DNA from: Bacteriovorax sp. BSW11_IV | GTDB taxonomy: Bacteria; Bdellovibrionota; Bacteriovoracia; Bacteriovoracales; Bacteriovoracaceae | Direction: 5' to 3' | NCBI RefSeq assembly: GCF_000447755.1 | Contig: NZ_AUNE01000008.1 | Span: 1 to 64,000 of the forward strand | DNA: 64,000 nt | Part shown: positions 1 to 64,000 of the stretch, piece after piece | Layout: each line of letters begins with the position of its first letter | Position numbering within the stretch: position 1 is the first letter of the stretch | The notes under the pieces: generated by a model | Told to the model about the DNA's origin: nothing | Databases searched by the model: none | Seen by the model: the letters and a program-made list of their open reading frames with translations, nothing else | Made by a program: the position numbers and the translations under genes

Positions 1-686
1 CAGGGCATGGAATTGCCCATAATCAAATTGAAAAATATTTTCGAGGCTACGGTGCTGCCGGGGAAGATAATCTTAACAAAGGCGTTGGTCTAGGTATTGG
101 TCTTTTACTGGTGAGCAAGACCATGAAAAATCTTGGTGGTAAAGTTGTCTTTAAAACAGCACCTGATAAAGGCTGTGAAGTTCAACTTGTATTTAATAAA
201 GATCTCATTCATAGCTATATGGAAGAAGATGCAACAGCAAGTATTACTCCTATTGTTCAAGAGGTTTCTACAAAAGAGGCGCTTATGAATATGGGAGGAC
301 TAAGAGTTCTTGTCGTTGATGATGATGAAGAGAGCTTTTTCATGCTCAATGAGCAACTTAAAAATTTTATGATGGTGGACTATGCTAATAACGGCAAAGT
401 CGCTGCAGATAAGATTAAAGAAAATGATTACGATATCGTTCTCATGGATCTCCAAATGCCTGTGATGGATGGGATAGAGGCGACAAAGCTTATTAGGGAA
501 ATTGAACGAGAGTCAGGTCATGCTCATGTGCCAATTGTTGCACTGACTGGATATGCCCCTGAGAAGGATGTAAAGCCAAGTGAGGCCAGTGAATTCCAGG
601 CCTATTGCATGAAACCAATCCGTAAACAAGACTTAGTTCGTACACTATATTCTCTAACCTTGCGTAATGGGCAAATGGCCTCCTAA
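1..686 (+). CDS. Hybrid sensor histidine kinase, C-terminal part (5' truncated by window edge)
   Basis: The reading frame is open from base 3, so the gene begins upstream of the window. The first ~40 residues are the end of a HATPase_c domain: a GHGI box, then GVGLGIGL, the ATP-lid glycine motif. After a linker comes a receiver domain (starting LRVLVVDDDEE) with the acidic pair, the phospho-acceptor Asp in LMDLQMPVMDG, the Thr of ALTGYA and the Lys of MKPIRK, so it looks phosphorylatable. This is the layout of a hybrid kinase that autophosphorylates and passes phosphate to its own receiver. The sensor region is outside the window, so the signal is unknown. No convincing terminator follows; the 255 bases to lon hold only weak inverted repeats (for example 792-810). 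Confidence 0.9.
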   Translation, partial: GHGIAHNQIEKYFRGYGAAGEDNLNKGVGLGIGLLLVSKTMKNLGGKVVFKTAPDKGCEVQLVFNKDLIHSYMEEDATASITPIVQEVSTKEALMNMGGLRVLVVDDDEESFFMLNEQLKNFMMVDYANNGKVAADKIKENDYDIVLMDLQMPVMDGIEATKLIREIERESGHAHVPIVALTGYAPEKDVKPSEASEFQAYCMKPIRKQDLVRTLYSLTLRNGQMAS

Positions 687-941
687 ACAGGGGGTCAGTA
701 GCCTAAAAAAATCTGACATCTCCCTGTCAAGGGGGATTGGGATGGCCAGTGCTTTTTTTATAAATCCTTGTATTTATCGTGATTGTAAGGCCCTATAAAT
801 TTTCTATAGGAAAGAAAGGCCACTAGATTTTTTTTGACCCAAATTCGAAATTAAGTCAAAATTTAAGATGAGACTAGAAAGTTATAGGACATGATGTCCG
901 AGACTTTCAGTAGAAAACCCTATAATAGTGCAGGAGGTACT

Positions 942-3350
942 ATGACAGACCGCAAGTCTGAATCATCTAAAAGATTTCCTCTTCTTCCATTGAGAGATGT
1001 GATCATTTTTCCTCACATGGTTGTTCCTTTGTTCGTAGGAAGAGAGAAGTCAATTGCGGCCTTAGAAGAAGCGAGTAAGAACAATAACGAGCTTTTTCTA
1101 GTAACTCAAAGAGATGCCAACATCCTTAATCCTGATAGAGAGGACCTATACGATGTGGGTACGGTTGTAAACATCATTCAAATGCTAAGATTACCAGATA
1201 ATACTGTTAAGGTATTAATTGAAGGTAAATACAGAGCTAAGATTGATTCATTCCAGGCATCAAGTGAAGGTTATTGGGCCGAAGTATCAAAGTGTACTCC
1301 TGTCAATTCAAACCCAGTGAATATTGAAGCGACTATGAGAAGCATTAAGAGCGTTTTTGAGCAATATGTGAAGCTCAATAAGCGTATCCCACCTGAACTT
1401 CTCATGAGTATTTCTAGTATCACTGATGCGTCTCGCTTAGCTGATATTATTGTTGCTCACCTGAATATGAAGATTCCTGAGAAGCAAGAAATCCTAGATG
1501 CAATTGAAATCGAGGACAGACTGCAACTTCTTCTTGAGAAGATGCAAGGGGAAATTGAGATCATCAACGTTGAGAGAAGAATAAGAACTCGCGTTAAGTC
1601 TCAAATGGAAAAGTCTCAGAAAGAGTACTACTTAAACGAGCAAATGAATGCTATTCAAAAAGAACTTGGACAAAAAGATGAAAAATCTGAAATCCAAGAG
1701 ATGGAAGAAAAGCTTGCTAAGAAAGTAATGCCAGAAGAGGCGAAAAAGAAAACAGAAAAAGAAATTAAAAAGCTTAAATCAATGTCTCCAATGTCGGCAG
1801 AAGCCGCTGTTATTAGAAACTACATTGATTGGATGCTATCTCTTCCGTGGAGTGAATTCACTGAAGATAATAACGATGTAAATCATGCTCGTGCCATTTT
1901 GGATGATCACCACTATGGAATGAACGATGTTAAAGACAGAATTGTTGAATATCTTGCTGTAAGATCACTCGTTGGTGCTGAAGGTAAGGGGACAATTCTA
2001 TGTTTAGCAGGTCCTCCAGGGGTTGGTAAGACATCTATTGCAAGATCACTTGCAGAATCACTTGGTAGAAGCTTCCAGAGAATTTCTCTTGGTGGTGTTC
2101 GTGATGAATCTGAAATCAGAGGTCATAGAAGAACATACGTTGGAGCAATGCCTGGTAAGATCATCAATGCTCTTAAGAAAGCAGGGACTTCTAACCCAGT
2201 TATTCTTCTAGATGAAATTGATAAGATGACAAGTGATATGAGAGGGGACCCAGCTTCAGCTATGCTAGAAGTTCTTGATCCTGAACAAAACAAAAACTTT
2301 GGCGATCACTATATTGAAGTGGAATTTGATTTATCGAAAGTTATGTTCATTATGACAGCTAACGATCTTTCAAGAATTCCAGGTCCACTAAGAGATCGTA
2401 TGGAAATCATCAATCTTTCTGGTTATACACCAGTAGAGAAGATGGAAATTGGTAAGAGATATCTTCTTGATAGAGCTTGTAAAAACAATGGTCTTCAAAA
2501 GTATGAAATCTCAGTTAACGACAAAACTATGCTTGATGTTGTTAGAGGTTATACAAAAGAAGCTGGTGTTCGTGAGTTCGAAAGACTTTTAAATACAGTA
2601 GCAAGAAAAATCGCTACGGAAGTTGTATCTAAAGGAATTGAGGAAGGTAAAAAGTTTACTGTCACAACTAAGAATCTATCTAAATATCTTGGCCCTAAAA
2701 AATATGAGGGTACTGGTATTGAACAAGAGCCACAAGTTGGTCTTGTAAATGGTCTAGCTTGGACATCTGTTGGTGGTGAACTTCTTCACATTGAAGTTGT
2801 AACTGTTCCAGGAAACGGAAAGATTCAAGTGACAGGTAAACTTGGTGAAGTAATGCAAGAATCTGCAAAAGCTGCACTAAGCTACGTAAGATCAATCAGT
2901 GGAAGACTTGGAATTGATTCATCTTGGTATGACAAAAATGATATCCATATTCACGTACCAGAAGGGGCAACTCCAAAAGATGGTCCTTCGGCAGGTATCA
3001 CAATGTCAACAGCGCTTACTTCTGCGATCACAGGAATTCCTGTATGGCAAAACGTTGCGATGACAGGTGAGGTGACAATTAGAGGACGTGTTCTTCCGAT
3101 TGGTGGATTAAAAGAAAAATTACTTGCTGCTAAGCAAGCAGGTATTACGAAAGTTGTGATTCCTAAGAAGAACGAAAAAGATCTTCCAGAGATTCCAGCT
3201 GAAATTAAGCAAGGACTAGAAATCTACGCGGTAGAGTCAGTAGAAGAAGTTCTAAAAGTAGCTCTTCAACTTATGGAACCAGAAAAGTTCCTACAACATG
3301 TTGGGCTTAAAGTTATCGATTCACAGACAGCTTTAGAAGTTGCAAATTAG
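942..3350 (+). CDS. lon: ATP-dependent protease La (Lon)
   Basis: Lon is a cytoplasmic AAA+ serine protease that degrades misfolded and regulatory proteins. Domains in order: the N-terminal LAN domain (PLLPLRDVIIFPHMVVPL), a helical/coiled-coil stretch, the AAA+ module with Walker A GPPGVGKTS and Walker B ILLDEID, and the C-terminal protease with catalytic Ser in PKDGPSAG (residue 683) and Lys in GLKEKLLAA (residue 726), 43 residues apart as in E. coli Lon. I chose ATG 942 because AGGAGG lies just upstream (932-937) and the distance to the PLLPLRD motif matches known Lon proteins. An in-frame ATG at 891 would add 17 residues without a ribosome site. About 802 residues, normal for bacterial Lon. 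A strong terminator follows. Confidence 0.97.
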   Translation: MTDRKSESSKRFPLLPLRDVIIFPHMVVPLFVGREKSIAALEEASKNNNELFLVTQRDANILNPDREDLYDVGTVVNIIQMLRLPDNTVKVLIEGKYRAKIDSFQASSEGYWAEVSKCTPVNSNPVNIEATMRSIKSVFEQYVKLNKRIPPELLMSISSITDASRLADIIVAHLNMKIPEKQEILDAIEIEDRLQLLLEKMQGEIEIINVERRIRTRVKSQMEKSQKEYYLNEQMNAIQKELGQKDEKSEIQEMEEKLAKKVMPEEAKKKTEKEIKKLKSMSPMSAEAAVIRNYIDWMLSLPWSEFTEDNNDVNHARAILDDHHYGMNDVKDRIVEYLAVRSLVGAEGKGTILCLAGPPGVGKTSIARSLAESLGRSFQRISLGGVRDESEIRGHRRTYVGAMPGKIINALKKAGTSNPVILLDEIDKMTSDMRGDPASAMLEVLDPEQNKNFGDHYIEVEFDLSKVMFIMTANDLSRIPGPLRDRMEIINLSGYTPVEKMEIGKRYLLDRACKNNGLQKYEISVNDKTMLDVVRGYTKEAGVREFERLLNTVARKIATEVVSKGIEEGKKFTVTTKNLSKYLGPKKYEGTGIEQEPQVGLVNGLAWTSVGGELLHIEVVTVPGNGKIQVTGKLGEVMQESAKAALSYVRSISGRLGIDSSWYDKNDIHIHVPEGATPKDGPSAGITMSTALTSAITGIPVWQNVAMTGEVTIRGRVLPIGGLKEKLLAAKQAGITKVVIPKKNEKDLPEIPAEIKQGLEIYAVESVEEVLKVALQLMEPEKFLQHVGLKVIDSQTALEVAN

Positions 3351-3376
3351 TCTCAAGTCTTTATAGGGTTTAAATG

Positions 3377-3405
3377 GGCCACTCATTATGAGTGGCCTTT
3401 TTTTT
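3377..3405 (+). terminator. Rho-independent terminator after lon
   Basis: GGCCACTC and GAGTGGCC form an 8-bp stem with a 5-base loop, followed by eight T. It lies 27 bases after the lon stop and touches the 3' end of the convergent solute-binding-protein gene. Confidence 0.9.
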
Positions 3406-4111
3406 ATTTATATTTCGATTTAATCTTTGCGATAGTTCCATCTGCTTCCATATCTGCTAGTGCTTTAGAAAGCTTTCCTATAACTTCATCACTAATGCCT
3501 TTATTACAGGCTAAACTCATTTCAGTCTTTTTAAAAGTGAAGAGCTCTTTTATATTTGAAATTCCAGAGTGCTTTGCCAGGTAGGGACCAACGACACTCG
3601 AAGTGGCCCAAGCATCAATTCTTTTTGCCGAAAGTTTTTTTGCATTTTGTGTATCGTTTGCGGCCTGATCCACTTTGTAACCTTCTTTAATAAGGTAATC
3701 GGCGAGCGCATCTCCAATATAGCCACCAATTGTAATGTTTTTCATTTCATTAAGGGACTTAGCCGTGATTGGGGAGTCACTAGGAACCATAATTACCCAG
3801 TCATTATTAACAATAGGTCCAACCCATTTAAATAATGGCATACGTTCATCTGTAACAGTTGTTGAGTAAACGCAAGTGTTGTTCTCATCTTTTGCTCTGT
3901 TGTACGCTCTTTGCCAAGGTATCATCTCATGCTTGTGTCCAACTTTGGCCCTTTCGAGTAAGCTCACAACGATGTCAGAAGCAATGCCTATGATTTTACC
4001 ATTTTCTTGGTACTGAAAAGGGGGGGAGTCCTCAGTTAAGATCGTAATATCTTGTGAGAAGGTGTTTAACGATAGAGAAAATAATGCGCAAATGAATAAA
4101 CTCTTTGTCAT
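3404..4111 (-). CDS. Periplasmic solute-binding protein, family 3 type
   Basis: A 235-residue protein with a signal peptide (hydrophobic residues 4-17, likely cleavage near Ser-Gln 20) and the fold pattern of family 3 amino-acid-type binding proteins: ITILTEDSPPFQYQENGKIIGIASDIV at the start of the mature part (only its first part is diagnostic), a central hinge region and a C-terminal ADMEADGTIAKIKSKY helix. Such proteins bind small polar ligands in the periplasm and hand them to an ABC transporter or a receptor. No permease or ATPase gene is adjacent; instead a chemoreceptor gene is divergently placed 142 bases away, so a sensory role is possible. The ligand cannot be read from the sequence. 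Confidence 0.8.
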   Translation of the reverse strand: MTKSLFICALFSLSLNTFSQDITILTEDSPPFQYQENGKIIGIASDIVVSLLERAKVGHKHEMIPWQRAYNRAKDENNTCVYSTTVTDERMPLFKWVGPIVNNDWVIMVPSDSPITAKSLNEMKNITIGGYIGDALADYLIKEGYKVDQAANDTQNAKKLSAKRIDAWATSSVVGPYLAKHSGISNIKELFTFKKTEMSLACNKGISDEVIGKLSKALADMEADGTIAKIKSKYK

Positions 4112-4253
4112 ACTGTCCTCTTTGTTACTTTTAATTGATTATAGTCATGATCGTAGACTGATATCCTCAATTAATTCTCAATTTTGTTATTTGCCATCAC
4201 TAATCAGGGATAATTGATCGATAATTTGTAAACAATCTAAATGAGAGAAGGTT

Positions 4254-5741
4254 ATGAACAAATGGTCTATTCAAAAGAAACTGATCTTTTTTACCAACGT
4301 CATTTCAGTATTAGTTATGTGTACATTAGGTGTGGTTATCTTAACTAATAATGAAAAGAGATTAAAAAGTAATCTCGATTCAAAAATGGAGATGGTCATA
4401 GGTTCGCTATCTCAATCAACTCAATCATTATTTTGGAATTTCGATAGCGTGGCCTTAGAGGCCATTGCAAATGAAATTCAAAAAAGTCCTGAAGTTGATT
4501 ACGTGGTTTTTGATAATGAAGCAGGAAAACCGATGTACTCATTAACTAAGGAGTTCGAAGAAAAAATCAAAGAGTCTAAACACTCGATTAAAAGAGAAGT
4601 TCTTGTAAAAGAGAAAGTTGTAGGTGGGATTAGACTTGGATACAATGAATCTTTGATATCAATGGCCATTAAACAATCTTTCACTCAAATCGTTGTGATT
4701 ATCTTACTTGGTCAAGTTCTTATTTCTGTAGCGATCTTTTTCTTAGTTTCAAAAATAGTAAAGAGTCTAGAGTCAAACATTGAAAGACTTAAAGAAACTT
4801 CGATTGAAACAAAAGACAGCTCTTTAAAAATGAAAAAGGCCAGTGAAACTCTTTCGGCCGCATCACATGAGCAGGCAAGCGCAATTCAGGAAACGGTATC
4901 AACACTTGATGAAATTACGGCCATGGTGAAAACAAGTGCTAATAATGCATCTGATAGTGCGACCCGTGCAGATCGCTCATATCAAGTAACAATGGATGGA
5001 AAGAAGAGTATCCAAGAGCTGGGTAGTGTAATAAATCTTATTATTGAAAACAATCAAAAAATTAAAATTCAAATGGATGAGAATAGTCGAAATTTGGATA
5101 ATATCACTAGTACGATTAATGAAATTTCAACAAAAACGAGCATCATAAATGATATCGTATTTCAAACAAAGCTTCTTTCATTTAATGCTTCAGTTGAGGC
5201 CGCAAGAGCAGGTGAAGCAGGAAAAGGTTTTGCTGTTGTTGCAGAAGAAGTTGGGAACCTGGCAACCATGAGTGGTAAAGCGTCTCAAGATATTGGCGAT
5301 ATGCTTAACACTAGTATTAGTAAGGTTGAGGAAATTGCGAGAGAGTCAAAAGTAAGTATTGAGAAAATTGTTAAAGAAGGTGACGAGCAGATGAAGCAAA
5401 TTTCAACAATTATTCGAGTTTGTGAAAATTCATTCGATGAAGTTGTAGAAAACGTTTCTGAAGTTAAGCAAATGATGGGGCAGGTTGCTGGAGCAGTATC
5501 AGAACAATCAATTGGTGTTGATAATATTTCGCAAGCTATGAATGAATTAGATAATACGGTTCAACAAAATTCGAGAGCAGCAAGTGAAACCTATGATCAC
5601 GCAGAGAAATTATCTGGTCAATCAGAGCGATTGGATAAAATTGTTGCCAACCTTTATGAAACGGTTCATGGATCCAAGAAAGATAATATGCAAATTTCAC
5701 AAAAAGGCGCAAAAGTACTCACCTTAAAAAAAGCGGCATAG
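4254..5741 (+). CDS. Methyl-accepting chemotaxis protein with small periplasmic domain
   Basis: A 495-residue chemoreceptor. Transmembrane segment 1 is at about residues 11-31 and segment 2 at about 142-166, enclosing a periplasmic domain of only ~110 residues that I do not recognise. The cytoplasmic part is a long coiled coil with the highly conserved signalling tip ([20 protein letters not shown], about residues 297-316, then [11 protein letters not shown]) that contacts CheA and CheW. It ends in LKKAA and lacks the NWETF-type tether for CheR/CheB. GAGAAGG precedes the ATG. It is divergent from the solute-binding protein gene, suggesting that protein as a possible ligand carrier (inference). 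Confidence 0.95.
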
Positions 5742-5894
5742 AGTGATGTAATCTTTGTAAAAGCACTTTTTGTTAAATGTAAATTATTTTTCTGTTCTGA
5801 CCGTGAAAACATTTATTGTTGGTAAATCCCCATTTGCAAGAATTTTTTTGCTGAGACGCTCGGTGAAAATTGTGATTTAACCGATAATAACATT

Positions 5895-8800
5895 ATGAAA
5901 GCTTTATTAACTTTCAAAATGTATTTTATTTTATCGATGGCACTTTTTCTTTCATCATGTATGAACGGTGTTATTGATGTCAAAGTACTAAATGACAATA
6001 TTGGTGGTAAGAGCTCTGGAATTATTTCAGGCCAAGTTCTTCCACTCGAGCCAAATCCCATGGCCATCTCGGCGGTTGAAGCCTTCTCTTGTGATATTAC
6101 AAGTGTCCAAGTTCAATTGTATAAATTAGACGCTACTGGAAAGAAGGATGGGGTCAGTCTTGCAACTGTATCTCTTGATGGAGATGCTAAGTTTTCTTTT
6201 GCTCCGAAAGTCATCACATCACTTTCAAATACTGTAGAGTACCTGATAGAAGCGAGTGGATGTGGCAGTGTTTATCAAAGGCCCTTAACGAATATTGATG
6301 AAACTCAAAATCTTGATGAGAAGACGACCATCGTCGTGAATCTTTTAAATAGCGGTGTCTCCAAAAAAATAGTGGATGTACCAAGAGAAAAAGTGCTCTC
6401 TTTCACAAGTCAATTTGAAAATACAACAGTCTCGACAATGCTTGAGGAAATCACAAATAACTCTGAAATTCAAAATGCTCTTATTGATGCCCTTGGTGAC
6501 TCTGATTTTTTACCTTCTCTGTATTTAGAAAAATCTGACGGACTTTATAGAGGAGGAGAAGTCATTTCATTTGATTATAAGATTGTTGATCTTTCCAACA
6601 AAGTGACAGCGGCAGATTTAATGCTCACAACTGATGGAATAAATTATTCTGCATATAAGAGTTTAAGTGTTTCTGCTTCAGGGGATTTTATTACACTTCC
6701 TTCTATAGACTCAAATAATGCAGGTATTAAGATTGAGCTATCATTTGGAGCATCATCTAAGAAAGAATCACAATCTTTTCATTTTGTTATCGATGATACA
6801 GATCCTATTGTTTCCATTTCTTTAGCTAACAATATCAATCTTGCAAATGTTGATTTATATTCAGTAAGTGGAACATGTAGTGAAGAAGCAAGATCAATCA
6901 CACTATTAATAAGCTCTCAACAAGTTAGTACAAATTGCTTAAATGGTGTCTGGTCTTATAGTCAAGGAGTTGCTTCTGTTTCTGATGGACCAGTCATTAT
7001 TAGCGCAACACAAAGTGATGCTGCAGGAAATACTGCAACTGAATCAATCGTCGTTCAAAAAGATGCAACTGCGCCAGTTCTATCAATTGCAACTGCCAAT
7101 AATAGTTATATCAATATAACCAATAACACTAGCTTTGCGATCAATGGAACTTGCAGTGAAGATGGGACTATTATTGTTAGTGGTGATGTTAATGATTCGA
7201 TAATATGTTCTTCTGGATTATGGTCGAAGAATTTTGACTTCCAGTCTCTTGGTGACGGTAATATTGCTTTGAACTTTGATATTAATGATGCTGCAGGGAA
7301 TAGTTCAATCACACAAAATTTGATTCTTATTAAAGATACGGTCGCACCTTTGTTAACATTAAATACTCCAATTAACTTAAGTGCAGTGAACATTTCTAAC
7401 GTTGCAGCTATTTCATTCTCAGGAACTTGTTCTGACAGTGGCACAGTTGTCCTCTCTGGAGATCTTTCTGATACGATAAGCTGTAGTGGTGGAAATTTTT
7501 CTAAAATAATTAATCTGTCATCGCTCTCAGATGGACTTAAAACGATCAACTTAGACCTCTCTGATACTGCTGGTAATAATGCTACTCAAGTTAATATAAA
7601 TCTCAATAAAGATGTTGTTGCTCCAGGTCTGACTCAAACATCTTTGGCCTCAAATTCACATTCAAATCAAGATAGTGTTACTTTTGGCGGACTCTGTGAA
7701 GATGGGATAACTATAGATGTCTCAGGAGAAGAGTCAACTCAAGTTAATTGTAGTAGTGGTTCTTGGTCATTTTCCACTGCAGCGAAAACAAGTGATGGGG
7801 ATTACTCTTTTACTTTTACTCAGGTTGATAGTGTAGGAAATAGTAGCTCTATAAGTGAAACATGGAAAAGAGATACTGTGCTTCCATCTGTTTCACTTGT
7901 TGAAATTTCAAATAGTGCTGAGTATGTTGGTTCAATCTTCGTTATTGTAAAAGTTGCGGCCAGCGATAATAACAATAGTTTACAAGTTAAAATAGAAAAT
8001 TCAAATCTAACAACTCTCGATTGTCAGGGAGAGTATACTGATAGTAATTGGCAAAGCTATACAGGTGCTTTCCAATCTTTTTCTCATGCTATTCACCCAG
8101 GTGATGGAGACAAAAAAGTTTGTGTTTGGGCAAAAGATAAGGCGGGAAATGTTACAGTTATTGCACCAAGTGCGGGAACTCTCGGACTTGATATGGATAC
8201 AGTTAAGTACGAAGTAGGTAACGCTCCTGTTGTTACGGCATTCAGTGTTACAAATAATACGGCCGGTCCAAATTTTGGAACAAAGACCTTTAATCAAGGT
8301 GATCAAGTTTTAATTGAATGGACAATGACTGATATTGAAGGTCTAGATAATTCTCCCGTAAGTCTTTATTACACAGATAGTGCTTCGGCCACAGCGACTT
8401 GGAATGAAATTGTTGTTGGACATGGAGCTATTGGATATGGTCAGACAAATTATAGCGATAATTATATTTCATTCACCGCTCCTACAAATGGATTTTTTAA
8501 AGTTAAACTTGTGGCCTCTGATAGTGCAGGGAATACTTCTATTCCGGCAGACAGTGGTCCACTCAATACAGGAAATTGGCTGATTTATGCAGGTACAAAT
8601 GATCGTGGTATTGGTGGGGCCGCTCGCTCAGTTGCATTAAAGTCAAAAGGGCGTGACTACGGATTTGGCGATGTTGCTTTGGATGTTCGAACTAATGATC
8701 TTTATATGATTGATAATGGAAATGGTCTTTATAAATATGATGCCCTATCAGGGAAGACATCTATGTTTATCAAGCATGGTAGTAATAATCTAACTGATAA

Positions 8801-10706
8801 TTCAGTTTTAAGTACGAGTTCACAAGTTTACACGACTCTCTTAAATGTACGCTTTGATAATTCAAATAGTGGTCTATTGTACGCTATGACTTCCGATGCA
8901 CAATATTCTTCAAACGTGAAAATTTGGCAGATAAACGTCGATACCAAAGAAGTAAAACTATATCTTGGTGGTGGAACTGTTTACGATGCAAGTGCGACAC
9001 CGAGTACGGCAAAAGTATTAAATGCACCTTTCAATTTTGATGAAGATAATACGCTTTATTATTTCACACATTGCTCGAGTTCAACTACATATGATCGCTA
9101 TAATGACGCTCCTAGGTTAATGAAAGTAACGCAAAATTCAGGGACAAAAACTGCTGGCGCTATTTCATTTGTGGCCGGTGATTGTACACGTGCGAATGCT
9201 TCAAGTGGCCCGCTTGATCCTCTCTCTTCACCTATTGGTGCAATTTCAATTCCTTCCTATGGAACTTTGGCCGCTTGGGATCATGGAAATGTTATTTATT
9301 TTTGTATGTACAACGTTAATTGCCAGAAAATAATCAACGGTCAACTTTATAGAACGAGTATTGGTTCTCAAAGACTAAATTATATCCACTCAATGAATAA
9401 ATTCTATCTTGCAGGCTCTGTACTCTATGAGATTACGCCAAATCTTAGTGGAGATAACGGAGATATCTTAACGCCTTTATCAACGACAACTGCAGACGGT
9501 GAGTGCCTTGCAGATGGGCTTGATCCACTCATGAGCTGTTCAAGAATCGTATGGCCACCGATAGATGGACCAAATGGTACTCTCGGCTTTATGCAAGGGG
9601 GAGATAACTCTTCTTATTTCTTTAGATATTTAGATACCAGTGGAAAAATGCAGACATATGTTGGGGCGATGCCATTTTATGGTGATGGCCTTGATAAGTC
9701 ATTCATGAGAGGGCAAATTTCTGGGATCTATTATAAAAAAGCAACAGAGGCCAATCAAGCGGCCTATCCTGAGGGGCTTTATTTTGTAGATCGCTTATCG
9801 ATGGTTATGGGGCATATAGACCCATCAACAAAGCAGACGAGTATTATATGGGGAAATCAATCAGGGGGGAGTGGATCGACAGAGGGTGAGATGATTAGTA
9901 AAAATCAATCCCTTGGTGTTACTTATGATTTTGGTAACCTCCATCCTTTAACATTTGACTCTCAGGGAAATCCTTGGACAAGAGTTAATAATAGTGTTTA
10001 CACAACAAGTACCACTAAGGAAATTGAAATCTATATGGATGCTGGATCTGGATATACAGAAGACGCGCAAACAGGTGATAATCCTAATGCAACTCGAATT
10101 TATCCAAATGGTGGAAAGAATAATTTTGCCATAAAAAATAAAGGATTATTTTATCTTTCTTACTATTCTTCAACATCAAGAACAAATATTAAAAGTCCTG
10201 AGCTGAAGTACTTTGATGTTACTTCTGCAACAGGTACGCTCCATATAATGGGGGATCGTTTTACAAATCAAACTTTTAGTCCCGATGATATGACCGGTGG
10301 GAATCTCGCAAGTAAAACTTTTCACTGCGCGGCCAATAACTGCTATTTGTATTACGATGATATCAACGACAAGCTTTATTTCTCAGAAAGAACTAATCTT
10401 AGAGTTATTGATAAACCAACGACACCTGCACAAAGTACATTACAAACAGTGGCCTCTTCTTCTCGAGAAATTTATAATTGGATTTTTTCAGAAGACAAGT
10501 CACAAATCTTCTACATCAACAGTGGTTCTCTTTATTGTATAGATATTAGTAGTGGAAAGTCTTGGTGTGATGATACTCCACTTGGTCCAAGCGAAGGAAT
10601 GGAAACAATCTCAAGTGGGGCCAACCAATTAACTTGGATGAATTCAACGACACTTCTCATTAGTAATTATAAAGGTGTTATCTACCAATATAATCTTCTG
10701 CCTTAA
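5895..10706 (+). CDS. Giant lipoprotein with Ig-like repeats and propeller-like C-terminus
   Basis: A 1603-residue predicted lipoprotein: residues 1-21 form a signal peptide ending in the lipobox LSSC (Cys22). Residues ~300-670 hold four similar ~90-residue Ig-like modules, each with GTC or GLC near the start, a second Cys in a C-x-G-x-W/F-S context and an AAGN/TAGN/SVGN-type motif near the end. A fifth, more divergent copy follows (KDKAGN). The remaining ~700 residues look like a beta-rich repeat region, with recurring LYYxDxxxxLYF-type strands (NDLYMIDNGNGLYKYD, NDKLYFSERTNLRVID), resembling NHL/YncE-type propellers. The protein is probably surface-exposed and adhesive or ligand-binding. 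Its function is unknown. No good ribosome site precedes the ATG. Its stop overlaps the stop of the convergent M24 gene by four bases. Confidence 0.85.
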   Translation: MKALLTFKMYFILSMALFLSSCMNGVIDVKVLNDNIGGKSSGIISGQVLPLEPNPMAISAVEAFSCDITSVQVQLYKLDATGKKDGVSLATVSLDGDAKFSFAPKVITSLSNTVEYLIEASGCGSVYQRPLTNIDETQNLDEKTTIVVNLLNSGVSKKIVDVPREKVLSFTSQFENTTVSTMLEEITNNSEIQNALIDALGDSDFLPSLYLEKSDGLYRGGEVISFDYKIVDLSNKVTAADLMLTTDGINYSAYKSLSVSASGDFITLPSIDSNNAGIKIELSFGASSKKESQSFHFVIDDTDPIVSISLANNINLANVDLYSVSGTCSEEARSITLLISSQQVSTNCLNGVWSYSQGVASVSDGPVIISATQSDAAGNTATESIVVQKDATAPVLSIATANNSYINITNNTSFAINGTCSEDGTIIVSGDVNDSIICSSGLWSKNFDFQSLGDGNIALNFDINDAAGNSSITQNLILIKDTVAPLLTLNTPINLSAVNISNVAAISFSGTCSDSGTVVLSGDLSDTISCSGGNFSKIINLSSLSDGLKTINLDLSDTAGNNATQVNINLNKDVVAPGLTQTSLASNSHSNQDSVTFGGLCEDGITIDVSGEESTQVNCSSGSWSFSTAAKTSDGDYSFTFTQVDSVGNSSSISETWKRDTVLPSVSLVEISNSAEYVGSIFVIVKVAASDNNNSLQVKIENSNLTTLDCQGEYTDSNWQSYTGAFQSFSHAIHPGDGDKKVCVWAKDKAGNVTVIAPSAGTLGLDMDTVKYEVGNAPVVTAFSVTNNTAGPNFGTKTFNQGDQVLIEWTMTDIEGLDNSPVSLYYTDSASATATWNEIVVGHGAIGYGQTNYSDNYISFTAPTNGFFKVKLVASDSAGNTSIPADSGPLNTGNWLIYAGTNDRGIGGAARSVALKSKGRDYGFGDVALDVRTNDLYMIDNGNGLYKYDALSGKTSMFIKHGSNNLTDNSVLSTSSQVYTTLLNVRFDNSNSGLLYAMTSDAQYSSNVKIWQINVDTKEVKLYLGGGTVYDASATPSTAKVLNAPFNFDEDNTLYYFTHCSSSTTYDRYNDAPRLMKVTQNSGTKTAGAISFVAGDCTRANASSGPLDPLSSPIGAISIPSYGTLAAWDHGNVIYFCMYNVNCQKIINGQLYRTSIGSQRLNYIHSMNKFYLAGSVLYEITPNLSGDNGDILTPLSTTTADGECLADGLDPLMSCSRIVWPPIDGPNGTLGFMQGGDNSSYFFRYLDTSGKMQTYVGAMPFYGDGLDKSFMRGQISGIYYKKATEANQAAYPEGLYFVDRLSMVMGHIDPSTKQTSIIWGNQSGGSGSTEGEMISKNQSLGVTYDFGNLHPLTFDSQGNPWTRVNNSVYTTSTTKEIEIYMDAGSGYTEDAQTGDNPNATRIYPNGGKNNFAIKNKGLFYLSYYSSTSRTNIKSPELKYFDVTSATGTLHIMGDRFTNQTFSPDDMTGGNLASKTFHCAANNCYLYYDDINDKLYFSERTNLRVIDKPTTPAQSTLQTVASSSREIYNWIFSEDKSQIFYINSGSLYCIDISSGKSWCDDTPLGPSEGMETISSGANQLTWMNSTTLLISNYKGVIYQYNLLP
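6800..7880 (+). repeat. Four tandem Ig-like modules (~270 bp each) within the giant lipoprotein
   Basis: The Cys-containing motif recurs near positions 6871, 7144, 7422 and 7688, a spacing of about 266-278 bases (roughly 90 residues). Each copy ends with a KD(A/T/V)-APxL-like linker. The paired cysteines in each copy could form a disulphide. This is a protein-level repeat; nucleotide identity between copies is low, so recent duplication is not indicated. Confidence 0.75.
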
Positions 10707-11386
10707 TAAATAATATCTTCGAAAAAAGCACCGTATTTACCTTGTTTGTCAGAAATAAGAATTTCGAGAACCCAAAGATTTTCAATGGGTCTGTGTTCGA
10801 ATTCTTCAAGGCTGCCACGGTGGAAGAGGTGATGAGGAAAGTCGCCAAGTCTGTGCCCTTTCATATTCATATTGAGAACACATCCTTTGGCGTTGGCGGA
10901 AAGCTCTGCAAATGCGTAGAGATCTTTGCCGTTAAGGCCATTCTCTTTCCAGGCCTTATTACAGTCATGGAAAATATGCTTCACAGTCGTTTTTAAACGA
11001 TTATATTCTTGATTATGACCAATAGAGAAGGTTTCACCATAATCGGCCTCGTGTCCCTTGAAGACTGGGCCAATATCAAAGAAGAATATATCATCTTCGG
11101 CCACACGAACTTGATCGTCAGATAATTCTCTGAATGAACACAATGTATTTTTTCCAATGCGAAATTTGGTAGGGTGCCATTTCTTTTCAACACCGTATTC
11201 AGACATTTTATCTTCAACAATTGCCAGTCCATCTTGTTCTGACATTCCGACTTCAATAAGCTTAGAGCTCTCTTGAACAATTTGTATGGCGAGATCTCTT
11301 GCTTCAAAGTATGAAGCAAGATTGAATTTCTCTGAAACTTTTTCTTCAGCAAAAGTGCTTGTTATGGTTTCTCGATTCTTTTGCAT
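10703..11386 (-). CDS. M24 family metallopeptidase (Xaa-Pro peptidase-like)
   Basis: A 227-residue cytoplasmic protein with the pita-bread fold signature of the M24 family. The metal ligands are visible in order: Asp in FFFDIGP, Asp in EADYGET, His in MKGHRLG, Glu in LEILIS and Glu in FFEDII. M24 enzymes are aminopeptidases or prolidases; some members have lost peptidase activity, but here all ligands are kept. There is no N-terminal creatinase-like domain. It overlaps the upstream small exported-protein gene by 25 bases on the same strand, so the two are probably co-transcribed. Confidence 0.85.
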   Translation of the reverse strand: MQKNRETITSTFAEEKVSEKFNLASYFEARDLAIQIVQESSKLIEVGMSEQDGLAIVEDKMSEYGVEKKWHPTKFRIGKNTLCSFRELSDDQVRVAEDDIFFFDIGPVFKGHEADYGETFSIGHNQEYNRLKTTVKHIFHDCNKAWKENGLNGKDLYAFAELSANAKGCVLNMNMKGHRLGDFPHHLFHRGSLEEFEHRPIENLWVLEILISDKQGKYGAFFEDIIY

Positions 11387-11826
11387 TCTTTCACTTCATT
11401 TAATTTAACAAGGCCAAAGCGACCATTAACTTTGACAATGCCACCTTTCTCACTTGGTGTAACCTGTACGTTTAGTTTTGCTTTCCCGACTTTTACACCT
11501 GCAAGGTATGCTTTACCTTCGACATATGTGTGGAGTGAATTTCCTTCACAACGAGCAACATACCACATCTTTCTTAGAAACTTATTGTCTGGAAAGTTGT
11601 GACCTTTATTATCTGTAATAAACTCATAATCGACTTCATCAACGATATGAATATCGAATTCAGAATGTTCTTCAAGATCATGTTGAATAACATTGATCTC
11701 ATATTTATTTTTACTTGTTTCACATTGGTACCAACCCGCAATTTGCGGACAATTGGAAGCGAATGCAAGGGGAGTTGAAAGAGTTAAAATAAGAAATGTT
11801 TGAATAGTGCGTCTTGTAAGACCCAT
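11362..11826 (-). CDS. Small exported protein of unknown function
   Basis: 154 residues. An N-terminal basic stretch (MGLTRR) and hydrophobic core end in PLAFASNC, a plausible signal-peptidase site. The mature part has four cysteines (NCPQIAGWYQCE, ARCEGN, VKECKR) and a beta-rich pattern with repeated short VKVNG-like strands. I do not recognise the family. AAGGA lies 7 bases before the ATG. It is the first gene of a two-gene unit with the M24 peptidase. Confidence 0.75.
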   Translation of the reverse strand: MGLTRRTIQTFLILTLSTPLAFASNCPQIAGWYQCETSKNKYEINVIQHDLEEHSEFDIHIVDEVDYEFITDNKGHNFPDNKFLRKMWYVARCEGNSLHTYVEGKAYLAGVKVGKAKLNVQVTPSEKGGIVKVNGRFGLVKLNEVKECKRIEKP

Positions 11827-11879
11827 GTCACATCCTTTGACTTGTTTTTTTCATCCTGAAAAAAAATTAACTTTTTATT

Positions 11880-11908
11880 AGAATAAGATGTTGACAGATA
11901 AGATGCAA
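11880..11908 (-). promoter_or_regulatory. Candidate promoter for the 11826-10703 unit
   Basis: Read on the minus strand: TTGCAT, 17 bases, TATTCT. The match to the sigma-70 consensus is moderate (3/6 and 4/6), but the spacing is ideal and it lies ~55 bases before the start codon. It overlaps the divergent tRNA promoter, so the two may compete. Confidence 0.35.
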
Positions 11909-11917
11909 TACTTTAAT
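11891..11917 (+). promoter_or_regulatory. Promoter of tRNA-Val
   Basis: A perfect TTGACA -35 box (11891-11896) and TTTAAT (5/6) at 11912-11917, spacing 15. Predicted transcription would begin near 11924, about 30 bases before the tRNA. Confidence 0.6.
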
Positions 11918-11955
11918 CTTCAAAAACCTCGAAAGGACAACAAATCCTTTTCAAA

Positions 11956-12031
11956 GGGCGTTTAGCTCAGCTGGGAGAGCGCTACCCTTACAAGGTAGAT
12001 GTCGGCGGTTCGATCCCGTCAACGCCCACCA
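11956..12031 (+). tRNA. tRNA-Val (anticodon UAC)
   Basis: Complete cloverleaf of 76 bases. The acceptor stem GGGCGTT pairs with AACGCCC, the D-arm is GCTC-AGCTGGGA-GAGC, and the anticodon stem CTACC/GGTAG holds loop CTTACAA, giving anticodon TAC. The T-arm contains GTTCGATCC. The CCA end is encoded (12029-12031). A run of seven T follows at once and probably ends transcription. Confidence 0.97.
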
Positions 12032-12125
12032 TTTTTTTCCTCACTTTTTTATTTTTAAACTTATTGGACAACCTCTTATTAGGTTTGCTAGCGTTTTACT
12101 ATACTTTTTCCATTAGGAGTTTATA

Positions 12126-12533
12126 GTGAAATTTTTAGCGCTTGCGTCATTGCTTTTTTCAACACAAGTTTTTGCTTCATCAATTAATTTTGAATGTTCT
12201 ATGCCACAGGCACTAGAGGCCAACAGAGCTGCTTTTAATGGTAGCATTTATTTTTCTGAACAAGCTGTAGAACTTTCTCTTTCAAATGTAGAGATCATTA
12301 AAAAAGGTACAGAGACTTCATCTGAAATTATTGATGGTGTATCTGGAGAAGTCAGTGTAAAGATTTACCCGGAATCAACATTCGGTAGCGTTGTAACAAG
12401 TGTGACTCTTGAAAATAAGCAGAGCGCAGAGATTACAAAAATGAAGATCAATTTGGGCCTAGATACACCATTGAACTCATACGTTATCACAAGCGATGGG
12501 TACAAGTATCGTGCTCATTGCCTTATAAAATAA
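12126..12533 (+). CDS. Small exported protein of unknown function
   Basis: 135 residues with a clear signal peptide (MKFLALASLLFSTQVFAS). Starts with GTG; AGGAG lies six bases upstream. A possible -10 box TATACT is at 12100-12105 without a clear -35. The mature protein is beta-rich with one Cys at each end (FECSM and AHCLIK), which could join its termini. Family not recognised. The next exported-protein gene starts 9 bases downstream, so they probably form an operon. Confidence 0.75.
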   Translation: MKFLALASLLFSTQVFASSINFECSMPQALEANRAAFNGSIYFSEQAVELSLSNVEIIKKGTETSSEIIDGVSGEVSVKIYPESTFGSVVTSVTLENKQSAEITKMKINLGLDTPLNSYVITSDGYKYRAHCLIK

Positions 12534-12542
12534 GGAATATCT

Positions 12543-12998
12543 ATGATAAAGGTCGCAACGTTTCTAATGATGTGTATGGGTCTTTCTACTCAGGCATTTG
12601 AAACAGGCGGCCTTACTCTTGTGAGCACTCCTAAGCAATTTGAATGCTGGCCCAAAGCTCCAACGACAAAACGTTATATTGATACTAAGAAAATTCCTTT
12701 CTATAAAGAGGTTACATTTTCGTGTGTTTATTTGTGTATGAACTTGGCCTCAGAAGTTGAAGAAGTGATTGGTGTTCGCACTGTTCGTATCTTTGGTCGT
12801 GAAAAGGGTAATGAAAGTGTGTGCCGTGGATATGAGAAAGATATGGTCTTCGTGCAGACGCCTCTAAACCCAAAGTCTTGGGGTCATTATGAGCTTGGGA
12901 AAGTTAGACCATTTCAGGCCAAATCTTCAAAAATTAAGGAAATTGAGCGCTGGTATAAAGAGCAGGGTGCTGCCTTTGTTCCCTTTAAATTGCACTAG
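12543..12998 (+). CDS. Exported protein of unknown function, Cys-containing
   Basis: 151 residues. Signal peptide residues 1-18 (VATFLMMCMGLSTQAFE). The mature part has cysteines in FECWPK, FSCVYLCMN and VCRGYEK and several Trp and Lys residues. No family recognised. AGGAATATCT precedes the ATG. It is in one transcription unit with the exported-protein gene 12126. A weak inverted repeat (GCCTATT/AATAGGC, 13023-13047) lies downstream without a good T-run. Confidence 0.75.
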   Translation: MIKVATFLMMCMGLSTQAFETGGLTLVSTPKQFECWPKAPTTKRYIDTKKIPFYKEVTFSCVYLCMNLASEVEEVIGVRTVRIFGREKGNESVCRGYEKDMVFVQTPLNPKSWGHYELGKVRPFQAKSSKIKEIERWYKEQGAAFVPFKLH

Positions 12999-13382
12999 AT
13001 TTTCGGCATGAACTTCTTAAGCGCCTATTTTCCTATTCAGAATAGGCAATCTTTGCCCTAGGTCAGTGAAACCCCAAAAAATTGAGAATATTTTCATCTC
13101 AATGTCCAAAACTCATAAATTAAAGTAAAAATTGTTAATGAAACTATTAAAGAGGTTTAATAATTCACTTCTTTCTTTGAGTTAGCGCCCTAAAATTAGG
13201 CCCTAAAACCAGACAAAAAACCATCAGTATTTCTCATCAATATTCCTGATAGCATGATCAATTTTGATAATAAAAATCAGGCTTTAGAATAAGTTTCGGT
13301 ATTAATCTTTTATTAAAATAAATTCGTAGGATGTCGATAGGCTTAGAAGAATAGGGGCCTTTTACTGCTTAATTGAGGAAAT
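12999..13382 (+). other. 383-base non-coding region before cheA
   Basis: No coding sequence seen. It holds a weak hairpin at 13023-13047, an ATTGAG/CTCAAT inverted repeat near 13081-13103, a direct repeat of GCCCTAAAA (13187-13195 and 13200-13208), and the sigma-28-type promoter listed separately at 13314-13340. The length suggests regulation of the chemotaxis operon. Confidence 0.6.
13314..13340 (+). promoter_or_regulatory. Sigma-28 (FliA)-type promoter before cheA
   Basis: TAAA, exactly 15 bases, then GTCGATAG, against the FliA consensus TAAA-N15-GCCGATAA (10 of 12 defined positions). It lies 43 bases before the cheA ATG. FliA normally drives late flagellar and chemotaxis genes, so the placement fits. 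Confidence 0.65.
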
Positions 13383-15488
13383 ATGGAAGATTTTGAGAGA
13401 GAGTTGAAGGAAGATTTTTTAGATGAATCAATGCAATTGCTTGAAGATTCGGAGCAGGCATTTTTACAACTAGAGCACGATAAAAATAGTGCAGATCTTC
13501 TAGACCAAATTTTTAGACTAGCACATAACTTGAAGGGGACATCGAGAGCTGTTGGCTTTGGAGAGGTTGCTGAGTTTACTCACGAAATGGAAAACCTAAT
13601 TCTAAAAGTTAAGACTGGCGATGTTGAAATCACCGATTATGTCGTTACAGTTCTTCTAGAGTGTAATGATCACATTAGTCACATGATCACATCATTAAAA
13701 GAAGATCTTGATGCTACGTTTGATAGCGTAGAGATTGTCGCAAAAATTATTGGTGTTATTGAAGGCAATGCACCTGATTCGGTTTCACAAGCAGTAGATG
13801 AAGCATATGAAGAGCCAAGTTATGAAGAAGAATCTCTTCCTGAAGCTTCGGCCTTTGAAGAAGACGCTCCGGCCGCTGCAGAGAATTGGGAAGGTCTAGA
13901 AGACGAACTCGATCAAATTCTGAGTGAACACAATGAAGAAGTATATGAGCATACAGCGCAAGAAGAGGCCGAAGAGCTGATTGAAATGCGTGAGAGTGGA
14001 GAGCTTCAAGTAGATGATGTTGCGATTTCTCAATCAGCAATTGAATCACTACGTGAATTGGGTATGAGTGATGAAGAAATTTTTGCTCAGCTCAATGTCG
14101 AAACTTCAAATAAACCAGCTGTTGATGAAGGTATGACAATCAAGCAAGGTGAAGAAGTTATTGCTAAAGAAACAGTAGCTCCAAAAGTTGCAGAGGCCAA
14201 ACCGATTGCTAAGCCCGTTTCTTTAGATGAAAAAAGAGCTTCTAATGCTGCTGCAAATGAAGCTGCTAATAAAAAGAAAGCAGAAGATGAAAGTATTCGT
14301 GTTTCATTGTCACGTGTTGAAGAACTCAATAACGTTGTTGGAGAATTAGTTATTCTTCAAACAGTTCTTGAACAAAGAAGACATGAGACAATCACAGACC
14401 CTCTTGCCAATAAGTCAATTTCTCAGCTTGGGAAATTATCGAAAGAAATTCAAGAAATTTCTATGTCATTGAGAATGGTTCCACTAAAAACAACTCTTCA
14501 AAAAATGAATAGAATCGTACGCGATACTTCTAAGACCTTAAATAAAATTGTAAATCTTTCTCTTGTTGGGGAAGAAACAGAAATTGATAAAACAGTTCTT
14601 GAGCATTTATCAGATCCTCTTGTACACATCGTTAGAAATGCTGTTGATCATGGTCTTGAAGATACGGAAGGCCGTATCAGAGCAGGTAAGAGTGAACACG
14701 GTAATGTTACAATTAAGGCCTTTCATGAAGGTAACAATCTTGTAATCGAAATTACTGATGATGGTAAAGGGATTAACGCAGATATCATCAGAAAGAAGGC
14801 GCTAGAGAAGAAGTTAATCTCTCCTAATTCTAGTATCCCAGATCACGAGATGATCCAATATATTTTCCACCCAGGTTTCTCGACAAAAGAACAGGTTACT
14901 GAAGTATCTGGTCGTGGTGTCGGGATGGATGTAGTTAAAACAAATATTGAAAAACTAAGTGGTAGCGTTCAAGTTATCACTGATGTTGGTGTTGGTAGTA
15001 CATTTAGAGTTGTGCTTCCATTAACTATGGCAATCATCGAAGGTATGGTTGTTAGAGTTGGACAAGAAAAATACATTATTCCTCTTGGGCAAGTTCATGA
15101 ATCTTTAAAACCAACGAAAGAGATGGTTCACTTTATTACTGGTATGGGTGAGTGTTTAAATTTAAGAGGAGAGGTCCTTCCATTATTTAATATTGGAAAT
15201 ACTCTTGCTCGTAAAATGGATGATACTAACTCATGTGAGAAAATTGCAATTATCGTTCATTCTTCAAACTTCAATTTTGCTGTTCTAGTTGATGATATTT
15301 TACATCAACAGCAAGTTGTTATTAAGAAGCTTGGCGATGAAATTAGACAGCAAAAAGGATTCATGGGTAGTTCAATCTTAGGTGATGGTAGACCATCATT
15401 CATCTTAGATTTGAATGAATTATATTCTTCATCACTTAAAAAACATAAAACAGCGTTAAAAGACAAATTACTTGGAAAGGCGGCGTAA
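13383..15488 (+). CDS. cheA: Chemotaxis histidine kinase CheA
   Basis: CheA phosphorylates CheY and CheB in response to receptor signals. Domains: Hpt (residues 1-105) with phospho-His48 in AHNLKGTSRA; an acidic, low-complexity linker (~120-290) with no obvious P2 CheY-binding domain; dimerisation helices from ~295 (RVSLSRVEELNNVVGELVI); HATPase with N-box HIVRNAVDHGLED (~415), DDGKGI (~459) and GRGVGMDVVK (~511); and a C-terminal CheW-like regulatory domain. 701 residues. It ends LLGKAA. GAGGAAAT precedes the ATG and cheW follows after one base. Confidence 0.97.
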   Translation: MEDFERELKEDFLDESMQLLEDSEQAFLQLEHDKNSADLLDQIFRLAHNLKGTSRAVGFGEVAEFTHEMENLILKVKTGDVEITDYVVTVLLECNDHISHMITSLKEDLDATFDSVEIVAKIIGVIEGNAPDSVSQAVDEAYEEPSYEEESLPEASAFEEDAPAAAENWEGLEDELDQILSEHNEEVYEHTAQEEAEELIEMRESGELQVDDVAISQSAIESLRELGMSDEEIFAQLNVETSNKPAVDEGMTIKQGEEVIAKETVAPKVAEAKPIAKPVSLDEKRASNAAANEAANKKKAEDESIRVSLSRVEELNNVVGELVILQTVLEQRRHETITDPLANKSISQLGKLSKEIQEISMSLRMVPLKTTLQKMNRIVRDTSKTLNKIVNLSLVGEETEIDKTVLEHLSDPLVHIVRNAVDHGLEDTEGRIRAGKSEHGNVTIKAFHEGNNLVIEITDDGKGINADIIRKKALEKKLISPNSSIPDHEMIQYIFHPGFSTKEQVTEVSGRGVGMDVVKTNIEKLSGSVQVITDVGVGSTFRVVLPLTMAIIEGMVVRVGQEKYIIPLGQVHESLKPTKEMVHFITGMGECLNLRGEVLPLFNIGNTLARKMDDTNSCEKIAIIVHSSNFNFAVLVDDILHQQQVVIKKLGDEIRQQKGFMGSSILGDGRPSFILDLNELYSSSLKKHKTALKDKLLGKAA

Positions 15489-15489
15489 A

Positions 15490-15987
15490 ATGAATGAAAC
15501 TCTAAGCACAATGAATAAGAAAAAAGAAGCAAACTCTGAACTGGAAAGATTCCTAGAATTTAGTCTTGGAAAAGAAGATTATGCAATTCCTCTACTAAGT
15601 GTAAGAGAAGTTATTTCAGTTCCTGAAACTACACCAATTCCAAAGGCCCCACCTCATTTCTTAGGGATCATGAACCTAAGAGGTCAGGTCATTTCGGTAG
15701 TAGATCTTAGGACAAAATTAAAAATAAAGCCTCTTGATAATAATCATGAAGAGTCTGTTATAATTGTAGATATTAACGGTATGAACTTAGGTATCGTTGT
15801 CGACTCGATTAACAAGGTTCTCGCTTTTCATATTGAAGAAATTAGCGAAGTTCCTGAAATCGAATCACAAGTAAATGCTGAATACATCCAGGGTGTTTAT
15901 CGTAAAGAAGATTCACTAACTGTTCTTCTTGACGTTGCTAAAGTTCTGGATCTTAAAGATTACGGAATGATGAAAAAAGCAGCATAA
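15490..15987 (+). CDS. cheW: Chemotaxis coupling protein CheW
   Basis: A 165-residue SH3-like adaptor linking receptors to CheA. Typical features are FLEFSLGKEDYAIPLLSVREV, the conserved NLRGQVISVVDLR strand and LDVAKVL near the end. I start at ATG 15490, with GGAAAGG (15474-15480) nine bases upstream; a TTG at 15472 is in frame but inside cheA. The C-terminus is DYGMMKKAA, resembling the CheA and MCP tails. A terminator-like hairpin follows before the next chemotaxis gene. Confidence 0.95.
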   Translation: MNETLSTMNKKKEANSELERFLEFSLGKEDYAIPLLSVREVISVPETTPIPKAPPHFLGIMNLRGQVISVVDLRTKLKIKPLDNNHEESVIIVDINGMNLGIVVDSINKVLAFHIEEISEVPEIESQVNAEYIQGVYRKEDSLTVLLDVAKVLDLKDYGMMKKAA

Positions 15988-16018
15988 ACCTTAAAGTAAA
16001 AGCTACAAAGTTCGAGTT

Positions 16019-16057
16019 AAGTAAGTGTCACATTTAATAAATGGCACTTACTTTTTT
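16019..16057 (+). terminator. Terminator between cheW and the CheR-fusion gene
   Basis: AAGTAAGTG (16019-16027) pairs with CACTTACTT (16045-16053), extended by partial pairing of the inner bases and followed by TTTTTT. It lies 31 bases after cheW and ends 16 bases before the next ATG, so it probably reduces rather than separates expression of cheR and cheB. Confidence 0.75.
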
Positions 16058-16073
16058 ATATCTGAGGATACCT

Positions 16074-17948
16074 ATGACAGCAATTTTGAAAAAACAAGAT
16101 TTTGAATATGATGAGCTAGTAAAGAAAGTCTCGGCCATTGTTGCAAAGATTTCCGGAAATGTTCTTGAAGAAAAACAAGCTCTAATGGTTCAGACTCGAG
16201 TGAAAAAAAGAATGTCTGAATTAGGTATTGTTACTCCTCGTGACTATATTGGTCATCTTGAAAAAAATCTAACATCAGAATCTCAGGTTCTGGTATCGCT
16301 ACTGACGACTCACCATACTTTTTTCTTTCGAGAATTCGCTCATTTTGAATTTTTAAAAGATAATCTTGGAGATATCGTTGCAAGAGTTAAGGGGCGAGGA
16401 GAAAAGAAAATTAAAATTTGGTCAGCTGCTTGCAGTAGGGGCCAAGAAGTATACTCCCTTTGTATGTTTTTGAATTTTTATCTCCCAAAAATTGATCCGA
16501 CAATGACATATGAGATTCTTGGAAGTGACATCGATCACGAATCAGTTGCGATTGGAAAAAATGGTGTTTATCACAAACGCGAAATTAAGACTGTTCCAAT
16601 GAATTATTTGGCAGACAATTGGGCCAGAGGAACTGGAGATATCTCTGATTTCGTTAAAGCTAAAAAGAGTCTGACTGATAAAACGAGATGGAAAACACTT
16701 AATCTTCTTACATTTCAAAATGATTTAAGAACTGAAAAGTTTGATGTTATTTTTTGTCGAAATGTCTTTATTTATTTTAGACCAGAGCAAATTAAACAAA
16801 TCGTAGGACAGTTCATGAAGCATCTTGAAAAAGGTGGATTCTTATTTTCTGGTATTTCTGAGTCTCTTGGTGGACTTGGAATGGAAATCAAAAACGTTGG
16901 TCCTTCAATTTACGTTGATAAAATCGCTGAGGCACCAAAACCTGCTTCTGCAACGACATCTCCAGTTGCTTCTGTTGGCACGCCAGTTCCTGCACCTATG
17001 GTCAAGAAGCTTCCTGTTATGCCAACTAAGTTTAGAGTTCTATGTGTAGACGACTCTTCGAGTGTTCTAACTCTACTTAAGAAAATTTTCTCTATGGATA
17101 CTCAATTTGAAGTTATCGATGTTGCTAAAAATGGTGTTGAGGCCAATGAGATGATGCAAAAATATAGAGGTCAAATTGACCTTATGACTCTTGATATTCA
17201 TATGCCAGATATGGACGGTGTGACTTACCTAGAGAAGTATTATAATTCATCTCACCCTCCAGTTGTCATGATTTCTTCTGCCTCTAGAGAGGATTCATCC
17301 GCGGCCATGAGAGCTCTAAGAGCTGGAGCAAGTGACTTTATTGAAAAACCGGCCCTTAATAATTTAATGGAGCGTGGTGAAGAGATTAAGACAAAACTCA
17401 AGGTCGCCTATATGGATAAGGCCTTTGTAAAAGAGCATATCTCTACTGTTGATAAGCAATTTGAGCACAATCTTGTTATTGGTGATGCCGCTTCTAAAAT
17501 GCGTGTTATGGTTTCAACAATTTCAGACCAGAAAAAAGTAGTTCACTTTTTCAAAGAGATTAGAGGAACGCAACCACCAACAGTTATGTTTTTCGAGGGA
17601 CAGGATAATTTACTCTTAGCTCTTAAAGATGACTTGTCATTAAAGATACCATTCAAAGTTGAAGTTTTAGATTCACTTTCTGCCGAATTAGAACCAGGAA
17701 AGGTTTATTTAGCAGACTTCTCTAAAATGTTTGAAGAGGTAAAAAGAAAATATTCAACTCGTTCAACTTCCATCGTTGTTTATGGAAAATGCTCTAAGCA
17801 TGCGGGGGATAAAATTATTCACTGGAGCAATGCTCACTTATTGATTGAAGACATCAATTATAAATGTGAGTTGTCTGACGTTGCAACAGACATCGTTCCA
17901 GCTACAAGTTTTGCATATATGTCATGTGAGTTTTTAAGTAAGAAATAA
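16074..17948 (+). CDS. CheR methyltransferase fused to a receiver domain and a degenerate CheB-like domain
   Basis: 624 residues. Residues 1-~280 are CheR: an N-terminal helical domain, SAM-binding SAACSRGQEVYSL, GSDIDHESV and VIFCRNVFIYF. CheR adds methyl groups to receptor glutamates. A Pro/Ala/Ser linker (~285-315) leads to a receiver domain with phospho-acceptor Asp374 (LDIHMPDMDG). Residues ~475-620 align almost without gaps to the esterase domain of the downstream CheB, but its catalytic Ser, His and Asp fall on Thr482, Glu508 and His576, and ~40 residues of the substrate region are missing. It is thus CheR joined to a whole, probably inactive CheB. ATG 16074 follows TGAGGATACCT; ATG 16041 lies inside the terminator and was rejected. 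Confidence 0.88.
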   Translation: MTAILKKQDFEYDELVKKVSAIVAKISGNVLEEKQALMVQTRVKKRMSELGIVTPRDYIGHLEKNLTSESQVLVSLLTTHHTFFFREFAHFEFLKDNLGDIVARVKGRGEKKIKIWSAACSRGQEVYSLCMFLNFYLPKIDPTMTYEILGSDIDHESVAIGKNGVYHKREIKTVPMNYLADNWARGTGDISDFVKAKKSLTDKTRWKTLNLLTFQNDLRTEKFDVIFCRNVFIYFRPEQIKQIVGQFMKHLEKGGFLFSGISESLGGLGMEIKNVGPSIYVDKIAEAPKPASATTSPVASVGTPVPAPMVKKLPVMPTKFRVLCVDDSSSVLTLLKKIFSMDTQFEVIDVAKNGVEANEMMQKYRGQIDLMTLDIHMPDMDGVTYLEKYYNSSHPPVVMISSASREDSSAAMRALRAGASDFIEKPALNNLMERGEEIKTKLKVAYMDKAFVKEHISTVDKQFEHNLVIGDAASKMRVMVSTISDQKKVVHFFKEIRGTQPPTVMFFEGQDNLLLALKDDLSLKIPFKVEVLDSLSAELEPGKVYLADFSKMFEEVKRKYSTRSTSIVVYGKCSKHAGDKIIHWSNAHLLIEDINYKCELSDVATDIVPATSFAYMSCEFLSKK

Positions 17949-17959
17949 AAGGTTAGGGA

Positions 17960-19405
17960 ATGAAGACCAATACAATTATTAGTACAAATCTAGGGAAAGA
18001 TTTTTATTTAAGAATGAAAGACATGATTTTCATCTCACTGCATTTCGAAGATTTTGCGGGTGCAATTATTCTTAAAAGAGATGAAATAAATTCTAAAAAC
18101 ATCAAAAACTTTTTTTCTCATTTTATGAAATCAAGAAGTGGAGCGAGGCCTGATTGTAAGTTAATTGGGCCGCAATCCCTCATTCGTTCAGCTCTTGGAC
18201 TGATAAGGGCCAGTGCTCTTGGTAATATTAAAGAAGTTGAAAGAACTGGCCAGTTTGAAGTCGTTTTTATTCCTCGCGATGGAACTTTACGTGTATCAAA
18301 AGATATCGGTGGGACTTCAACTGCACCTGTTACGTATTCTGAACAACCAAAAGTTATTGCGCGTAAAGAGCTTGTCAAAGTCCTTATCGTTGATGATTCA
18401 AAGACAATTCGTAATCTTTTAACGCGAATTTTAAATACAGCACCAGGGGTACAGGTTGTTGCAACAGCAGAGAGACCTAGTGAAGTTGAGGCCTTAATTA
18501 ATGAGCATAAGCCTGATGTCATTACCCTTGATATTCACATGCCAGAAATGACAGGAGTTGAACTCTTAAAGAGGATTCAACCTAAATACAAAATACCAAC
18601 CATTATGGTTACTTCTATAAGTATGGAAGAGGGACCACTGGTACTTGAGGCCCTAGAGCATGGGGCATTTGACTATATTCAAAAACCAAAAATGGAAGAG
18701 ATCTCTGAGGTGGCCCCTATTTTAATTGAAAAGGTCAAAGAGGCCGCCAATTATCAAGCCGCAGCTGCTTCAAAATTTTCAACAAAAACTGTGGGCAAAT
18801 TTGATACAGATTCTCTAGTTGTAATTGGATCATCTACAGGTGGTACAAATGCACTTAAAGATATCCTCACTAAGATGCCTAGAGAAATTCCTCCTATTCT
18901 GATTGTCCAGCATATTCCTGCTGTCTTTTCTAAGGCCTTTGCTGACCGCATGAATACACTTTGTCCATTTATCGTTAAAGAAGCTGAAGATGGGGAATTA
19001 ATCGAAAAAAACAAGGTTCTTGTGGCCCCAGGGGGCAAGCAGATGTCTATTGAAAGAAATGGACAAGGACTTAGGGTTAAGATTACAGATGATCCGCCGT
19101 TGAATCGTTTTAAACCATCTGTGGACTTCTTATTTAACTCTGTAGAGCCAATTGTGGCCAGAAGACATACTGTCGGTGTTATTTTAACTGGAATGGGTAA
19201 GGATGGGGCCGAAGGTTTACTTAAACTTAAAAAAGCAGGTGCCCTAACTATCGCTCAAAATGAAGAGAGTTGCGTAGTTTTTGGTATGCCTCGTGAGGCC
19301 ATTAAAATTGGTGCGGCCCACGCCATTGAAGATAAGAACGATATCGCTGCAAAGGTGGGAGAGTTCTCCCACCCAAATGCCAAAGTCGACAAAGTCGCGT
19401 CCTAA
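17960..19405 (+). CDS. cheB: Chemotaxis methylesterase/response regulator CheB with N-terminal extension
   Basis: CheB removes receptor methyl esters and deamidates receptor glutamines when phosphorylated by CheA. Residues ~135-255 form a receiver domain (VLIVDDSKT; phospho-acceptor Asp191 in LDIHMPEM). The esterase domain has the full triad: Ser292 in GSSTGG, His318 in VQHIP and Asp415 in GMGKDGA; the Ser-His spacing of 26 equals that of Salmonella CheB. The first ~125 residues are not part of standard CheB and vaguely resemble CheD (LIGPQSL..., KDIGGT near the end), but with no catalytic Cys. It starts 11 bases after the CheR-fusion gene, so the two are surely co-transcribed. Length 481 versus ~350 for typical CheB. 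Confidence 0.93.
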   Translation: MKTNTIISTNLGKDFYLRMKDMIFISLHFEDFAGAIILKRDEINSKNIKNFFSHFMKSRSGARPDCKLIGPQSLIRSALGLIRASALGNIKEVERTGQFEVVFIPRDGTLRVSKDIGGTSTAPVTYSEQPKVIARKELVKVLIVDDSKTIRNLLTRILNTAPGVQVVATAERPSEVEALINEHKPDVITLDIHMPEMTGVELLKRIQPKYKIPTIMVTSISMEEGPLVLEALEHGAFDYIQKPKMEEISEVAPILIEKVKEAANYQAAAASKFSTKTVGKFDTDSLVVIGSSTGGTNALKDILTKMPREIPPILIVQHIPAVFSKAFADRMNTLCPFIVKEAEDGELIEKNKVLVAPGGKQMSIERNGQGLRVKITDDPPLNRFKPSVDFLFNSVEPIVARRHTVGVILTGMGKDGAEGLLKLKKAGALTIAQNEESCVVFGMPREAIKIGAAHAIEDKNDIAAKVGEFSHPNAKVDKVAS

Positions 19406-19414
19406 AGTAAATTT

Positions 19415-19449
19415 CATAAAAAACCGATAGTTTTACGAGGTTTTTTATG
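19415..19449 (+). promoter_or_regulatory. Inverted repeat covering the start of the next gene
   Basis: CATAAAAAACC (19415-19425) and GGTTTTTTATG (19439-19449) are perfect 11-base complements with a 13-base loop. The right arm contains the ATG of the following gene and the GG of its ribosome site (ACGAGG). It may act as a weak terminator for cheB and/or hide the start codon in the RNA. Confidence 0.6.
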
Positions 19450-22305
19450 AAATTTAAAGTAAACGTACTTTTCTCAATTTTTTTGTGGTTTTTAACAAAC
19501 GCAAACTCCAATGCTGCAACTTCTTTTGCGCAAAAGTGGAATATTTCCCGTAAACATTCTGGAGTCATGGAAAATAACATTGGCTATGACATGGTCATGA
19601 TGCAAAGGATAATGGGAATCAATGGGCGCGTTTATCCAATTGCAGATCTCACTTATATTAGAATGGATCGCAATAAGAATGATCAATTTGATGATCGTGA
19701 ATTACTAGAGAATCTCAGAAAAGGTTACAATGTAAAAAAATGGAAAGTAAGTAAGTTTGATAACGTTCACTACTATCAAGCAATATTGAACGACCGCTCA
19801 CGTGCTATTAGTGTGAGTGTTACACAAAATGATCTTCACTCAAAAGTAACAGTAGCAAATTATCGTTTAGGGTATAAAGATTTTACAGAAAGAGAAATTG
19901 CACTTCTTCAAAAATCATTATCTACAAATTTCGAGAGAAAAACGACTTTCATGAGTTTTCTTATAAGAGAAGCTTATGCAAATGGATTTGATCTGACGGG
20001 TCTTCTCAATAGTATTGGAGGACAAAGTGGTTCTGTATCAGGCAGTCCTGCTGTAACATCTGTTGTTGATTCGATAAATTCATCTGGTTTAAATACGAAT
20101 GTAAATATTAATACAAACGTATCGGGTAGTGTGGACGTAAATGCAACGGGCTCTTTAAATGCGGGCCAATTTAATGCTGTGATTGGACAAGGAAATCAAA
20201 TCAACCAGTCTTTTAATAATGCATCAGATATGGTCGATAAAAATTGGGGTCAGACAAATACCACTCTTGATAATATTAATCGTGATATCAATCATCAGGT
20301 TGGTAATTTAAATCAAAATATAGATAAAGGTATTGGTATGGCCGATAAAAATTGGACAGAAACCAATACTGTTGTCGACAAAAATTGGACTGATACAAAT
20401 AAGATGGTTGATAAGAACTGGAGTGATACGAATAAGCAATTATCTCGTGCCAACTCTGTCGCAGAAAAACTTTCTGATCCTAAGCATATGTTCCTCCTAT
20501 CTGGTGCGACGGCCGCAGGAGCAGTCTTTGGGGCCAGCCTTGCCAATCTTGCAATTGATGGCATGCAAGCTGGTGTCACATGGATTATTGATCAAATCAC
20601 AGACCGTAAAGGTAAGGCCGAGAGATGGCAGTTATTTAGTGAGGCCCGTGGAAACTGGGAAAAAACTATTAAGAATGCTGTGGACCTGGAGAGGGCCATG
20701 GATCAATTTCTCGGTTATTACGATATCTTTAAAGAGTTGAAGTCAAAATTTCCAAATGAGCAAATCTCAATGGAAACAATTCTTCGCCATTTTTCTAAGG
20801 AAACACTTCTAACTGAAAAAAAGAAGAAGAAATATGAAGATGCTTTTAGCCTTGTCGAAAATAAAAGATGTGAAGATTATTATGCAGATAAAATTCTTGA
20901 ACAAGATGCAGTTCTAGACTCGTTGAAAGATGTTTCAAATATTCTATCAAATCATAATAAAAACTCACCAAATATGAATATCTTTGATGAAAGATTTTTC
21001 TGTACCCAAATGGGGGAGATGATGCGTAATCTTCTTGATGCAGAAAATGCACTACAAGATTATCGAATCTATATGATTGATGGGAAGGCCGAATATGCGG
21101 ATAAGATGCTTGAGCAACAGGAGCGATTAGTTGATAAGGCAGATCGCTACAACTCAAAAAGGGATTCTATCAAGGAGCGAGAAAGAGACATCGCAAGTGA
21201 TAGCTATGAACTTGCAAAAGATGAAATTCATGCTCTTGCAAAGGCTGACTGTAAAAGAGAAGGCAAAGGTCTCTTTAGTACTGGAGAGTGTGTTGATCGA
21301 AAACTCGCAAGTGGAAATTATGCCACTCGTTTAAAAAGACTCGAGGCTCACAATAAGAGAGCAAAATCAGATATCGATAGAAACTATGAAGATAGCGACG
21401 TTTCTCGTTTAAGTGTAAATGAGGCAGCTTTGAATGATCGTATGTCATCATATAAAGATTGGTTCAAAGAACTGGAAGAACAACAGTTTTGTTTTCAAAA
21501 CCCTGAGGACTCCGCTTGTAAAGAAATCTCGAAGTTTCGCTATAATGGTGTTTTTTACGTTAAAGATAAGGCCATGAATGCCATGAGTGATATTTGTAAA
21601 AATGAAGATCTAAGATTGATGGATATTAGAAAAGTGCAAAATGAACGCTCTGCTGCCGCTGTACGCGACGGTGCGCCTAAAGATTTTGCACCGGTTAACG
21701 AAGGACGTTCTCTTTCTAGTGATTCTAGCTCATCAAAAGGATTTTTTGCTTCTTTATTTGATGGAATTGGAAATTTCTTTAAAACGATTGCAGATTCTAT
21801 TGGAGATGTTTTTGGAAATATTTTTGGTGGAAATAAGATTGTGGGTGAGAAATCACAACCAATAGATGTTGCCTACGTTGAACCGAAGGCCATTGAACAA
21901 ATTAATGTGGAAAGATCTCAGTCTGAAAAGATTCACGAAAATTATCGCGCCCCTGCTCTAGTTGAGGCCATTGAATCTCCATTTAAAGATGAAGAAAAGA
22001 TTTTAGAAAAAACACCTGAGGCCATGGCAAAGTTTGAAGAACTTTTATTGGAAGGTGATAAGAATAAGGTGATCATCAATGCTCTGGCAAAATCTGACTT
22101 GAGTGATAACATAAAGGCCGCCATCTTGATGGATTTAGATCCATTAAGTTCAAATTCTATTAATGAAATTATTGCGGCCTATGATAAGTCCTTTTATAAG
22201 TCAAAAGATGGACGATTTAGAATAGATTTAAAGAAAATAAAGAAAAACGACAATATTAATGATTGGCGCAAGTTCATTGAAATTTATAAAAAAGCGACAA
22301 TGTAA
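19447..22305 (+). CDS. Large exported protein with 11-residue repeats, unknown function
   Basis: 952 residues. Signal peptide residues 1-25 (ending NSNAATS). At ~78-89 an EF-hand-like calcium loop is seen (DRNKNDQFDDRE). Residues ~264-335 carry DKNWxxTN repeats, three of them exactly 11 residues apart, suggesting a right-handed coiled coil. Residues ~345-380 are a long hydrophobic, Gly/Ala-rich stretch (LLSGATAAGAVFGASLANLA), then a highly charged coiled-coil region to ~700. Near 760-795 is an amphipathic Phe/Gly-rich segment (FFASLFDGIGNFFKTIADSI). The whole is unlike any family I recognise; the mix of coiled coil, membrane-like and amphipathic parts hints at a membrane-interacting or secreted protein. 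It is followed by the ART-Fic lipoprotein gene. Confidence 0.8.
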   Translation: MKFKVNVLFSIFLWFLTNANSNAATSFAQKWNISRKHSGVMENNIGYDMVMMQRIMGINGRVYPIADLTYIRMDRNKNDQFDDRELLENLRKGYNVKKWKVSKFDNVHYYQAILNDRSRAISVSVTQNDLHSKVTVANYRLGYKDFTEREIALLQKSLSTNFERKTTFMSFLIREAYANGFDLTGLLNSIGGQSGSVSGSPAVTSVVDSINSSGLNTNVNINTNVSGSVDVNATGSLNAGQFNAVIGQGNQINQSFNNASDMVDKNWGQTNTTLDNINRDINHQVGNLNQNIDKGIGMADKNWTETNTVVDKNWTDTNKMVDKNWSDTNKQLSRANSVAEKLSDPKHMFLLSGATAAGAVFGASLANLAIDGMQAGVTWIIDQITDRKGKAERWQLFSEARGNWEKTIKNAVDLERAMDQFLGYYDIFKELKSKFPNEQISMETILRHFSKETLLTEKKKKKYEDAFSLVENKRCEDYYADKILEQDAVLDSLKDVSNILSNHNKNSPNMNIFDERFFCTQMGEMMRNLLDAENALQDYRIYMIDGKAEYADKMLEQQERLVDKADRYNSKRDSIKERERDIASDSYELAKDEIHALAKADCKREGKGLFSTGECVDRKLASGNYATRLKRLEAHNKRAKSDIDRNYEDSDVSRLSVNEAALNDRMSSYKDWFKELEEQQFCFQNPEDSACKEISKFRYNGVFYVKDKAMNAMSDICKNEDLRLMDIRKVQNERSAAAVRDGAPKDFAPVNEGRSLSSDSSSSKGFFASLFDGIGNFFKTIADSIGDVFGNIFGGNKIVGEKSQPIDVAYVEPKAIEQINVERSQSEKIHENYRAPALVEAIESPFKDEEKILEKTPEAMAKFEELLLEGDKNKVIINALAKSDLSDNIKAAILMDLDPLSSNSINEIIAAYDKSFYKSKDGRFRIDLKKIKKNDNINDWRKFIEIYKKATM
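20236..20442 (+). repeat. DKNWxxTN coding repeats (33-bp period)
   Basis: Copies begin at 20236, 20344, 20377 and 20410. The last three are spaced exactly 33 bases, coding for 11-residue units (DKNWTETNTVV, DKNWTDTNKMV, DKNWSDTNKQL). Synonymous differences between units show they are not a very recent duplication. Confidence 0.85.
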
Positions 22306-22323
22306 AATAAGATCAATTCCGAT

Positions 22324-22358
22324 TCGCCTTCGAGATTTATTCGAAGGCGATTTCTCTT
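22324..22358 (+). terminator. Terminator after the large exported-protein gene
   Basis: TCGCCTTCGA (22324-22333) and TCGAAGGCGA (22341-22350) form a perfect 10-bp stem with a 7-base loop, followed by TTTCTCTT. It lies between two genes on the same strand, 12 bases before the next ATG. Confidence 0.8.
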
Positions 22359-22370
22359 AATCAAATTAAT

Positions 22371-23999
22371 ATGAAGATAGTTTTCCTTCTTTCAATGTTT
22401 CTTTTTATTTCATGTAGCTCGCATGATTTGAGGACAAGTAGTCGGAAAATTGCTTCTGAGGAATCAAAAAGAGGATGCGTTGGTTTAGTTGATGATTTAT
22501 TCAACTTACAGCACACAAAGCAACTTGATCTATCATTTCATTATTTAAAACACCACGAAAGAAAGAATGATTTAGCAAATTACTTTTTTCATCCAGAAAA
22601 AGAAGACCACTTTATGGTGCATTACTACACCGGACAAACTGGTTACAAAAAAATGTATGAAGACTTAAATCGAGAAGGGCCAAAGGACAAGAGAGCACTT
22701 GTGTATCGTTACTCCTTAAATAATGCTCTTAATTCTTTTCCTAAATTCGAAGGCACTGTTTATAGCGGTGCAGTTGTTGATGAAAAGACATTGAAAAAGT
22801 GGAATTTTAAAGTCGGAGAAGATTTACGATTCGATTATTTTCTTTCGACAAGTTCTGATTTGAAGATCGCAAAGGGCTTTTATTCTAGACAGATTCGAGC
22901 TTGGGAAGGTGAAAAGACTAGGGTTCTTTTTGAAATAGAAAGTCTATTTGGTAGAGATATTTCATCTAAGTCTAAATATGCTTATGAAAAAGAAATTCTT
23001 TTTAAAAGTTCATCTCGCTTTAAAGTTGAGTCCATTTCTGAAAAATCTCTTGGGACCATATTCGGAGATAGGCCAGAATCTCTGATCGTCGTAAAACTAA
23101 AAGAGGTTCCACATACAAAACTCAAAGGAAAACTTACGAGAAAAAATGCAGAAATTGACCCTAAAATTGAGATTAGGAGATTAATAAACGAAGAGGATTG
23201 GGCGAAGGCCCAAATTACAATGCCTGATACACCAGAGCTGTATTATGGTGAAGATAGTGCAGAGGATTTTTTGAATGCAGTTAAGTATGTAAAAGACCTA
23301 CCTCATTCAACAAATATTTCAATTGATCTGCTCAAAAATATTCATGCGATTGCGACAAAAAGTCATTTCTTTAGAGGTTATGAACAACGAAGAATAAAAC
23401 TCGCATACACGAAAGGTGACATTTCTTTTCAAGAGGCGAGTGCTTACTTAGAAGGAGTTGACCAAGGGAGACCATATTCTCGAATGAGTCACGAGAAATT
23501 GAGTGGAAAATTTAGAACTGATAAAGAAGATGATTTTTTTCATACAGGAGATCATTTTCTGCCCGAAGGGGAAAGGTATTTTACAGTAGATGATATGGAT
23601 AAATATAATACGAATCCCTATTTTTATGAAGAAATCGAATCTAGAGTTGAACTTTCCAAGAATCAATTTAAAACTGAGTTCCATTATGTTTATTCTTCCG
23701 ATGTCGAGAATGAAGTTCAAAATTTATTTGAACAGGCGATTCCTTTTTTAGATTCTGCCGCTAGTGATGAAGAGTATATTAGGTTAGTTAATAAGCTTGA
23801 GTTGTCACTAATGTCGATTCATCCTTTTTTGGATGGCAATGGTAGGGCCATTCGTCTATTTGCAGATTTTTTGTATCAAAAAAGAGATCTACCGCCTGTT
23901 TTAAGGCCTAAAGAGTATGACTTTACAATGAGCTTAGAAGAGATTTATGAATATACAATTAAAAATATGAATGACTATTTAGAGCTATATTCAAAATAA
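22371..23999 (+). CDS. Predicted lipoprotein with ADP-ribosyltransferase-like and Fic domains
   Basis: 542 residues. Signal peptide with probable lipobox FISC (Cys15). Residues ~75-230 match the pattern of ADP-ribosyltransferase exotoxins: KFEGTVYSGAVV, then FLSTSSD (Ser159-Thr160-Ser161) and the E-x-E motif Glu206-Lys-Glu208. The Arg usually in the first strand (Y-R-G) is Ser132 here. Residues ~300-530 are a Fic domain: LLKNIHAIA, GKFRTD and the complete catalytic motif HPFLDGNGR starting at His484. Fic enzymes usually transfer AMP to hydroxyl groups of target proteins; ARTs transfer ADP-ribose from NAD. Having both on one exported polypeptide suggests an effector or toxin acting on other cells, perhaps prey (inference). 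No immunity gene is obvious. No good ribosome site precedes the ATG. Confidence 0.85.
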   Translation: MKIVFLLSMFLFISCSSHDLRTSSRKIASEESKRGCVGLVDDLFNLQHTKQLDLSFHYLKHHERKNDLANYFFHPEKEDHFMVHYYTGQTGYKKMYEDLNREGPKDKRALVYRYSLNNALNSFPKFEGTVYSGAVVDEKTLKKWNFKVGEDLRFDYFLSTSSDLKIAKGFYSRQIRAWEGEKTRVLFEIESLFGRDISSKSKYAYEKEILFKSSSRFKVESISEKSLGTIFGDRPESLIVVKLKEVPHTKLKGKLTRKNAEIDPKIEIRRLINEEDWAKAQITMPDTPELYYGEDSAEDFLNAVKYVKDLPHSTNISIDLLKNIHAIATKSHFFRGYEQRRIKLAYTKGDISFQEASAYLEGVDQGRPYSRMSHEKLSGKFRTDKEDDFFHTGDHFLPEGERYFTVDDMDKYNTNPYFYEEIESRVELSKNQFKTEFHYVYSSDVENEVQNLFEQAIPFLDSAASDEEYIRLVNKLELSLMSIHPFLDGNGRAIRLFADFLYQKRDLPPVLRPKEYDFTMSLEEIYEYTIKNMNDYLELYSK

Positions 24000-24030
24000 A
24001 AAAGGCCTCATGTTAGAGGCCTTTTTTTTT
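23996..24030. terminator. Bidirectional terminator between convergent genes
   Basis: GGCCTC (24004-24009), a 6-base loop and GAGGCC (24016-24021), flanked by A-run and T-run, so it works in both directions for the ART-Fic gene and folE2. Confidence 0.9.
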
Positions 24031-24964
24031 AGTAATTAGGTGATTCTTTTTGAATGTATGCAACAGCATTATGGCTGTGCAAAGATTCAATGTGCTCAAC
24101 TTTGGCGTTCCAGTCAAGAATCTTATCTTCGTGATCTAGTACTGTTGAAATTCTTCTTGAAGAGTGCTCAACGAACATAGGATTATCACCATTTAAAATA
24201 GCGAAGGCCTGCTCATCAACTCTCTTAACAAGAGATTGTGTTTCAGTTGGAAGTGCAATTCTAAGAAGTTCAATCAGACGTTCAATTGAAAATCCACTTT
24301 CTACATCGTATACGACTTGAACAGTTGCGACTGATCTTTGAGAGTGAGCTGATGCAATTCCTGAACCTTCTGTCGTTAGACCTTGACGGTATTCTTCTTC
24401 GTATTGCTTTGACATTGATAGTGAACAAGGACAAGTTGAAGAGTACTCATATTGGATTGTTAAATACAATAGAACGCGACCATCTTTATTCTCGATCCCT
24501 TCCCATTCACACTTGTAATATTGCCATCCCCAGTTTTCAGACTTCAAAGACTTTTGCTTAACAGGGTAGCTAAATTTTAATTTTAGGTGAGCTTTTTCGA
24601 TTAGATCTTCATCTTCGAAATCGCGAAGATCAGCTCTATAGCGTCCTAGAACTTTCTTGTAAAAAGCAGAGTTCACAGGAATCTTACTTCCTTCCTCTTG
24701 TAGGATTGCGCAAAAGCGGCTCATGTTAGCACCTGTTTTAGATGCTTTTAAATAAACAAACATCGATGCTTCTGCATCATGATTCATTGTGTGACCATCG
24801 CCATGCTCAAACATTAATGGGATTCTAAATCTTTCGATACCAACGCGTGGAATTGCGATTTGAACTTGGTTAGGCATTTTTTGAAAATCATTTAGACCTG
24901 ACTTATCTTTAACTTCACAGTCTAGAATGTCTTCTCTTGTATTTCTTAAAGCTTCTACATTCAT
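24029..24964 (-). CDS. folE2: GTP cyclohydrolase IB (FolE2)
   Basis: This cytoplasmic enzyme converts GTP to 7,8-dihydroneopterin triphosphate, the first step of folate (and queuosine) synthesis. Visible family features are the N-terminal DFQKMPNQVQIAIPRVGI, MNHDAEASMFV, the metal-site Cys in STCPCSLSMS and the conserved GIASAHSQRS. 311 residues from ATG 24964; the frame stays open back to a TTG at 25018, but the first FolE2 residues match the later start. FolE2 is the metal-flexible form that replaces zinc-dependent FolE in many bacteria. No folE is in the window. Confidence 0.93.
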   Translation of the reverse strand: MNVEALRNTREDILDCEVKDKSGLNDFQKMPNQVQIAIPRVGIERFRIPLMFEHGDGHTMNHDAEASMFVYLKASKTGANMSRFCAILQEEGSKIPVNSAFYKKVLGRYRADLRDFEDEDLIEKAHLKLKFSYPVKQKSLKSENWGWQYYKCEWEGIENKDGRVLLYLTIQYEYSSTCPCSLSMSKQYEEEYRQGLTTEGSGIASAHSQRSVATVQVVYDVESGFSIERLIELLRIALPTETQSLVKRVDEQAFAILNGDNPMFVEHSSRRISTVLDHEDKILDWNAKVEHIESLHSHNAVAYIQKESPNY

Positions 24965-25269
24965 TTCTATCGTTCCCCAAAATAGGTCATAAAAGACCTT
25001 ATTTTTTTTATTGCGCAACCTTTTTATATTACTAAGGTGCTGTTGTAAACCATGTTTGCGCCTTACTCTATAAGCATAACAGGTTTATGAACTTTTCTGA
25101 CGTGTTTCTTCAGTCCTAAATCATTGAAATCTTAATCTGGCATTGGCCATGTCCTTCAAAATAGAGAGATTTTATAGAGGCTTTACAAACGCTCGACACT
25201 CTTTTTTCTAAATGAAATGTTAATATTCGACGATAATAGTAGGGAGAAGATCGCCTAAAGAGAGGACCT
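24965..25269. other. 305-base divergent intergenic region
   Basis: This separates folE2 (minus) from the zinc-ribbon gene (plus). Apart from the dyad at 24981-25003 and a ribosome site GAGAGGACCT before 25270, I see no gene, RNA structure or clear promoter pair. Confidence 0.5.
24981..25003. promoter_or_regulatory. Dyad in the folE2 leader
   Basis: AATA-GGTC and GACC-TTATT flank a 6-base centre, 17 bases before the folE2 ATG. On the plus strand it is followed by a run of T. It could be an operator, a leader hairpin or a plus-strand terminator; the sequence does not decide. Confidence 0.35.
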
Positions 25270-25482
25270 ATGTCGGCACAAAAACTCTATGAAATTGAGA
25301 CCTATGAGAAGTACTTGCTCTCTGTTGATGAAGTGAAAAAGCAGATTGAGAATTGTCCTGTTTGCGGGGCCAAGCTTATTTTGACACATATCACCGATTC
25401 TCAAAATATGTTGGCCCAAGAAACGTCTAAATGCTTAGACTGTGAATATGGTACACGCGAAGTGTACCACGTTTTAAATTAA
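25270..25482 (+). CDS. Small zinc-ribbon protein
   Basis: 70 residues. CPVCG near the middle and CLDC near the end form a CxxC...CxxC zinc-binding pair. The rest is helical and charged. Family unknown. It has a good ribosome site (GAGAGGACCT). Its stop overlaps the stop of convergent cdd by four bases (TTAA). Confidence 0.75.
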   Translation: MSAQKLYEIETYEKYLLSVDEVKKQIENCPVCGAKLILTHITDSQNMLAQETSKCLDCEYGTREVYHVLN

Positions 25483-25889
25483 GAAAATAAAGTATCAAAT
25501 GGGTAAGGAAGAAGTTCTTTGAAAAGGACTTTTTTCTTAATTCCTTCAAGGTCTCCAAGATAGATTGGTGCATCTCCCTTAGAAAATTCATTGATGACTT
25601 GTAGGCAAAAAGCGCAAGGAACAGTGACAGGATTTGTGTCACAAACAACAACGATAAAATCAACTTCTTTTCTTCCAAGTACCGTTATCCCTGACCATAG
25701 GGCAGTTCTCTCAGCACAAACAGTTCCACCGTAGCTCGCATTTTCAATGTTGCAGCCACCAAAAATTTTCTCAACACCTTTGAATGCGACGGCCGCTCCA
25801 ACGTGAAATTTGCTGTAAGGGGCGTGAGCATGGTCACGAGTTGATTTTGCGATTTCGTATGCTTCTAGTACACGTGCATCAGTTAGCAT
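25479..25889 (-). CDS. cdd: Cytidine deaminase
   Basis: 136 residues, the size of the small tetrameric enzyme class. It deaminates cytidine and deoxycytidine in pyrimidine salvage. The zinc site is seen in VCAERTAL (Cys and catalytic Glu) and PCAFCLQ (two Cys); PYSKFHVGAA and NIENASYG are substrate-site motifs. It overlaps pyrC by seven bases and is translated from the same message. Confidence 0.95.
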   Translation of the reverse strand: MLTDARVLEAYEIAKSTRDHAHAPYSKFHVGAAVAFKGVEKIFGGCNIENASYGGTVCAERTALWSGITVLGRKEVDFIVVVCDTNPVTVPCAFCLQVINEFSKGDAPIYLGDLEGIKKKVLFKELLPYPFDTLFS

Positions 25890-27214
25890 GTAGCGTCCTT
25901 TTTAATAATGGGTGAAGCTGCATTTTCGTGCAGTATCTTTCCGTTTAACATAACAATTGATCCCATGACAATAGTGGAAACGATGCGACCTTTAACTTTC
26001 ATACCATTGTAGGGAGTCCAGCCGCATTTAGATGCCTGCTCTTCATTGGTGATGAGGTGATCGCCTTTTAAATCAGCAATCGAAAAGTCTGCATCATAGC
26101 CAGGTGCAATTTTCCCTTTATTGAGTCCATACAGTTTAGCAGGGGCTTCACAAAGAAGCTCTTGCAATTTTTCTATACTAATTTTTCCTCTAAGGTGATG
26201 ATTGAGCATGATTTGAAAAATCGTTTGCACGCCAGGCATACCTGAAGGAGTGTCTGGGTAGCCTTTATTTTTCTCTTCAGTCGTATGTGGTGCATGGTCT
26301 GAGCCAATTACATCTACGAGTCCTTTATTTAAACCTTGCCATAAACCATCTGTGTGAACTTTTTCTCTAATTGGGGGATTCATTTGAGCAAATGTTCCGA
26401 TGATATCGTAAATGTCGGGAGCATAAAGAGTGAGATGTTGTGGAGTCACTTCCACAGTGCAATAGTTGCGATCTTTTTCGATTAGCTCCATTTCATCTTT
26501 AGTCGTGATATGAAGAAGGTGAACTTTTCTTTTTGCCTCTTTAGCAATAGAGAGAATCATTTTTGTTGATTCAACAGCGCTATCGACATTTCTCCACTCA
26601 TAGTGGGCGTGAACAGACTTTGCATTGTCGCGGATATGTTTTCTTTGATTAAGAATAGTTTCAGATTCAGAGTGAACAGCGATTGGGCATGAAATATTTT
26701 TAAAAATTTCCAGAAGCTTTTCTCTGTCAAAAAGGAGAAGAGATCCCGTTGAACTGCCTAGAAAGATCTTCACGCCACAGCAACCTTCAAGCCCTTGTGA
26801 TTTTTGTAGCTCTTCTAAATTATTTCCAGTTGCCCCAATAAAGAATCCAAAATTAACGAGTGATTTTTCTTTTCCAAGACGAACTTTTTCATTGATGGCC
26901 TCTACTGTTGTCGTAGGAGGATTAGTGTTTGGCATTTCTAGGAATGTGGTAACACCACCAAGTGCCGCTGCGAGAGAGCCCGTGTAGAGGTCTTCTTTAT
27001 GGATTAGGCCAGGTTCGCGAAAATGGACTTGGCTATCAATAACACCAGGAAAAACATGAAGTCCTGAGGCATCAAACTCCTCTTTGGCATTGGCCTGTAG
27101 ATTTTTTTCAATTTTTTTTATTTTTTTGCCATATATACCGATATCGGCTATATTGAGGTGACCATCTACTAAAAAGGTAGCATTTCTAATGACGAGATCA
27201 AATTCGTTATCCAC
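25883..27214 (-). CDS. pyrC: Dihydroorotase
   Basis: A 443-residue cyclic amidohydrolase; it closes carbamoyl-aspartate to dihydroorotate in pyrimidine synthesis. Seen: DSQVHFREPG, VKIFLGSSTGS (carboxylated Lys), HSESE, HLLHIT and GSDHAPHT (catalytic Asp). In the first motif the usual HxH is QxH; as far as I recall, the same change occurs in Bacteroidetes-type dihydroorotases. Start is GTG 27214 with GGACTT upstream. Forms a two-gene operon with cdd. An allantoinase or hydantoinase role is less likely given the FREPG and MPNTNPP motifs. Confidence 0.9.
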   Translation of the reverse strand: MDNEFDLVIRNATFLVDGHLNIADIGIYGKKIKKIEKNLQANAKEEFDASGLHVFPGVIDSQVHFREPGLIHKEDLYTGSLAAALGGVTTFLEMPNTNPPTTTVEAINEKVRLGKEKSLVNFGFFIGATGNNLEELQKSQGLEGCCGVKIFLGSSTGSLLLFDREKLLEIFKNISCPIAVHSESETILNQRKHIRDNAKSVHAHYEWRNVDSAVESTKMILSIAKEAKRKVHLLHITTKDEMELIEKDRNYCTVEVTPQHLTLYAPDIYDIIGTFAQMNPPIREKVHTDGLWQGLNKGLVDVIGSDHAPHTTEEKNKGYPDTPSGMPGVQTIFQIMLNHHLRGKISIEKLQELLCEAPAKLYGLNKGKIAPGYDADFSIADLKGDHLITNEEQASKCGWTPYNGMKVKGRIVSTIVMGSIVMLNGKILHENAASPIIKKDATC

Positions 27215-27330
27215 AATTCAAGTCCTTTGCTGTTGCTGCTGTAGCACATGCTGCTGCTAATAGTTTTTTGCGGCTAAAATTCTTACAATAAAATTATAAT
27301 TCAAATTACAAGATAAATGGAGAAGGGAAA

Positions 27331-28794
27331 ATGACGTTAACAGTATTTAATACTATGACAAAAGAAAAAGAGTCATTTAAAAGCATCGAGCCTGGCAAGG
27401 TGAAAATGTATGTATGTGGTCCTACTGTTTATGACTATCTTCATATTGGAAACTTTAGAGGGGCCATTTTCTTCAATATGGTGAGAAATTGGCTAGAGCA
27501 TAGTGGTTATGACGTTACATTTGTTTATAACTACACTGATGTCGATGATAAGATTATTGCCCGTGCAAATGAGAGGGGTATTACTTCAAATGAACTTTCG
27601 GAAGAATTTATTCGCGCTTTTGAAGAAGATTTTTCTCGTCTAGGTCTAAGAAAGCATGATCACAATCCTAAAGTAACTGATTATATGGATCAGATTATTG
27701 AGTATGTAGCTTCTCTTGTAGAACAGAAAAAGGCCTATGTCGTTAATGGTGAAGTGTTTTACTCAATTGACTCATTCAAACCTTATGGTGCTCTTTCGGG
27801 TAAAAAACTCGATGACCTCCATGCTGGTCAAAGAGTAGAAGTTGATCCAAATAAGTTAAGCCCATTTGACTTCGTTCTTTGGAAACCGGCCAAAGAAGGT
27901 GAGCCTTCATGGGCATCACCATGGGGTCAAGGTCGTCCAGGTTGGCATATTGAATGTTCTGCCATGATTAAATCACTTCTAGGCGATACGATTGATATTC
28001 ACGGAGGTGGAATTGACTTAATTTTTCCGCACCATGAAAACGAAATTGCTCAAGGTGAGGGATGCACAGGTTGCAAGTACGTAAACTATTGGATGCATAA
28101 CGACTTCATTAATATTAAAGGGGAGAAGATGAGTAAGTCCCTTGGAAACTTCATTACGGCAAGAGGTTTCATGGATACTTATCATCCAGAAGTTTTAAAG
28201 TTCTTAATGCTCTCTGCTCATTACAGATCTTTACTCAATGTTAGTGATGAAAAAATTGAACAAACATTCTCTGGTCTTGCAAGAGTTTATCATGCACTCA
28301 ACTCTGCAAATCAAATGCTTTTAAAAACCGAGGCCGTAGCTGGCGCAGCTACTGAGAAGAACTTCGATTCAATGTTAAAAGAGCTTGATAAGAAAATCGA
28401 GAAATCAATGAATGACGATTTCTCTACAAATGAAGTTATTGCTTGCATCTATGAAGCAGTTAGAGGGTTTAATGCTCTTAATCTTGGTAAGAAATTAAAA
28501 GATCCAGCTACTCATGTTACAGTGAAAAGATTTAAAGAGTGGGTACTTCAATATGGTTCAATGATGGCGTTGTTTGTTGAAGAGCCATCACAATTTCTAA
28601 GAGAGGTTGATGATATTCTTTTGAAACAAAAAGGATTATCAAGAAACGAAGTTGATGCTCTTATTGAAGAGCGTGCAAATGCTCGTTTGGAAAAAGATTT
28701 TGCAAAATCTGATGAAATTAGAGACAAGCTCCATAACATGGGAATTGATTTCCAAGACACACCAGAAGGACCAATCTGGAACGTAAAAATTTAG
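27331..28794 (+). CDS. cysS: Cysteinyl-tRNA synthetase
   Basis: 487 residues, class I synthetase charging tRNA-Cys. HIGN signature (YLHIGNFRG, ~residue 37), KMSKSLGN (~267), and zinc ligands Cys in VCGPT, Cys in ECSAM and the HHENEIAQ helix. Normal length. GGAGAAGGGAAA precedes the ATG. Divergent from pyrC, with 116 bases between; a TATAAT at 27295-27300 may be its -10 box but no good -35 is seen. Confidence 0.97.
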   Translation: MTLTVFNTMTKEKESFKSIEPGKVKMYVCGPTVYDYLHIGNFRGAIFFNMVRNWLEHSGYDVTFVYNYTDVDDKIIARANERGITSNELSEEFIRAFEEDFSRLGLRKHDHNPKVTDYMDQIIEYVASLVEQKKAYVVNGEVFYSIDSFKPYGALSGKKLDDLHAGQRVEVDPNKLSPFDFVLWKPAKEGEPSWASPWGQGRPGWHIECSAMIKSLLGDTIDIHGGGIDLIFPHHENEIAQGEGCTGCKYVNYWMHNDFINIKGEKMSKSLGNFITARGFMDTYHPEVLKFLMLSAHYRSLLNVSDEKIEQTFSGLARVYHALNSANQMLLKTEAVAGAATEKNFDSMLKELDKKIEKSMNDDFSTNEVIACIYEAVRGFNALNLGKKLKDPATHVTVKRFKEWVLQYGSMMALFVEEPSQFLREVDDILLKQKGLSRNEVDALIEERANARLEKDFAKSDEIRDKLHNMGIDFQDTPEGPIWNVKI

Positions 28795-28828
28795 AAATGA
28801 CCTAATTTCAAAGGTTAATTTAAATAGA

Positions 28829-28852
28829 GGGGAAGTTAAGACTTCCCCTTTA
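28829..28852 (+). terminator. Terminator after cysS
   Basis: GGGGAAGT and ACTTCCCC form an 8-bp stem with a 4-base loop, followed by a short T-rich stretch. Confidence 0.8.
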
Positions 28853-29050
28853 TTCATCTCATTAGCGACCAAATATAGAGGCATACTTAATCATTATTTT
28901 TTCTTCATAACAATAAGAGAAATTCATTTATCAAAAGCAAAACGTCAAAAGCCATTTGATTTATAGGCAAAGAGTGCTTGTGATTCAGATCATACTTTTT
29001 TCTGACCTGTTCCTTCTATAATTTTTTTATCACGTCAAAAAGGAAAGAGG

Positions 29051-30727
29051 ATGAAAAAATTAAACTTCAGAACACGCATTATGTGGATCGTTGGCTCATC
29101 GTGTGTTCTCTGCTCAAGTCTATCAATACTTGTCTCCATTTATTTTGGAAAGGAGGAACTCGCTGCAGGTATTATTGAAAAGGCCCAGACAATTCACTCT
29201 CGATTAGAGGCGGCCACTGAATACGTCGCACTACAAGGTGGCTTATCATCTGAAATTAAAAAATTCAAAGAAGCTTATTCTTCAGATAATCAAATGACAA
29301 AAGAAGACAAGGAACAAGTTTTAAAACAAGTTCCTATTTTCGCAGCAATGAAGATCGGTGAAAAAGATTCTCAGAAAGAGCGCTATCTATTTAGAGTTTT
29401 CTCGAATGAACCAAGAAGGAAAGAGAATTTAGCAAATGATTTTGAAAAAACAGTTTATGATAAGTTTCTAAAAGATAAAAGTTTGAAGCAATATGTTCAT
29501 AATGATGGTGAAGTGATTACTGTTTTTAAACCAGTTCGTCTTAGTGAAAAACAAGGTTGTCTCACCTGTCATGGTGACCCAAGACTCAGCCCGTGGAATA
29601 ACGGCAAGGATATATTAGGATATCCGATGGAAAATTGGGAAGATGGACGCTTACATGGCGTCTTTGCTATTTCTTCGAATATAGATGAGATAAGGGCCTT
29701 AAGGAAAACTGACGAGCATACCCGTACTCTCATTCTTTTTGGAATGCTTCCTATTATAGGTGTGGTTTTTATCGCTTATTTATTAATAAAGACGCCACTT
29801 GCAAATGTTGTTAATGTTGCAAATAGACTCCAAAAAGTTACTGATGGAGTAGGTGGTGCATCTAAAGAAGTCAATGAGAATGCCTCAAATCTTTCACAGT
29901 CCACAACAGAACAAAGTGCTTCGATACAACAAACAAGTGCATCCCTTGAAGAAGTTGAAACGATGCTAAGAAGAACAACTGAAAATGCACAGAATGCTTC
30001 CGCCGTTTCTGCAAGTTCTCAAAGTAAGGCGCGAGATGGTCAAGAAGTTGTCGCAAGAATGAATGAGGCCATGTCAGAAATTAATCAATCAAATGAGAGC
30101 ATCATTGTTCAAGTTAAAAATAGTGAAAAAGAATTTGATGAGATCATAGCTGTAATAAAAGAGATTGGTGAGAAGACACAAGTTATTAATGATATCGTAT
30201 TTCAAACAAAACTATTATCATTCAACGCTTCGGTTGAAGCGGCAAGAGCAGGTGAGAATGGAAAAGGCTTTGCCGTTGTTGCTCAAGAGGTTGGAAGTCT
30301 TGCTCAGATGAGTGGTAATGCGGCAAATGAAATTACGAATATGCTAACAGATAGTATTCAAAAAGTTGAAAAGATAGTTAGTGAAACCAACTCGAGGATT
30401 AATGATCTTGTTGATATCGGGAAAATAAAAGTAGAACTTGGACAAAGTGTTGCGAACGAATGTCAAATAATTCTAAAAGAAATTGTCCAGCAAATAAGTG
30501 AAGCGGCACAGATGAGTCAAGAGATTACTGATGCGAGTCTTGAGCAGAATCAGGGGATAAGTGAAATTTCAAGTGCGATGAATCAGCTCGATGGGGTGGC
30601 CCATCATAATACAAAAACTTCGAATGATATGGAGAAGCTAGCGCAGGGTCTTTCTAGCCATGCAAAAGAATTGGAAAATTCGGTGAAGGATTTATTGGTC
30701 ACAGTTCTAGGTGATGATAAAGTCTAA
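29051..30727 (+). CDS. Chemoreceptor with a c-type haem (Tll0287-like) sensor domain
   Basis: 558 residues. Transmembrane segments at ~10-30 and ~225-245 enclose a ~195-residue periplasmic domain with FSNEPRRKENLANDFE and GCLTCHGDP: a CxxCH haem-attachment motif at Cys170-Cys173-His174, in the context of the Tll0287-like (DUF3365) family. The cytoplasmic part is a methyl-accepting signalling domain with tip [20 protein letters not shown] (~380). Haem-c chemoreceptors are known from Geobacter and are thought to sense redox state or gases; the same is inferred here. AAAGAGG precedes the ATG. A terminator follows. Confidence 0.9.
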   Translation: MKKLNFRTRIMWIVGSSCVLCSSLSILVSIYFGKEELAAGIIEKAQTIHSRLEAATEYVALQGGLSSEIKKFKEAYSSDNQMTKEDKEQVLKQVPIFAAMKIGEKDSQKERYLFRVFSNEPRRKENLANDFEKTVYDKFLKDKSLKQYVHNDGEVITVFKPVRLSEKQGCLTCHGDPRLSPWNNGKDILGYPMENWEDGRLHGVFAISSNIDEIRALRKTDEHTRTLILFGMLPIIGVVFIAYLLIKTPLANVVNVANRLQKVTDGVGGASKEVNENASNLSQSTTEQSASIQQTSASLEEVETMLRRTTENAQNASAVSASSQSKARDGQEVVARMNEAMSEINQSNESIIVQVKNSEKEFDEIIAVIKEIGEKTQVINDIVFQTKLLSFNASVEAARAGENGKGFAVVAQEVGSLAQMSGNAANEITNMLTDSIQKVEKIVSETNSRINDLVDIGKIKVELGQSVANECQIILKEIVQQISEAAQMSQEITDASLEQNQGISEISSAMNQLDGVAHHNTKTSNDMEKLAQGLSSHAKELENSVKDLLVTVLGDDKV

Positions 30728-30739
30728 ACTAAAAAAAAT

Positions 30740-30771
30740 GGCCAAGTCATATCAGAGACTTGGCCTTTTTT
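30740..30771 (+). terminator. Terminator after the haem chemoreceptor gene
   Basis: GGCCAAGTC (30740-30748) and GACTTGGCC (30757-30765), 8-base loop, then TTTTTT; an A-run precedes the stem. Confidence 0.9.
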
Positions 30772-30927
30772 ATGTCCGGAATTGTTGGCAAATTTTCAAA
30801 ATTCCTTCCGTTTTATCTGGACCACTGAAAAATATTATTTCCATCATTACAGTGACTTAAATCCAAAATGTAAGTGTACCTAAAAGTTAGACGCTAAAAT
30901 AAAAGTATCTTAATTTTGAGGTGAGTT

Positions 30928-32679
30928 ATGAAAAAGTTGCTTCTACTAATGACGGTATTTACAACACTAATCGCTTGCGGAAAAAAAGGTAATAGTACCA
31001 ACGTAAAGCTTAAGCTAAGTAATCTTGTTAGCACTGGAACAACATCTTTTAATGGTGGTGTTTACTTAGTTGGGCATAGACTAGATGATTTCCAATCTAT
31101 TGCCATTGGTCTTAAATTGGATGGTTCTGATAATTTCTTTACTCTTGAAAAAGGAGACTGGGAATTTGCGGCCATCGGTTGGAGTTCTACTGTGGCAGGA
31201 GTCGCAAACACTGGACTAAGTGGGGATGTTCGTTGCGGTTACTCTGGAGTTAAGAAGTTTTCATTTGATGAAGAACAAATTGAATTAACTCTGTCAAAGG
31301 CCGGCTGTAATTTTCAGCTACCAACAACAGGAGAGAGATTTTCTGCGCTATCAGATCTTGAAGCTGATTATATGTTTAAAAAAGTTAACTTCTATAGTTG
31401 TATGCAGATTCCAGCTGGGGGAGTGAGTGGATCTGAGTGTTATGGTGTGAATAATTTAAACTCTGTAATTAATGTTGGTCTATCAAAATCATATGAGATT
31501 GTTTTACCAGGTGAAATGGAACTTGGTGGTAATAAATCTTTCCTTCCTGGACTTAAAACTAAATGTATTAATATGGCCACTGATGAGTCAGTTCGTCTTC
31601 CAACAGGGAATGGATTTGATTCATTCATTAATCTTGCACTTGTTTCATATCCAGAAGAAAACTGTGTAGGTAATCCAAGTATTTCGGATTTTCGCAGTGG
31701 ACTTCGTGTAAATAGTACGATGCCAGATAAAAAATCTTTCTTCATGGCCAGTGATAATTTTGATTCATCTCGTGTCGCTTTATATTTTGAACACAATCCA
31801 AATAGTGCAAATAATGCGCAGGTTTTTGGTAATGGTCAGGATGGCTCATCAGTGATTACGACTATTGATGCAAATTATTTTGCTAATATTCTAACTCTAT
31901 CGAGTAATTCAGTGACAGTTACTTCTGGTCACGGAACAAATATTTTACCTAATGATGAGGTTATGCTCTACATTACTGAAGATGACGGAACGTGTGGGTC
32001 AGGATTTGGACAAGGACGTTTTGTCTTTAATAGAATTGCTTCTAAAAGTGGTGATTCATTTACCTTCTTCAAAAGTATAAATGAAGTTTTTGGCACGACA
32101 CCAAATATCAGCAGTTCAGCCTGTTCTGTGCAGATGTTAAAAGTATTCAACTATAAAGGGATTTCTCTATCAGGTTCAACTCCTATTGTGGCAGCGGCCT
32201 ACGATGAAACTAATAAAATAGGAGGTGTTATTGCCATAAGAGTTAGAGATAATTTGCAGATGAATTTTGATGGAAATGGTGCAACTATAGATTCTTATGC
32301 TAAGGGGTTCTATACGATTAGTGGGCAATCTAAATGTTCATCTACACTTTCCCAGTGTGCTCCTTTTGGAGACGGTAATGGAACCTTTGCTGGTGGAGGT
32401 GCCATTTACCTATCCGCCAGAAGTATTATTACTGATAATGGAAGTGGACTTCATTTTATCAAAGCTGATGAAGGTGGAACAGGCGCAACGAAAGGCTCTG
32501 CTCGTGTTAGATTGAACTATGCAAGTATTGGGACAAATGATTCTATCTTTGTTAATGGAAATCCAAGCTTTTCAGACATAAGATACTGCAATGATAGTTC
32601 CAGTTCATTATCTTTGCGTACGGCAGTTGATGGAACCGCCGGAGATGGTCTCATTCAGACTCCAAGTCTTTGCTATTAA
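30928..32679 (+). CDS. Lipoprotein of unknown function
   Basis: 583 residues. Signal peptide with lipobox LIAC (Cys17). The mature part is rich in Gly, Ser, Asn and short beta strands and has many cysteines, some in YSCMQ, SECYG, KCSSTLSQCAP and RYCNDS. The last ~130 residues have a run of G/S-rich segments (DGNGTFAGGGAIYLSA) reminiscent of a beta-helix surface protein. No family recognised. GAGGTGAG precedes the ATG. Stand-alone gene between two terminators. Confidence 0.8.
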   Translation: MKKLLLLMTVFTTLIACGKKGNSTNVKLKLSNLVSTGTTSFNGGVYLVGHRLDDFQSIAIGLKLDGSDNFFTLEKGDWEFAAIGWSSTVAGVANTGLSGDVRCGYSGVKKFSFDEEQIELTLSKAGCNFQLPTTGERFSALSDLEADYMFKKVNFYSCMQIPAGGVSGSECYGVNNLNSVINVGLSKSYEIVLPGEMELGGNKSFLPGLKTKCINMATDESVRLPTGNGFDSFINLALVSYPEENCVGNPSISDFRSGLRVNSTMPDKKSFFMASDNFDSSRVALYFEHNPNSANNAQVFGNGQDGSSVITTIDANYFANILTLSSNSVTVTSGHGTNILPNDEVMLYITEDDGTCGSGFGQGRFVFNRIASKSGDSFTFFKSINEVFGTTPNISSSACSVQMLKVFNYKGISLSGSTPIVAAAYDETNKIGGVIAIRVRDNLQMNFDGNGATIDSYAKGFYTISGQSKCSSTLSQCAPFGDGNGTFAGGGAIYLSARSIITDNGSGLHFIKADEGGTGATKGSARVRLNYASIGTNDSIFVNGNPSFSDIRYCNDSSSSLSLRTAVDGTAGDGLIQTPSLCY

Positions 32680-32707
32680 TAAGTAATTCAAATTGAGTAA
32701 ATATTAA

Positions 32708-32730
32708 GGTCTGCTAAGAGCAGGCCTTTC
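32708..32730 (+). terminator. Weak terminator after the lipoprotein gene
   Basis: GGTCTGC (32708-32714) pairs with GCAGGCC (32720-32726) including one G-T pair; loop TAAGA, then TTTCT. Confidence 0.6.
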
Positions 32731-32742
32731 TATAATAGGGGT

Positions 32743-33456
32743 ATGAGCGAAAAACCCTACACCTACAAATACAAGATTTCTTTTGCTAATGGCGAAGTCT
32801 ACACTAAAGATATTGTCATTGATAATATTGATGGCACCTTAGTTGAAAGTGAGATCATTCCCAAAGATCTAGAGGAAATGGCCCGACTTGATTTTTGTAA
32901 ATGTACGCATTGTCCTTACTCTGAAAAAGAATTTAAATACTGTCCAGTTTTTAGAAATATTACCCAAGTTGTAAATGATTTCAAAAATCATAACCCTCAT
33001 GAGGTTGTTACAGCATCTGTAGAGTTTAATGGCAGAAAAGTTGAAACAAAGGATGAACTCCATGTTCCTTTAACCTCACTTGTTGGTCTACTAATGGCCT
33101 CTAGTGAATGTGAATACTTTGATTTTCTAAAACCTATGGCCAAGACTCACCAACCTTTTTCAACTTATGAGGAAACGTTGATTAGAGTAGTCAGTTTCTA
33201 TTTTCTTAATAGGTTTTTATGTGGTCATACACTCGATTGGAATATTCAAGAATTAAGAAAACAGTATCAAGATTTAGAAAAAGTTAATGCTGGTATTCTA
33301 GAGAGAATAAAAGCAATTAAAGATGGAGCAGAGGCCGAAGCTGAGGCAGTACTAGTCTTAGATAGTTTTATAAAAAACTTCTCTTGGGAATATGAATTGA
33401 ACTTAGATGATCTAAAAGAATTTTTTCAAAGAGGGAAAGGTTTTTTAAATCTCTAA
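32743..33456 (+). CDS. Cytoplasmic protein with Cys-rich cluster, unknown function
   Basis: 237 residues, no signal peptide. A Cys cluster CKCTHCPYSEKEFKYC at ~52-67 may bind metal. It is followed by a mixed alpha/beta middle and a helical, acidic C-terminus. I cannot name the family with confidence. AGGGGT lies close before the ATG. Separated by 66 bases from the Cache protein gene. Confidence 0.7.
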   Translation: MSEKPYTYKYKISFANGEVYTKDIVIDNIDGTLVESEIIPKDLEEMARLDFCKCTHCPYSEKEFKYCPVFRNITQVVNDFKNHNPHEVVTASVEFNGRKVETKDELHVPLTSLVGLLMASSECEYFDFLKPMAKTHQPFSTYEETLIRVVSFYFLNRFLCGHTLDWNIQELRKQYQDLEKVNAGILERIKAIKDGAEAEAEAVLVLDSFIKNFSWEYELNLDDLKEFFQRGKGFLNL

Positions 33457-33522
33457 GTTAATTTCCCTAACGTTTTTTTATTTTTTGTACGAAAATACAG
33501 ATACATAAAACGGAGGAAGAGA

Positions 33523-33975
33523 ATGAAAAAACATTTTTATGTGACAGCTGCCATCTTGTTCACATTATCATCGCTATCAGTTAATGCTGCCGAATGCAAA
33601 AAGGAAGAAGCACAAGCTGCTGTTGAGAAAGCTTGTAAGCTTATTGAGGCAAAGAATGAAGGGGCGCTTGATGAAATTAAGTCTTACAAGTTTTGTGGAG
33701 ACAATTATGTATGGATTCAAGATTCTGATGTGAAGATGGTTCTACACCCAATTAAGCCACGTCTTAATGGTAAGTCTCTAATGGAAAACAAAGACCCAGC
33801 TGGAAAGCTCCTTTTTGTTGAGTTCGACAAAATGGCAAAAGCAAATGCTGCTGGAGGATGGGTTGATTATCAATGGCCTAAGCCAGGTGCAGAAAAAGCT
33901 ACAGACAAAATCTCGTTTGTTAAAATGTGTCCAGGTCCTAAAAAGTGGATTGCTGGCTCAGGTGTCTGGAAATAA
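33523..33975 (+). CDS. Free periplasmic single-Cache (sCache_2-like) protein
   Basis: 150 residues: signal peptide (residues 1-23, ending VNAAEC), then a Cache-type sensor fold. Typical elements are VWIQDSDVKMVLHPIKP, LNGKSLMENKDPAGK, GWVDYQWPKPG and KKWIAGSGVW. Such domains usually sit inside receptors and bind small organic ligands; here it is a stand-alone soluble protein. Its gene is 19 bases before a double-Cache chemoreceptor gene, so they are probably co-transcribed and may act together. GGAGGAAGAG precedes the ATG. Confidence 0.85.
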   Translation: MKKHFYVTAAILFTLSSLSVNAAECKKEEAQAAVEKACKLIEAKNEGALDEIKSYKFCGDNYVWIQDSDVKMVLHPIKPRLNGKSLMENKDPAGKLLFVEFDKMAKANAAGGWVDYQWPKPGAEKATDKISFVKMCPGPKKWIAGSGVWK

Positions 33976-33994
33976 TTAAGTACAGGGACTAGAA

Positions 33995-36280
33995 ATGACG
34001 ACATTTTTTAAACGTAGGAGCTTTCGTTTTAAGCTGCTGCTACTCATTATGGTAATGTGCCTCGTATGCATTTGTGTAACTTCTTTCATTTCATTTAGAA
34101 AATCGAAGGAAGCTCTTGAGCGCGAAACAGTCAACCAAATGATCTCTACGAGTGAATTATTAAAGCTTAGAATTGAATCATCATTAGAACATGCTAAGAA
34201 GATGTCGTTAAGATTAGGATCAGACCGCCTTATGGAAGGTCTGTTCCTCGCTTATGAAGGGGCCTTCTATGGAGGAAACTTCTCTGCTGGAAAAGATCTC
34301 AATATCTATTCTGAACCTTATCAAAAATTAGAGCAAATTTACGGTGATCGTGTCAGAGAAATGGCAAAAGATTTCAATGTAAAAAATATTTATCTTGCAA
34401 GTATTGATGCTCAAATTATCATGTCTTCTTATAAAGAAAAAGATGGAGAACTCCTAGGGAAAAACCTCGCAAATGGAGTCTTAAAAGAATCGAAGCTAAG
34501 TCAGTGTTACAAAGCTGCTAGTGATAGTAAAGGCAATCAAGTTTTCTTTAGTGGATTCGAATATCTCGCATCGATCCAAAGTGCCAGTGCATTCTTTTGT
34601 ATTAAAAAGCTCGCTGAATTTGATCACGCATCTGAGGGGATCTCTAAAGGAGACGTCATGGGTGTCGTTGTCTCACAAGTTGACTTAGATGATCTTAATA
34701 AAATCGTTACAAGTCGTGTCGGTATGGGAGAAACAGGTCAAGTTTACTTAGTCGGTGAAGATAAAACTCTTAGAAGTGATTTTTTCATTGGAAAAGAAAC
34801 GTATAATGTGAACAACTCTGTTAAGAATCAAATTAAAGTGGAGACGAGTTCTGTGGAGCTTGCTCAACAAGAAAAACAGGGTTACCACTATATTAAAGAT
34901 CCGAATGGATATGATGTATTAAGTTATTATTCACCTTTACATGCTTTTGGACAAACTTGGGCGTTAATAGGTGAAAAGCAAGTCTCTGAAGTTTTTCAGT
35001 CAATTTCTTCAATGCTTAATTTTATCATTATCGCCTCTGTGCTAACGTTTATTGCAATATTCTTTGTGGGCTTCTTTGCAATTGCTAAGATGATTTCACC
35101 AGTATTAGATGCCAATAAAACACTTCAAGGTGTTTCTGGGCATGTTGATACAAATTCTAATGCCATTAAACAAAACTCTCAAAAACTAAGCGCTGGTGCG
35201 ACTGAAATTGCAGCGGCCATCCAAGAAACCGTGTCAACTCTTGATGAACTTTCTAGTATGGTTAATAAAAACTTAGAAAACGTTGAACTCTCAGGTAAAA
35301 AATCAGAGGAGAGTCAAAATGTTGCTAAGAAAGGGAAGGATTCTATCGCCAGTATGATTGTGGCAATGGATGAAATTAATCAAAGTAATCAAGATATCGT
35401 AAAAGAGACTGATAATATTGGTGAGCGTATGCAAGAGATCATCAATGTTATTAATGAAATTGGTGAGAAAACGAAAGTAATCAACGATATCGTATTCCAA
35501 ACAAAGCTGCTTGCTTTTAATGCATCTGTCGAAGCTGCTAGGGCAGGTGAGCATGGTAAAGGTTTTGCCGTTGTTGCAGAAGAGGTTGGATCACTTGCAA
35601 GTGCATCAGGTAAGGCCGCAACTGAAATTGCTTCGATGCTTGATGATTCTACAAAAAAAGTAAGCGATATCGTTACTATTACAAAACAGAATCTAGAAAA
35701 GCTTGCTGGTCAAGGTGAGGAGAGAATTAAGCATGGTTCATCTCGTGCCAAAGAGTGTGACGAGGTTCTTAGTTTAATTCTATCAAATGTTGTTGAAGTG
35801 AATGAGAAAGTTCAGGAAATCAACTACGCCTCAAATGAACAGGCCACGGGAATTTCTGAAGTGGCCAAAGCAATGGGACAACTTGATGAGCTGACACATT
35901 CAACTTCATCAATAGCATCTATGGCCCTTAATAGTTCTAATGAACTAGAAGAAGAGTCAAAACGTTTGCAAAAAATTATTATTGATCTCGATAATCTAGT
36001 GAACGGTTTAAGTGATGATAACACTACTCTTTTACGCACGATTCCTGTTGAAGATGATTTTTCAGATCAGTCATTGAGAGATGATGATTTTTCAATAGAG
36101 GATCAAAATTTTGAAGATGATAAAAATGTAGAAGAAATACAAATCGCAGCAGAAGAACCTAAAAAGCGTGATGAGGTAGTCAAAAAAGAAGATACATCAT
36201 CAGCTAAAAAATCATCTGAGGTTGAAGAAGCCTCAAGTTTAATTCCATCGAGAGATGATTCCCGATTTGAAGATATTTAG
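33995..36280 (+). CDS. Methyl-accepting chemotaxis protein with dCache-type sensor
   Basis: 761 residues. Transmembrane segments at ~10-33 and ~345-368 enclose a ~310-residue periplasmic double-Cache-like domain ([53 protein letters not shown]). The cytoplasmic part carries the signalling tip [20 protein letters not shown] (~495) and a long acidic/charged tail after ~665, which is unusual for a receptor and may tether CheR/CheB or be a flexible linker. Its stop codon forms part of the terminator stem. In an operon with the single-Cache protein. Confidence 0.93.
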
Positions 36281-36305
36281 GCCCCTATGCAGGGGCCTTT
36301 TTTTT
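36280..36305 (+). terminator. Terminator after the dCache chemoreceptor gene
   Basis: GGCCCCT (36280-36286) and AGGGGCC (36291-36297) with a 4-base loop, then eight T. The first G is the last base of the TAG stop codon. Confidence 0.92.
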
Positions 36306-36342
36306 TACTATTCTAAATGGGTAAGTCATTCAATGGAAAATC

Positions 36343-38361
36343 ATGCATTATTGTCGCGTAGCCGTAAAATACCCTGGAAAAGAAGGAATCCTCACTTATA
36401 AAGTGGGTGAACACGTTGTTAAACGTGGAGACCTCGTTAAAGTTCCTTTGGGGCGAAGAAAAGTTGAAGGTTGCGTCGTTGCAAGTCAATTAAGTGAAGA
36501 TGATGTTCGCGAAGAAATTGCTGGCTTCCAAATAAAAGAAGTTGAAGAAGTTTTGCCTGAAGTCATGTCACTAACTGATAGTGAGCTTTCGTTGTACGAA
36601 TGGATGGCCAAGTATTATCACTATAATTTAGGGATGGTGATTTTCGAGAGCTTACCTGAAATTATGAAAAGGCCTAAGAAGATTGATCTAAAAAATGGGG
36701 TAGGTAAAACTCTTCCTCACGATCTTGGAGAACTTCAGGCCCCCATTTATAAAGATATCGCTGCTCGCCTAGATAGAGGGTTTGACCGCTTTTATATTCA
36801 CGGGGTAACGGGAAGTGGGAAGACGCTGGTTTATTTGAATCTTATTCGCGACACGCTTGCTCGTGGTAAAAGTGTTTTATTTCTTCTTCCTGAGATAAAT
36901 CTTACGCCTCAATTTACAGAAACTTTTTTAGATTATGTAGATTGTCCAATTTTGTCTTATCATTCTGGTATTTCGAATTCAGAAAAATTTATCGCCTGGA
37001 AATTTTTAAAAGAATCGCCAAACCCTGTGATTATCATGGGTGTACGAAGCTCTGTTTTTCTTCCTGCCCAGAATTTAGGACTAGTTATTGTCGATGAAGA
37101 GCATGATAGCTCTTTCAAGCAAAGTGATCGTTGCCCTTACAATGGTCGTGATGTGGCCATTAAAAAGGCCCAGCTTGCAAACTGCCCTGTGATTATGGGT
37201 TCTGCAACTCCATCGGTTGAGAATTATTTCAGCTTCACTCACAATAAAAATTTGCAAGATCACTACTTCACAATGAAAGAGCGTATTGCAGGAAATTTCC
37301 CACAAATTGAACTTTTAGATGCGAGATTTGGTGGAAAGAAGTTGAGTGTTGATGAATTGTCTCTATGGCCTTTTGAACAGCGCTCAATTGATCTCATAAA
37401 GTCGGCCCTCGATAGTGGTGAGCAAGTTCTAGTCTTTGTGAATAGACTTGGTTTTGCCAATTATGTTCAGTGTCGTGCTTGTGGACATAAATTCGAAGAT
37501 CCCAATACTGGAGTTGCGCTTAGGTATTTTAAAAATAAAGGTATACTTTCATCGGCCCATAGTGATTTTGAAATCCCGATGCCAGAAATTTGTCCAAGCT
37601 GTGGCAATATGAACCTTTTGCAAAAAGGTTTTGGGACAGAGAGATTACAAGAAGTTTTAGAACAGGTTTTCCCTGATAAGAGAATAGATCGCTTTGATAG
37701 AGATGAGATTAAAACGTTGAACGCACTAACTGAAAAATTGGATGCTTTTCATCGCGGTGATATTGATGTTTTTGTTGGAACTCAAATGCTGTCAAAAGGG
37801 CACAACTTTAAGAAAGTAAATCTTGTTCTAGTACTTGGTGTTGATAGTATGATGAATTTTCCTGATTTCCGGGCCATCGAAAGAACCTATCAAACGATTA
37901 CTCAAATTTTAGGACGTGCAGGACGTTATTCAGAAGAGGCGAAAGTCGTTATTCAGACACTTGTTCCTGAGAATAAGTTATTTTCTACAATCAAAGAACA
38001 TTCCTTTAATGGCTTTTATGAAGATGAAATAAGCATTAGAGAATTTTCAGGTTTTCCTCCTTTTAGTAAGCTTGCCGTGATTCATTTTAATGGTCGATTT
38101 AGAGATAAGTTAATTGAACACAGTGTTTCTGTGGCCAATGGGATCAAAGAGTTTTGCGCGAAAAATTCTTTTAAAGTAGATGTGCTTGGACCAGCGCCAG
38201 CAAGTATTGAAAGAAGAAGTGGACAGTTTACATGGACAATTCTTCTTAGAGCAGAAGATGTTGCCCACTTACATACGACTCTTAATTTCTTTGAAAAAAA
38301 TTACAATAGGATCTCAGGCATTTCATTCAAAATTGACGTCGATCCTTATCACACGCTCTAG
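36343..38361 (+). CDS. priA: Primosomal replication protein PriA (helicase)
   Basis: 672 residues (E. coli 732). PriA restarts stalled forks by loading the replisome. An N-terminal DNA-binding domain (KYPGKEGILTYKVGEHV) precedes Walker A GVTGSGKT (~154-161), DEEH (VDEEHDSSFKQ), a zinc-binding region (CRACGHKF ... CPSCGNMN) and the C-terminal helicase part (GTQMLSKGHNFKKVNLV, ILGRAGRYS). Stop codons of priA and the convergent PBP4 gene overlap by four bases (CTAG). Confidence 0.95.
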   Translation: MHYCRVAVKYPGKEGILTYKVGEHVVKRGDLVKVPLGRRKVEGCVVASQLSEDDVREEIAGFQIKEVEEVLPEVMSLTDSELSLYEWMAKYYHYNLGMVIFESLPEIMKRPKKIDLKNGVGKTLPHDLGELQAPIYKDIAARLDRGFDRFYIHGVTGSGKTLVYLNLIRDTLARGKSVLFLLPEINLTPQFTETFLDYVDCPILSYHSGISNSEKFIAWKFLKESPNPVIIMGVRSSVFLPAQNLGLVIVDEEHDSSFKQSDRCPYNGRDVAIKKAQLANCPVIMGSATPSVENYFSFTHNKNLQDHYFTMKERIAGNFPQIELLDARFGGKKLSVDELSLWPFEQRSIDLIKSALDSGEQVLVFVNRLGFANYVQCRACGHKFEDPNTGVALRYFKNKGILSSAHSDFEIPMPEICPSCGNMNLLQKGFGTERLQEVLEQVFPDKRIDRFDRDEIKTLNALTEKLDAFHRGDIDVFVGTQMLSKGHNFKKVNLVLVLGVDSMMNFPDFRAIERTYQTITQILGRAGRYSEEAKVVIQTLVPENKLFSTIKEHSFNGFYEDEISIREFSGFPPFSKLAVIHFNGRFRDKLIEHSVSVANGIKEFCAKNSFKVDVLGPAPASIERRSGQFTWTILLRAEDVAHLHTTLNFFEKNYNRISGISFKIDVDPYHTL

Positions 38362-39839
38362 TACTTTGCGATCCACTCTTCTAAAAGGGTATCGAGAACT
38401 TGATCTGTTTTATTATTCCAAGATCGAGCACCTGAACGTAGAGTATTGAGATATTGATTGTTCTCACCTTCAAGAGCTTTACGCTTTTCAAAATCATTTG
38501 TGAATATTGCATAATAGAGTGTCTTACCTGATTTAGTATTTATAAATCCTGCAATATTATTCACGTAATCTAGTGAACCTGTTTTTCCCCAAACTCGATA
38601 ACTTGCTGTCGAAGTGTTGAGACGCTTTCTAATCCAACCGTTATGACCTGATAATGAAAAGAGTGATAGGAAGTAGAGACCATCAAATCTTGTTTCTCTC
38701 ACATTGCCGATGAATTCAGAAAGAGTTTCAACAGTTGTTTGATTGACGATACTAAGTCCTGAACCGTTAGCGAATGTTGATTGTACGAATTTTTCTTGAC
38801 CGTACTTTTTCAAATACCACTCTTTCATTTGGAGAGCAGCTTGCGCAATTGAAGAAATTTTTGAATTTTCTTTCATTGCCGCTTTTACGAGGATTGCTTC
38901 ACTGTAAAGATTGTTACTGTACTCCATTGCAAGTCCAGCAATCGTTTTAAGATCGGGACTTTTGTATTGATATAATGTTCGCGTGCTATCATCTTTACCA
39001 ATTTCATAATTATTAAGCTCAATACCATTGGCCTTTGCCATAAAGATAAAAGTTTCGGCGGCATAAATATGAGGATAGCGTAGCGGTATTTCTTCTAAAT
39101 TGCCGTAGTCGTTATATGTGCTCACACTCCAACTTTCAGAATTTGTGTCGTTGCCATCAAAGCGAAACTTCATACCGGGAGTAAACGGCTTATAATCCTT
39201 AACAATACCAATAGAACTAACAGGGGGAATTGTATAGAAAGTTGCTTTTGCCGTATGGCCAGAGTTTTCTTTTTTAAGTTGAAAGCGATTGAAGTCGAGA
39301 TTTAAAAAACTTAGTCCTGGATTATATGTTTGATCATCAAGTCCAAAATTTGAAAGGCGTTTCTCACTTATGAAATTATCATTTACTAGAATGAGCTTAC
39401 CTTCAACTTTCTTAATCCCTTTTTCTTTAATCGCCAGAATGAAATTAATCAGTGTTCCTGAAATAAATGAAGGGTCTCCTGAGCCAATGAGATAGAGGTT
39501 GCCTTTTAGAACTCCATTTTCAATTGGTCCTTTAAAACGAAGTTTTGTTGAATAAGAAAACTCGTCACCTAAAATAGACAGAGCATAAAATGCGGTGAAG
39601 ATTTTTTGTAGTGAGGCAGGAGTGAATTCTTTTTTCGAATTCAGTGTTTCTAGAAATTTTTTATTTTCAGCATCGTAGAGAGCATAAGCGAGCTGAGAGT
39701 CTGGCATTTCTATCTTTTTTAAGATTTTTGCAATTTCATCTGAGGGACGGGCCTGAAGCTCATCAGCAAATGAGTGAATATTAATGATGCTTACAAGTAT
39801 GATTATCGTGATCTGGATCACTGCCTGGTACTGGATCAT
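38358..39839 (-). CDS. dacB: D-alanyl-D-alanine carboxypeptidase, PBP4/S13 family
   Basis: About 493 residues. Secreted penicillin-binding protein that trims or cuts peptidoglycan cross-links. Catalytic motifs: SxxK in [12 protein letters not shown], SxN in YSNNLYSEA and KTG in [15 protein letters not shown]. An N-terminal hydrophobic segment ([16 protein letters not shown]) is the signal peptide. The start is uncertain: ATG 39839 (GGAGG two bases before) or ATG 39851; both lie inside yidD, overlapping it by 59 or 71 bases. Co-transcribed with yidD. In a predator it might also act on prey wall, but this is only inference. Confidence 0.88.
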
Positions 39840-40032
39840 ATCCTCCCTCATGGAATGGATGACATTTAAGAATTCTTCTTAGCCCATAGTATAAGGCCTT
39901 GTACCAAGGAAGCACAATAAAACTTTGCTTCACATATTCAGAGCATGAGGGGTAGAAACGGCACTTTGGCCCGAGCATCGGAGAGATGAAAACTTGATAA
40001 ATTTTGATGAGAAAGAGGGCCAAATGTTTCAT
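39781..40032 (-). CDS. yidD: Membrane protein insertion efficiency factor YidD
   Basis: 83 residues from ATG 40032. Family signature: [27 protein letters not shown] and a GGYDPVP-type end. YidD is a small membrane-associated protein helping YidC. The last ~15 residues (after DPVP, His/Asp-rich) extend beyond the usual end and overlap the dacB start. TTG 40050 upstream is in frame but less likely as a start. The neighbours are not rnpA or yidC, so the classic cluster is broken here. Confidence 0.92.
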
Positions 40033-40115
40033 ATCTACTGTAGACCCCAAAAAAAACGCTGCGTCAATTACAACTTGAAAACTTTTTGCTATTTTTGTGG
40101 TTCAAGGAGAAATTT

Positions 40116-40769
40116 ATGAAAAAGCAGGAAAGGGCAGATTTTATTTTAGAGCGCCTTGAAGATTTATTTCCTGAGGCACCAGTACCTCTGGACCACACAG
40201 ATGCTTATACGCTTCTTATAGCGGTATTACTCTCAGCTCAGTGTACAGATGAAAGAGTTAATAAGGTGACTCCTAATCTCTTTAAAAAGGCCAATACTCC
40301 ACAAGATATGTTGGAATTAACTGTTGCTGAGATTGAAGATATTATTCGTCCATGTGGGCTTGCCCCAAGAAAGGCCAAAGCAATTTGGGAACTTTCTCGC
40401 ATTATCATGGAAGAGCATCAAGGTGAGGTGCCTGCGAGTTTTGAAAAGTTAGAAGAACTTCCAGGTGTCGGTCATAAAACGGCATCAGTAGTCATGGCCC
40501 AGGCCTTTGGGGTGCCAGCATTTCCGGTTGATACTCACATTCACCGTTTGGCCCAGCAATGGGGGTTAACAAATGGAAAAAATGTCGAACAAACGGAGAA
40601 AGATTTAAAGAAAGTCTTTCCTGAAGAAAAGTGGAATAAGCTTCACCTTCAAATTATTTTCTACGGCCGCCAATACTGCACGGCCAGACAGTGCAATGGT
40701 CTTCACTGTGATATTTGTCAAACTTGTTACCCTGATAGAAAAAAAGAAAGGGCCTATAAAAAGGCCTAA
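40116..40769 (+). CDS. nth: Endonuclease III
   Basis: 217 residues. DNA glycosylase/AP lyase for oxidised pyrimidines in base-excision repair. The HhH motif LPGVGHKTASVV carries the catalytic Lys and VDTHIHRLAQ the catalytic Asp. The C-terminal iron-sulphur region is CTARQCNGLHCDICQTC, five cysteines whose spacing differs from the canonical C-x6-C-x2-C-x5-C. AAGGAGAAATTT precedes ATG 40116; an ATG upstream would add ten unlikely residues. The esterase gene follows 13 bases downstream. Confidence 0.95.
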   Translation: MKKQERADFILERLEDLFPEAPVPLDHTDAYTLLIAVLLSAQCTDERVNKVTPNLFKKANTPQDMLELTVAEIEDIIRPCGLAPRKAKAIWELSRIIMEEHQGEVPASFEKLEELPGVGHKTASVVMAQAFGVPAFPVDTHIHRLAQQWGLTNGKNVEQTEKDLKKVFPEEKWNKLHLQIIFYGRQYCTARQCNGLHCDICQTCYPDRKKERAYKKA

Positions 40770-40782
40770 GGATGATTTTAAT

Positions 40783-41466
40783 ATGAAAATGATAAGAGAA
40801 AATGACCTTGATATAATCTACAAAGCAGGGACTTCTGATAAGGCGATTATCGTTTTACACGGCTATGGAGCAAGCTGCAATGATCTTGCGCCTATTGGGC
40901 AGATGATGGATCAAAGTGGACATTTCCATTGGTATTTTTTAGATGCACCATTATCTGTCGATATTGGCTATGGCATGGAAGGAAGAGCTTGGTTTCCAAT
41001 TGATATGATGGGACTTCAACAAGCACTTATGAAAGGAAGTTTTCGTTCTTTTTTTGCAGACAAAATTCCTGACGGTTTTATAGAAGCGAGTGAAAAAGTG
41101 GAGGCCCTTTTAAAAAGTTTAAAAGAAAAGCACAGCAGTCTTATATTGGGAGGGTTCTCACAAGGATCAATGATTTCAAGTGAAGTTGCTTTCAAAAATC
41201 CCGGACTCGTGGATAAGCTTTTTATTTTATCAGGTACATTTGTGTCTGAATCTCATTGGAGAGATTTATTGAGTCACAGTACTTCTCTTCCTATTTTTCA
41301 AAGTCATGGAAGTGTAGATCCTGTATTGCCTGTAAGTGAAGCGAGACGATTAAAAGAGTTTTTAGAAGAGAATGATCAAAATCATGAGTATCATGAGTTT
41401 CACGGTGGCCATGAGATACCAATGCCAGTCATTCAATCTCTTAGTGCATTTTTGGTGAGGGCATAA
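40783..41466 (+). CDS. Carboxylesterase/phospholipase-type alpha/beta hydrolase
   Basis: 228 residues. Nucleophile elbow GGFSQGSM, Asp in SHGSVDPVLP and His in FHGGHEIP form the Ser-Asp-His triad; VLHGYGASCNDLAPI is the oxyanion-hole motif of the small carboxylesterase (acyl-protein thioesterase-like) family. Cytoplasmic; substrate not predictable beyond short or medium acyl esters. I start at ATG 40783 after AAGGATGATTTTAAT; the frame extends upstream into nth. The stop and the next start share TAATG. Confidence 0.88.
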   Translation: MKMIRENDLDIIYKAGTSDKAIIVLHGYGASCNDLAPIGQMMDQSGHFHWYFLDAPLSVDIGYGMEGRAWFPIDMMGLQQALMKGSFRSFFADKIPDGFIEASEKVEALLKSLKEKHSSLILGGFSQGSMISSEVAFKNPGLVDKLFILSGTFVSESHWRDLLSHSTSLPIFQSHGSVDPVLPVSEARRLKEFLEENDQNHEYHEFHGGHEIPMPVIQSLSAFLVRA

Positions 41467-42272
41467 TGGCGATTTCATACGAAGGTAATATTTTAAAAAT
41501 GAAGAGTAAGCTTGGCGATGTGGTGGAATATTCTCTACCTCTTAGTGATGTTGGTGTTCCAATGAATGAGCTTATTGGTAAGAAAGTAACTTTGGAGTTC
41601 ACTGGGATAATCAATTGTATTGCCACTGGTGAAAAAATTAAAAAAAGTTACGGACAAGGTTATTCTTATAAGGCCTTTATCACACTTGCTGAGTGCGATA
41701 GCTGTATTGTTCGACCTGAGTTGTGCCACTATGCTGAGGGGACTTGTCGAGAGCCAAAGTGGGGTGAAGAGCATTGTATGATCGATCACTATGTTTATTT
41801 ATCAGTGACAGATCAGATGAAAGTGGGAATTACAAGACATACTCAAATTCCAACTCGCTGGATTGATCAAGGGGCCAGCTATGCTATTCCTCTTGTGAAG
41901 GTAAAAGATAGAAAAACATCTGGTCTTATTGAAAGCGAAATTAAAAAGACCATGAGTGATAAAACAAACTGGCGCAAGATGCTTGAAAATGTCGTTCCAG
42001 AGATTGATCTTTATGAAGAGCGCGAAAGAATCTATGAGGAGTTTGGCGATCTTTTTGATGAATACGATGCAACTGATTTAGATGATGATATTACTGAGAT
42101 TAAGTATCCCGTTCTTGAGTACCCAACTAAAGTTAAATCTCTCTCTTTTGAAAAAACACCAAAGATTGAAGGAACATTAATGGGAATTAAAGGCCAGTAT
42201 CTCATTTTTGATATTGGAGTGATTAATATGAGAAAGTATCAGGGACACTATATTAAACTTTCTTCTTCTTAA
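41466..42272 (+). CDS. DUF2797 family protein
   Basis: 268 residues. The conserved pattern ECDSCIVRPELCHY... CREPKWGEEHCMIDHYVYLS, then KVGITRHTQIPTRWIDQGA is characteristic of DUF2797, whose KVGITR segment recalls GIY-YIG-like folds. The cysteines may bind metal. Function unknown. Translationally coupled to the esterase gene (overlap TAATG). The 3' end overlaps the convergent small gene by 20 bases. Confidence 0.8.
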   Translation: MAISYEGNILKMKSKLGDVVEYSLPLSDVGVPMNELIGKKVTLEFTGIINCIATGEKIKKSYGQGYSYKAFITLAECDSCIVRPELCHYAEGTCREPKWGEEHCMIDHYVYLSVTDQMKVGITRHTQIPTRWIDQGASYAIPLVKVKDRKTSGLIESEIKKTMSDKTNWRKMLENVVPEIDLYEERERIYEEFGDLFDEYDATDLDDDITEIKYPVLEYPTKVKSLSFEKTPKIEGTLMGIKGQYLIFDIGVINMRKYQGHYIKLSSS

Positions 42273-42489
42273 TTTCTTCCACAATTCTACGTTCAAGATC
42301 TCCTGTTTCGGGAGATCTTTTTGCTCTTAAAACTTCTTTGGCATAGGCACTCATTTGCTGTAGGCCCTTTTCATAGCGGGCACAGTTTTTACAAATGAGC
42401 AGGTGAAACCATAGGGCGAATTTTTCACTATAAGATTTCGGAGCAATTCCTTCTCTTTGTCTTTTATTTATTTCGTGACACTTTGCCAT
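42253..42489 (-). CDS. Small zinc-finger (anti-sigma-like HxxxCxxC) protein
   Basis: 78 residues. An N-terminal CHEINKRQ, then WFHLLICKNCARY gives H-x3-C-x2-C, the zinc-binding core of ZAS anti-sigma domains. No membrane segment and no adjacent sigma factor gene, so it may be a free zinc-finger regulator. AAAGGCGAAAACT precedes ATG 42489; an upstream TTG at 42513 is in frame but less likely. Confidence 0.7.
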   Translation of the reverse strand: MAKCHEINKRQREGIAPKSYSEKFALWFHLLICKNCARYEKGLQQMSAYAKEVLRAKRSPETGDLERRIVEEIKKKKV

Positions 42490-42692
42490 AGTTTTCGCCT
42501 TTAAATAGTTCAAAATCCATTATATCGGAATTTATTTATTACGACTATTGTCAATTAATTCAGCATATTATCACCAGAAAGTGGAGAGATCTGATAAAAA
42601 TGCTTTATATTCGCAAAAAATGTGAAAAATGACTTGGCGGTCTTTTTAATGCATTGTACTGTGCCTGCAATAAAAATAATGGAGGGATGACC

Positions 42693-43547
42693 ATGAGAAG
42701 CTTAATTGCGATTTTATCACTTACTTTCGCTGTCGTAGCGAATGCAAATACACTTGAAGAAGCACAAACACTTTTTGCCAACAGAGGCGAAAATGTGGCC
42801 AACGCTAAAAAGGCCGCAGATATTTATGCAACTCTTGCTGCTAAGGCATCAGGTGTTGAAAAAGCTAATCTACTTCTTGGTGAGGCCGAAGCAATTTATT
42901 ACGTTGGTATTAAGGCCGATGCTAAAAAAGAAAAATTATCTCTACATGAGCGTGGTTACGAAGCGGCTCAAAAAGCTGAGAATCTTCTTAAGGCCAGTGC
43001 TGCAACAAAAACAGAAATCGCAATTTCTAATTACTGGTTTGCCGCTAATATTGGTAAATGGGGTGAGGCCAAAGGCGTTCTTGCTTCACTTGGAAAATGG
43101 TATAGCGATATGAAGCCAGCTCTTGAAGAAATTAAAGATCTTGATGATACAATTCAAGACTACGGTGTTTATAGAATTCTTGGAATGGGTTATTTGAAAG
43201 TTCCAGGAGAGTCGAATAACGAAGGTCTAAACTACCTTGTAAAGGCCTACACAAATACGATCAGAACTGTTGAAGTAGATGGTGAAGAGCTAGAGCTTTC
43301 ATATCATGTGAACAATGTTGTTTTTCTTCTTGAAGGTATGGTTAAAGAAAAGAAACTTAAGCTTGCTGATTTAGAATTCTGTAAAATCTATGACGATATT
43401 TCTTTCTTATGGGAAGCCGCTCAAGAAGATGAGTCTATTCTTGAGACTTACAATTCTAAGCTTGTTCCTGAGTCGAAAGTTGAGTTCACAAATTTCTTCG
43501 CTGAAAAAGACAACAAAGAATATTTCGATAAAAACTGTACTAGATAA
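42693..43547 (+). CDS. Exported helical protein of unknown function
   Basis: 285 residues. Signal peptide (residues 1-18, ending ANANT). The mature part is helical with TPR-like character (AADIYATLAAKASGVEKANLLL, GYEAAQKAENLLKASA) and one Cys pair (EFCKIYDD, KNCTR). GGAGGG six bases before ATG 42693 supports this start rather than the ATG at 42687. First of three envelope genes. Confidence 0.78.
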   Translation: MRSLIAILSLTFAVVANANTLEEAQTLFANRGENVANAKKAADIYATLAAKASGVEKANLLLGEAEAIYYVGIKADAKKEKLSLHERGYEAAQKAENLLKASAATKTEIAISNYWFAANIGKWGEAKGVLASLGKWYSDMKPALEEIKDLDDTIQDYGVYRILGMGYLKVPGESNNEGLNYLVKAYTNTIRTVEVDGEELELSYHVNNVVFLLEGMVKEKKLKLADLEFCKIYDDISFLWEAAQEDESILETYNSKLVPESKVEFTNFFAEKDNKEYFDKNCTR

Positions 43548-43574
43548 TAATCTAAGAACTAAGAGAGAGAGTTT

Positions 43575-44810
43575 ATGATTAAGATATCTATACTAATGCT
43601 CACAATGGCCAGCGTATCTTCATACGCTGGTGGTATTGGTGCACCATTAAATATTTCCTCAGCAAGTGTTCTTCCTAAAGGGGTGAGAAATCTTACTTAC
43701 AAGGGAGTAGCGGCTTCGCCTTCGGACAAGTTCAATAGTTCTGGGCAACAAGTTGTTCTTGCTGATCCATTCTTTTCTGAAATTACTTTTGCGAATCTTT
43801 TGGATGGTACTAAAGATCCCAATGATAAAGGTTTGATCGAAGCAAAAATGATTGAAATGGGAGCGAGCTTAGAAGATTCACTAGGATCAGTAAAAGGTCA
43901 GGTGAATATAGAAGTTCAGGCCAATGTGCCTGTGTTTGCATGGGGTATCACTGAGCGCTTTACAGCGGCCGTGGCCATTCCTGTGACGAGATCTTCTGTA
44001 AATATTGACACAGGTGTTGATCACAAGAACCCGGCCCTTCACGCTGCTCTTAAGCAAAAGACAAATATTGCACCGGATAAGCAAGTTGAAACATTCACAA
44101 AACTTAACGATCCCGTTAACGAAAAAGTGAAAGAGTACAACTATGAGCCTCTTCAAAATGAGACAACGACAAAACTTGGCGACATCAAACTCGTAGGAAA
44201 ATATAAAACTTACGAAGATGCAAAAAATGTTGTGACACTTGGTGCGGAAGTGACTTTACCAACTGGCGAAGAAGAGAATCCAAATAAAGTCATTGATGTT
44301 CCAGGTGGAGATGGGCAAACAGATATTGGTCTAAATATCGCCCATGATTTGATTCTTGGAAAATTTGTGCTGGCCTCATCTTTAGGTTACACAGTTCAAT
44401 TCTCTGATACGGTAGAAAAAAGAATTCCATTCAATGGCCTAAGTAAACTTTCACCTGACTCAGATAATAATGTTAAGCGTGATCTCGGGGATATTTTTCA
44501 AGCATCTCTAGGGGCCAAATACGGCTTTTCTGGAGTGACTTTAGGAACGGCCTACAGTTTACAGTACAAGCAAGCGGATACTTACAAAGGGAGCAAATAC
44601 GAGCAGTCACGCTATGATTATTTGGCCCAGGACAGTGTTCAAAATATGCAAGCCGCTCTTTTCTCTGTTGGATACGATACAATCGGTCTTTATAGAGCGA
44701 AGAAATTTCCAGTGCCTTTAAGTTTAAACCTGACTCATACAAGAGTACTTTCTGGGAAAAACGTTGTTAAAGACCCTTTTACAACGCTTGATTTCTCATT
44801 GTTCTTTTAA
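43575..44810 (+). CDS. Predicted outer-membrane beta-barrel protein
   Basis: 411 residues. Signal peptide (residues 1-18, ending SSYAGG). Alternating hydrophobic strands (VNIEVQANVPVFAWGITERF, LGAKYGFSGVTLGTAYSL) and a C-terminal DFSLFF with terminal Phe point to an outer-membrane barrel of the phenol-degradation MetA/transporter-like kind. Substrate unknown. Lies between an exported helical protein and a lipoprotein, suggesting one envelope system. Confidence 0.75.
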   Translation: MIKISILMLTMASVSSYAGGIGAPLNISSASVLPKGVRNLTYKGVAASPSDKFNSSGQQVVLADPFFSEITFANLLDGTKDPNDKGLIEAKMIEMGASLEDSLGSVKGQVNIEVQANVPVFAWGITERFTAAVAIPVTRSSVNIDTGVDHKNPALHAALKQKTNIAPDKQVETFTKLNDPVNEKVKEYNYEPLQNETTTKLGDIKLVGKYKTYEDAKNVVTLGAEVTLPTGEEENPNKVIDVPGGDGQTDIGLNIAHDLILGKFVLASSLGYTVQFSDTVEKRIPFNGLSKLSPDSDNNVKRDLGDIFQASLGAKYGFSGVTLGTAYSLQYKQADTYKGSKYEQSRYDYLAQDSVQNMQAALFSVGYDTIGLYRAKKFPVPLSLNLTHTRVLSGKNVVKDPFTTLDFSLFF

Positions 44811-44822
44811 GGGAGAGTGAAG

Positions 44823-45947
44823 ATGAAAAAAATATTAATTGCTCTTTCTTTTGTAGCATTTGTTGGTTGTGGAAAAGATGCTTCTTTGATTAAAGTTGAT
44901 AGCAACAAGTTCAATAAACTTATTCGTCAAAATCTAGAAGTTGATTACACGGCCATTAATGAGGAAATTAAATCTGGAACAGTTCTTGTCTATCCTCAAG
45001 TTGGGGATGTGGGGAACTACACATACACTTTTGATCCTGAAATTTATGAAACAGTTATTGGAAGTGTGAAAGGTGCTAAAGAGCGCGTTCCTTCAACTAT
45101 TGCTAAATCAATGATGGCCGAAGACAAAGTTGTAACAATCGTTAAGGTTATTCAATTAGTAGGGATTGCAAGAGATAACGCGCAAGTGAAGATTTCTGAC
45201 AATGATAAACTGATTGCCTCTATTCAAGAACAAATTTCACCACTTCTAGATGCGTATACATGTTACAAAATCAAAAGTGGTGCAAATGAAAATAAATGTT
45301 CTAAAGTAAGAATTAAAGATGGCGAAGATAAAACCGAACGACGTGCAGAAATGTTTAGAGTTTGTAATGATCTTTCTAAAGTCGTTGATTCATATATCGA
45401 TATGACTGAAGAAGAAGCACTACAACTAAGTCAAGATGCTTCAAAATGCCAGTCTATTGAAAAAAATAGAATCGAGTCGCTTCGCTTGGATAATGAACAT
45501 CAAAAAACTATCAGAGATTATGGGAAGGCCCTTTTCCTAAATATGATGGGGTCGCTAGAAGAGTCTAACGGTAAACTTTATCGATTTGTATTTTCTGGTA
45601 GCGAAGACAGTTATGATGATGTTTCGAAAATTACTTTTTCAGAAGATGGCACTAAAGTTGAAAACTTAAGTCTATTCATTGACTTCAATTTAGGGAAATC
45701 ATTTCAAACATATAGTCTTGAAGAGGGAAATTTAAAAATTCTTCAGTATGTTGACGATGCACTTACAAATACGAAGTTACTAGAGATTGAAATTGATACA
45801 GGAAAATTTCTTGTGCGTTCTAAACTTTATATGTCTGATTCAAATGTTTTTGGCGTAAGACTAGTAGGTGAGGCCGACTTTATTTATCCTGATAATAAGG
45901 TATGGCAAGGGGTCATTAGAATGGACCTTGAACAAAACTCAAAATAA
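44823..45947 (+). CDS. Lipoprotein of unknown function
   Basis: 374 residues. Lipobox FVGC (Cys16). N-terminal half is helical and charged (KERVPSTIAKSMMAEDKVVTIV); one Cys pair region CYKIKSGANENKC and CNDLSK/KCQSIEKN. The C-terminal half is beta-rich. Family not recognised. GGGAG lies 8 bases before ATG 44823; a GTG two codons earlier is less likely. Third gene of the envelope cluster; a terminator follows. Confidence 0.78.
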   Translation: MKKILIALSFVAFVGCGKDASLIKVDSNKFNKLIRQNLEVDYTAINEEIKSGTVLVYPQVGDVGNYTYTFDPEIYETVIGSVKGAKERVPSTIAKSMMAEDKVVTIVKVIQLVGIARDNAQVKISDNDKLIASIQEQISPLLDAYTCYKIKSGANENKCSKVRIKDGEDKTERRAEMFRVCNDLSKVVDSYIDMTEEEALQLSQDASKCQSIEKNRIESLRLDNEHQKTIRDYGKALFLNMMGSLEESNGKLYRFVFSGSEDSYDDVSKITFSEDGTKVENLSLFIDFNLGKSFQTYSLEEGNLKILQYVDDALTNTKLLEIEIDTGKFLVRSKLYMSDSNVFGVRLVGEADFIYPDNKVWQGVIRMDLEQNSK

Positions 45948-45958
45948 TTTAAAATAAG

Positions 45959-45985
45959 GGGACTCATCATGAGTCCCTTTTTTTT
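45959..45985 (+). terminator. Terminator after the envelope cluster
   Basis: GGGACTC (45959-45965) and GAGTCCC (45971-45977) then eight T. It overlaps an ATG at 45969 that would otherwise look like the start of the next gene. Confidence 0.9.
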
Positions 45986-45995
45986 GGAGAGTTTT

Positions 45996-46451
45996 GTGAA
46001 TCGTAAATTTAGAGATTCAATGATATTCAAACTGATTAATTTTTATCCGCCATTTTTAGGAGCAGGTGTAAAAGTTAAGCCTCTTAATAAAGAAGGCACT
46101 AAACTCGAAGTGTCTATGAATCTCACTCGTTTTAATCGCAATTATGTGGGGACTCACTTTGGTGGGTCTCTTTATTCAATGTGTGATCCCTTCTATATGC
46201 TTATTCTTCTTCGTATGCTCGGAAAAGATTATATTGTCTGGGATAAATCGGCATCGATAGATTTTAAACGACCAGGTCGTGGTAGAGTTCACGCCATTTT
46301 CGAAATTACTGAGGATCAATTCACTGAGATTAAGAATAAAGTGGATGAGCTTGGCAAGTTTGAGCCAGAACTTCTAGTTGAAGTGAAGGATCATGAGGGA
46401 CAAGTTATTTGTGAAATTTCGAAAAAATTATGGATTAAAAAGAAGAGTTAG
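45996..46451 (+). CDS. DUF4442/hotdog-fold protein (thioesterase-like)
   Basis: 151 residues. NYVGTHFGGSLYSMCDPFYMLIL is the hotdog helix with the acyl-binding signature, and ASIDFKRPGRGRVHAIF the following strands; resembles DUF4442 acyl-CoA thioesterase-like proteins. Substrate unknown. GTG 45996 is chosen because GGAGAG is five bases upstream and because the ATG at 45969 sits in the terminator. Its stop is in a palindrome shared with the convergent gene. Confidence 0.8.
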   Translation: MNRKFRDSMIFKLINFYPPFLGAGVKVKPLNKEGTKLEVSMNLTRFNRNYVGTHFGGSLYSMCDPFYMLILLRMLGKDYIVWDKSASIDFKRPGRGRVHAIFEITEDQFTEIKNKVDELGKFEPELLVEVKDHEGQVICEISKKLWIKKKS

Positions 46452-46462
46452 CGCGCTAACTC
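46445..46462. terminator. Perfect 18-base palindrome on both stop codons
   Basis: GAGTTAGCGCGCTAACTC reads the same on both strands and holds the TAG of the plus gene and the TAA of the minus gene. T-rich runs lie on either side (TACTTTT on plus, TCTTCTTTTT on minus), fitting a bidirectional terminator. Confidence 0.7.
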
Positions 46463-46822
46463 TACTTTTACACCATATTTAGAACTCAAATCATTGAGTA
46501 TTTTTATAAGAGTTTGCTTTCTTACCATAACGTCTAAAATTGAAAATTTTTGATCAATAGCAATAGCGCATTTATTTTCACAAACGACATCTGACGTGCA
46601 CAATTCAACCGTCGTAATAACTTCTTGATTTTGAAATTGTGAATACCACTTAAAAAATTCTTCTACTTTGTCTTTGAGATCATTTAAAAATTGCGGATCA
46701 TCAAGATGGTCTAGGTTGTACAGAAAGCGTCCTGAGTCCATTTGCTTTCCATTGATAATCACATGAATAATACCGCGAGTATTGAAGTTTAATGAACTGT
46801 TAAAGCATTTAGGGCAATACAT
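46448..46822 (-). CDS. Small protein with N-terminal CxxC, unknown function
   Basis: 124 residues, starting MYCPKCFNSS. The CPKC motif and a later CTSDVVCENKC could form a zinc site. The rest is alpha/beta with a FSILDVMVRKQTLIKIL helix. No family recognised. Stop overlaps the convergent stop by four bases. Confidence 0.65.
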   Translation of the reverse strand: MYCPKCFNSSLNFNTRGIIHVIINGKQMDSGRFLYNLDHLDDPQFLNDLKDKVEEFFKWYSQFQNQEVITTVELCTSDVVCENKCAIAIDQKFSILDVMVRKQTLIKILNDLSSKYGVKVELAR

Positions 46823-46914
46823 TTGATATCCTGATTTTCGTTTAGTTCTTATTCGGCAATTTTTCCAAAATATTAAATACTTCTCTTTATTAAAAGCTTA
46901 ATATTACTAAAATA

Positions 46915-46923
46915 TGATATACT
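46915..46923 (+). promoter_or_regulatory. Extended -10 promoter
   Basis: TGATATACT matches the TGn-TATAAT extended -10 form; no good -35 is seen. A start near 46930 would give a leader of about 15 bases before ATG 46945. Confidence 0.45.
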
Positions 46924-46944
46924 GTTTTGGTTCTAGGAGCTTGT

Positions 46945-47811
46945 ATGAAAGGTGATCATAAGAAACTTCAAATGAGAGACGGTGTTTCTCTACATTTGAA
47001 AATCAAAGAAGTAGGCAGTCCCATTTGGATTGTGGCCAGCCATGGTATTGGTGAGCATTACGGTAGACATAAATATATATCTAAGCTTTTTGGTCAGGAT
47101 TTTAATATTTGTCAGTACGATCTACGAGGCCACGGTAGAAGTGAAGGGGTTGGCGCCTATGTCGATTCTTTTGAGCACTTCTATGAAGATCTCGGCGAAA
47201 TCATTTCTTATTTAGAAGATAAGTATAAAATGAAGCGCATGATTTTATTTGGACACTCGATGGGTGCACTTATTACTTCTGGCTATTTGCAAAATGAAGC
47301 TCATAAGCATCTTTATCCTGAAGTTGTCTTTTTAAATGCCCCACCTGTAGGTATGCCAGGTGCATTAGGCGATGTCATTAATATCATCCCTAAAAGTGTC
47401 TTTAGAAATTTAGTAAAGCTTCCCCTTACAATTAAGCTGGGAGGCCTAGTTGATCTCAACTATCTTTCACACAATATTCAAGTGAAAGAAGAGTACCTAA
47501 ATGATGAGAGAAATCATTTAAAGCTTCATTCTAAACTTCTGCTTGAGTTGGTAAAAGCTTCGAAAGATGTTTATGCACGTCCTCTTCGAGTAGAGTGTAA
47601 GGCATATTGTACATATGGAAGTGAAGATAGAGTTGTTGGGCCTGCCGCCATTAAGAACTATTTCACTCATACAGAAAAATCATTTCGATTAAAAGAATTT
47701 GAAGGCGCCTATCATGAAATTCATAACGAAATTGAAAAGTACCGTTCTGTTTATTTTAAATTCTTAAAAGAATCGTTTTACGAAACACTCTATACAGAAT
47801 TCGAGGCCTAG
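46945..47811 (+). CDS. Alpha/beta hydrolase, lysophospholipase/monoacylglycerol lipase type
   Basis: 288 residues. SHGIGEHYGRHKYIS, YDLRGHGRSEG, nucleophile FGHSMGAL, Asp in YGSEDRVVGP and His in GAYHEIHNE form the lipase pattern of the monoacylglycerol lipase (PldB-like) family. Cytoplasmic, no signal peptide. TAGGAGCTTGT precedes ATG 46945. Stop codon is in a hairpin shared with the convergent gene. Confidence 0.9.
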   Translation: MKGDHKKLQMRDGVSLHLKIKEVGSPIWIVASHGIGEHYGRHKYISKLFGQDFNICQYDLRGHGRSEGVGAYVDSFEHFYEDLGEIISYLEDKYKMKRMILFGHSMGALITSGYLQNEAHKHLYPEVVFLNAPPVGMPGALGDVINIIPKSVFRNLVKLPLTIKLGGLVDLNYLSHNIQVKEEYLNDERNHLKLHSKLLLELVKASKDVYARPLRVECKAYCTYGSEDRVVGPAAIKNYFTHTEKSFRLKEFEGAYHEIHNEIEKYRSVYFKFLKESFYETLYTEFEA

Positions 47812-47822
47812 GAAACTAGGCC
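47805..47822. terminator. GAAA-tetraloop hairpin on convergent stop codons
   Basis: GGCCTAG (47805-47811), GAAA loop, CTAGGCC (47816-47822). Both genes end with TAG inside the stem. No long T-run, so termination may be weak, or the hairpin may stabilise 3' ends. Confidence 0.65.
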
Positions 47823-48481
47823 TTGTCTACAATCTCCAAAAATCTTTCTATAAATCGATGGCCATCAAGTGTGGCCTTTTTAAATTTATCGTCACTAATT
47901 TCTTTAGAGATGTGTCCACTGACAAATTGCTTAGAGGCCTCAGGATGACCTTGGACGCTTAGAAAAGGAAGATCTTTGTGAGCTATAGCATCGAACTGAC
48001 ATTGCTTACTTTGGGCCAGCGAAATAAAATCGGGAGCAAGATTTTTCACTTCGTAATTATGAGTTACAAAGAGTTCAAAATTTTCACCGGCCTTAAAATT
48101 GAAGTGATCTTGGTTTATTGTAAATTGGCGAGTTCCTTGATGAGGTCTTTCAATAGCATCAATAAGATCAACAGATCCTCCAAAAATATCTTGAACTAAT
48201 TGGTGGCCAAAGCATATTCCCAATGTAGGAGTTCCAGAACTTATTTTTTCTTTTAAAAATTCAGCAAGCTCCACTTGCCATGCTAATTTTTCATGGACAT
48301 CTGAAAGGCTACCTAAAATGATAAGACCTGAATTTTCTGGAATTTCAAAAAGAGAAGACATTCCATATTGAACTGGATGATGGTAAGAGAAAGGTCTCTC
48401 AAAATAATGAGTCAATTTATTAAAGCAACTGATGGCCTGAGTAACTGTTGCACAGTCGATAATGGCCACAGGAGATTTCAT
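47816..48481 (-). CDS. Class I glutamine amidotransferase-like protein
   Basis: 221 residues from ATG 48481. Nucleophile Cys in TLGICFGHQL, His in VQGHPEAS and a Glu two residues on complete the triad seen in GMP-synthase-type amidotransferases. Free-standing, without a synthetase partner, as in the putative GuaA-like peptidase/gamma-glutamyl hydrolase group; substrate unknown. The ATG abuts the ATG of divergent ogt (CATATG); GTG 48487 is an alternative start with GAGGT nearer. Confidence 0.88.
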   Translation of the reverse strand: MKSPVAIIDCATVTQAISCFNKLTHYFERPFSYHHPVQYGMSSLFEIPENSGLIILGSLSDVHEKLAWQVELAEFLKEKISSGTPTLGICFGHQLVQDIFGGSVDLIDAIERPHQGTRQFTINQDHFNFKAGENFELFVTHNYEVKNLAPDFISLAQSKQCQFDAIAHKDLPFLSVQGHPEASKQFVSGHISKEISDDKFKKATLDGHRFIERFLEIVDKA

Positions 48482-48934
48482 ATGCACGTTTACCTCGAAA
48501 CTCCAATTGGACCCCTTAAGATCATTGGAAATGAAAAAAATATTAGCGAGATTCAATTTATCAAACATGATGAGCTTGGAGAAGACGCACCTACAACTTG
48601 TCTGCTTGAAGCAAAAAATCAGCTTAGTGAATATTTTCAAGGAAAAAGGAAGAATTTCGACTTAGAGCTTAATCTTTCCAGTGCAACTGAATTTCAACAG
48701 AAAGTCTGGCAAGGCCTAGTTCAAATTCCTTACGGAAAAACAAAGACTTATGGTCAGCTCGCCGTGGATATCAACAGGCCGGGTGCTCAACGTGCAGTGG
48801 GTGGCGCCAATAATAAAAACCCGATTCCTATCATCATTCCTTGTCATCGCGTGGTTGCAAGCAATGGACTTGGGGGATTTGCCCTTGGAGCTGAAGTTAA
48901 AAAGTGGCTTTTAGATCATGAAAAAACTGCATGA
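48482..48934 (+). CDS. ogt: Methylated-DNA-protein-cysteine methyltransferase
   Basis: 150 residues. Suicide repair protein that removes O6-methyl groups from guanine. Catalytic motif IPCHRVV, with the preceding conserved QQKVWQGLVQIPYGKTKTYG and RAVGGANNKNP. No Ada-type regulatory domain. AGGAGA six bases before ATG 48482. Head-to-head with the amidotransferase gene with no spacing. Confidence 0.96.
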   Translation: MHVYLETPIGPLKIIGNEKNISEIQFIKHDELGEDAPTTCLLEAKNQLSEYFQGKRKNFDLELNLSSATEFQQKVWQGLVQIPYGKTKTYGQLAVDINRPGAQRAVGGANNKNPIPIIIPCHRVVASNGLGGFALGAEVKKWLLDHEKTA

Positions 48935-48983
48935 GGCGTAGCGTTAAGTCGTCCTTTAGGTTATAAACACCAAAAGGAAATTC

Positions 48984-50084
48984 ATGGACTTACGTACAAT
49001 TCTACTTTCATTCTTAATGGTCTCAAGCGCCGAAGCTTCAGTTAGACCAACTCCTTCAGTTATTTACGGAGAGGATAATCGCGTTGAATCTCTAGAGGTT
49101 CGTAATCCTAAATTAATTGAGGCCGCATTTTCTGTGGCCGCACTTGTTCCTTTTTATGATCTTTATGAATCAAATGAAGCTCCAGATAGTGAACAGTCAC
49201 TTGAAGAACAATTGCAAAGCGTTCGCGGTAAAGTTGATGAGCAGACCTATAATTTTCTCTTAGAACTTCTTAAGGCCTCGCGCGAAGAAGGCAAGAGAGA
49301 AAGTGATGAGATGAATTCTGATGATAATAGTAAAGACGATCTTGTATTAAAAGATATTGATAAAAAAATGTCTAACGCTGCACTTTTACGCTATCACTTA
49401 AGTCGCATTCTCGCGACAAAGAAACATGAACCGTTTTATGAATTCGATCAATCGCGCACACCTGTGAGTGAGTTCAATATTTGTCCGAGTGAGAAATTCT
49501 CAACTCAACCCATTTTGTCCATGTGTACTGGTTTTCTTGTAGGTAAAGATAAACTTGTAACAGCAGGCCACTGCATACGTAGCAAGCAAGACTGCGAAGA
49601 TGGGGTTTGGGTATTTGAATATTTTAATGGTGTTAAAAATATTCAATCAAAAAATATTTATCGTTGCCAAAAAATTCTCTCAAGAAAAGAGACTGATCTT
49701 TTCTTTGGAAAAGATTACGCCATCATAAAATTAGAAAGAGAAGTAACTGGTCGTAAACCACTTAAAATTTCCAAAGATCGCATTAAAAAGAAAAAAAATG
49801 TTGCAGTAATTGGGCATCCTCTCGGCCTTCCTATGAAGACGGCAGTAGGTGAAGTTACTTCTTCTTGGTTTGGACCTAATCTAAAAACTAATCTCGACAC
49901 TTTCGTCGGGAACTCTGGTTCACCTGTTCTTGATACTGAGAGTGGTGAGGTTATAGGTATTTTAGTTGGCGGTGCTGAAGACTTTCCATCGCAATCAAAT
50001 GGCCAATGCATTGAAAATAATAGGATCTACTCGAAAAAAGGCCGTGAAAAAGTCATGAAGATCTCTTCAGTTCCGGGACTCTAA
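48984..50084 (+). CDS. Secreted trypsin-like serine protease
   Basis: 366 residues. Signal peptide (residues 1-18, ending SSAEAS). A ~150-residue acidic/helical pro-region precedes the protease. Catalytic His in VTAGHC, Asp in DYAIIKL and Ser in FVGNSGSPV; further Cys in MCTGFLV, DCEDG and RCQK could form disulphides. It belongs to the S1/V8-like secreted endopeptidases. In a predator it may digest prey proteins (inference). AAAAGGAAATTC precedes the ATG. Confidence 0.9.
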   Translation: MDLRTILLSFLMVSSAEASVRPTPSVIYGEDNRVESLEVRNPKLIEAAFSVAALVPFYDLYESNEAPDSEQSLEEQLQSVRGKVDEQTYNFLLELLKASREEGKRESDEMNSDDNSKDDLVLKDIDKKMSNAALLRYHLSRILATKKHEPFYEFDQSRTPVSEFNICPSEKFSTQPILSMCTGFLVGKDKLVTAGHCIRSKQDCEDGVWVFEYFNGVKNIQSKNIYRCQKILSRKETDLFFGKDYAIIKLEREVTGRKPLKISKDRIKKKKNVAVIGHPLGLPMKTAVGEVTSSWFGPNLKTNLDTFVGNSGSPVLDTESGEVIGILVGGAEDFPSQSNGQCIENNRIYSKKGREKVMKISSVPGL

Positions 50085-50205
50085 CTCCTTGTATTTCTTC
50101 GTAGTTTAATTTTACATTATACTTTGTAGAGTGAAACGCTCAAGTAAGTATTTCACCATGACGATAAGAATTATGTAGTTAACTTTATGGGTAGAAATAA
50201 ACATC

Positions 50206-50637
50206 ATGAGTGAACAAAAAGATCAAAATATGGAACTTGTCGATAAGATCAATCAGGAGGGCTCTTCTGAACATGATCTTCTTGATTTAGAATTTACTGC
50301 AACTAACGTTGCAATTAAATTTGATAGTTCTCAAATTTCTAGTAAGGCCCATGACGCTTCGTCGACTCACAGTAATCTTGTTCCAATGCAAGTGATGGGG
50401 TCCGGACTTTCAGATGCGGAATTGCGTGCCCAAGTAGCAGAGGCCAAGACTGAGCTTGTTGCTATGTTTGCTTCTGATGCAAAGTTGTTAGAGCATCAAA
50501 TGAATCAAATGATCAAACAAATGTATGCAAAAAATCCTGAGTTAAAACCATTTCTCTTGAAAATGAAAAAATTGCTGGCAGATCACGCAGATGTAAAGAG
50601 GATCTCACAAGTAGATCCTCTAAAGAAAGCTTCTTAG
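50206..50637 (+). CDS. Small cytoplasmic protein of unknown function
   Basis: 143 residues, no signal peptide. N-terminal half polar and low-complexity; C-terminal half helical with many Met, Lys and Glu (LEHQMNQMIKQMYAKNPELK), a likely coiled coil. Weak ribosome site. Ends PLKKAS. Family not recognised. Confidence 0.6.
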   Translation: MSEQKDQNMELVDKINQEGSSEHDLLDLEFTATNVAIKFDSSQISSKAHDASSTHSNLVPMQVMGSGLSDAELRAQVAEAKTELVAMFASDAKLLEHQMNQMIKQMYAKNPELKPFLLKMKKLLADHADVKRISQVDPLKKAS

Positions 50638-50639
50638 AA

Positions 50640-50834
50640 TTAAACTTTCAGATATTTTAGAACGAGTTTTTTATCCTTCACCTTAGGTGGAGTTTTCGGC
50701 GTTGGAGGATCTTCTGGAACAGGATTCTTGTCTCTGCTTGAAACTTGAATAGAGCTCTCTAATGAAGCCGATGGACTATTTGTAATTGCGACAAGCGCAA
50801 GGACTAAAAGAAGTAACAATCCTAGATTTCTCAT
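50640..50834 (-). CDS. Small membrane-anchored or secreted Pro-rich peptide
   Basis: 64 residues from ATG 50834, which has GGGGGAG three bases upstream. One hydrophobic segment (NLGLLLLLVLALVAI) then a Pro/Lys-rich tail (PVPEDPPTPKTPPKVKDKK). Signal anchor or cleaved signal peptide. Function unknown; convergent with the preceding gene, two bases apart. Confidence 0.55.
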   Translation of the reverse strand: MRNLGLLLLLVLALVAITNSPSASLESSIQVSSRDKNPVPEDPPTPKTPPKVKDKKLVLKYLKV

Positions 50835-50975
50835 AATCTCCCCCGAAATTAATCTCACTACTTCATTTTTGTAATGTTAATGACCTCCAACGTCAAAAGA
50901 GGTTTCTGTTAAACTTTGGTTGGCCGTTGTAAAAACAAATGGTTATGGTTTTTGTGTAATAAGATGATAGTTTTT

Positions 50976-51004
50976 AATAAAAAGAGAGGGTCAAAATGAC
51001 CCTC
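50976..51004 (-). terminator. Terminator of the Ste24-type protease gene
   Basis: GAGGGTC and GACCCTC (50986-50992 and 50998-51004) with a T-rich run (TCTTTTTATT) on the minus strand. Four bases from the stop codon. Confidence 0.8.
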
Positions 51005-51007
51005 GTT

Positions 51008-52264
51008 TTATTTGAGAAATGTTTCAAGAAAGCTAACACGCTTAATGGCCGGCGGGTGAGAGTGGTACCAGTTACTGTACATTTCATCAGGTGTTAATGT
51101 GCTGGCGTTGTCCTTGTACATCTTCACAAGGGCATTAATAAGGTCGCGAGCATTTGAATGAGTGGCCGCAAATTCATCGGCCTCATATTCAAACTTTCTT
51201 GATTGATATGAGCTGATTGGGCCAATGAAAAAAGTGTAAATCCCACTAACCATCATAAAAAGAAGTAGTCCCGCATGTGTGCTTACTGTTTGTACTCCAT
51301 GACCTTTAAAGAAAATTTCTGAATGCAGAAGTTGTCCCATAATAAAAAAAGCAATGAAGCTCATGACAATACTTTTAACGATCATTTTAAGGATATGCTT
51401 TCTTTTAAAGTGACCAAGCTCGTGAGCAAGAACAGCTTCAACTTCATTGGGGTTAAGAGAGTTAATAAGAGTATCGAAGAAAACGATTCTTTTATTTTTT
51501 CCAAAACCTGTGAAGTACGCATTTCCATGGGCACTTCTTTTTGAGCCATCCATAACAAAAAGACCACTTGCTTTAAAATCAATGCGCGCAAGAAGCTCCA
51601 TGATTTTATTTTTTACTTCACCTTCTTCAAGAGGTGTGAATTTGTTAAAGATGGGTGCAATAAAAGTTGGGTAGGCCCACATCAAAACGATTTGAATAAG
51701 AGTTAAAAAAACAAAAGCGTATAGCCACCACAGTTCTCCAACAGAGGCCATAATCCATAGGAGACCATAGAGGATAGGGACAAAGATAACAAGACCAACA
51801 AGAGTTGATTTAATAATATCTGTGATGAAAGTTTTAACTGTTGTCTTATTAAAGCCAAATTTTTCTTCAATTACAAAAGTTGTATAAACTGATTGTGGAA
51901 GAGAAAGAAAAAATGAAATGGCCAAATAAACCATAAAGAAGAAAACACCAGTCGTTAGAGTTCCTTCTCCAATAAGATCTTTTGATAACCTGTCCATGGC
52001 CTCAATCCCACCACCGAGTGTCCACATCAGAAGTATGGCCACTTCAATGAATTGAAAAAATTGAGAGGCCTTTATTTTAGCAATACTATAATCAGCGGCC
52101 TTTTGATGGTCGGCCAGAGAAATTTGTTCTTTAAATTTTTCAGGAACTTCATTTCGGTTTGCCAAGATATTTTTCATATTTCGGCGATCAAGGTAGGCCT
52201 CAATAAGGCTTTTAAGGGCCACAAAGAGAATGAACACCTTCGTGACAAGAGCTGCGTTGACCAT
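51008..52264 (-). CDS. M48 family (Ste24/CAAX protease 1-like) membrane metalloprotease
   Basis: 418 residues with five or more transmembrane segments. Zinc motif HELGH in VLAHELGHFKRKH and the third ligand in FEYEADEFAA (EADxxA). The N-terminal ~200 residues are the typical Ste24 membrane domain, so it is the large Ste24 form rather than HtpX (~290). In bacteria these enzymes probably serve in membrane protein quality control, as there is no prenylation pathway evident here. Followed on the minus strand by a terminator. Confidence 0.93.
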   Translation of the reverse strand: MVNAALVTKVFILFVALKSLIEAYLDRRNMKNILANRNEVPEKFKEQISLADHQKAADYSIAKIKASQFFQFIEVAILLMWTLGGGIEAMDRLSKDLIGEGTLTTGVFFFMVYLAISFFLSLPQSVYTTFVIEEKFGFNKTTVKTFITDIIKSTLVGLVIFVPILYGLLWIMASVGELWWLYAFVFLTLIQIVLMWAYPTFIAPIFNKFTPLEEGEVKNKIMELLARIDFKASGLFVMDGSKRSAHGNAYFTGFGKNKRIVFFDTLINSLNPNEVEAVLAHELGHFKRKHILKMIVKSIVMSFIAFFIMGQLLHSEIFFKGHGVQTVSTHAGLLLFMMVSGIYTFFIGPISSYQSRKFEYEADEFAATHSNARDLINALVKMYKDNASTLTPDEMYSNWYHSHPPAIKRVSFLETFLK

Positions 52265-52336
52265 GTGCTTCCTTTTTGTTTTATGTTTTTGTGTTTATGA
52301 TAACTTACTCTCAATACCAATAAAAGGATTAAGATT

Positions 52337-53110
52337 TTGAAAGTCCATCAATTTTTTAGCTTTAGTTCTCTACGAAATTTTGAATATCTACTTGAAGATG
52401 AGTCTGAACTTTATGCCGTTGATCCCTTCAATGGTGACAAGATTTTTGCAGAGGCTAAAAAAATTGGAAAGCCTATCAAAGCTATCATTAATACTCATGA
52501 ACATTTTGATCACTACTGCGGCAATGAGGCCCTCGTTAAGGCCTGTGCTTGCGAGGTATGGGCCCACGAAAAAGCGCGTGGCAAAATTCCTGGTGTGGGG
52601 CGATATTTAAAAGATAACGAAATCTTGAAAACAATTGATGGAACTTATGTTAAGGTTTTGTACACTCCAGGGCACACAATGGGCCACTTATGTTTGCTTT
52701 TGCAAAATGAGGGAAAAGATCTTGCGCTGATTAGCGGAGACACTCTTTTCAATGCAGGCGTGGGCAATTGTCATAATGGTGGAAATCCCGAAGTTCTCTA
52801 TGAGACTTTTAGAGATCAAATTTTTCCACTACAAGATGATGTGGTTTTGTATCCTGGACATGATTATATGAAGAACAACTTGCTCTTTACTTTAAATCTT
52901 GAACCAAGCAATAAAAAAGCAAAAGCACAGCTTGAAAGAATTAAAGATTTTAAAGATGGAGAGTTTATAACATCCACGATTGGACAAGAAAGAGAGTTCA
53001 ATACGTTCTTTCGTCTAGATGTTGAAGAAATTAAATCGAGCTTGGGAGACAACACTCTTTGTGAAAAGAATGTTTTTCTAAAACTCAGAGAAAAAAGAAA
53101 TCACTGGTAA
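52337..53110 (+). CDS. Metallo-beta-lactamase-fold hydrolase, glyoxalase II-like
   Basis: 257 residues. THEHFDHYCG is the HxHxDH metal motif; YTPGHTMGHLC and SGDTLF supply further His and Asp ligands, and LYPGHDYMKNN the last His. Resembles hydroxyacylglutathione hydrolase (GloB), which detoxifies methylglyoxal adducts; the C-terminal ~80 residues match its helical substrate region. Start is TTG 52337 with AAAAGGATT upstream, so weak. Operon with bcp and the EEP gene. Confidence 0.82.
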   Translation: MKVHQFFSFSSLRNFEYLLEDESELYAVDPFNGDKIFAEAKKIGKPIKAIINTHEHFDHYCGNEALVKACACEVWAHEKARGKIPGVGRYLKDNEILKTIDGTYVKVLYTPGHTMGHLCLLLQNEGKDLALISGDTLFNAGVGNCHNGGNPEVLYETFRDQIFPLQDDVVLYPGHDYMKNNLLFTLNLEPSNKKAKAQLERIKDFKDGEFITSTIGQEREFNTFFRLDVEEIKSSLGDNTLCEKNVFLKLREKRNHW

Positions 53111-53120
53111 GGAGGATAAT

Positions 53121-53594
53121 ATGGCACTACCTAAAGTAGGAAATCTTGCACCAGCATTCACAATGCTTAATCAAGATGGAGAAAAAGTTTCATTAAAAGA
53201 TTTTAAAGGAAAGAAAAATGTTGTCCTTTATTTTTATCCAAAGGCCATGACTCCTGGGTGTACAGTTCAGGCCTGTGGGATTCGCGATACTAAGAAAGAT
53301 TTCGACAAATTAAATACAGTTGTTCTTGGGGTAAGTCCTGATGAACCAAAAAGACTTGTAAAATTCATTGAAAGAGATGGATTAAATTTCACACTTTTAT
53401 CAGACCCTGATCATGCCATTACTGAAAAGTACGGTGTTTGGGATCTAAAAAAATTCATGGGTAAAGAATTCATGGGAGTTGTGAGAACGACTTTTATTAT
53501 CAATAAAGAAGGAAAGCTTGTTCACATCATGGATAAGGTTAAAACAAAATCACACCATGATGATGTTATTAATTGGATTAAAGAAAATCTATAA
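53121..53594 (+). CDS. bcp: Peroxiredoxin, Bcp/PrxQ type
   Basis: 157 residues. Peroxidatic and resolving Cys in TPGCTVQACGIRD, C-x4-C as in the Bcp/PrxQ group, plus FYPKAMTPG and DEPKRLVKFIE. Reduces hydrogen peroxide and organic peroxides using thioredoxin. Excellent ribosome site (AAGGAGGATAAT). Ten bases after the GloB-like gene. Confidence 0.96.
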   Translation: MALPKVGNLAPAFTMLNQDGEKVSLKDFKGKKNVVLYFYPKAMTPGCTVQACGIRDTKKDFDKLNTVVLGVSPDEPKRLVKFIERDGLNFTLLSDPDHAITEKYGVWDLKKFMGKEFMGVVRTTFIINKEGKLVHIMDKVKTKSHHDDVINWIKENL

Positions 53595-53606
53595 TAAGGG
53601 TAAACG

Positions 53607-54704
53607 ATGAAATTAGTTGCTATTCTTGCTTGTATTCTAAGTTTTAATGCTAGTGCAAAAACTTTAGAGTTTATGTCGTACAATGTTGAGAACCTTTTTG
53701 ATGCCAATCATGATGAAGGCAAACTTGATTGGGCCTATCTTCCAAAATCTTTTAAAGACAAGAAGAAAGAGTGTAAAAAAGTTGAGAGCCGCAAAAGAAG
53801 AGAAGAATGTCTTGATACAGATTGGACCTCTGACAAGGTTAAGCTTAAAGTTAATCAAATTGCAGATGTCGTATTAAAAGACAGAGGCAATCCTCCTGAG
53901 TTTATGGCCCTAGTGGAAGTAGAAAATGAAGCCGTTGTAAAACAAGTGGCCGATGTTCTTCGCTATAAAGGCGTAGCTGTGACGAATAGTCCGGACAATA
54001 GAGGAGTGGACGTTGCTCTTTTATATAACGAGGACAAGGGGATTAAGTTTGTTAAAAAATCAGAGATCGTTTTAAACTCAGATGATTTTAAAAGCTGGCC
54101 TACTCGTAATATTTTAGAAGTTGAATTTCTTGTTGATAAGAAATACCCCCTTACAGTTTTTGTAAATCACTGGCCAAGTCTTGGAAATCCAAATATTAAG
54201 CGTGTAAAAGCGGCCGAGTTTTTAAGAAAGAGAATTCAAGAATTACAAAAAGCAAATAAGGATCACTACGTTATTGCGGTAGGGGACTTTAATACCATTG
54301 ATTCAAACCACCCGCACCCATTTAAAGATGTTCTTCTAAAAGATGGTATCATGTACGATCTTCACGAAGAGTACAAAGAAGATAAGAAGATTTCTTGGGA
54401 TGTGAAAAACAGCCAACCTCCGGGATCATACTTTTTTGCTCCTGAGATGACTTGGAATGTTCTCGATCGAATTTTCTTATCTCCAAATCTTAAAGATAAA
54501 AAAGGACTAAGTGTTGCGAATGATTCATATACAATTTATGCACCAAACTTTATCACAACGAGCTATGAGTATAAAAGTCGTGGTAAGTATTTGAATGGTT
54601 CAAAAGTTGTAGGGGTTCCAAAGCGCTATGATCATAATGCTTCAACTACAGGTGAAGCTGGATATTCAGACCACTTTCCAATTATTTTCAAAATTAAGTA
54701 TTGA
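53607..54704 (+). CDS. Secreted endonuclease/exonuclease/phosphatase (EEP) family protein
   Basis: 365 residues. Signal peptide (residues 1-17, ending SASAKT is approximate). EEP motifs: MSYNVENLFD, VEVENEAVV, VNHWPS, GDFNTID and YSDHFPIIF. Such enzymes cleave phosphodiesters of DNA, RNA or lipids; the secreted form could be a nuclease. Lys-rich. Third gene of the MBL-bcp operon; terminator follows. Confidence 0.88.
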   Translation: MKLVAILACILSFNASAKTLEFMSYNVENLFDANHDEGKLDWAYLPKSFKDKKKECKKVESRKRREECLDTDWTSDKVKLKVNQIADVVLKDRGNPPEFMALVEVENEAVVKQVADVLRYKGVAVTNSPDNRGVDVALLYNEDKGIKFVKKSEIVLNSDDFKSWPTRNILEVEFLVDKKYPLTVFVNHWPSLGNPNIKRVKAAEFLRKRIQELQKANKDHYVIAVGDFNTIDSNHPHPFKDVLLKDGIMYDLHEEYKEDKKISWDVKNSQPPGSYFFAPEMTWNVLDRIFLSPNLKDKKGLSVANDSYTIYAPNFITTSYEYKSRGKYLNGSKVVGVPKRYDHNASTTGEAGYSDHFPIIFKIKY

Positions 54705-54712
54705 TAAATGAA

Positions 54713-54735
54713 GGGCCAGAAATGGCCCTTTTTTT
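54713..54735 (+). terminator. Terminator after the EEP gene
   Basis: GGGCC (54713-54717) and GGCCC (54724-54728), then seven T. Next to the 3' end of a convergent gene. Confidence 0.85.
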
Positions 54736-54736
54736 G

Positions 54737-55057
54737 TTAGTGAGGAATAATACACTTAAAAGTGATGAGATTTACTTGCTCACCAAATAACTCTTTTTTA
54801 ATTTTCTTTGTTTCAGTTGAAGTTACTTCTTCACTAATGATTGAGGGAGCATTAGGGGCGCAAATCTTTGTAAGTCTCTCAAGAGTTGAAAGTCGTCTTT
54901 GTTTTGTTTTCTTCTCATCTTCGCAAACCCTGTATAAAACTTTTCCACCAACAAAAGTTCCGTGCTTTTGCTCAATATACTCACCATCAGGAATTGTTGG
55001 AGTTAGACTGCAACTTGCTACGATTAGGGTAAGAGGGAGGAAAATTTTTCTCATCAT
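54737..55057 (-). CDS. Small lipoprotein
   Basis: 106 residues. Lipobox VASC (Cys16). Mature part with cysteines in RVCEDE, KICAPN and FKCIIP and no obvious domain. Eleven bases after the DUF4911-like gene, so probably co-transcribed. Confidence 0.7.
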   Translation of the reverse strand: MMRKIFLPLTLIVASCSLTPTIPDGEYIEQKHGTFVGGKVLYRVCEDEKKTKQRRLSTLERLTKICAPNAPSIISEEVTSTETKKIKKELFGEQVNLITFKCIIPH

Positions 55058-55068
55058 TAGGCCACCTA

Positions 55069-55314
55069 TTATAAGTTTTCTTCTACGAGTATTTCGATCG
55101 GGAATTTCTCTTGGAGCTTTGCAATAATTCTTTTCACTTCAGGCGCGAACTCTGGACTCGACTTTATATCAATGTCGCGAAAGGCCTCTTTTAGTGAGGA
55201 TTCTAAAGTTGAGTAAAAGCATAGGCCTTCGTTTGCTTCTAATTGGAAATAGAAGAATGCAGCTTCTTCTTTTGGCAGTCTAACGATTAGATGAAATATA
55301 TTTTGTTCACTCAA
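55069..55314 (-). CDS. Small DUF4911-like protein
   Basis: 81 residues from TTG 55314, chosen because AAGGAG sits six bases upstream; the frame stays open to 55464. IFHLIVRLPKEEAAFFYFQLEANEG resembles DUF4911 (a short domain with unknown function). No signal peptide. First gene of a two-gene minus unit. Confidence 0.6.
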   Translation of the reverse strand: MSEQNIFHLIVRLPKEEAAFFYFQLEANEGLCFYSTLESSLKEAFRDIDIKSSPEFAPEVKRIIAKLQEKFPIEILVEENL

Positions 55315-55432
55315 AGTGCTCTCCTTATATACAAAACCAAATATCATTGACTTAGGTGCTAACTCAACTAAAATATTAATTAAGCTAGGCATCAAAGACT
55401 TCATTATGAAGTATATGTCATGGAGGACAAAA

Positions 55433-56206
55433 GTGAAAAGGAATTCACTGATGCAAGTAAGCATTCTACGACCTGCAAAGGTTTCGCGTTATTTATCGTT
55501 AATGCTTATGGTAAGTACGTTAAGTTCATGCGCTTGGATGACAGAGCGTACATCTTTATTTGGTGAAGATGAAGCGAAGGCCAAAGAAGCACCACTACAG
55601 ATGGTTCCTAAAGAGCAGTACGACCAACTTCTTTCAAAGTATGAAACTTTAGTTGATCAAGTTAAGAGTGCTGAAGTTCAAAAAAGAGATTCAGTTGAGA
55701 AACCATTTCAAGGGGGAGATCCTTCTGAAATAGTTAACCAACTCAGTAAAGTGCAACCACCTGCTGATTTAGCTGAGACTGTTGATGTATTCAATGAGCA
55801 AAAAAAGATGGTCGATCAAAATGAATCGATGCTTGGTCAGTCTGGTGCTGGTATCGGTGTTTCAGACAATGCCATTGAAAATCAAATCGTAAGATTAAGA
55901 AAGGGGATTGTCCTTGTTAATCAAAATCGCTTTGATCAGGCACTTAGTGTCTTTAAAGATTTAGAACAATCACCTGTTCCACAAATCCAAGTTAGAGCTA
56001 AATTCTATTTGGGTGAAATGCTATTTATGCAAAATGAATATGATCTTGCTATGCAAGTTTTTGAAGAGATTATTTCAAAGCATTCGTTTAGTGGTGTCGT
56101 GATTAAGGCGCTTGGACGTCTTATTGTTTGTTCTGAGAAATTAAAATTAGATAAGAAAAGAGAGAAGTATTACTCAATCCTTCACGATTTTTTTGGCGCA
56201 GCTTAA
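55433..56206 (+). CDS. TPR-containing lipoprotein
   Basis: 257 residues from GTG 55433, six bases after GGAGG. Lipobox LSSC at Cys33, after a longish basic n-region. Middle part polar; C-terminal ~110 residues hold two TPR-like repeats (NRFDQALSVFKDLEQ, NEYDLAMQVFEEIISKH). Looks like a periplasmic YbgF-like scaffold. The LysM-protein gene follows 10 bases downstream; the two probably act together. Confidence 0.82.
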   Translation: MKRNSLMQVSILRPAKVSRYLSLMLMVSTLSSCAWMTERTSLFGEDEAKAKEAPLQMVPKEQYDQLLSKYETLVDQVKSAEVQKRDSVEKPFQGGDPSEIVNQLSKVQPPADLAETVDVFNEQKKMVDQNESMLGQSGAGIGVSDNAIENQIVRLRKGIVLVNQNRFDQALSVFKDLEQSPVPQIQVRAKFYLGEMLFMQNEYDLAMQVFEEIISKHSFSGVVIKALGRLIVCSEKLKLDKKREKYYSILHDFFGAA

Positions 56207-56216
56207 GGAGTAGCAC

Positions 56217-58373
56217 TTGGTGAGACGTAAAGTTCTCTTCACATTCATATTAGCAACACTCTTAGCTTCAAATGCAACATTTGCAAATGATGATGCTGTG
56301 ACTGATGACGTGAACTTGGAGCTTCTCGAGGCCAACGATCAACAGATGCTTGAAGGAAGTAATGTTGATCTCAATTTATCAGATGTTGAAGAAACAGATG
56401 ATTATGAGGCCCTTAAAAATGATATTGGAACAGATCCTTTTGCCACCTCTGAAAACAAAGAGGAAGTGAAAGAGGTACCTGAAGAAAAAAAGAATGACAC
56501 ATTCGTGATTCAAGATGATGTTGATTTAATTATCGAAGACAAATCATTGATAGTTAATCAGCCAGAAGAGACAAAAGAAGAAAAGGCCAAGCGTCCTGAG
56601 ATTTTTGACGTTGGTAATGAAGAGAAGAAACTTCTAGAAATCTCGAAATTTTTAGAAACTAAAATTCCTGACGTTGAATGGGAAGAGATAAGTACAAATT
56701 CAAAAGAAGAAAAATATGTCGTTCAAAAGGGCGACTGGTTATGGAAAATTTCTGAACGTCTATTTGGTTCAGGTTTTTACTATTCAAAAATTTGGTCGAT
56801 GAACCCTCATATTACAAATCCGCACGAAATTGAACCGGGAATGGTTCTAACGTTTCGTACAGGGACCAGCGACGAGTTTCCAAACGTCGAACTTGGAAAT
56901 TTTGAAAACGTACCAGATGAAGCTAAACTGAGTAAGAAATCTGCTGCGGGATTTCAATTTGATAGTTTTGCAGATGATTCGACTCCTCCATGGTTAGCTG
57001 AAAGACAAAAGCTCATTGATCAAGGTGTCTTCTTCCAATTTGCTTCAGAAGAAACTTTTGATGATCTTAGAAAAATTGGTGAACTTTCAATTAGAACTGA
57101 ATACCAGAAGTATGAGCCACCTGTTCCTGATATTGTTATTAAAGAACCTGGTGAAGAGTATGACGAGACAGGTCTCGATAAATCTTCGAAGATTGAATAT
57201 AAAGTAAAAGAAGGTTTCTTCTTAAATACATTTGTGACGACAAACGTTGTACAGGATTTAGGAAAAGTAGACGCAAAAAGAGATGAGAGTATTTTTATCA
57301 AGGCCCATGAAAAAATCTATGTGGAATTTGATAAAGGCGTAAAAGTTAAACCAGGTGACATGTTCTCTGTTTACAGCCCGGAAGGTAAGGCGTCTCATTC
57401 TATTTCTGATCGCTCAGGGTTTAAGTATGATATCTCTGCCCAGATTAAAGTTATCCGCAAGCAAAACCATCTTTGGGAGTGTTTGGTAACAGATCTTATC
57501 GGGATCATCGAAAGAGGGGCGAGAATCACTGTTTATACTCCTAAGATTGAAAAAATCTTTAAAACATTTAATAAAAGGGCCATTGAAGCGGCCATCATCG
57601 ATACTCATAGAGACACGGCAAATGGTATTTCCTTTGGTGATGTTGTTTATATTGATAGAGGTCGTGCTGATGGAGTTGAAATTGGTAACGTTTTTGAAGT
57701 GTACTCATTTGAAGATAAGGGAACAGGAAAGAGAATTACACCTGATCCAACTTATAAGATTGGTGAGCTTTCAGTCGTAACATTAACAGATAACTTTGCT
57801 ACGGCCATTATTACCAATAGTAGTGTTGAGATTCCGATGGGGGCACTGGCCCTGGCAAAAACAGAGGAGCAGGTTTTAAAAGAGAGGCAACTTAAGTCTA
57901 ATGCACTTGCAAGTGATGTTAGTGAGCTTGAAAAGAAATCTCTTGATGAACTTGACGTAGAGCTTAACCTTGACAACATGGGCAAAGACCTTCTTGAGCA
58001 AGTTGATAAACTACAATTGACTGAAGATGAGCTACAAGAACTTGAAAGACAAGAGCGTGAAAAATCTGTCATCAAAGAGCATGAGCGTGATATGCAAGAG
58101 CTTGAGAGACTTGAAGGTGAAATTCTTGACGCAGAGAAGTCATTGAATGAGGCACGCGTTGATGAAGATAAATTCCTAGAGCAACAGAACCTTGACGCGA
58201 TAGAGAATAATCAGCAAAAACAAGATCCTGACGCATTTGAATCTCTCAATGATATTGAGCAAGAAGTAGGGCGTAAGTATCTTGATCAAGATTTAAATGA
58301 AAAAGAGAATCCATACGGATTAACAGAATTTGATCTTGAAGAAGTAGATGAGTTGTTGAATACTGAGCAATAA
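56217..58373 (+). CDS. Exported LysM-domain protein
   Basis: 718 residues. Signal peptide (residues 1-22, ending ATFAND). Acidic low-complexity region to ~160. LysM domain at ~164-210 (KYVVQKGDWLWKISERLFG, PGMVLTF) binding peptidoglycan. Middle region (~370-560) with VDRGRADGVEIGNVFEVYS recalls the C-terminal domain of FlgT. C-terminal ~150 residues are a highly charged coiled coil. Start TTG 56217 or GTG 56220, both after AAGGAG. Same operon as the TPR lipoprotein. Confidence 0.85.
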   Translation: MVRRKVLFTFILATLLASNATFANDDAVTDDVNLELLEANDQQMLEGSNVDLNLSDVEETDDYEALKNDIGTDPFATSENKEEVKEVPEEKKNDTFVIQDDVDLIIEDKSLIVNQPEETKEEKAKRPEIFDVGNEEKKLLEISKFLETKIPDVEWEEISTNSKEEKYVVQKGDWLWKISERLFGSGFYYSKIWSMNPHITNPHEIEPGMVLTFRTGTSDEFPNVELGNFENVPDEAKLSKKSAAGFQFDSFADDSTPPWLAERQKLIDQGVFFQFASEETFDDLRKIGELSIRTEYQKYEPPVPDIVIKEPGEEYDETGLDKSSKIEYKVKEGFFLNTFVTTNVVQDLGKVDAKRDESIFIKAHEKIYVEFDKGVKVKPGDMFSVYSPEGKASHSISDRSGFKYDISAQIKVIRKQNHLWECLVTDLIGIIERGARITVYTPKIEKIFKTFNKRAIEAAIIDTHRDTANGISFGDVVYIDRGRADGVEIGNVFEVYSFEDKGTGKRITPDPTYKIGELSVVTLTDNFATAIITNSSVEIPMGALALAKTEEQVLKERQLKSNALASDVSELEKKSLDELDVELNLDNMGKDLLEQVDKLQLTEDELQELERQEREKSVIKEHERDMQELERLEGEILDAEKSLNEARVDEDKFLEQQNLDAIENNQQKQDPDAFESLNDIEQEVGRKYLDQDLNEKENPYGLTEFDLEEVDELLNTEQ

Positions 58374-58413
58374 TCAACTATAAAAAAGTATATTAAAGAT
58401 AGCTTAGTCAAAA

Positions 58414-58446
58414 AATAAAGGTCTTTAGGGGCCTTTATTTTTTTTA
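58414..58446 (+). terminator. Terminator before topA
   Basis: AATAAAGG (58414-58421) pairs with CCTTTATT (58432-58439), then more T. It ends 14 bases before the topA start. Confidence 0.75.
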
Positions 58447-58460
58447 AAAGGACAAAATAT

Positions 58461-60950
58461 ATGGCAACAAGCGTTGCAGGTAAAAAGAAAGTTGCTAAAA
58501 AAGCAACTGCTAAAAAAACTGCCAAAAAAACTGCAAAGAAGGTTACTAAGAAAGTAACTAAGAAGGTTACTAAGGCCAGCGCTGAGGGGAGTGACGAAAA
58601 GCCCATCAAGGTAACTGGTGAATACAGCCTTGTCGTTGTAGAGTCTCCTTCGAAGGCCAAAACAATTAAGAAATACCTTGGTAGAGGATATCAAGTTGTG
58701 GCATCAAATGGTCACATTAAAGATCTTCCTAAATCAAAACTGGGTGTTGATATAAAAGAAAACTTTGCTCTTGATCTTGTACCTATTACAGGAAAGAAAG
58801 CAAAGATTGAAAGAATTCAAGAACTCGCAAAAGACGCTAAAGAAATCTTTCTTGCACCCGACCCCGACCGTGAGGGAGAGGCGATTGCATTTCACTTGGC
58901 CGAAGAAATTGGGCCAAAGAAAAAGAAGAATATCCATAGGGTTGTTTTTAACGCTGTTACAAAGACGGCCGTTAATAATGCCATTCAAAATCCAACTGAG
59001 CTTAATGAAAATATGTATGACTCTCAAAAGACGAGAAGGGTCCTTGATCGTCTAGTGGGTTATAAAATTTCTCCAATCCTATGGGATAAAGTTCAACGTG
59101 GTATTTCAGCTGGCCGTGTTCAGTCAGTTGCTCTAAGAATTATTGTTGAGCGTGAAGATGAAATCAAAGCGTTTACTCCAGAGCAGTGGTTTTCAATCCA
59201 CGGAGAAATGCAAAAAGATAATACGGCCTTTGAAATTAAGTACTATGGTGAAGAGGCCAACAAAAAAACTGATCTAACAGATATCGATTTCACAAAGAAA
59301 ATTGTTTCAGACGTTAAGGATAAAAACTTCAATGTTGTTGAAGTTAAAAAACGTGAAAGAAAACAAAATCCAACTCCTCCATTTACAACATCTAAACTTC
59401 AACAGGAAGCGGCCAATAAACTAGGCTACACTGCTAAGAAGACTATGATGATTGCTCAAAAACTTTATGAAGGTATTGAGCTTACAAATCACGGGCAACA
59501 GGGTTTGATCACTTATATGAGAACGGACTCGGTGAGAACGGCCCCAGAAGCAATGGAGAGTTTAAGAAGTTTTATCGTTGATAAATACGGTAAAGACTAT
59601 CTTGCTTCTGAAGAGATTAATTACTCTAAAAAGAAAAAGTCAGAAGGAAAGGTTCAAGATGCCCACGAGGCCATCAGACCGACAGATCTTACTTTCACTC
59701 CTGATGAAGTAAGAGGGGATTTAACTGACGACGAACAAAAACTTTATGAACTTATTTGGAATAAATTTATTTCATCTCAAATGAGTCAAGCTGTTATTGA
59801 CCAGACAACTGTTACATATGAGTGTCAAGGTCACTACTTCAGAGCAAATGGTTCAATCATCAAGTTTGCCGGTTTCAGACACGTTTATCTTGAAGCTGCG
59901 GCCGAGAAAAGATCTCGTCGTGGTGGAGATGATGAAGATAATGAAAACGAAAACAACGATGTAAAAAATGGTCTTCTTCCTGAAATTAGTGAAGGAGAAA
60001 CAATGAAGGCCGCTAAGAATCCTGATTTCTTAGAACACTGGACATCACCTCCGCCAAGATTTAATGAAGCGTCTTTAGTTAAGACTCTTGAAGAAGAAGG
60101 TATTGGTCGTCCATCTACATATGCTTCAATTATTTCAAATATCCAAGATCGTGGATACGTTGAGAAAATTGAAAACCGCTTCATGCCAACTGAACTTGGT
60201 ATGGTGGTTTGTCGCATGCTTATTGAATCGTTTCCAGATGTCATGAACGTTAGCTTTACGGCCAACGTTGAAAAGCTTCTCGATAAAATCGAAGACGGCG
60301 AAGTGAAGTGGAAACAAGTTTTAAAAGAATTTTGGAAAGGTTTTGAAGTCACTCTTGAAAAAGCAAAAGAGGAAATGAAAAACCTTAAGAAGCAAGAAAT
60401 CCCAACAGGGATCAAATGCCATAAGTGTGCTGATGGAGAATATTTAATTAAGTGGGGAAGAAACGGACAATTCCTTGCTTGTTCAAATTACCCAGACTGT
60501 ACTTCAACACATGACTTCAAAAAAGATCTTGATGGAAAAATTCATCTTCTTGAGAAGAAGTGGTTTAGAGACCCATGTCCAACATGTGGAAAGAGACTAG
60601 AAGAGAAAAAAGGTAAGTACGGACGTTTTGTTCGTTGCGAAGATTACCCGAAGTGTGACACGACACTACCATATACTATCGATGTAACTTGTCCAAAATG
60701 TAAAAAAGGAAAGTTTGCAGAGAAGCAATCTCGTTACGGGAAAATCTTCTACGGTTGTACAAGCTATCCTGAGTGTGAAAACGCTATGTGGACAATGCCT
60801 TACGCGCATGCTTGTCCTAAGTGTGGAAACGGTATTATGGGACTTAGAGAAACAAAAAGAGACGGTAAGCACCTTGAGTGTCCAAGCTGTAAATTCAAAG
60901 TGGATTGGGCCGAGACACCATTTGCTTCTGAAGAAGATAAAGCGGAATAA
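58461..60950 (+). CDS. topA: DNA topoisomerase I with Lys-rich N-terminal extension
   Basis: 829 residues. Relaxes negative supercoils. Residues 1-~40 are a basic KKATKKTAKK-type repeat resembling histone H1-like tails. The Toprim domain starts SLVVVESPSKAKTIKKYLG, with DPDREGEA metal motif. Catalytic Tyr352 in ITYMRTDSVR. The C-terminus has four Cys4 zinc ribbons (CHKCADGEY..., CPTCGKRLE..., CPKCKKGKF..., CPKCGNGIM...CPSC). AAAAGGACAAAATAT precedes the ATG. The next gene follows after three bases. Confidence 0.96.
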   Translation: MATSVAGKKKVAKKATAKKTAKKTAKKVTKKVTKKVTKASAEGSDEKPIKVTGEYSLVVVESPSKAKTIKKYLGRGYQVVASNGHIKDLPKSKLGVDIKENFALDLVPITGKKAKIERIQELAKDAKEIFLAPDPDREGEAIAFHLAEEIGPKKKKNIHRVVFNAVTKTAVNNAIQNPTELNENMYDSQKTRRVLDRLVGYKISPILWDKVQRGISAGRVQSVALRIIVEREDEIKAFTPEQWFSIHGEMQKDNTAFEIKYYGEEANKKTDLTDIDFTKKIVSDVKDKNFNVVEVKKRERKQNPTPPFTTSKLQQEAANKLGYTAKKTMMIAQKLYEGIELTNHGQQGLITYMRTDSVRTAPEAMESLRSFIVDKYGKDYLASEEINYSKKKKSEGKVQDAHEAIRPTDLTFTPDEVRGDLTDDEQKLYELIWNKFISSQMSQAVIDQTTVTYECQGHYFRANGSIIKFAGFRHVYLEAAAEKRSRRGGDDEDNENENNDVKNGLLPEISEGETMKAAKNPDFLEHWTSPPPRFNEASLVKTLEEEGIGRPSTYASIISNIQDRGYVEKIENRFMPTELGMVVCRMLIESFPDVMNVSFTANVEKLLDKIEDGEVKWKQVLKEFWKGFEVTLEKAKEEMKNLKKQEIPTGIKCHKCADGEYLIKWGRNGQFLACSNYPDCTSTHDFKKDLDGKIHLLEKKWFRDPCPTCGKRLEEKKGKYGRFVRCEDYPKCDTTLPYTIDVTCPKCKKGKFAEKQSRYGKIFYGCTSYPECENAMWTMPYAHACPKCGNGIMGLRETKRDGKHLECPSCKFKVDWAETPFASEEDKAE

Positions 60951-60953
60951 TCT

Positions 60954-61937
60954 ATGTCAAATAAATCATGGAAAGATGTTTGGAATGCGGGGCCTGGGCC
61001 CCGTTCTTCTTATGAGATAGCAAAACTTTATACTAAAGGTTTTGCCATGGGAACAGCGGATCTAATTCCAGGTGTATCTGGAGGAACGATTGCCTTTATT
61101 ACTGGAATTTATGAAGGCCTTTTAGAAGCAATCGCTTCAATTGATAAAGAATTTTTTAAATGCTTGCTGCAATTTAAACTGAAAGAAGCATTCAGTCGCT
61201 TGCACTTAAGATTTATTTTTCCTGTGGGCCTTGGGATTGTTACTGCAATTTTAGGACTTGCAAGGCTTATGCACTTTCTTCTCAATGAACATCCCATTCC
61301 AACTTGGGGTGCTTTTTTTGGATTAATTGCGGCCTCAATTATTGTAATTTGGCGCCAACTAGAAAAACCATTCACATTAGTTAGTCTTGCTTTCATTGCT
61401 TTGGGAGCAATTGTCGCATGGGTACTGGTCTCTCTAATTCCCGTCACAACTCCAGAGTCTTGGTGGTTTATTTATCTATGCGGAATTATCGGAATCACGG
61501 CCATGATATTGCCTGGAATTTCTGGTTCTTTCTTACTGCTCATCCTTGGCAAGTATGAATACATCACTGGCGCAGTAAAAAATCCGTTTCTCATTGATAA
61601 CATCACTATTATTTCTGTTTTCCTTGCCGGAACAGTCACAGGCCTTCTAGGCTTTTCTAAAACTCTAAATTGGTTTTTGAAACACTACCATTTACAAACC
61701 ATGTCATTTCTAACAGGAATTTTAATTGGTTCAATGAAGAAGGTATGGCCGTGGAAAGAGGTACTGGAAAGCGTTGAAATCCGTGGCAAAATCAGAGTTT
61801 TACGCGAAGCGAACGTTATTCCTAGTGAAATGAATTCAGAGTCAGTTCTTGCTGTCGGACTTATCTTAATCGGTTTTCTGGCCGTGATTGGTTTGGAGTT
61901 TTTCTCTAAGAAAAAAGAGAGCGAATCAAGTATCTAG
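60954..61937 (+). CDS. DUF368 membrane protein (undecaprenyl-phosphate recycling family)
   Basis: 327 residues, about eight transmembrane segments. GTADLIPGVSGGTIAFI and the repeat-like ILPGISGSFLLLILG are the DUF368 double motif. Proteins of this family have recently been linked to returning undecaprenyl phosphate across the membrane for cell-wall synthesis. Three bases after topA, so co-transcribed. Ends with a charged tail. Confidence 0.9.
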   Translation: MSNKSWKDVWNAGPGPRSSYEIAKLYTKGFAMGTADLIPGVSGGTIAFITGIYEGLLEAIASIDKEFFKCLLQFKLKEAFSRLHLRFIFPVGLGIVTAILGLARLMHFLLNEHPIPTWGAFFGLIAASIIVIWRQLEKPFTLVSLAFIALGAIVAWVLVSLIPVTTPESWWFIYLCGIIGITAMILPGISGSFLLLILGKYEYITGAVKNPFLIDNITIISVFLAGTVTGLLGFSKTLNWFLKHYHLQTMSFLTGILIGSMKKVWPWKEVLESVEIRGKIRVLREANVIPSEMNSESVLAVGLILIGFLAVIGLEFFSKKKESESSI

Positions 61938-61981
61938 TCGAACGACACTCTTTGACAATCTCTATTTATGAAGTGAAAATT

Positions 61982-62017
61982 GGAGCATGAAAAACATCGT
62001 TTTAATGCTCCTTTTTT
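61982..62017 (+). terminator. Terminator-like hairpin covering the next gene's start
   Basis: GGAGCAT (61982-61988) pairs with ATGCTCC (62005-62011), with inner AAAAC/GTTTT pairing, followed by six T (62012-62017). It contains the ATG at 61987 and the GGAG ribosome site. It may end the topA-DUF368 message and also limit translation of the next gene. Confidence 0.75.
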
Positions 62018-62886
62018 GTCTAAGCTCTCTTACTTTTGCTGGCCATGAAATAGGCAACGGTGGCCATATCCTTAAGTGTGATGATGGCAGCTATGAGATT
62101 TACGATCTTTTTTATATCAAAAAATTTTGGAATACATTTCCAACTCCACCCTCTGACAGTGCTTCAGAATATAAAATGGTTGAATCCTATATTGAACCTT
62201 TAAAAGAGTTTTACCCAGAACTCCATAAAATGTTTGATACAGCGCTTGAGCACTTTAAAGTTGGTCTACAATTTGAAAATGAACTTGTTTTCGGAAACTC
62301 TGGCGATATTGGAACTGTCTTTGGCAAAAAAGGGTGTGAGATTTTACAAATTGCAGTTCAACAATATGATCCCGTTTTTGATCGCACCCGCTTTTTTGTC
62401 GATCGTGAACTTTATACGAAACTTGATACATTTAATCGTTCAGTTCTCATCATTCATGAACTGATCTACTATGTGATGAAGTACGAGAATGCCCAAAAGG
62501 TTCGTTTGTTTAATTATGCTTTTCTAAACGATATGTTTTCAATAACAACTATAAAGTACCAGATGAATCTTTTTAAAAATCTGAATATTGAATCTGTTGT
62601 TTTTAAATCAATTCCCATTCAGATTAATGAGGATATGGTTTTTGATGAAAAGGGAAATCTACTTGAGGCCAAGAGCGTAAAGGGAAGAAAAATAGAATTT
62701 GAATTTTTTGAGTTCTACTTATCTGGCGGTAGAATATATTTCTATAACAATGCTAGTCCGAAAGAAGTTATTGCAGAATTACGCTTTCCTATTTTCTATG
62801 AAAAGGAATACCTTTTGCCAGGTTACTATAAACTTCATTTTGATAAAGACGCACGCCTAATCAAAATCGACCAAGACTTATTCTAA
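61987..62886 (+). CDS. Exported protein of unknown function
   Basis: 299 residues. Signal peptide (residues 1-18, ending LTFAG), then HEIGNGGHILKC. A hydrophobic LIIHELIYYVMK contains His-Glu as in zinc hydrolases, but the second His is missing. The C-terminal half is beta-rich. No family named. The ATG lies in a hairpin with GGAG one base before it, so the start may be tightly controlled; a later ATG at 62005 is possible. Next gene starts three bases after its stop. Confidence 0.75.
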   Translation: MKNIVLMLLFCLSSLTFAGHEIGNGGHILKCDDGSYEIYDLFYIKKFWNTFPTPPSDSASEYKMVESYIEPLKEFYPELHKMFDTALEHFKVGLQFENELVFGNSGDIGTVFGKKGCEILQIAVQQYDPVFDRTRFFVDRELYTKLDTFNRSVLIIHELIYYVMKYENAQKVRLFNYAFLNDMFSITTIKYQMNLFKNLNIESVVFKSIPIQINEDMVFDEKGNLLEAKSVKGRKIEFEFFEFYLSGGRIYFYNNASPKEVIAELRFPIFYEKEYLLPGYYKLHFDKDARLIKIDQDLF

Positions 62887-62889
62887 TTA

Positions 62890-63657
62890 ATGGATTATAT
62901 CGACCAACTCAACAGTGAATTTAGCAAGAGAAAGCTCAAAAACGAGCTTTATTCCCTGCGCGCTTTTTCCATGTCATTAGGAATTAGCCCAGGGACTCTA
63001 AGTAATGTTCTTAAACGTAAGAGGCACATTGCCTTAAAAGATATTCTCCGAGTAAGTGAACTGCTTTCACTAGCAGAAAAAGACAAAAAGCTTTTTATCA
63101 AAACCGCCTTTGCTAATCGTTTAAATGAAAAATCAGTCGTTCAGTATTCTTCAGTTTTAGAAACAGATTCAAAAACAATCATCGATCCAGATAAATATGA
63201 AAAATTCATCAAAAATTGGAAGTATCATCTCATCATAGCTTTGTTTAGTATGAAGACTTATAAGAATGATCTGTCATGGATGAGGGAAAAAACCGGTTTG
63301 AGTGAAACTGAGATAATTAAAATTTTAAATGATCTCGTTGATATGGAATTTATATCCAAGACAAAGGATGGCTACAGTTCTTCAGTAAATAAGACTAGAA
63401 CAAAACCAGATATACCTTCTTTTGTCGTAAGAGAGGCCCATTGCAACAATTTAGAATTGGCCGCTAAGAAAATCGCAAAAATTGAAGTTGAAAATAGGGA
63501 TTACAGGATCGTAACGATGCCTGTGAATATACAAAAAATGAAGAAGGCCAAGGAGCTCATTAATCAATTCCTCCATGATATGGAACAGCTTGTTGAAGAC
63601 GAAGAGGCGAGTGAAATTTATCGTCTGTCTCTACAGTTTTTCCCACTCAAGAGGTAG
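62890..63657 (+). CDS. TIGR02147 family (DUF4423) regulator-like protein
   Basis: 255 residues. The N-terminal ~70 residues hold a helix-turn-helix-like region (SLRAFSMSLGISPGTLSNVLKRKR), followed by a winged-helix-like region (MREKTGLSETEIIKILNDL) and a C-terminal part with YRIVTMPVNIQKMKKAKELI. It fits TIGR02147, a family seen in Bdellovibrio and Fibrobacter. No ribosome site; translation may depend on coupling to the upstream exported-protein gene. It may regulate that gene. Confidence 0.82.
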   Translation: MDYIDQLNSEFSKRKLKNELYSLRAFSMSLGISPGTLSNVLKRKRHIALKDILRVSELLSLAEKDKKLFIKTAFANRLNEKSVVQYSSVLETDSKTIIDPDKYEKFIKNWKYHLIIALFSMKTYKNDLSWMREKTGLSETEIIKILNDLVDMEFISKTKDGYSSSVNKTRTKPDIPSFVVREAHCNNLELAAKKIAKIEVENRDYRIVTMPVNIQKMKKAKELINQFLHDMEQLVEDEEASEIYRLSLQFFPLKR

Positions 63658-63658
63658 T

Positions 63659-63674
63659 GTTGCACGTTTGCAAC
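63659..63674. promoter_or_regulatory. Inverted repeat between two TIGR02147 genes
   Basis: GTTGCA, 4 bases, TGCAAC. Either a small operator or the stem of a weak terminator; a T-rich stretch follows at a distance. Confidence 0.3.
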
Positions 63675-63727
63675 GCTTTGATCTCCTTTTAGTTTTCTAA
63701 AGATAACGCAGTTTCTATTCTATTATT

Positions 63728-64000
63728 ATGAAATTAAATGTATTTGATTACGCATGTATTACAACATTCTTAAAAGATCTTCTTGAATCAAAGAAAGCGA
63801 AGAATGCTAACTTTTCACTTCGCTCATGGTCAAAATATCTCGGATATAATTCTCCGACATATCTCTCACTATGTACAAGAGGTCTTGCTCAGTGCAATCC
63901 TATCTTTATTCGACGTCTGTTCGAAAAAGAAGAATTTTCTGAGCAAGAGAAAGTTTATCTCACTTTTTTATTCTTAAAAAATCAATGCCAAGACTCTGAA
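63728..64000 (+). CDS. Second TIGR02147-like protein, 3' truncated by window edge
   Basis: Open from ATG 63728 to the end of the window (91 codons, no stop). Residues ~29-62 (FSLRSWSKYLGYNSPTYLSL, then CTRGL) are like the helix-turn-helix region of the preceding protein. A second member of the same family in tandem. No ribosome site is evident. Function not known. Confidence 0.72.
   Translation, partial: MKLNVFDYACITTFLKDLLESKKAKNANFSLRSWSKYLGYNSPTYLSLCTRGLAQCNPIFIRRLFEKEEFSEQEKVYLTFLFLKNQCQDSE

Follow-up and report, generated by a model that had tools for sequence, protein, structure and literature searches.

In classical chemotactic adaptation the methyltransferase CheR and the esterase CheB are separate enzymes, of which CheR is constitutive and CheB is activated by phosphorylation, and only CheB is under the control of CheA. 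In CheB the receiver packs against the catalytic domain until phosphorylation by CheA sets that domain free, and the active site lies at the carboxyl ends of the strands. CheR has been described in fusions with TPR domains (PMC3447774), an architecture other than the one analysed here, in which CheR is followed by a receiver (REC) and a domain, termed pseudoCheB, that resembles CheB. No description of the CheR-REC-pseudoCheB architecture was found in the open-access literature on CheR-CheB fusions, on inactive or pseudo CheB, or on the adaptation enzymes of Bdellovibrio and Bacteriovorax.

Several systems lie close enough to this architecture for comparison. With CheB itself (PF01339; 1chd, 1a2o, 3sft, 6ymz) it has in common the predicted C-terminal fold, the order receiver-linker-esterase and a receiver of CheB type, but the pseudoCheB domain differs from CheB in that its homologues lack the Ser-His-Asp triad, some 30-40 residues are deleted, and it is placed behind CheR. 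A complete CheR domain (PF01739) is shared with ordinary CheR, from which the protein differs in carrying a receiver and pseudoCheB as well. Live CheR-REC-CheB proteins, represented here by nine loci, belong to the same family and agree in domain order and length class, but retain an intact triad. The adjacent gene, referred to below as the partner, matches CheD (PF03975; 2f9z) and the CheD-REC-CheB proteins of the phylum (four loci) in fold and order, but unlike live CheD it has lost the Cys and His and is not recognised by Pfam.

The window, that is, the whole stretch of 64,000 nucleotides that was analysed, contains a compact operon (13383-19405) in the order CheA-CheW-CheR fusion-CheB. The features required for the argument are listed here with their window coordinates and strand.

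13383..15488, + strand: CheA, with Hpt, dimerization, ATPase and CheW domains (Pfam), in one operon with cheR-REC-pseudoCheB
15472..15987, + strand: CheW (Pfam), in the same operon
16074..17948, + strand: cheR-REC-pseudoCheB gene, 624 aa
16314..16892, + strand: CheR methyltransferase domain, residues 81-273 (Pfam PF01739, E 9e-44)
17037..17369, + strand: receiver domain, residues 322-432 (Pfam PF00072, E 4e-22)
17370..17468, + strand: linker, residues 433-465, a conserved helix (E437, I438, K441) followed by a low-confidence stretch
17469..17945, + strand: predicted pseudoCheB domain, residues 466-624 (AlphaFold2, fold search, profile comparison, residue census)
17960..19405, + strand: partner gene pseudoCheD-REC-CheB, 481 aa
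17960..18310, + strand: predicted pseudoCheD domain, residues 1-117 of the partner, CheD fold without catalytic Cys or His
18380..18703, + strand: receiver of the partner, residues 141-248 (Pfam PF00072, E 1e-25)
18818..19354, + strand: CheB catalytic domain, residues 287-465 of the partner (Pfam PF01339, E 3e-60), with GSSTGG, QHI and GMGKDG intact
33995..36280, + strand: chemoreceptor whose C-terminal linker is long and closes with [11 protein letters not shown], a candidate docking tail

An in-frame ATG at 16041 is an alternative start which would add 11 amino acids to CheR-REC-pseudoCheB; with the shorter start of the 624-residue form, alignment proceeds from residue 1 in several homologues. 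CheA is the candidate phosphodonor to the receivers of both chains.

The first two domains are conserved in the manner of working ones. Residues R86, D152, N230 and Y234, which we take to form part of the SAM-binding and catalytic region of CheR, are each kept by 84 or more of the 86 homologues in a conservation census; the CheR domain is complete, with its key residues present, and is predicted to have methyltransferase activity. The receiver has an acid pair (D326/D327), a phospho-acceptor (D374) and a lysine (K425) that are invariant in 86 of 86 homologues, it stands directly N-terminal of pseudoCheB, as is expected for CheB, and a linker helix of CheB type is retained between the two. It therefore has, as far as can be judged from the sequence, the look of a phosphorylatable receiver of CheB type. 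The original prediction, made from the DNA letters and their open reading frames, of a normal CheR domain followed by a receiver with Asp374 agrees with the Pfam assignment of both domains.

A by-eye alignment of the C-terminal domain with CheB could by itself be due to chance, since BLASTP gives no significant match between the domain and the CheB next to it (E 4.4). When residues 440-624 are searched against Pfam, no family is matched even at an E-value of 10, and the PF01339 cut-off is not reached. In profile-profile comparison, a pseudoCheB profile built from 35 orthologous C-terminal domains scores 30.8 against the partner CheBs and 41.0 against the CheR-REC-CheB proteins, compared with maxima of 19.7 and 20.4, respectively, in 100 column shuffles and with 10-15 for the reversed profile. 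The AlphaFold2 model of residues 432-624, generated from an alignment of 34 orthologues that contained no true CheB, has a pLDDT of 86 and a pTM of 0.76. In a Foldseek search of the PDB this model has eight matches with E below 0.001, every one of them a CheB, and VIA-align gives CheB Z-scores of 15.5-17.0 over 147-157 residues, the next entry having a Z-score of 9.7. The structure prediction that had been proposed as a check has thus come out in favour of CheB, and by the model the C-terminal domain is assigned the alpha/beta catalytic fold of CheB.

The domain is nevertheless shorter than CheB, since 157 aligned model residues cover 197 CheB residues in VIA-align. A gap of about 30 residues follows “VYLAD”, the missing stretch lying between this motif and the strand that precedes TGMGxDG, and the total deletion amounts to some 30-40 residues. 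The alignment with CheB had originally been described as almost gap-free, which is true of the N-terminal half but not of the later part, where this deletion falls and to which the non-significant BLASTP result must be added; the observation of 23 residues between PP and PF in both the C-terminal domain and the neighbouring CheB is correct.

The catalytic residues of CheB have been replaced, although not quite as first proposed. In the profile register Thr482 occupies the position of the nucleophilic Ser and Glu508 that of the His, as originally stated, but the position of the catalytic Asp, located from the TG anchor of TGMGxDG, most likely corresponds to Lys575, one residue before the His576 that had been named. 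Among 89 aligned homologous domains, none has the CheB triad motifs (GxSTGG, QH, GMGxDG) intact, so that the triad, whose presence in close homologues would have spoken against the original prediction, is preserved in none of them. By way of control, all three motifs are found in 72 of 73 partner CheBs, the remaining one having GSSVGG with the Ser kept, and in all 11 of the live CheR-REC-CheB proteins examined. At the nucleophile position of the homologous domains the commonest residue is Ser (33/75), not Thr; at the His position it is Glu, and His occurs in only three domains, all of which have Gly at the Ser position.

The strongest conservation in pseudoCheB is found in P609-x-T611-S612-F613 and E592-D593, which are not CheB motifs. 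S612 is present in 75 of 75 domains plus a further 14 of 14, P609 in 74, T611 in 70, E592 in 67 and E508 in 54 of the 75. In the predicted secondary structure these conserved residues come after the carboxyl ends of strands, a statement that concerns topology and not distance. In a group of shorter forms of 577-590 amino acids (L042-L051, L053) the likeness to CheB detectable by profile has gone from the C-terminal domain and PxTSFxY and ED stay; the motif therefore outlasts the likeness.

A search with the C-terminal profile extended the comparison across the phylum. Of the 369 genomes, 103 contain the pseudoCheB domain; they represent 57 of 182 genera and belong to 13 families, and the frames that encode the domain are mostly 570-690 amino acids long. 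Matches to a one-sequence query on genome contigs are confined to Bacteriovorax/Halobacteriovorax. PseudoCheB is one of the faster-evolving parts of the protein, faster than CheR and the receiver, and its dN/dS in close pairs is 0.02-0.19, compared with 0.02-0.11 for CheR and the receiver, several of the pairs having a dS that is near saturation or not computable. Purifying selection on the domain and its presence in so many genomes and families show that it is not a case of recent decay, and a recently decayed gene or a frameshifted CheB can be rejected in view of the open frames, the conserved length, the number of genomes and the dN/dS values. Loss of catalytic residues together with purifying selection is what distinguishes a pseudoenzyme; pseudoCheB has both, and from its sequence and modelled fold we infer that it is catalytically dead.

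The partner gene carries a second domain of this kind. Its first 117 residues match nothing in Pfam, and comparing a pseudoCheD profile with the PDB sequences gives nothing useful. The AlphaFold2 model of this domain (pLDDT 86.8, pTM 0.80) has a single PDB match at E below 0.001, the CheD of Thermotoga maritima (2f9z_C, E 8e-4), and VIA gives a Z-score of 10.2 over 116 residues for CheD, the next entry being NTAN1, a related amidohydrolase, with 9.2. Profile comparison with live CheD, represented by 36 domains from the same phylum, yields a probability of 96 and a score of 52.6, the best shuffle scoring 14.5. The CheD motifs (GSC for the Cys, H..[LI]P for the His) occur in 0 of 64 pseudoCheD domains, as compared with 33 and 26, respectively, of the 36 live CheD domains. 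As modelled, pseudoCheD is a CheD fold whose catalytic residues have been lost, and since the phylum also has genuine CheD-REC-CheB proteins, the partner can be described as a CheD-REC-CheB in which the CheD has lost its catalytic residues. The idea of a single CheD split between the C-terminus of the first protein and the N-terminus of its partner is rejected, the two regions having separate CheB and CheD folds. Unannotated pseudoCheD domains on partner CheBs were also noted across loci L003-L141. The earlier proposal that a writer and a pseudo-eraser share one chain, beside a CheB with an intact triad, is upheld by Pfam, fold and motifs; what it overlooked is the pseudoCheD on the partner CheB and the conserved, sometimes fused, two-chain unit that the genes form.

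CheB catalysis appears, from sequence, to have been lost elsewhere in the phylum too. In genus g52 and its kin (four loci, families f3 and f8) the CheB domain of the CheD-REC-CheB proteins also lacks Ser and His but is of another kind: NAGS replaces STGG and CS replaces QH, the Asp motif is kept and Pfam recognition is retained. This CheB is fused through a receiver to a live CheD and not to CheR, and the genomes that have it possess a live CheB as well, either adjacent (in two genomes) or at another site.

Phylogeny gives two views of the origin of pseudoCheB, and long branches affect both trees. In the CheR tree the pseudo forms and the fusions constitute one clade (91/78) that is joined by the live L059 (100/99), a placement which suggests the decay of a live CheB; in the CheB tree the live CheR-REC-CheB proteins are nested among the partner CheBs. 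These sequences would be consistent with either the derivation of pseudoCheB from a live CheR-REC-CheB or the secondary origin of the live fusions.

The two pseudo-domains tend to be found together. Both are present in 88 of the 369 genomes, only one or the other in 15 and 20 genomes, and neither in 246; the significance of this distribution is inflated by shared ancestry, the 88 genomes not being independent events, and several of the single-domain genomes are fragmentary assemblies or weak matches. Because genes of one operon co-occur in any case, co-occurrence is no proof of contact. Wherever a locus offers enough sequence, the pseudoCheB and pseudoCheD genes are nearly always neighbours, across families, and natural one-chain fusions of the form CheR-REC-pseudoCheB-pseudoCheD-REC-CheB occur in about three lineages (the clade of L052/L054/L056, L114, and L131).

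Immediately upstream of the module, and on its strand, about 20 of 40 loci across the phylum have a gene that ends in a PSENDPRFEDV-like motif, with small variants of the DPRFEDV-like tail at L108 and L114. Nine tail-bearing proteins from module loci or from the window's genome were tested, and all are chemoreceptors in which a long tail follows the signalling domain; the same is true of a tenth, which lies beside a live CheD-REC-CheB. Since the tail is also found near live CheD-REC-CheB, it belongs to a wider system and is not specific to the pseudo-domains. It does not fit the classical CheR/CheB pentapeptide, the published receptor consensus for which has W at position 2 and F at position 5 (PMC7390727), and it may be a docking tail specific to the phylum. 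The consensus PSxxDPRFEDV followed by a stop was recorded at L102-L134, L145, L148, L150, L151, L226 and L227.

Taken together, the dead copies suggest that in this phylum, which includes predators, inactivated enzyme domains hold or steer the adaptation machinery. The interpretation preferred here, to which we give an even chance of being right, is that the two chains make up one phosphorylation-gated module for receptor methylation, in which the pseudo-domains are docking or regulatory parts whose binding is predicted. By sequence and predicted structure, CheR, the receivers of both chains and the CheB of the partner retain their key residues, which the two pseudo-domains have lost. The retained folds and joint occurrence point to the pseudo-domains as putative binding parts. 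PseudoCheB would most likely dock the writer either on pseudoCheD or CheB of the partner chain or on a receptor, at its methylation helix or its conserved C-terminal tail. By analogy with CheB, the receiver would pack on the CheB-like domain and release its face once CheA phosphorylates Asp374, and the released face would then bind a target other than a methyl ester, whether the partner chain, a receptor tail or the methylation helices. Writer and eraser would in this way be brought to one receptor, both controlled by CheA. Contact between the chains is favoured by the fusions and by co-occurrence, and docking is favoured by the tailed receptor encoded upstream. A fuller version of the module, advanced tentatively and with something short of an even chance, is that, phylum-wide, each chain combines a live receptor-modifying enzyme, a receiver and a dead relative of another such enzyme (CheR with pseudoCheB, CheB with pseudoCheD), and that the dead domains assemble a single CheA-gated complex on DPRFEDV-tailed receptors, within which adaptation would be set, instead of by two enzymes acting independently.

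The strongest of the rival explanations, already raised in the original prediction, makes pseudoCheB a competitor, which would bind methylation sites without hydrolysis and, switched by its receiver, shield methylated glutamates from the live CheB. The CheB fold, in which the active-site face keeps its place in the topology, and the retained order receiver-linker-CheB speak for a competitor, but the deletion of 30-40 residues has probably changed the geometry of the substrate site and the most conserved residues (PxTSF, ED) differ from those of CheB, so that we consider it unlikely. In view of the pseudoCheD partner and of the conserved, sometimes fused unit, binding between the chains or joint docking on the tail is at least as likely as competition. 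It is quite improbable that pseudoCheB is a structural remnant, kept for solubility or dimer formation, of a CheR-REC-CheB fusion that became superfluous once the partner CheB was there: the live CheR-REC-CheB proteins of the same family, the joining of L059 to the pseudo clade and the faster evolution of the domain relative to CheR and the receiver would all suit a remnant, but a domain that persists in 103 genomes and 13 families, with an invariant motif and a dN/dS well below 1, would not, and the nesting in the CheB tree means that the live forms may themselves be derived. A new catalytic or ligand-binding activity on the old active-site face, employing D485, E508-G509, E592-D593 and T611-S612, is more doubtful still; polar residues are conserved phylum-wide after the carboxyl ends of predicted strands and the nucleophile position is most often occupied by Ser, but the residues are not recognised as the catalytic constellation of any known enzyme, and the divergent 577-590 residue group, which lacks E508 and mostly lacks the likeness to CheB, retains mainly PxTSF and ED. 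A merely chance likeness of an unrelated domain to CheB, which the silent Pfam model and the BLASTP result might seem to allow, is ruled out with very little room for doubt by profile-profile scores above every shuffle and by a predicted fold that matches CheB far better than anything else.

A writer with a receiver, and dead domains on both partners, departs from the textbook scheme of adaptation. If the dead domains do organise the module, receptor methylation would here be controlled by a different design, and the way in which enzyme domains become scaffolds could be studied in a tractable case. Both architectures, CheR-REC-CheB and CheD-REC-CheB, are present in live and in dead form within one phylum, which allows a direct comparison.

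The genome to which the window belongs (3.65 Mb in 59 contigs) has one further CheR, one further CheB and 23 receptors, and no CheD is recognisable in it. One chemoreceptor in the window (29051-30727, + strand) has a Tll0287-like sensor region with CLTCH, a CxxCH motif of haem-binding type. A further gene (22371-23999, + strand) encodes a lipoprotein-like protein in which an ADP-ribosyltransferase domain (PF01129 and PF03496, weak) is followed by a Fic domain with HPFLDGNGR, and the combination of these two domains in one chain looks unusual.
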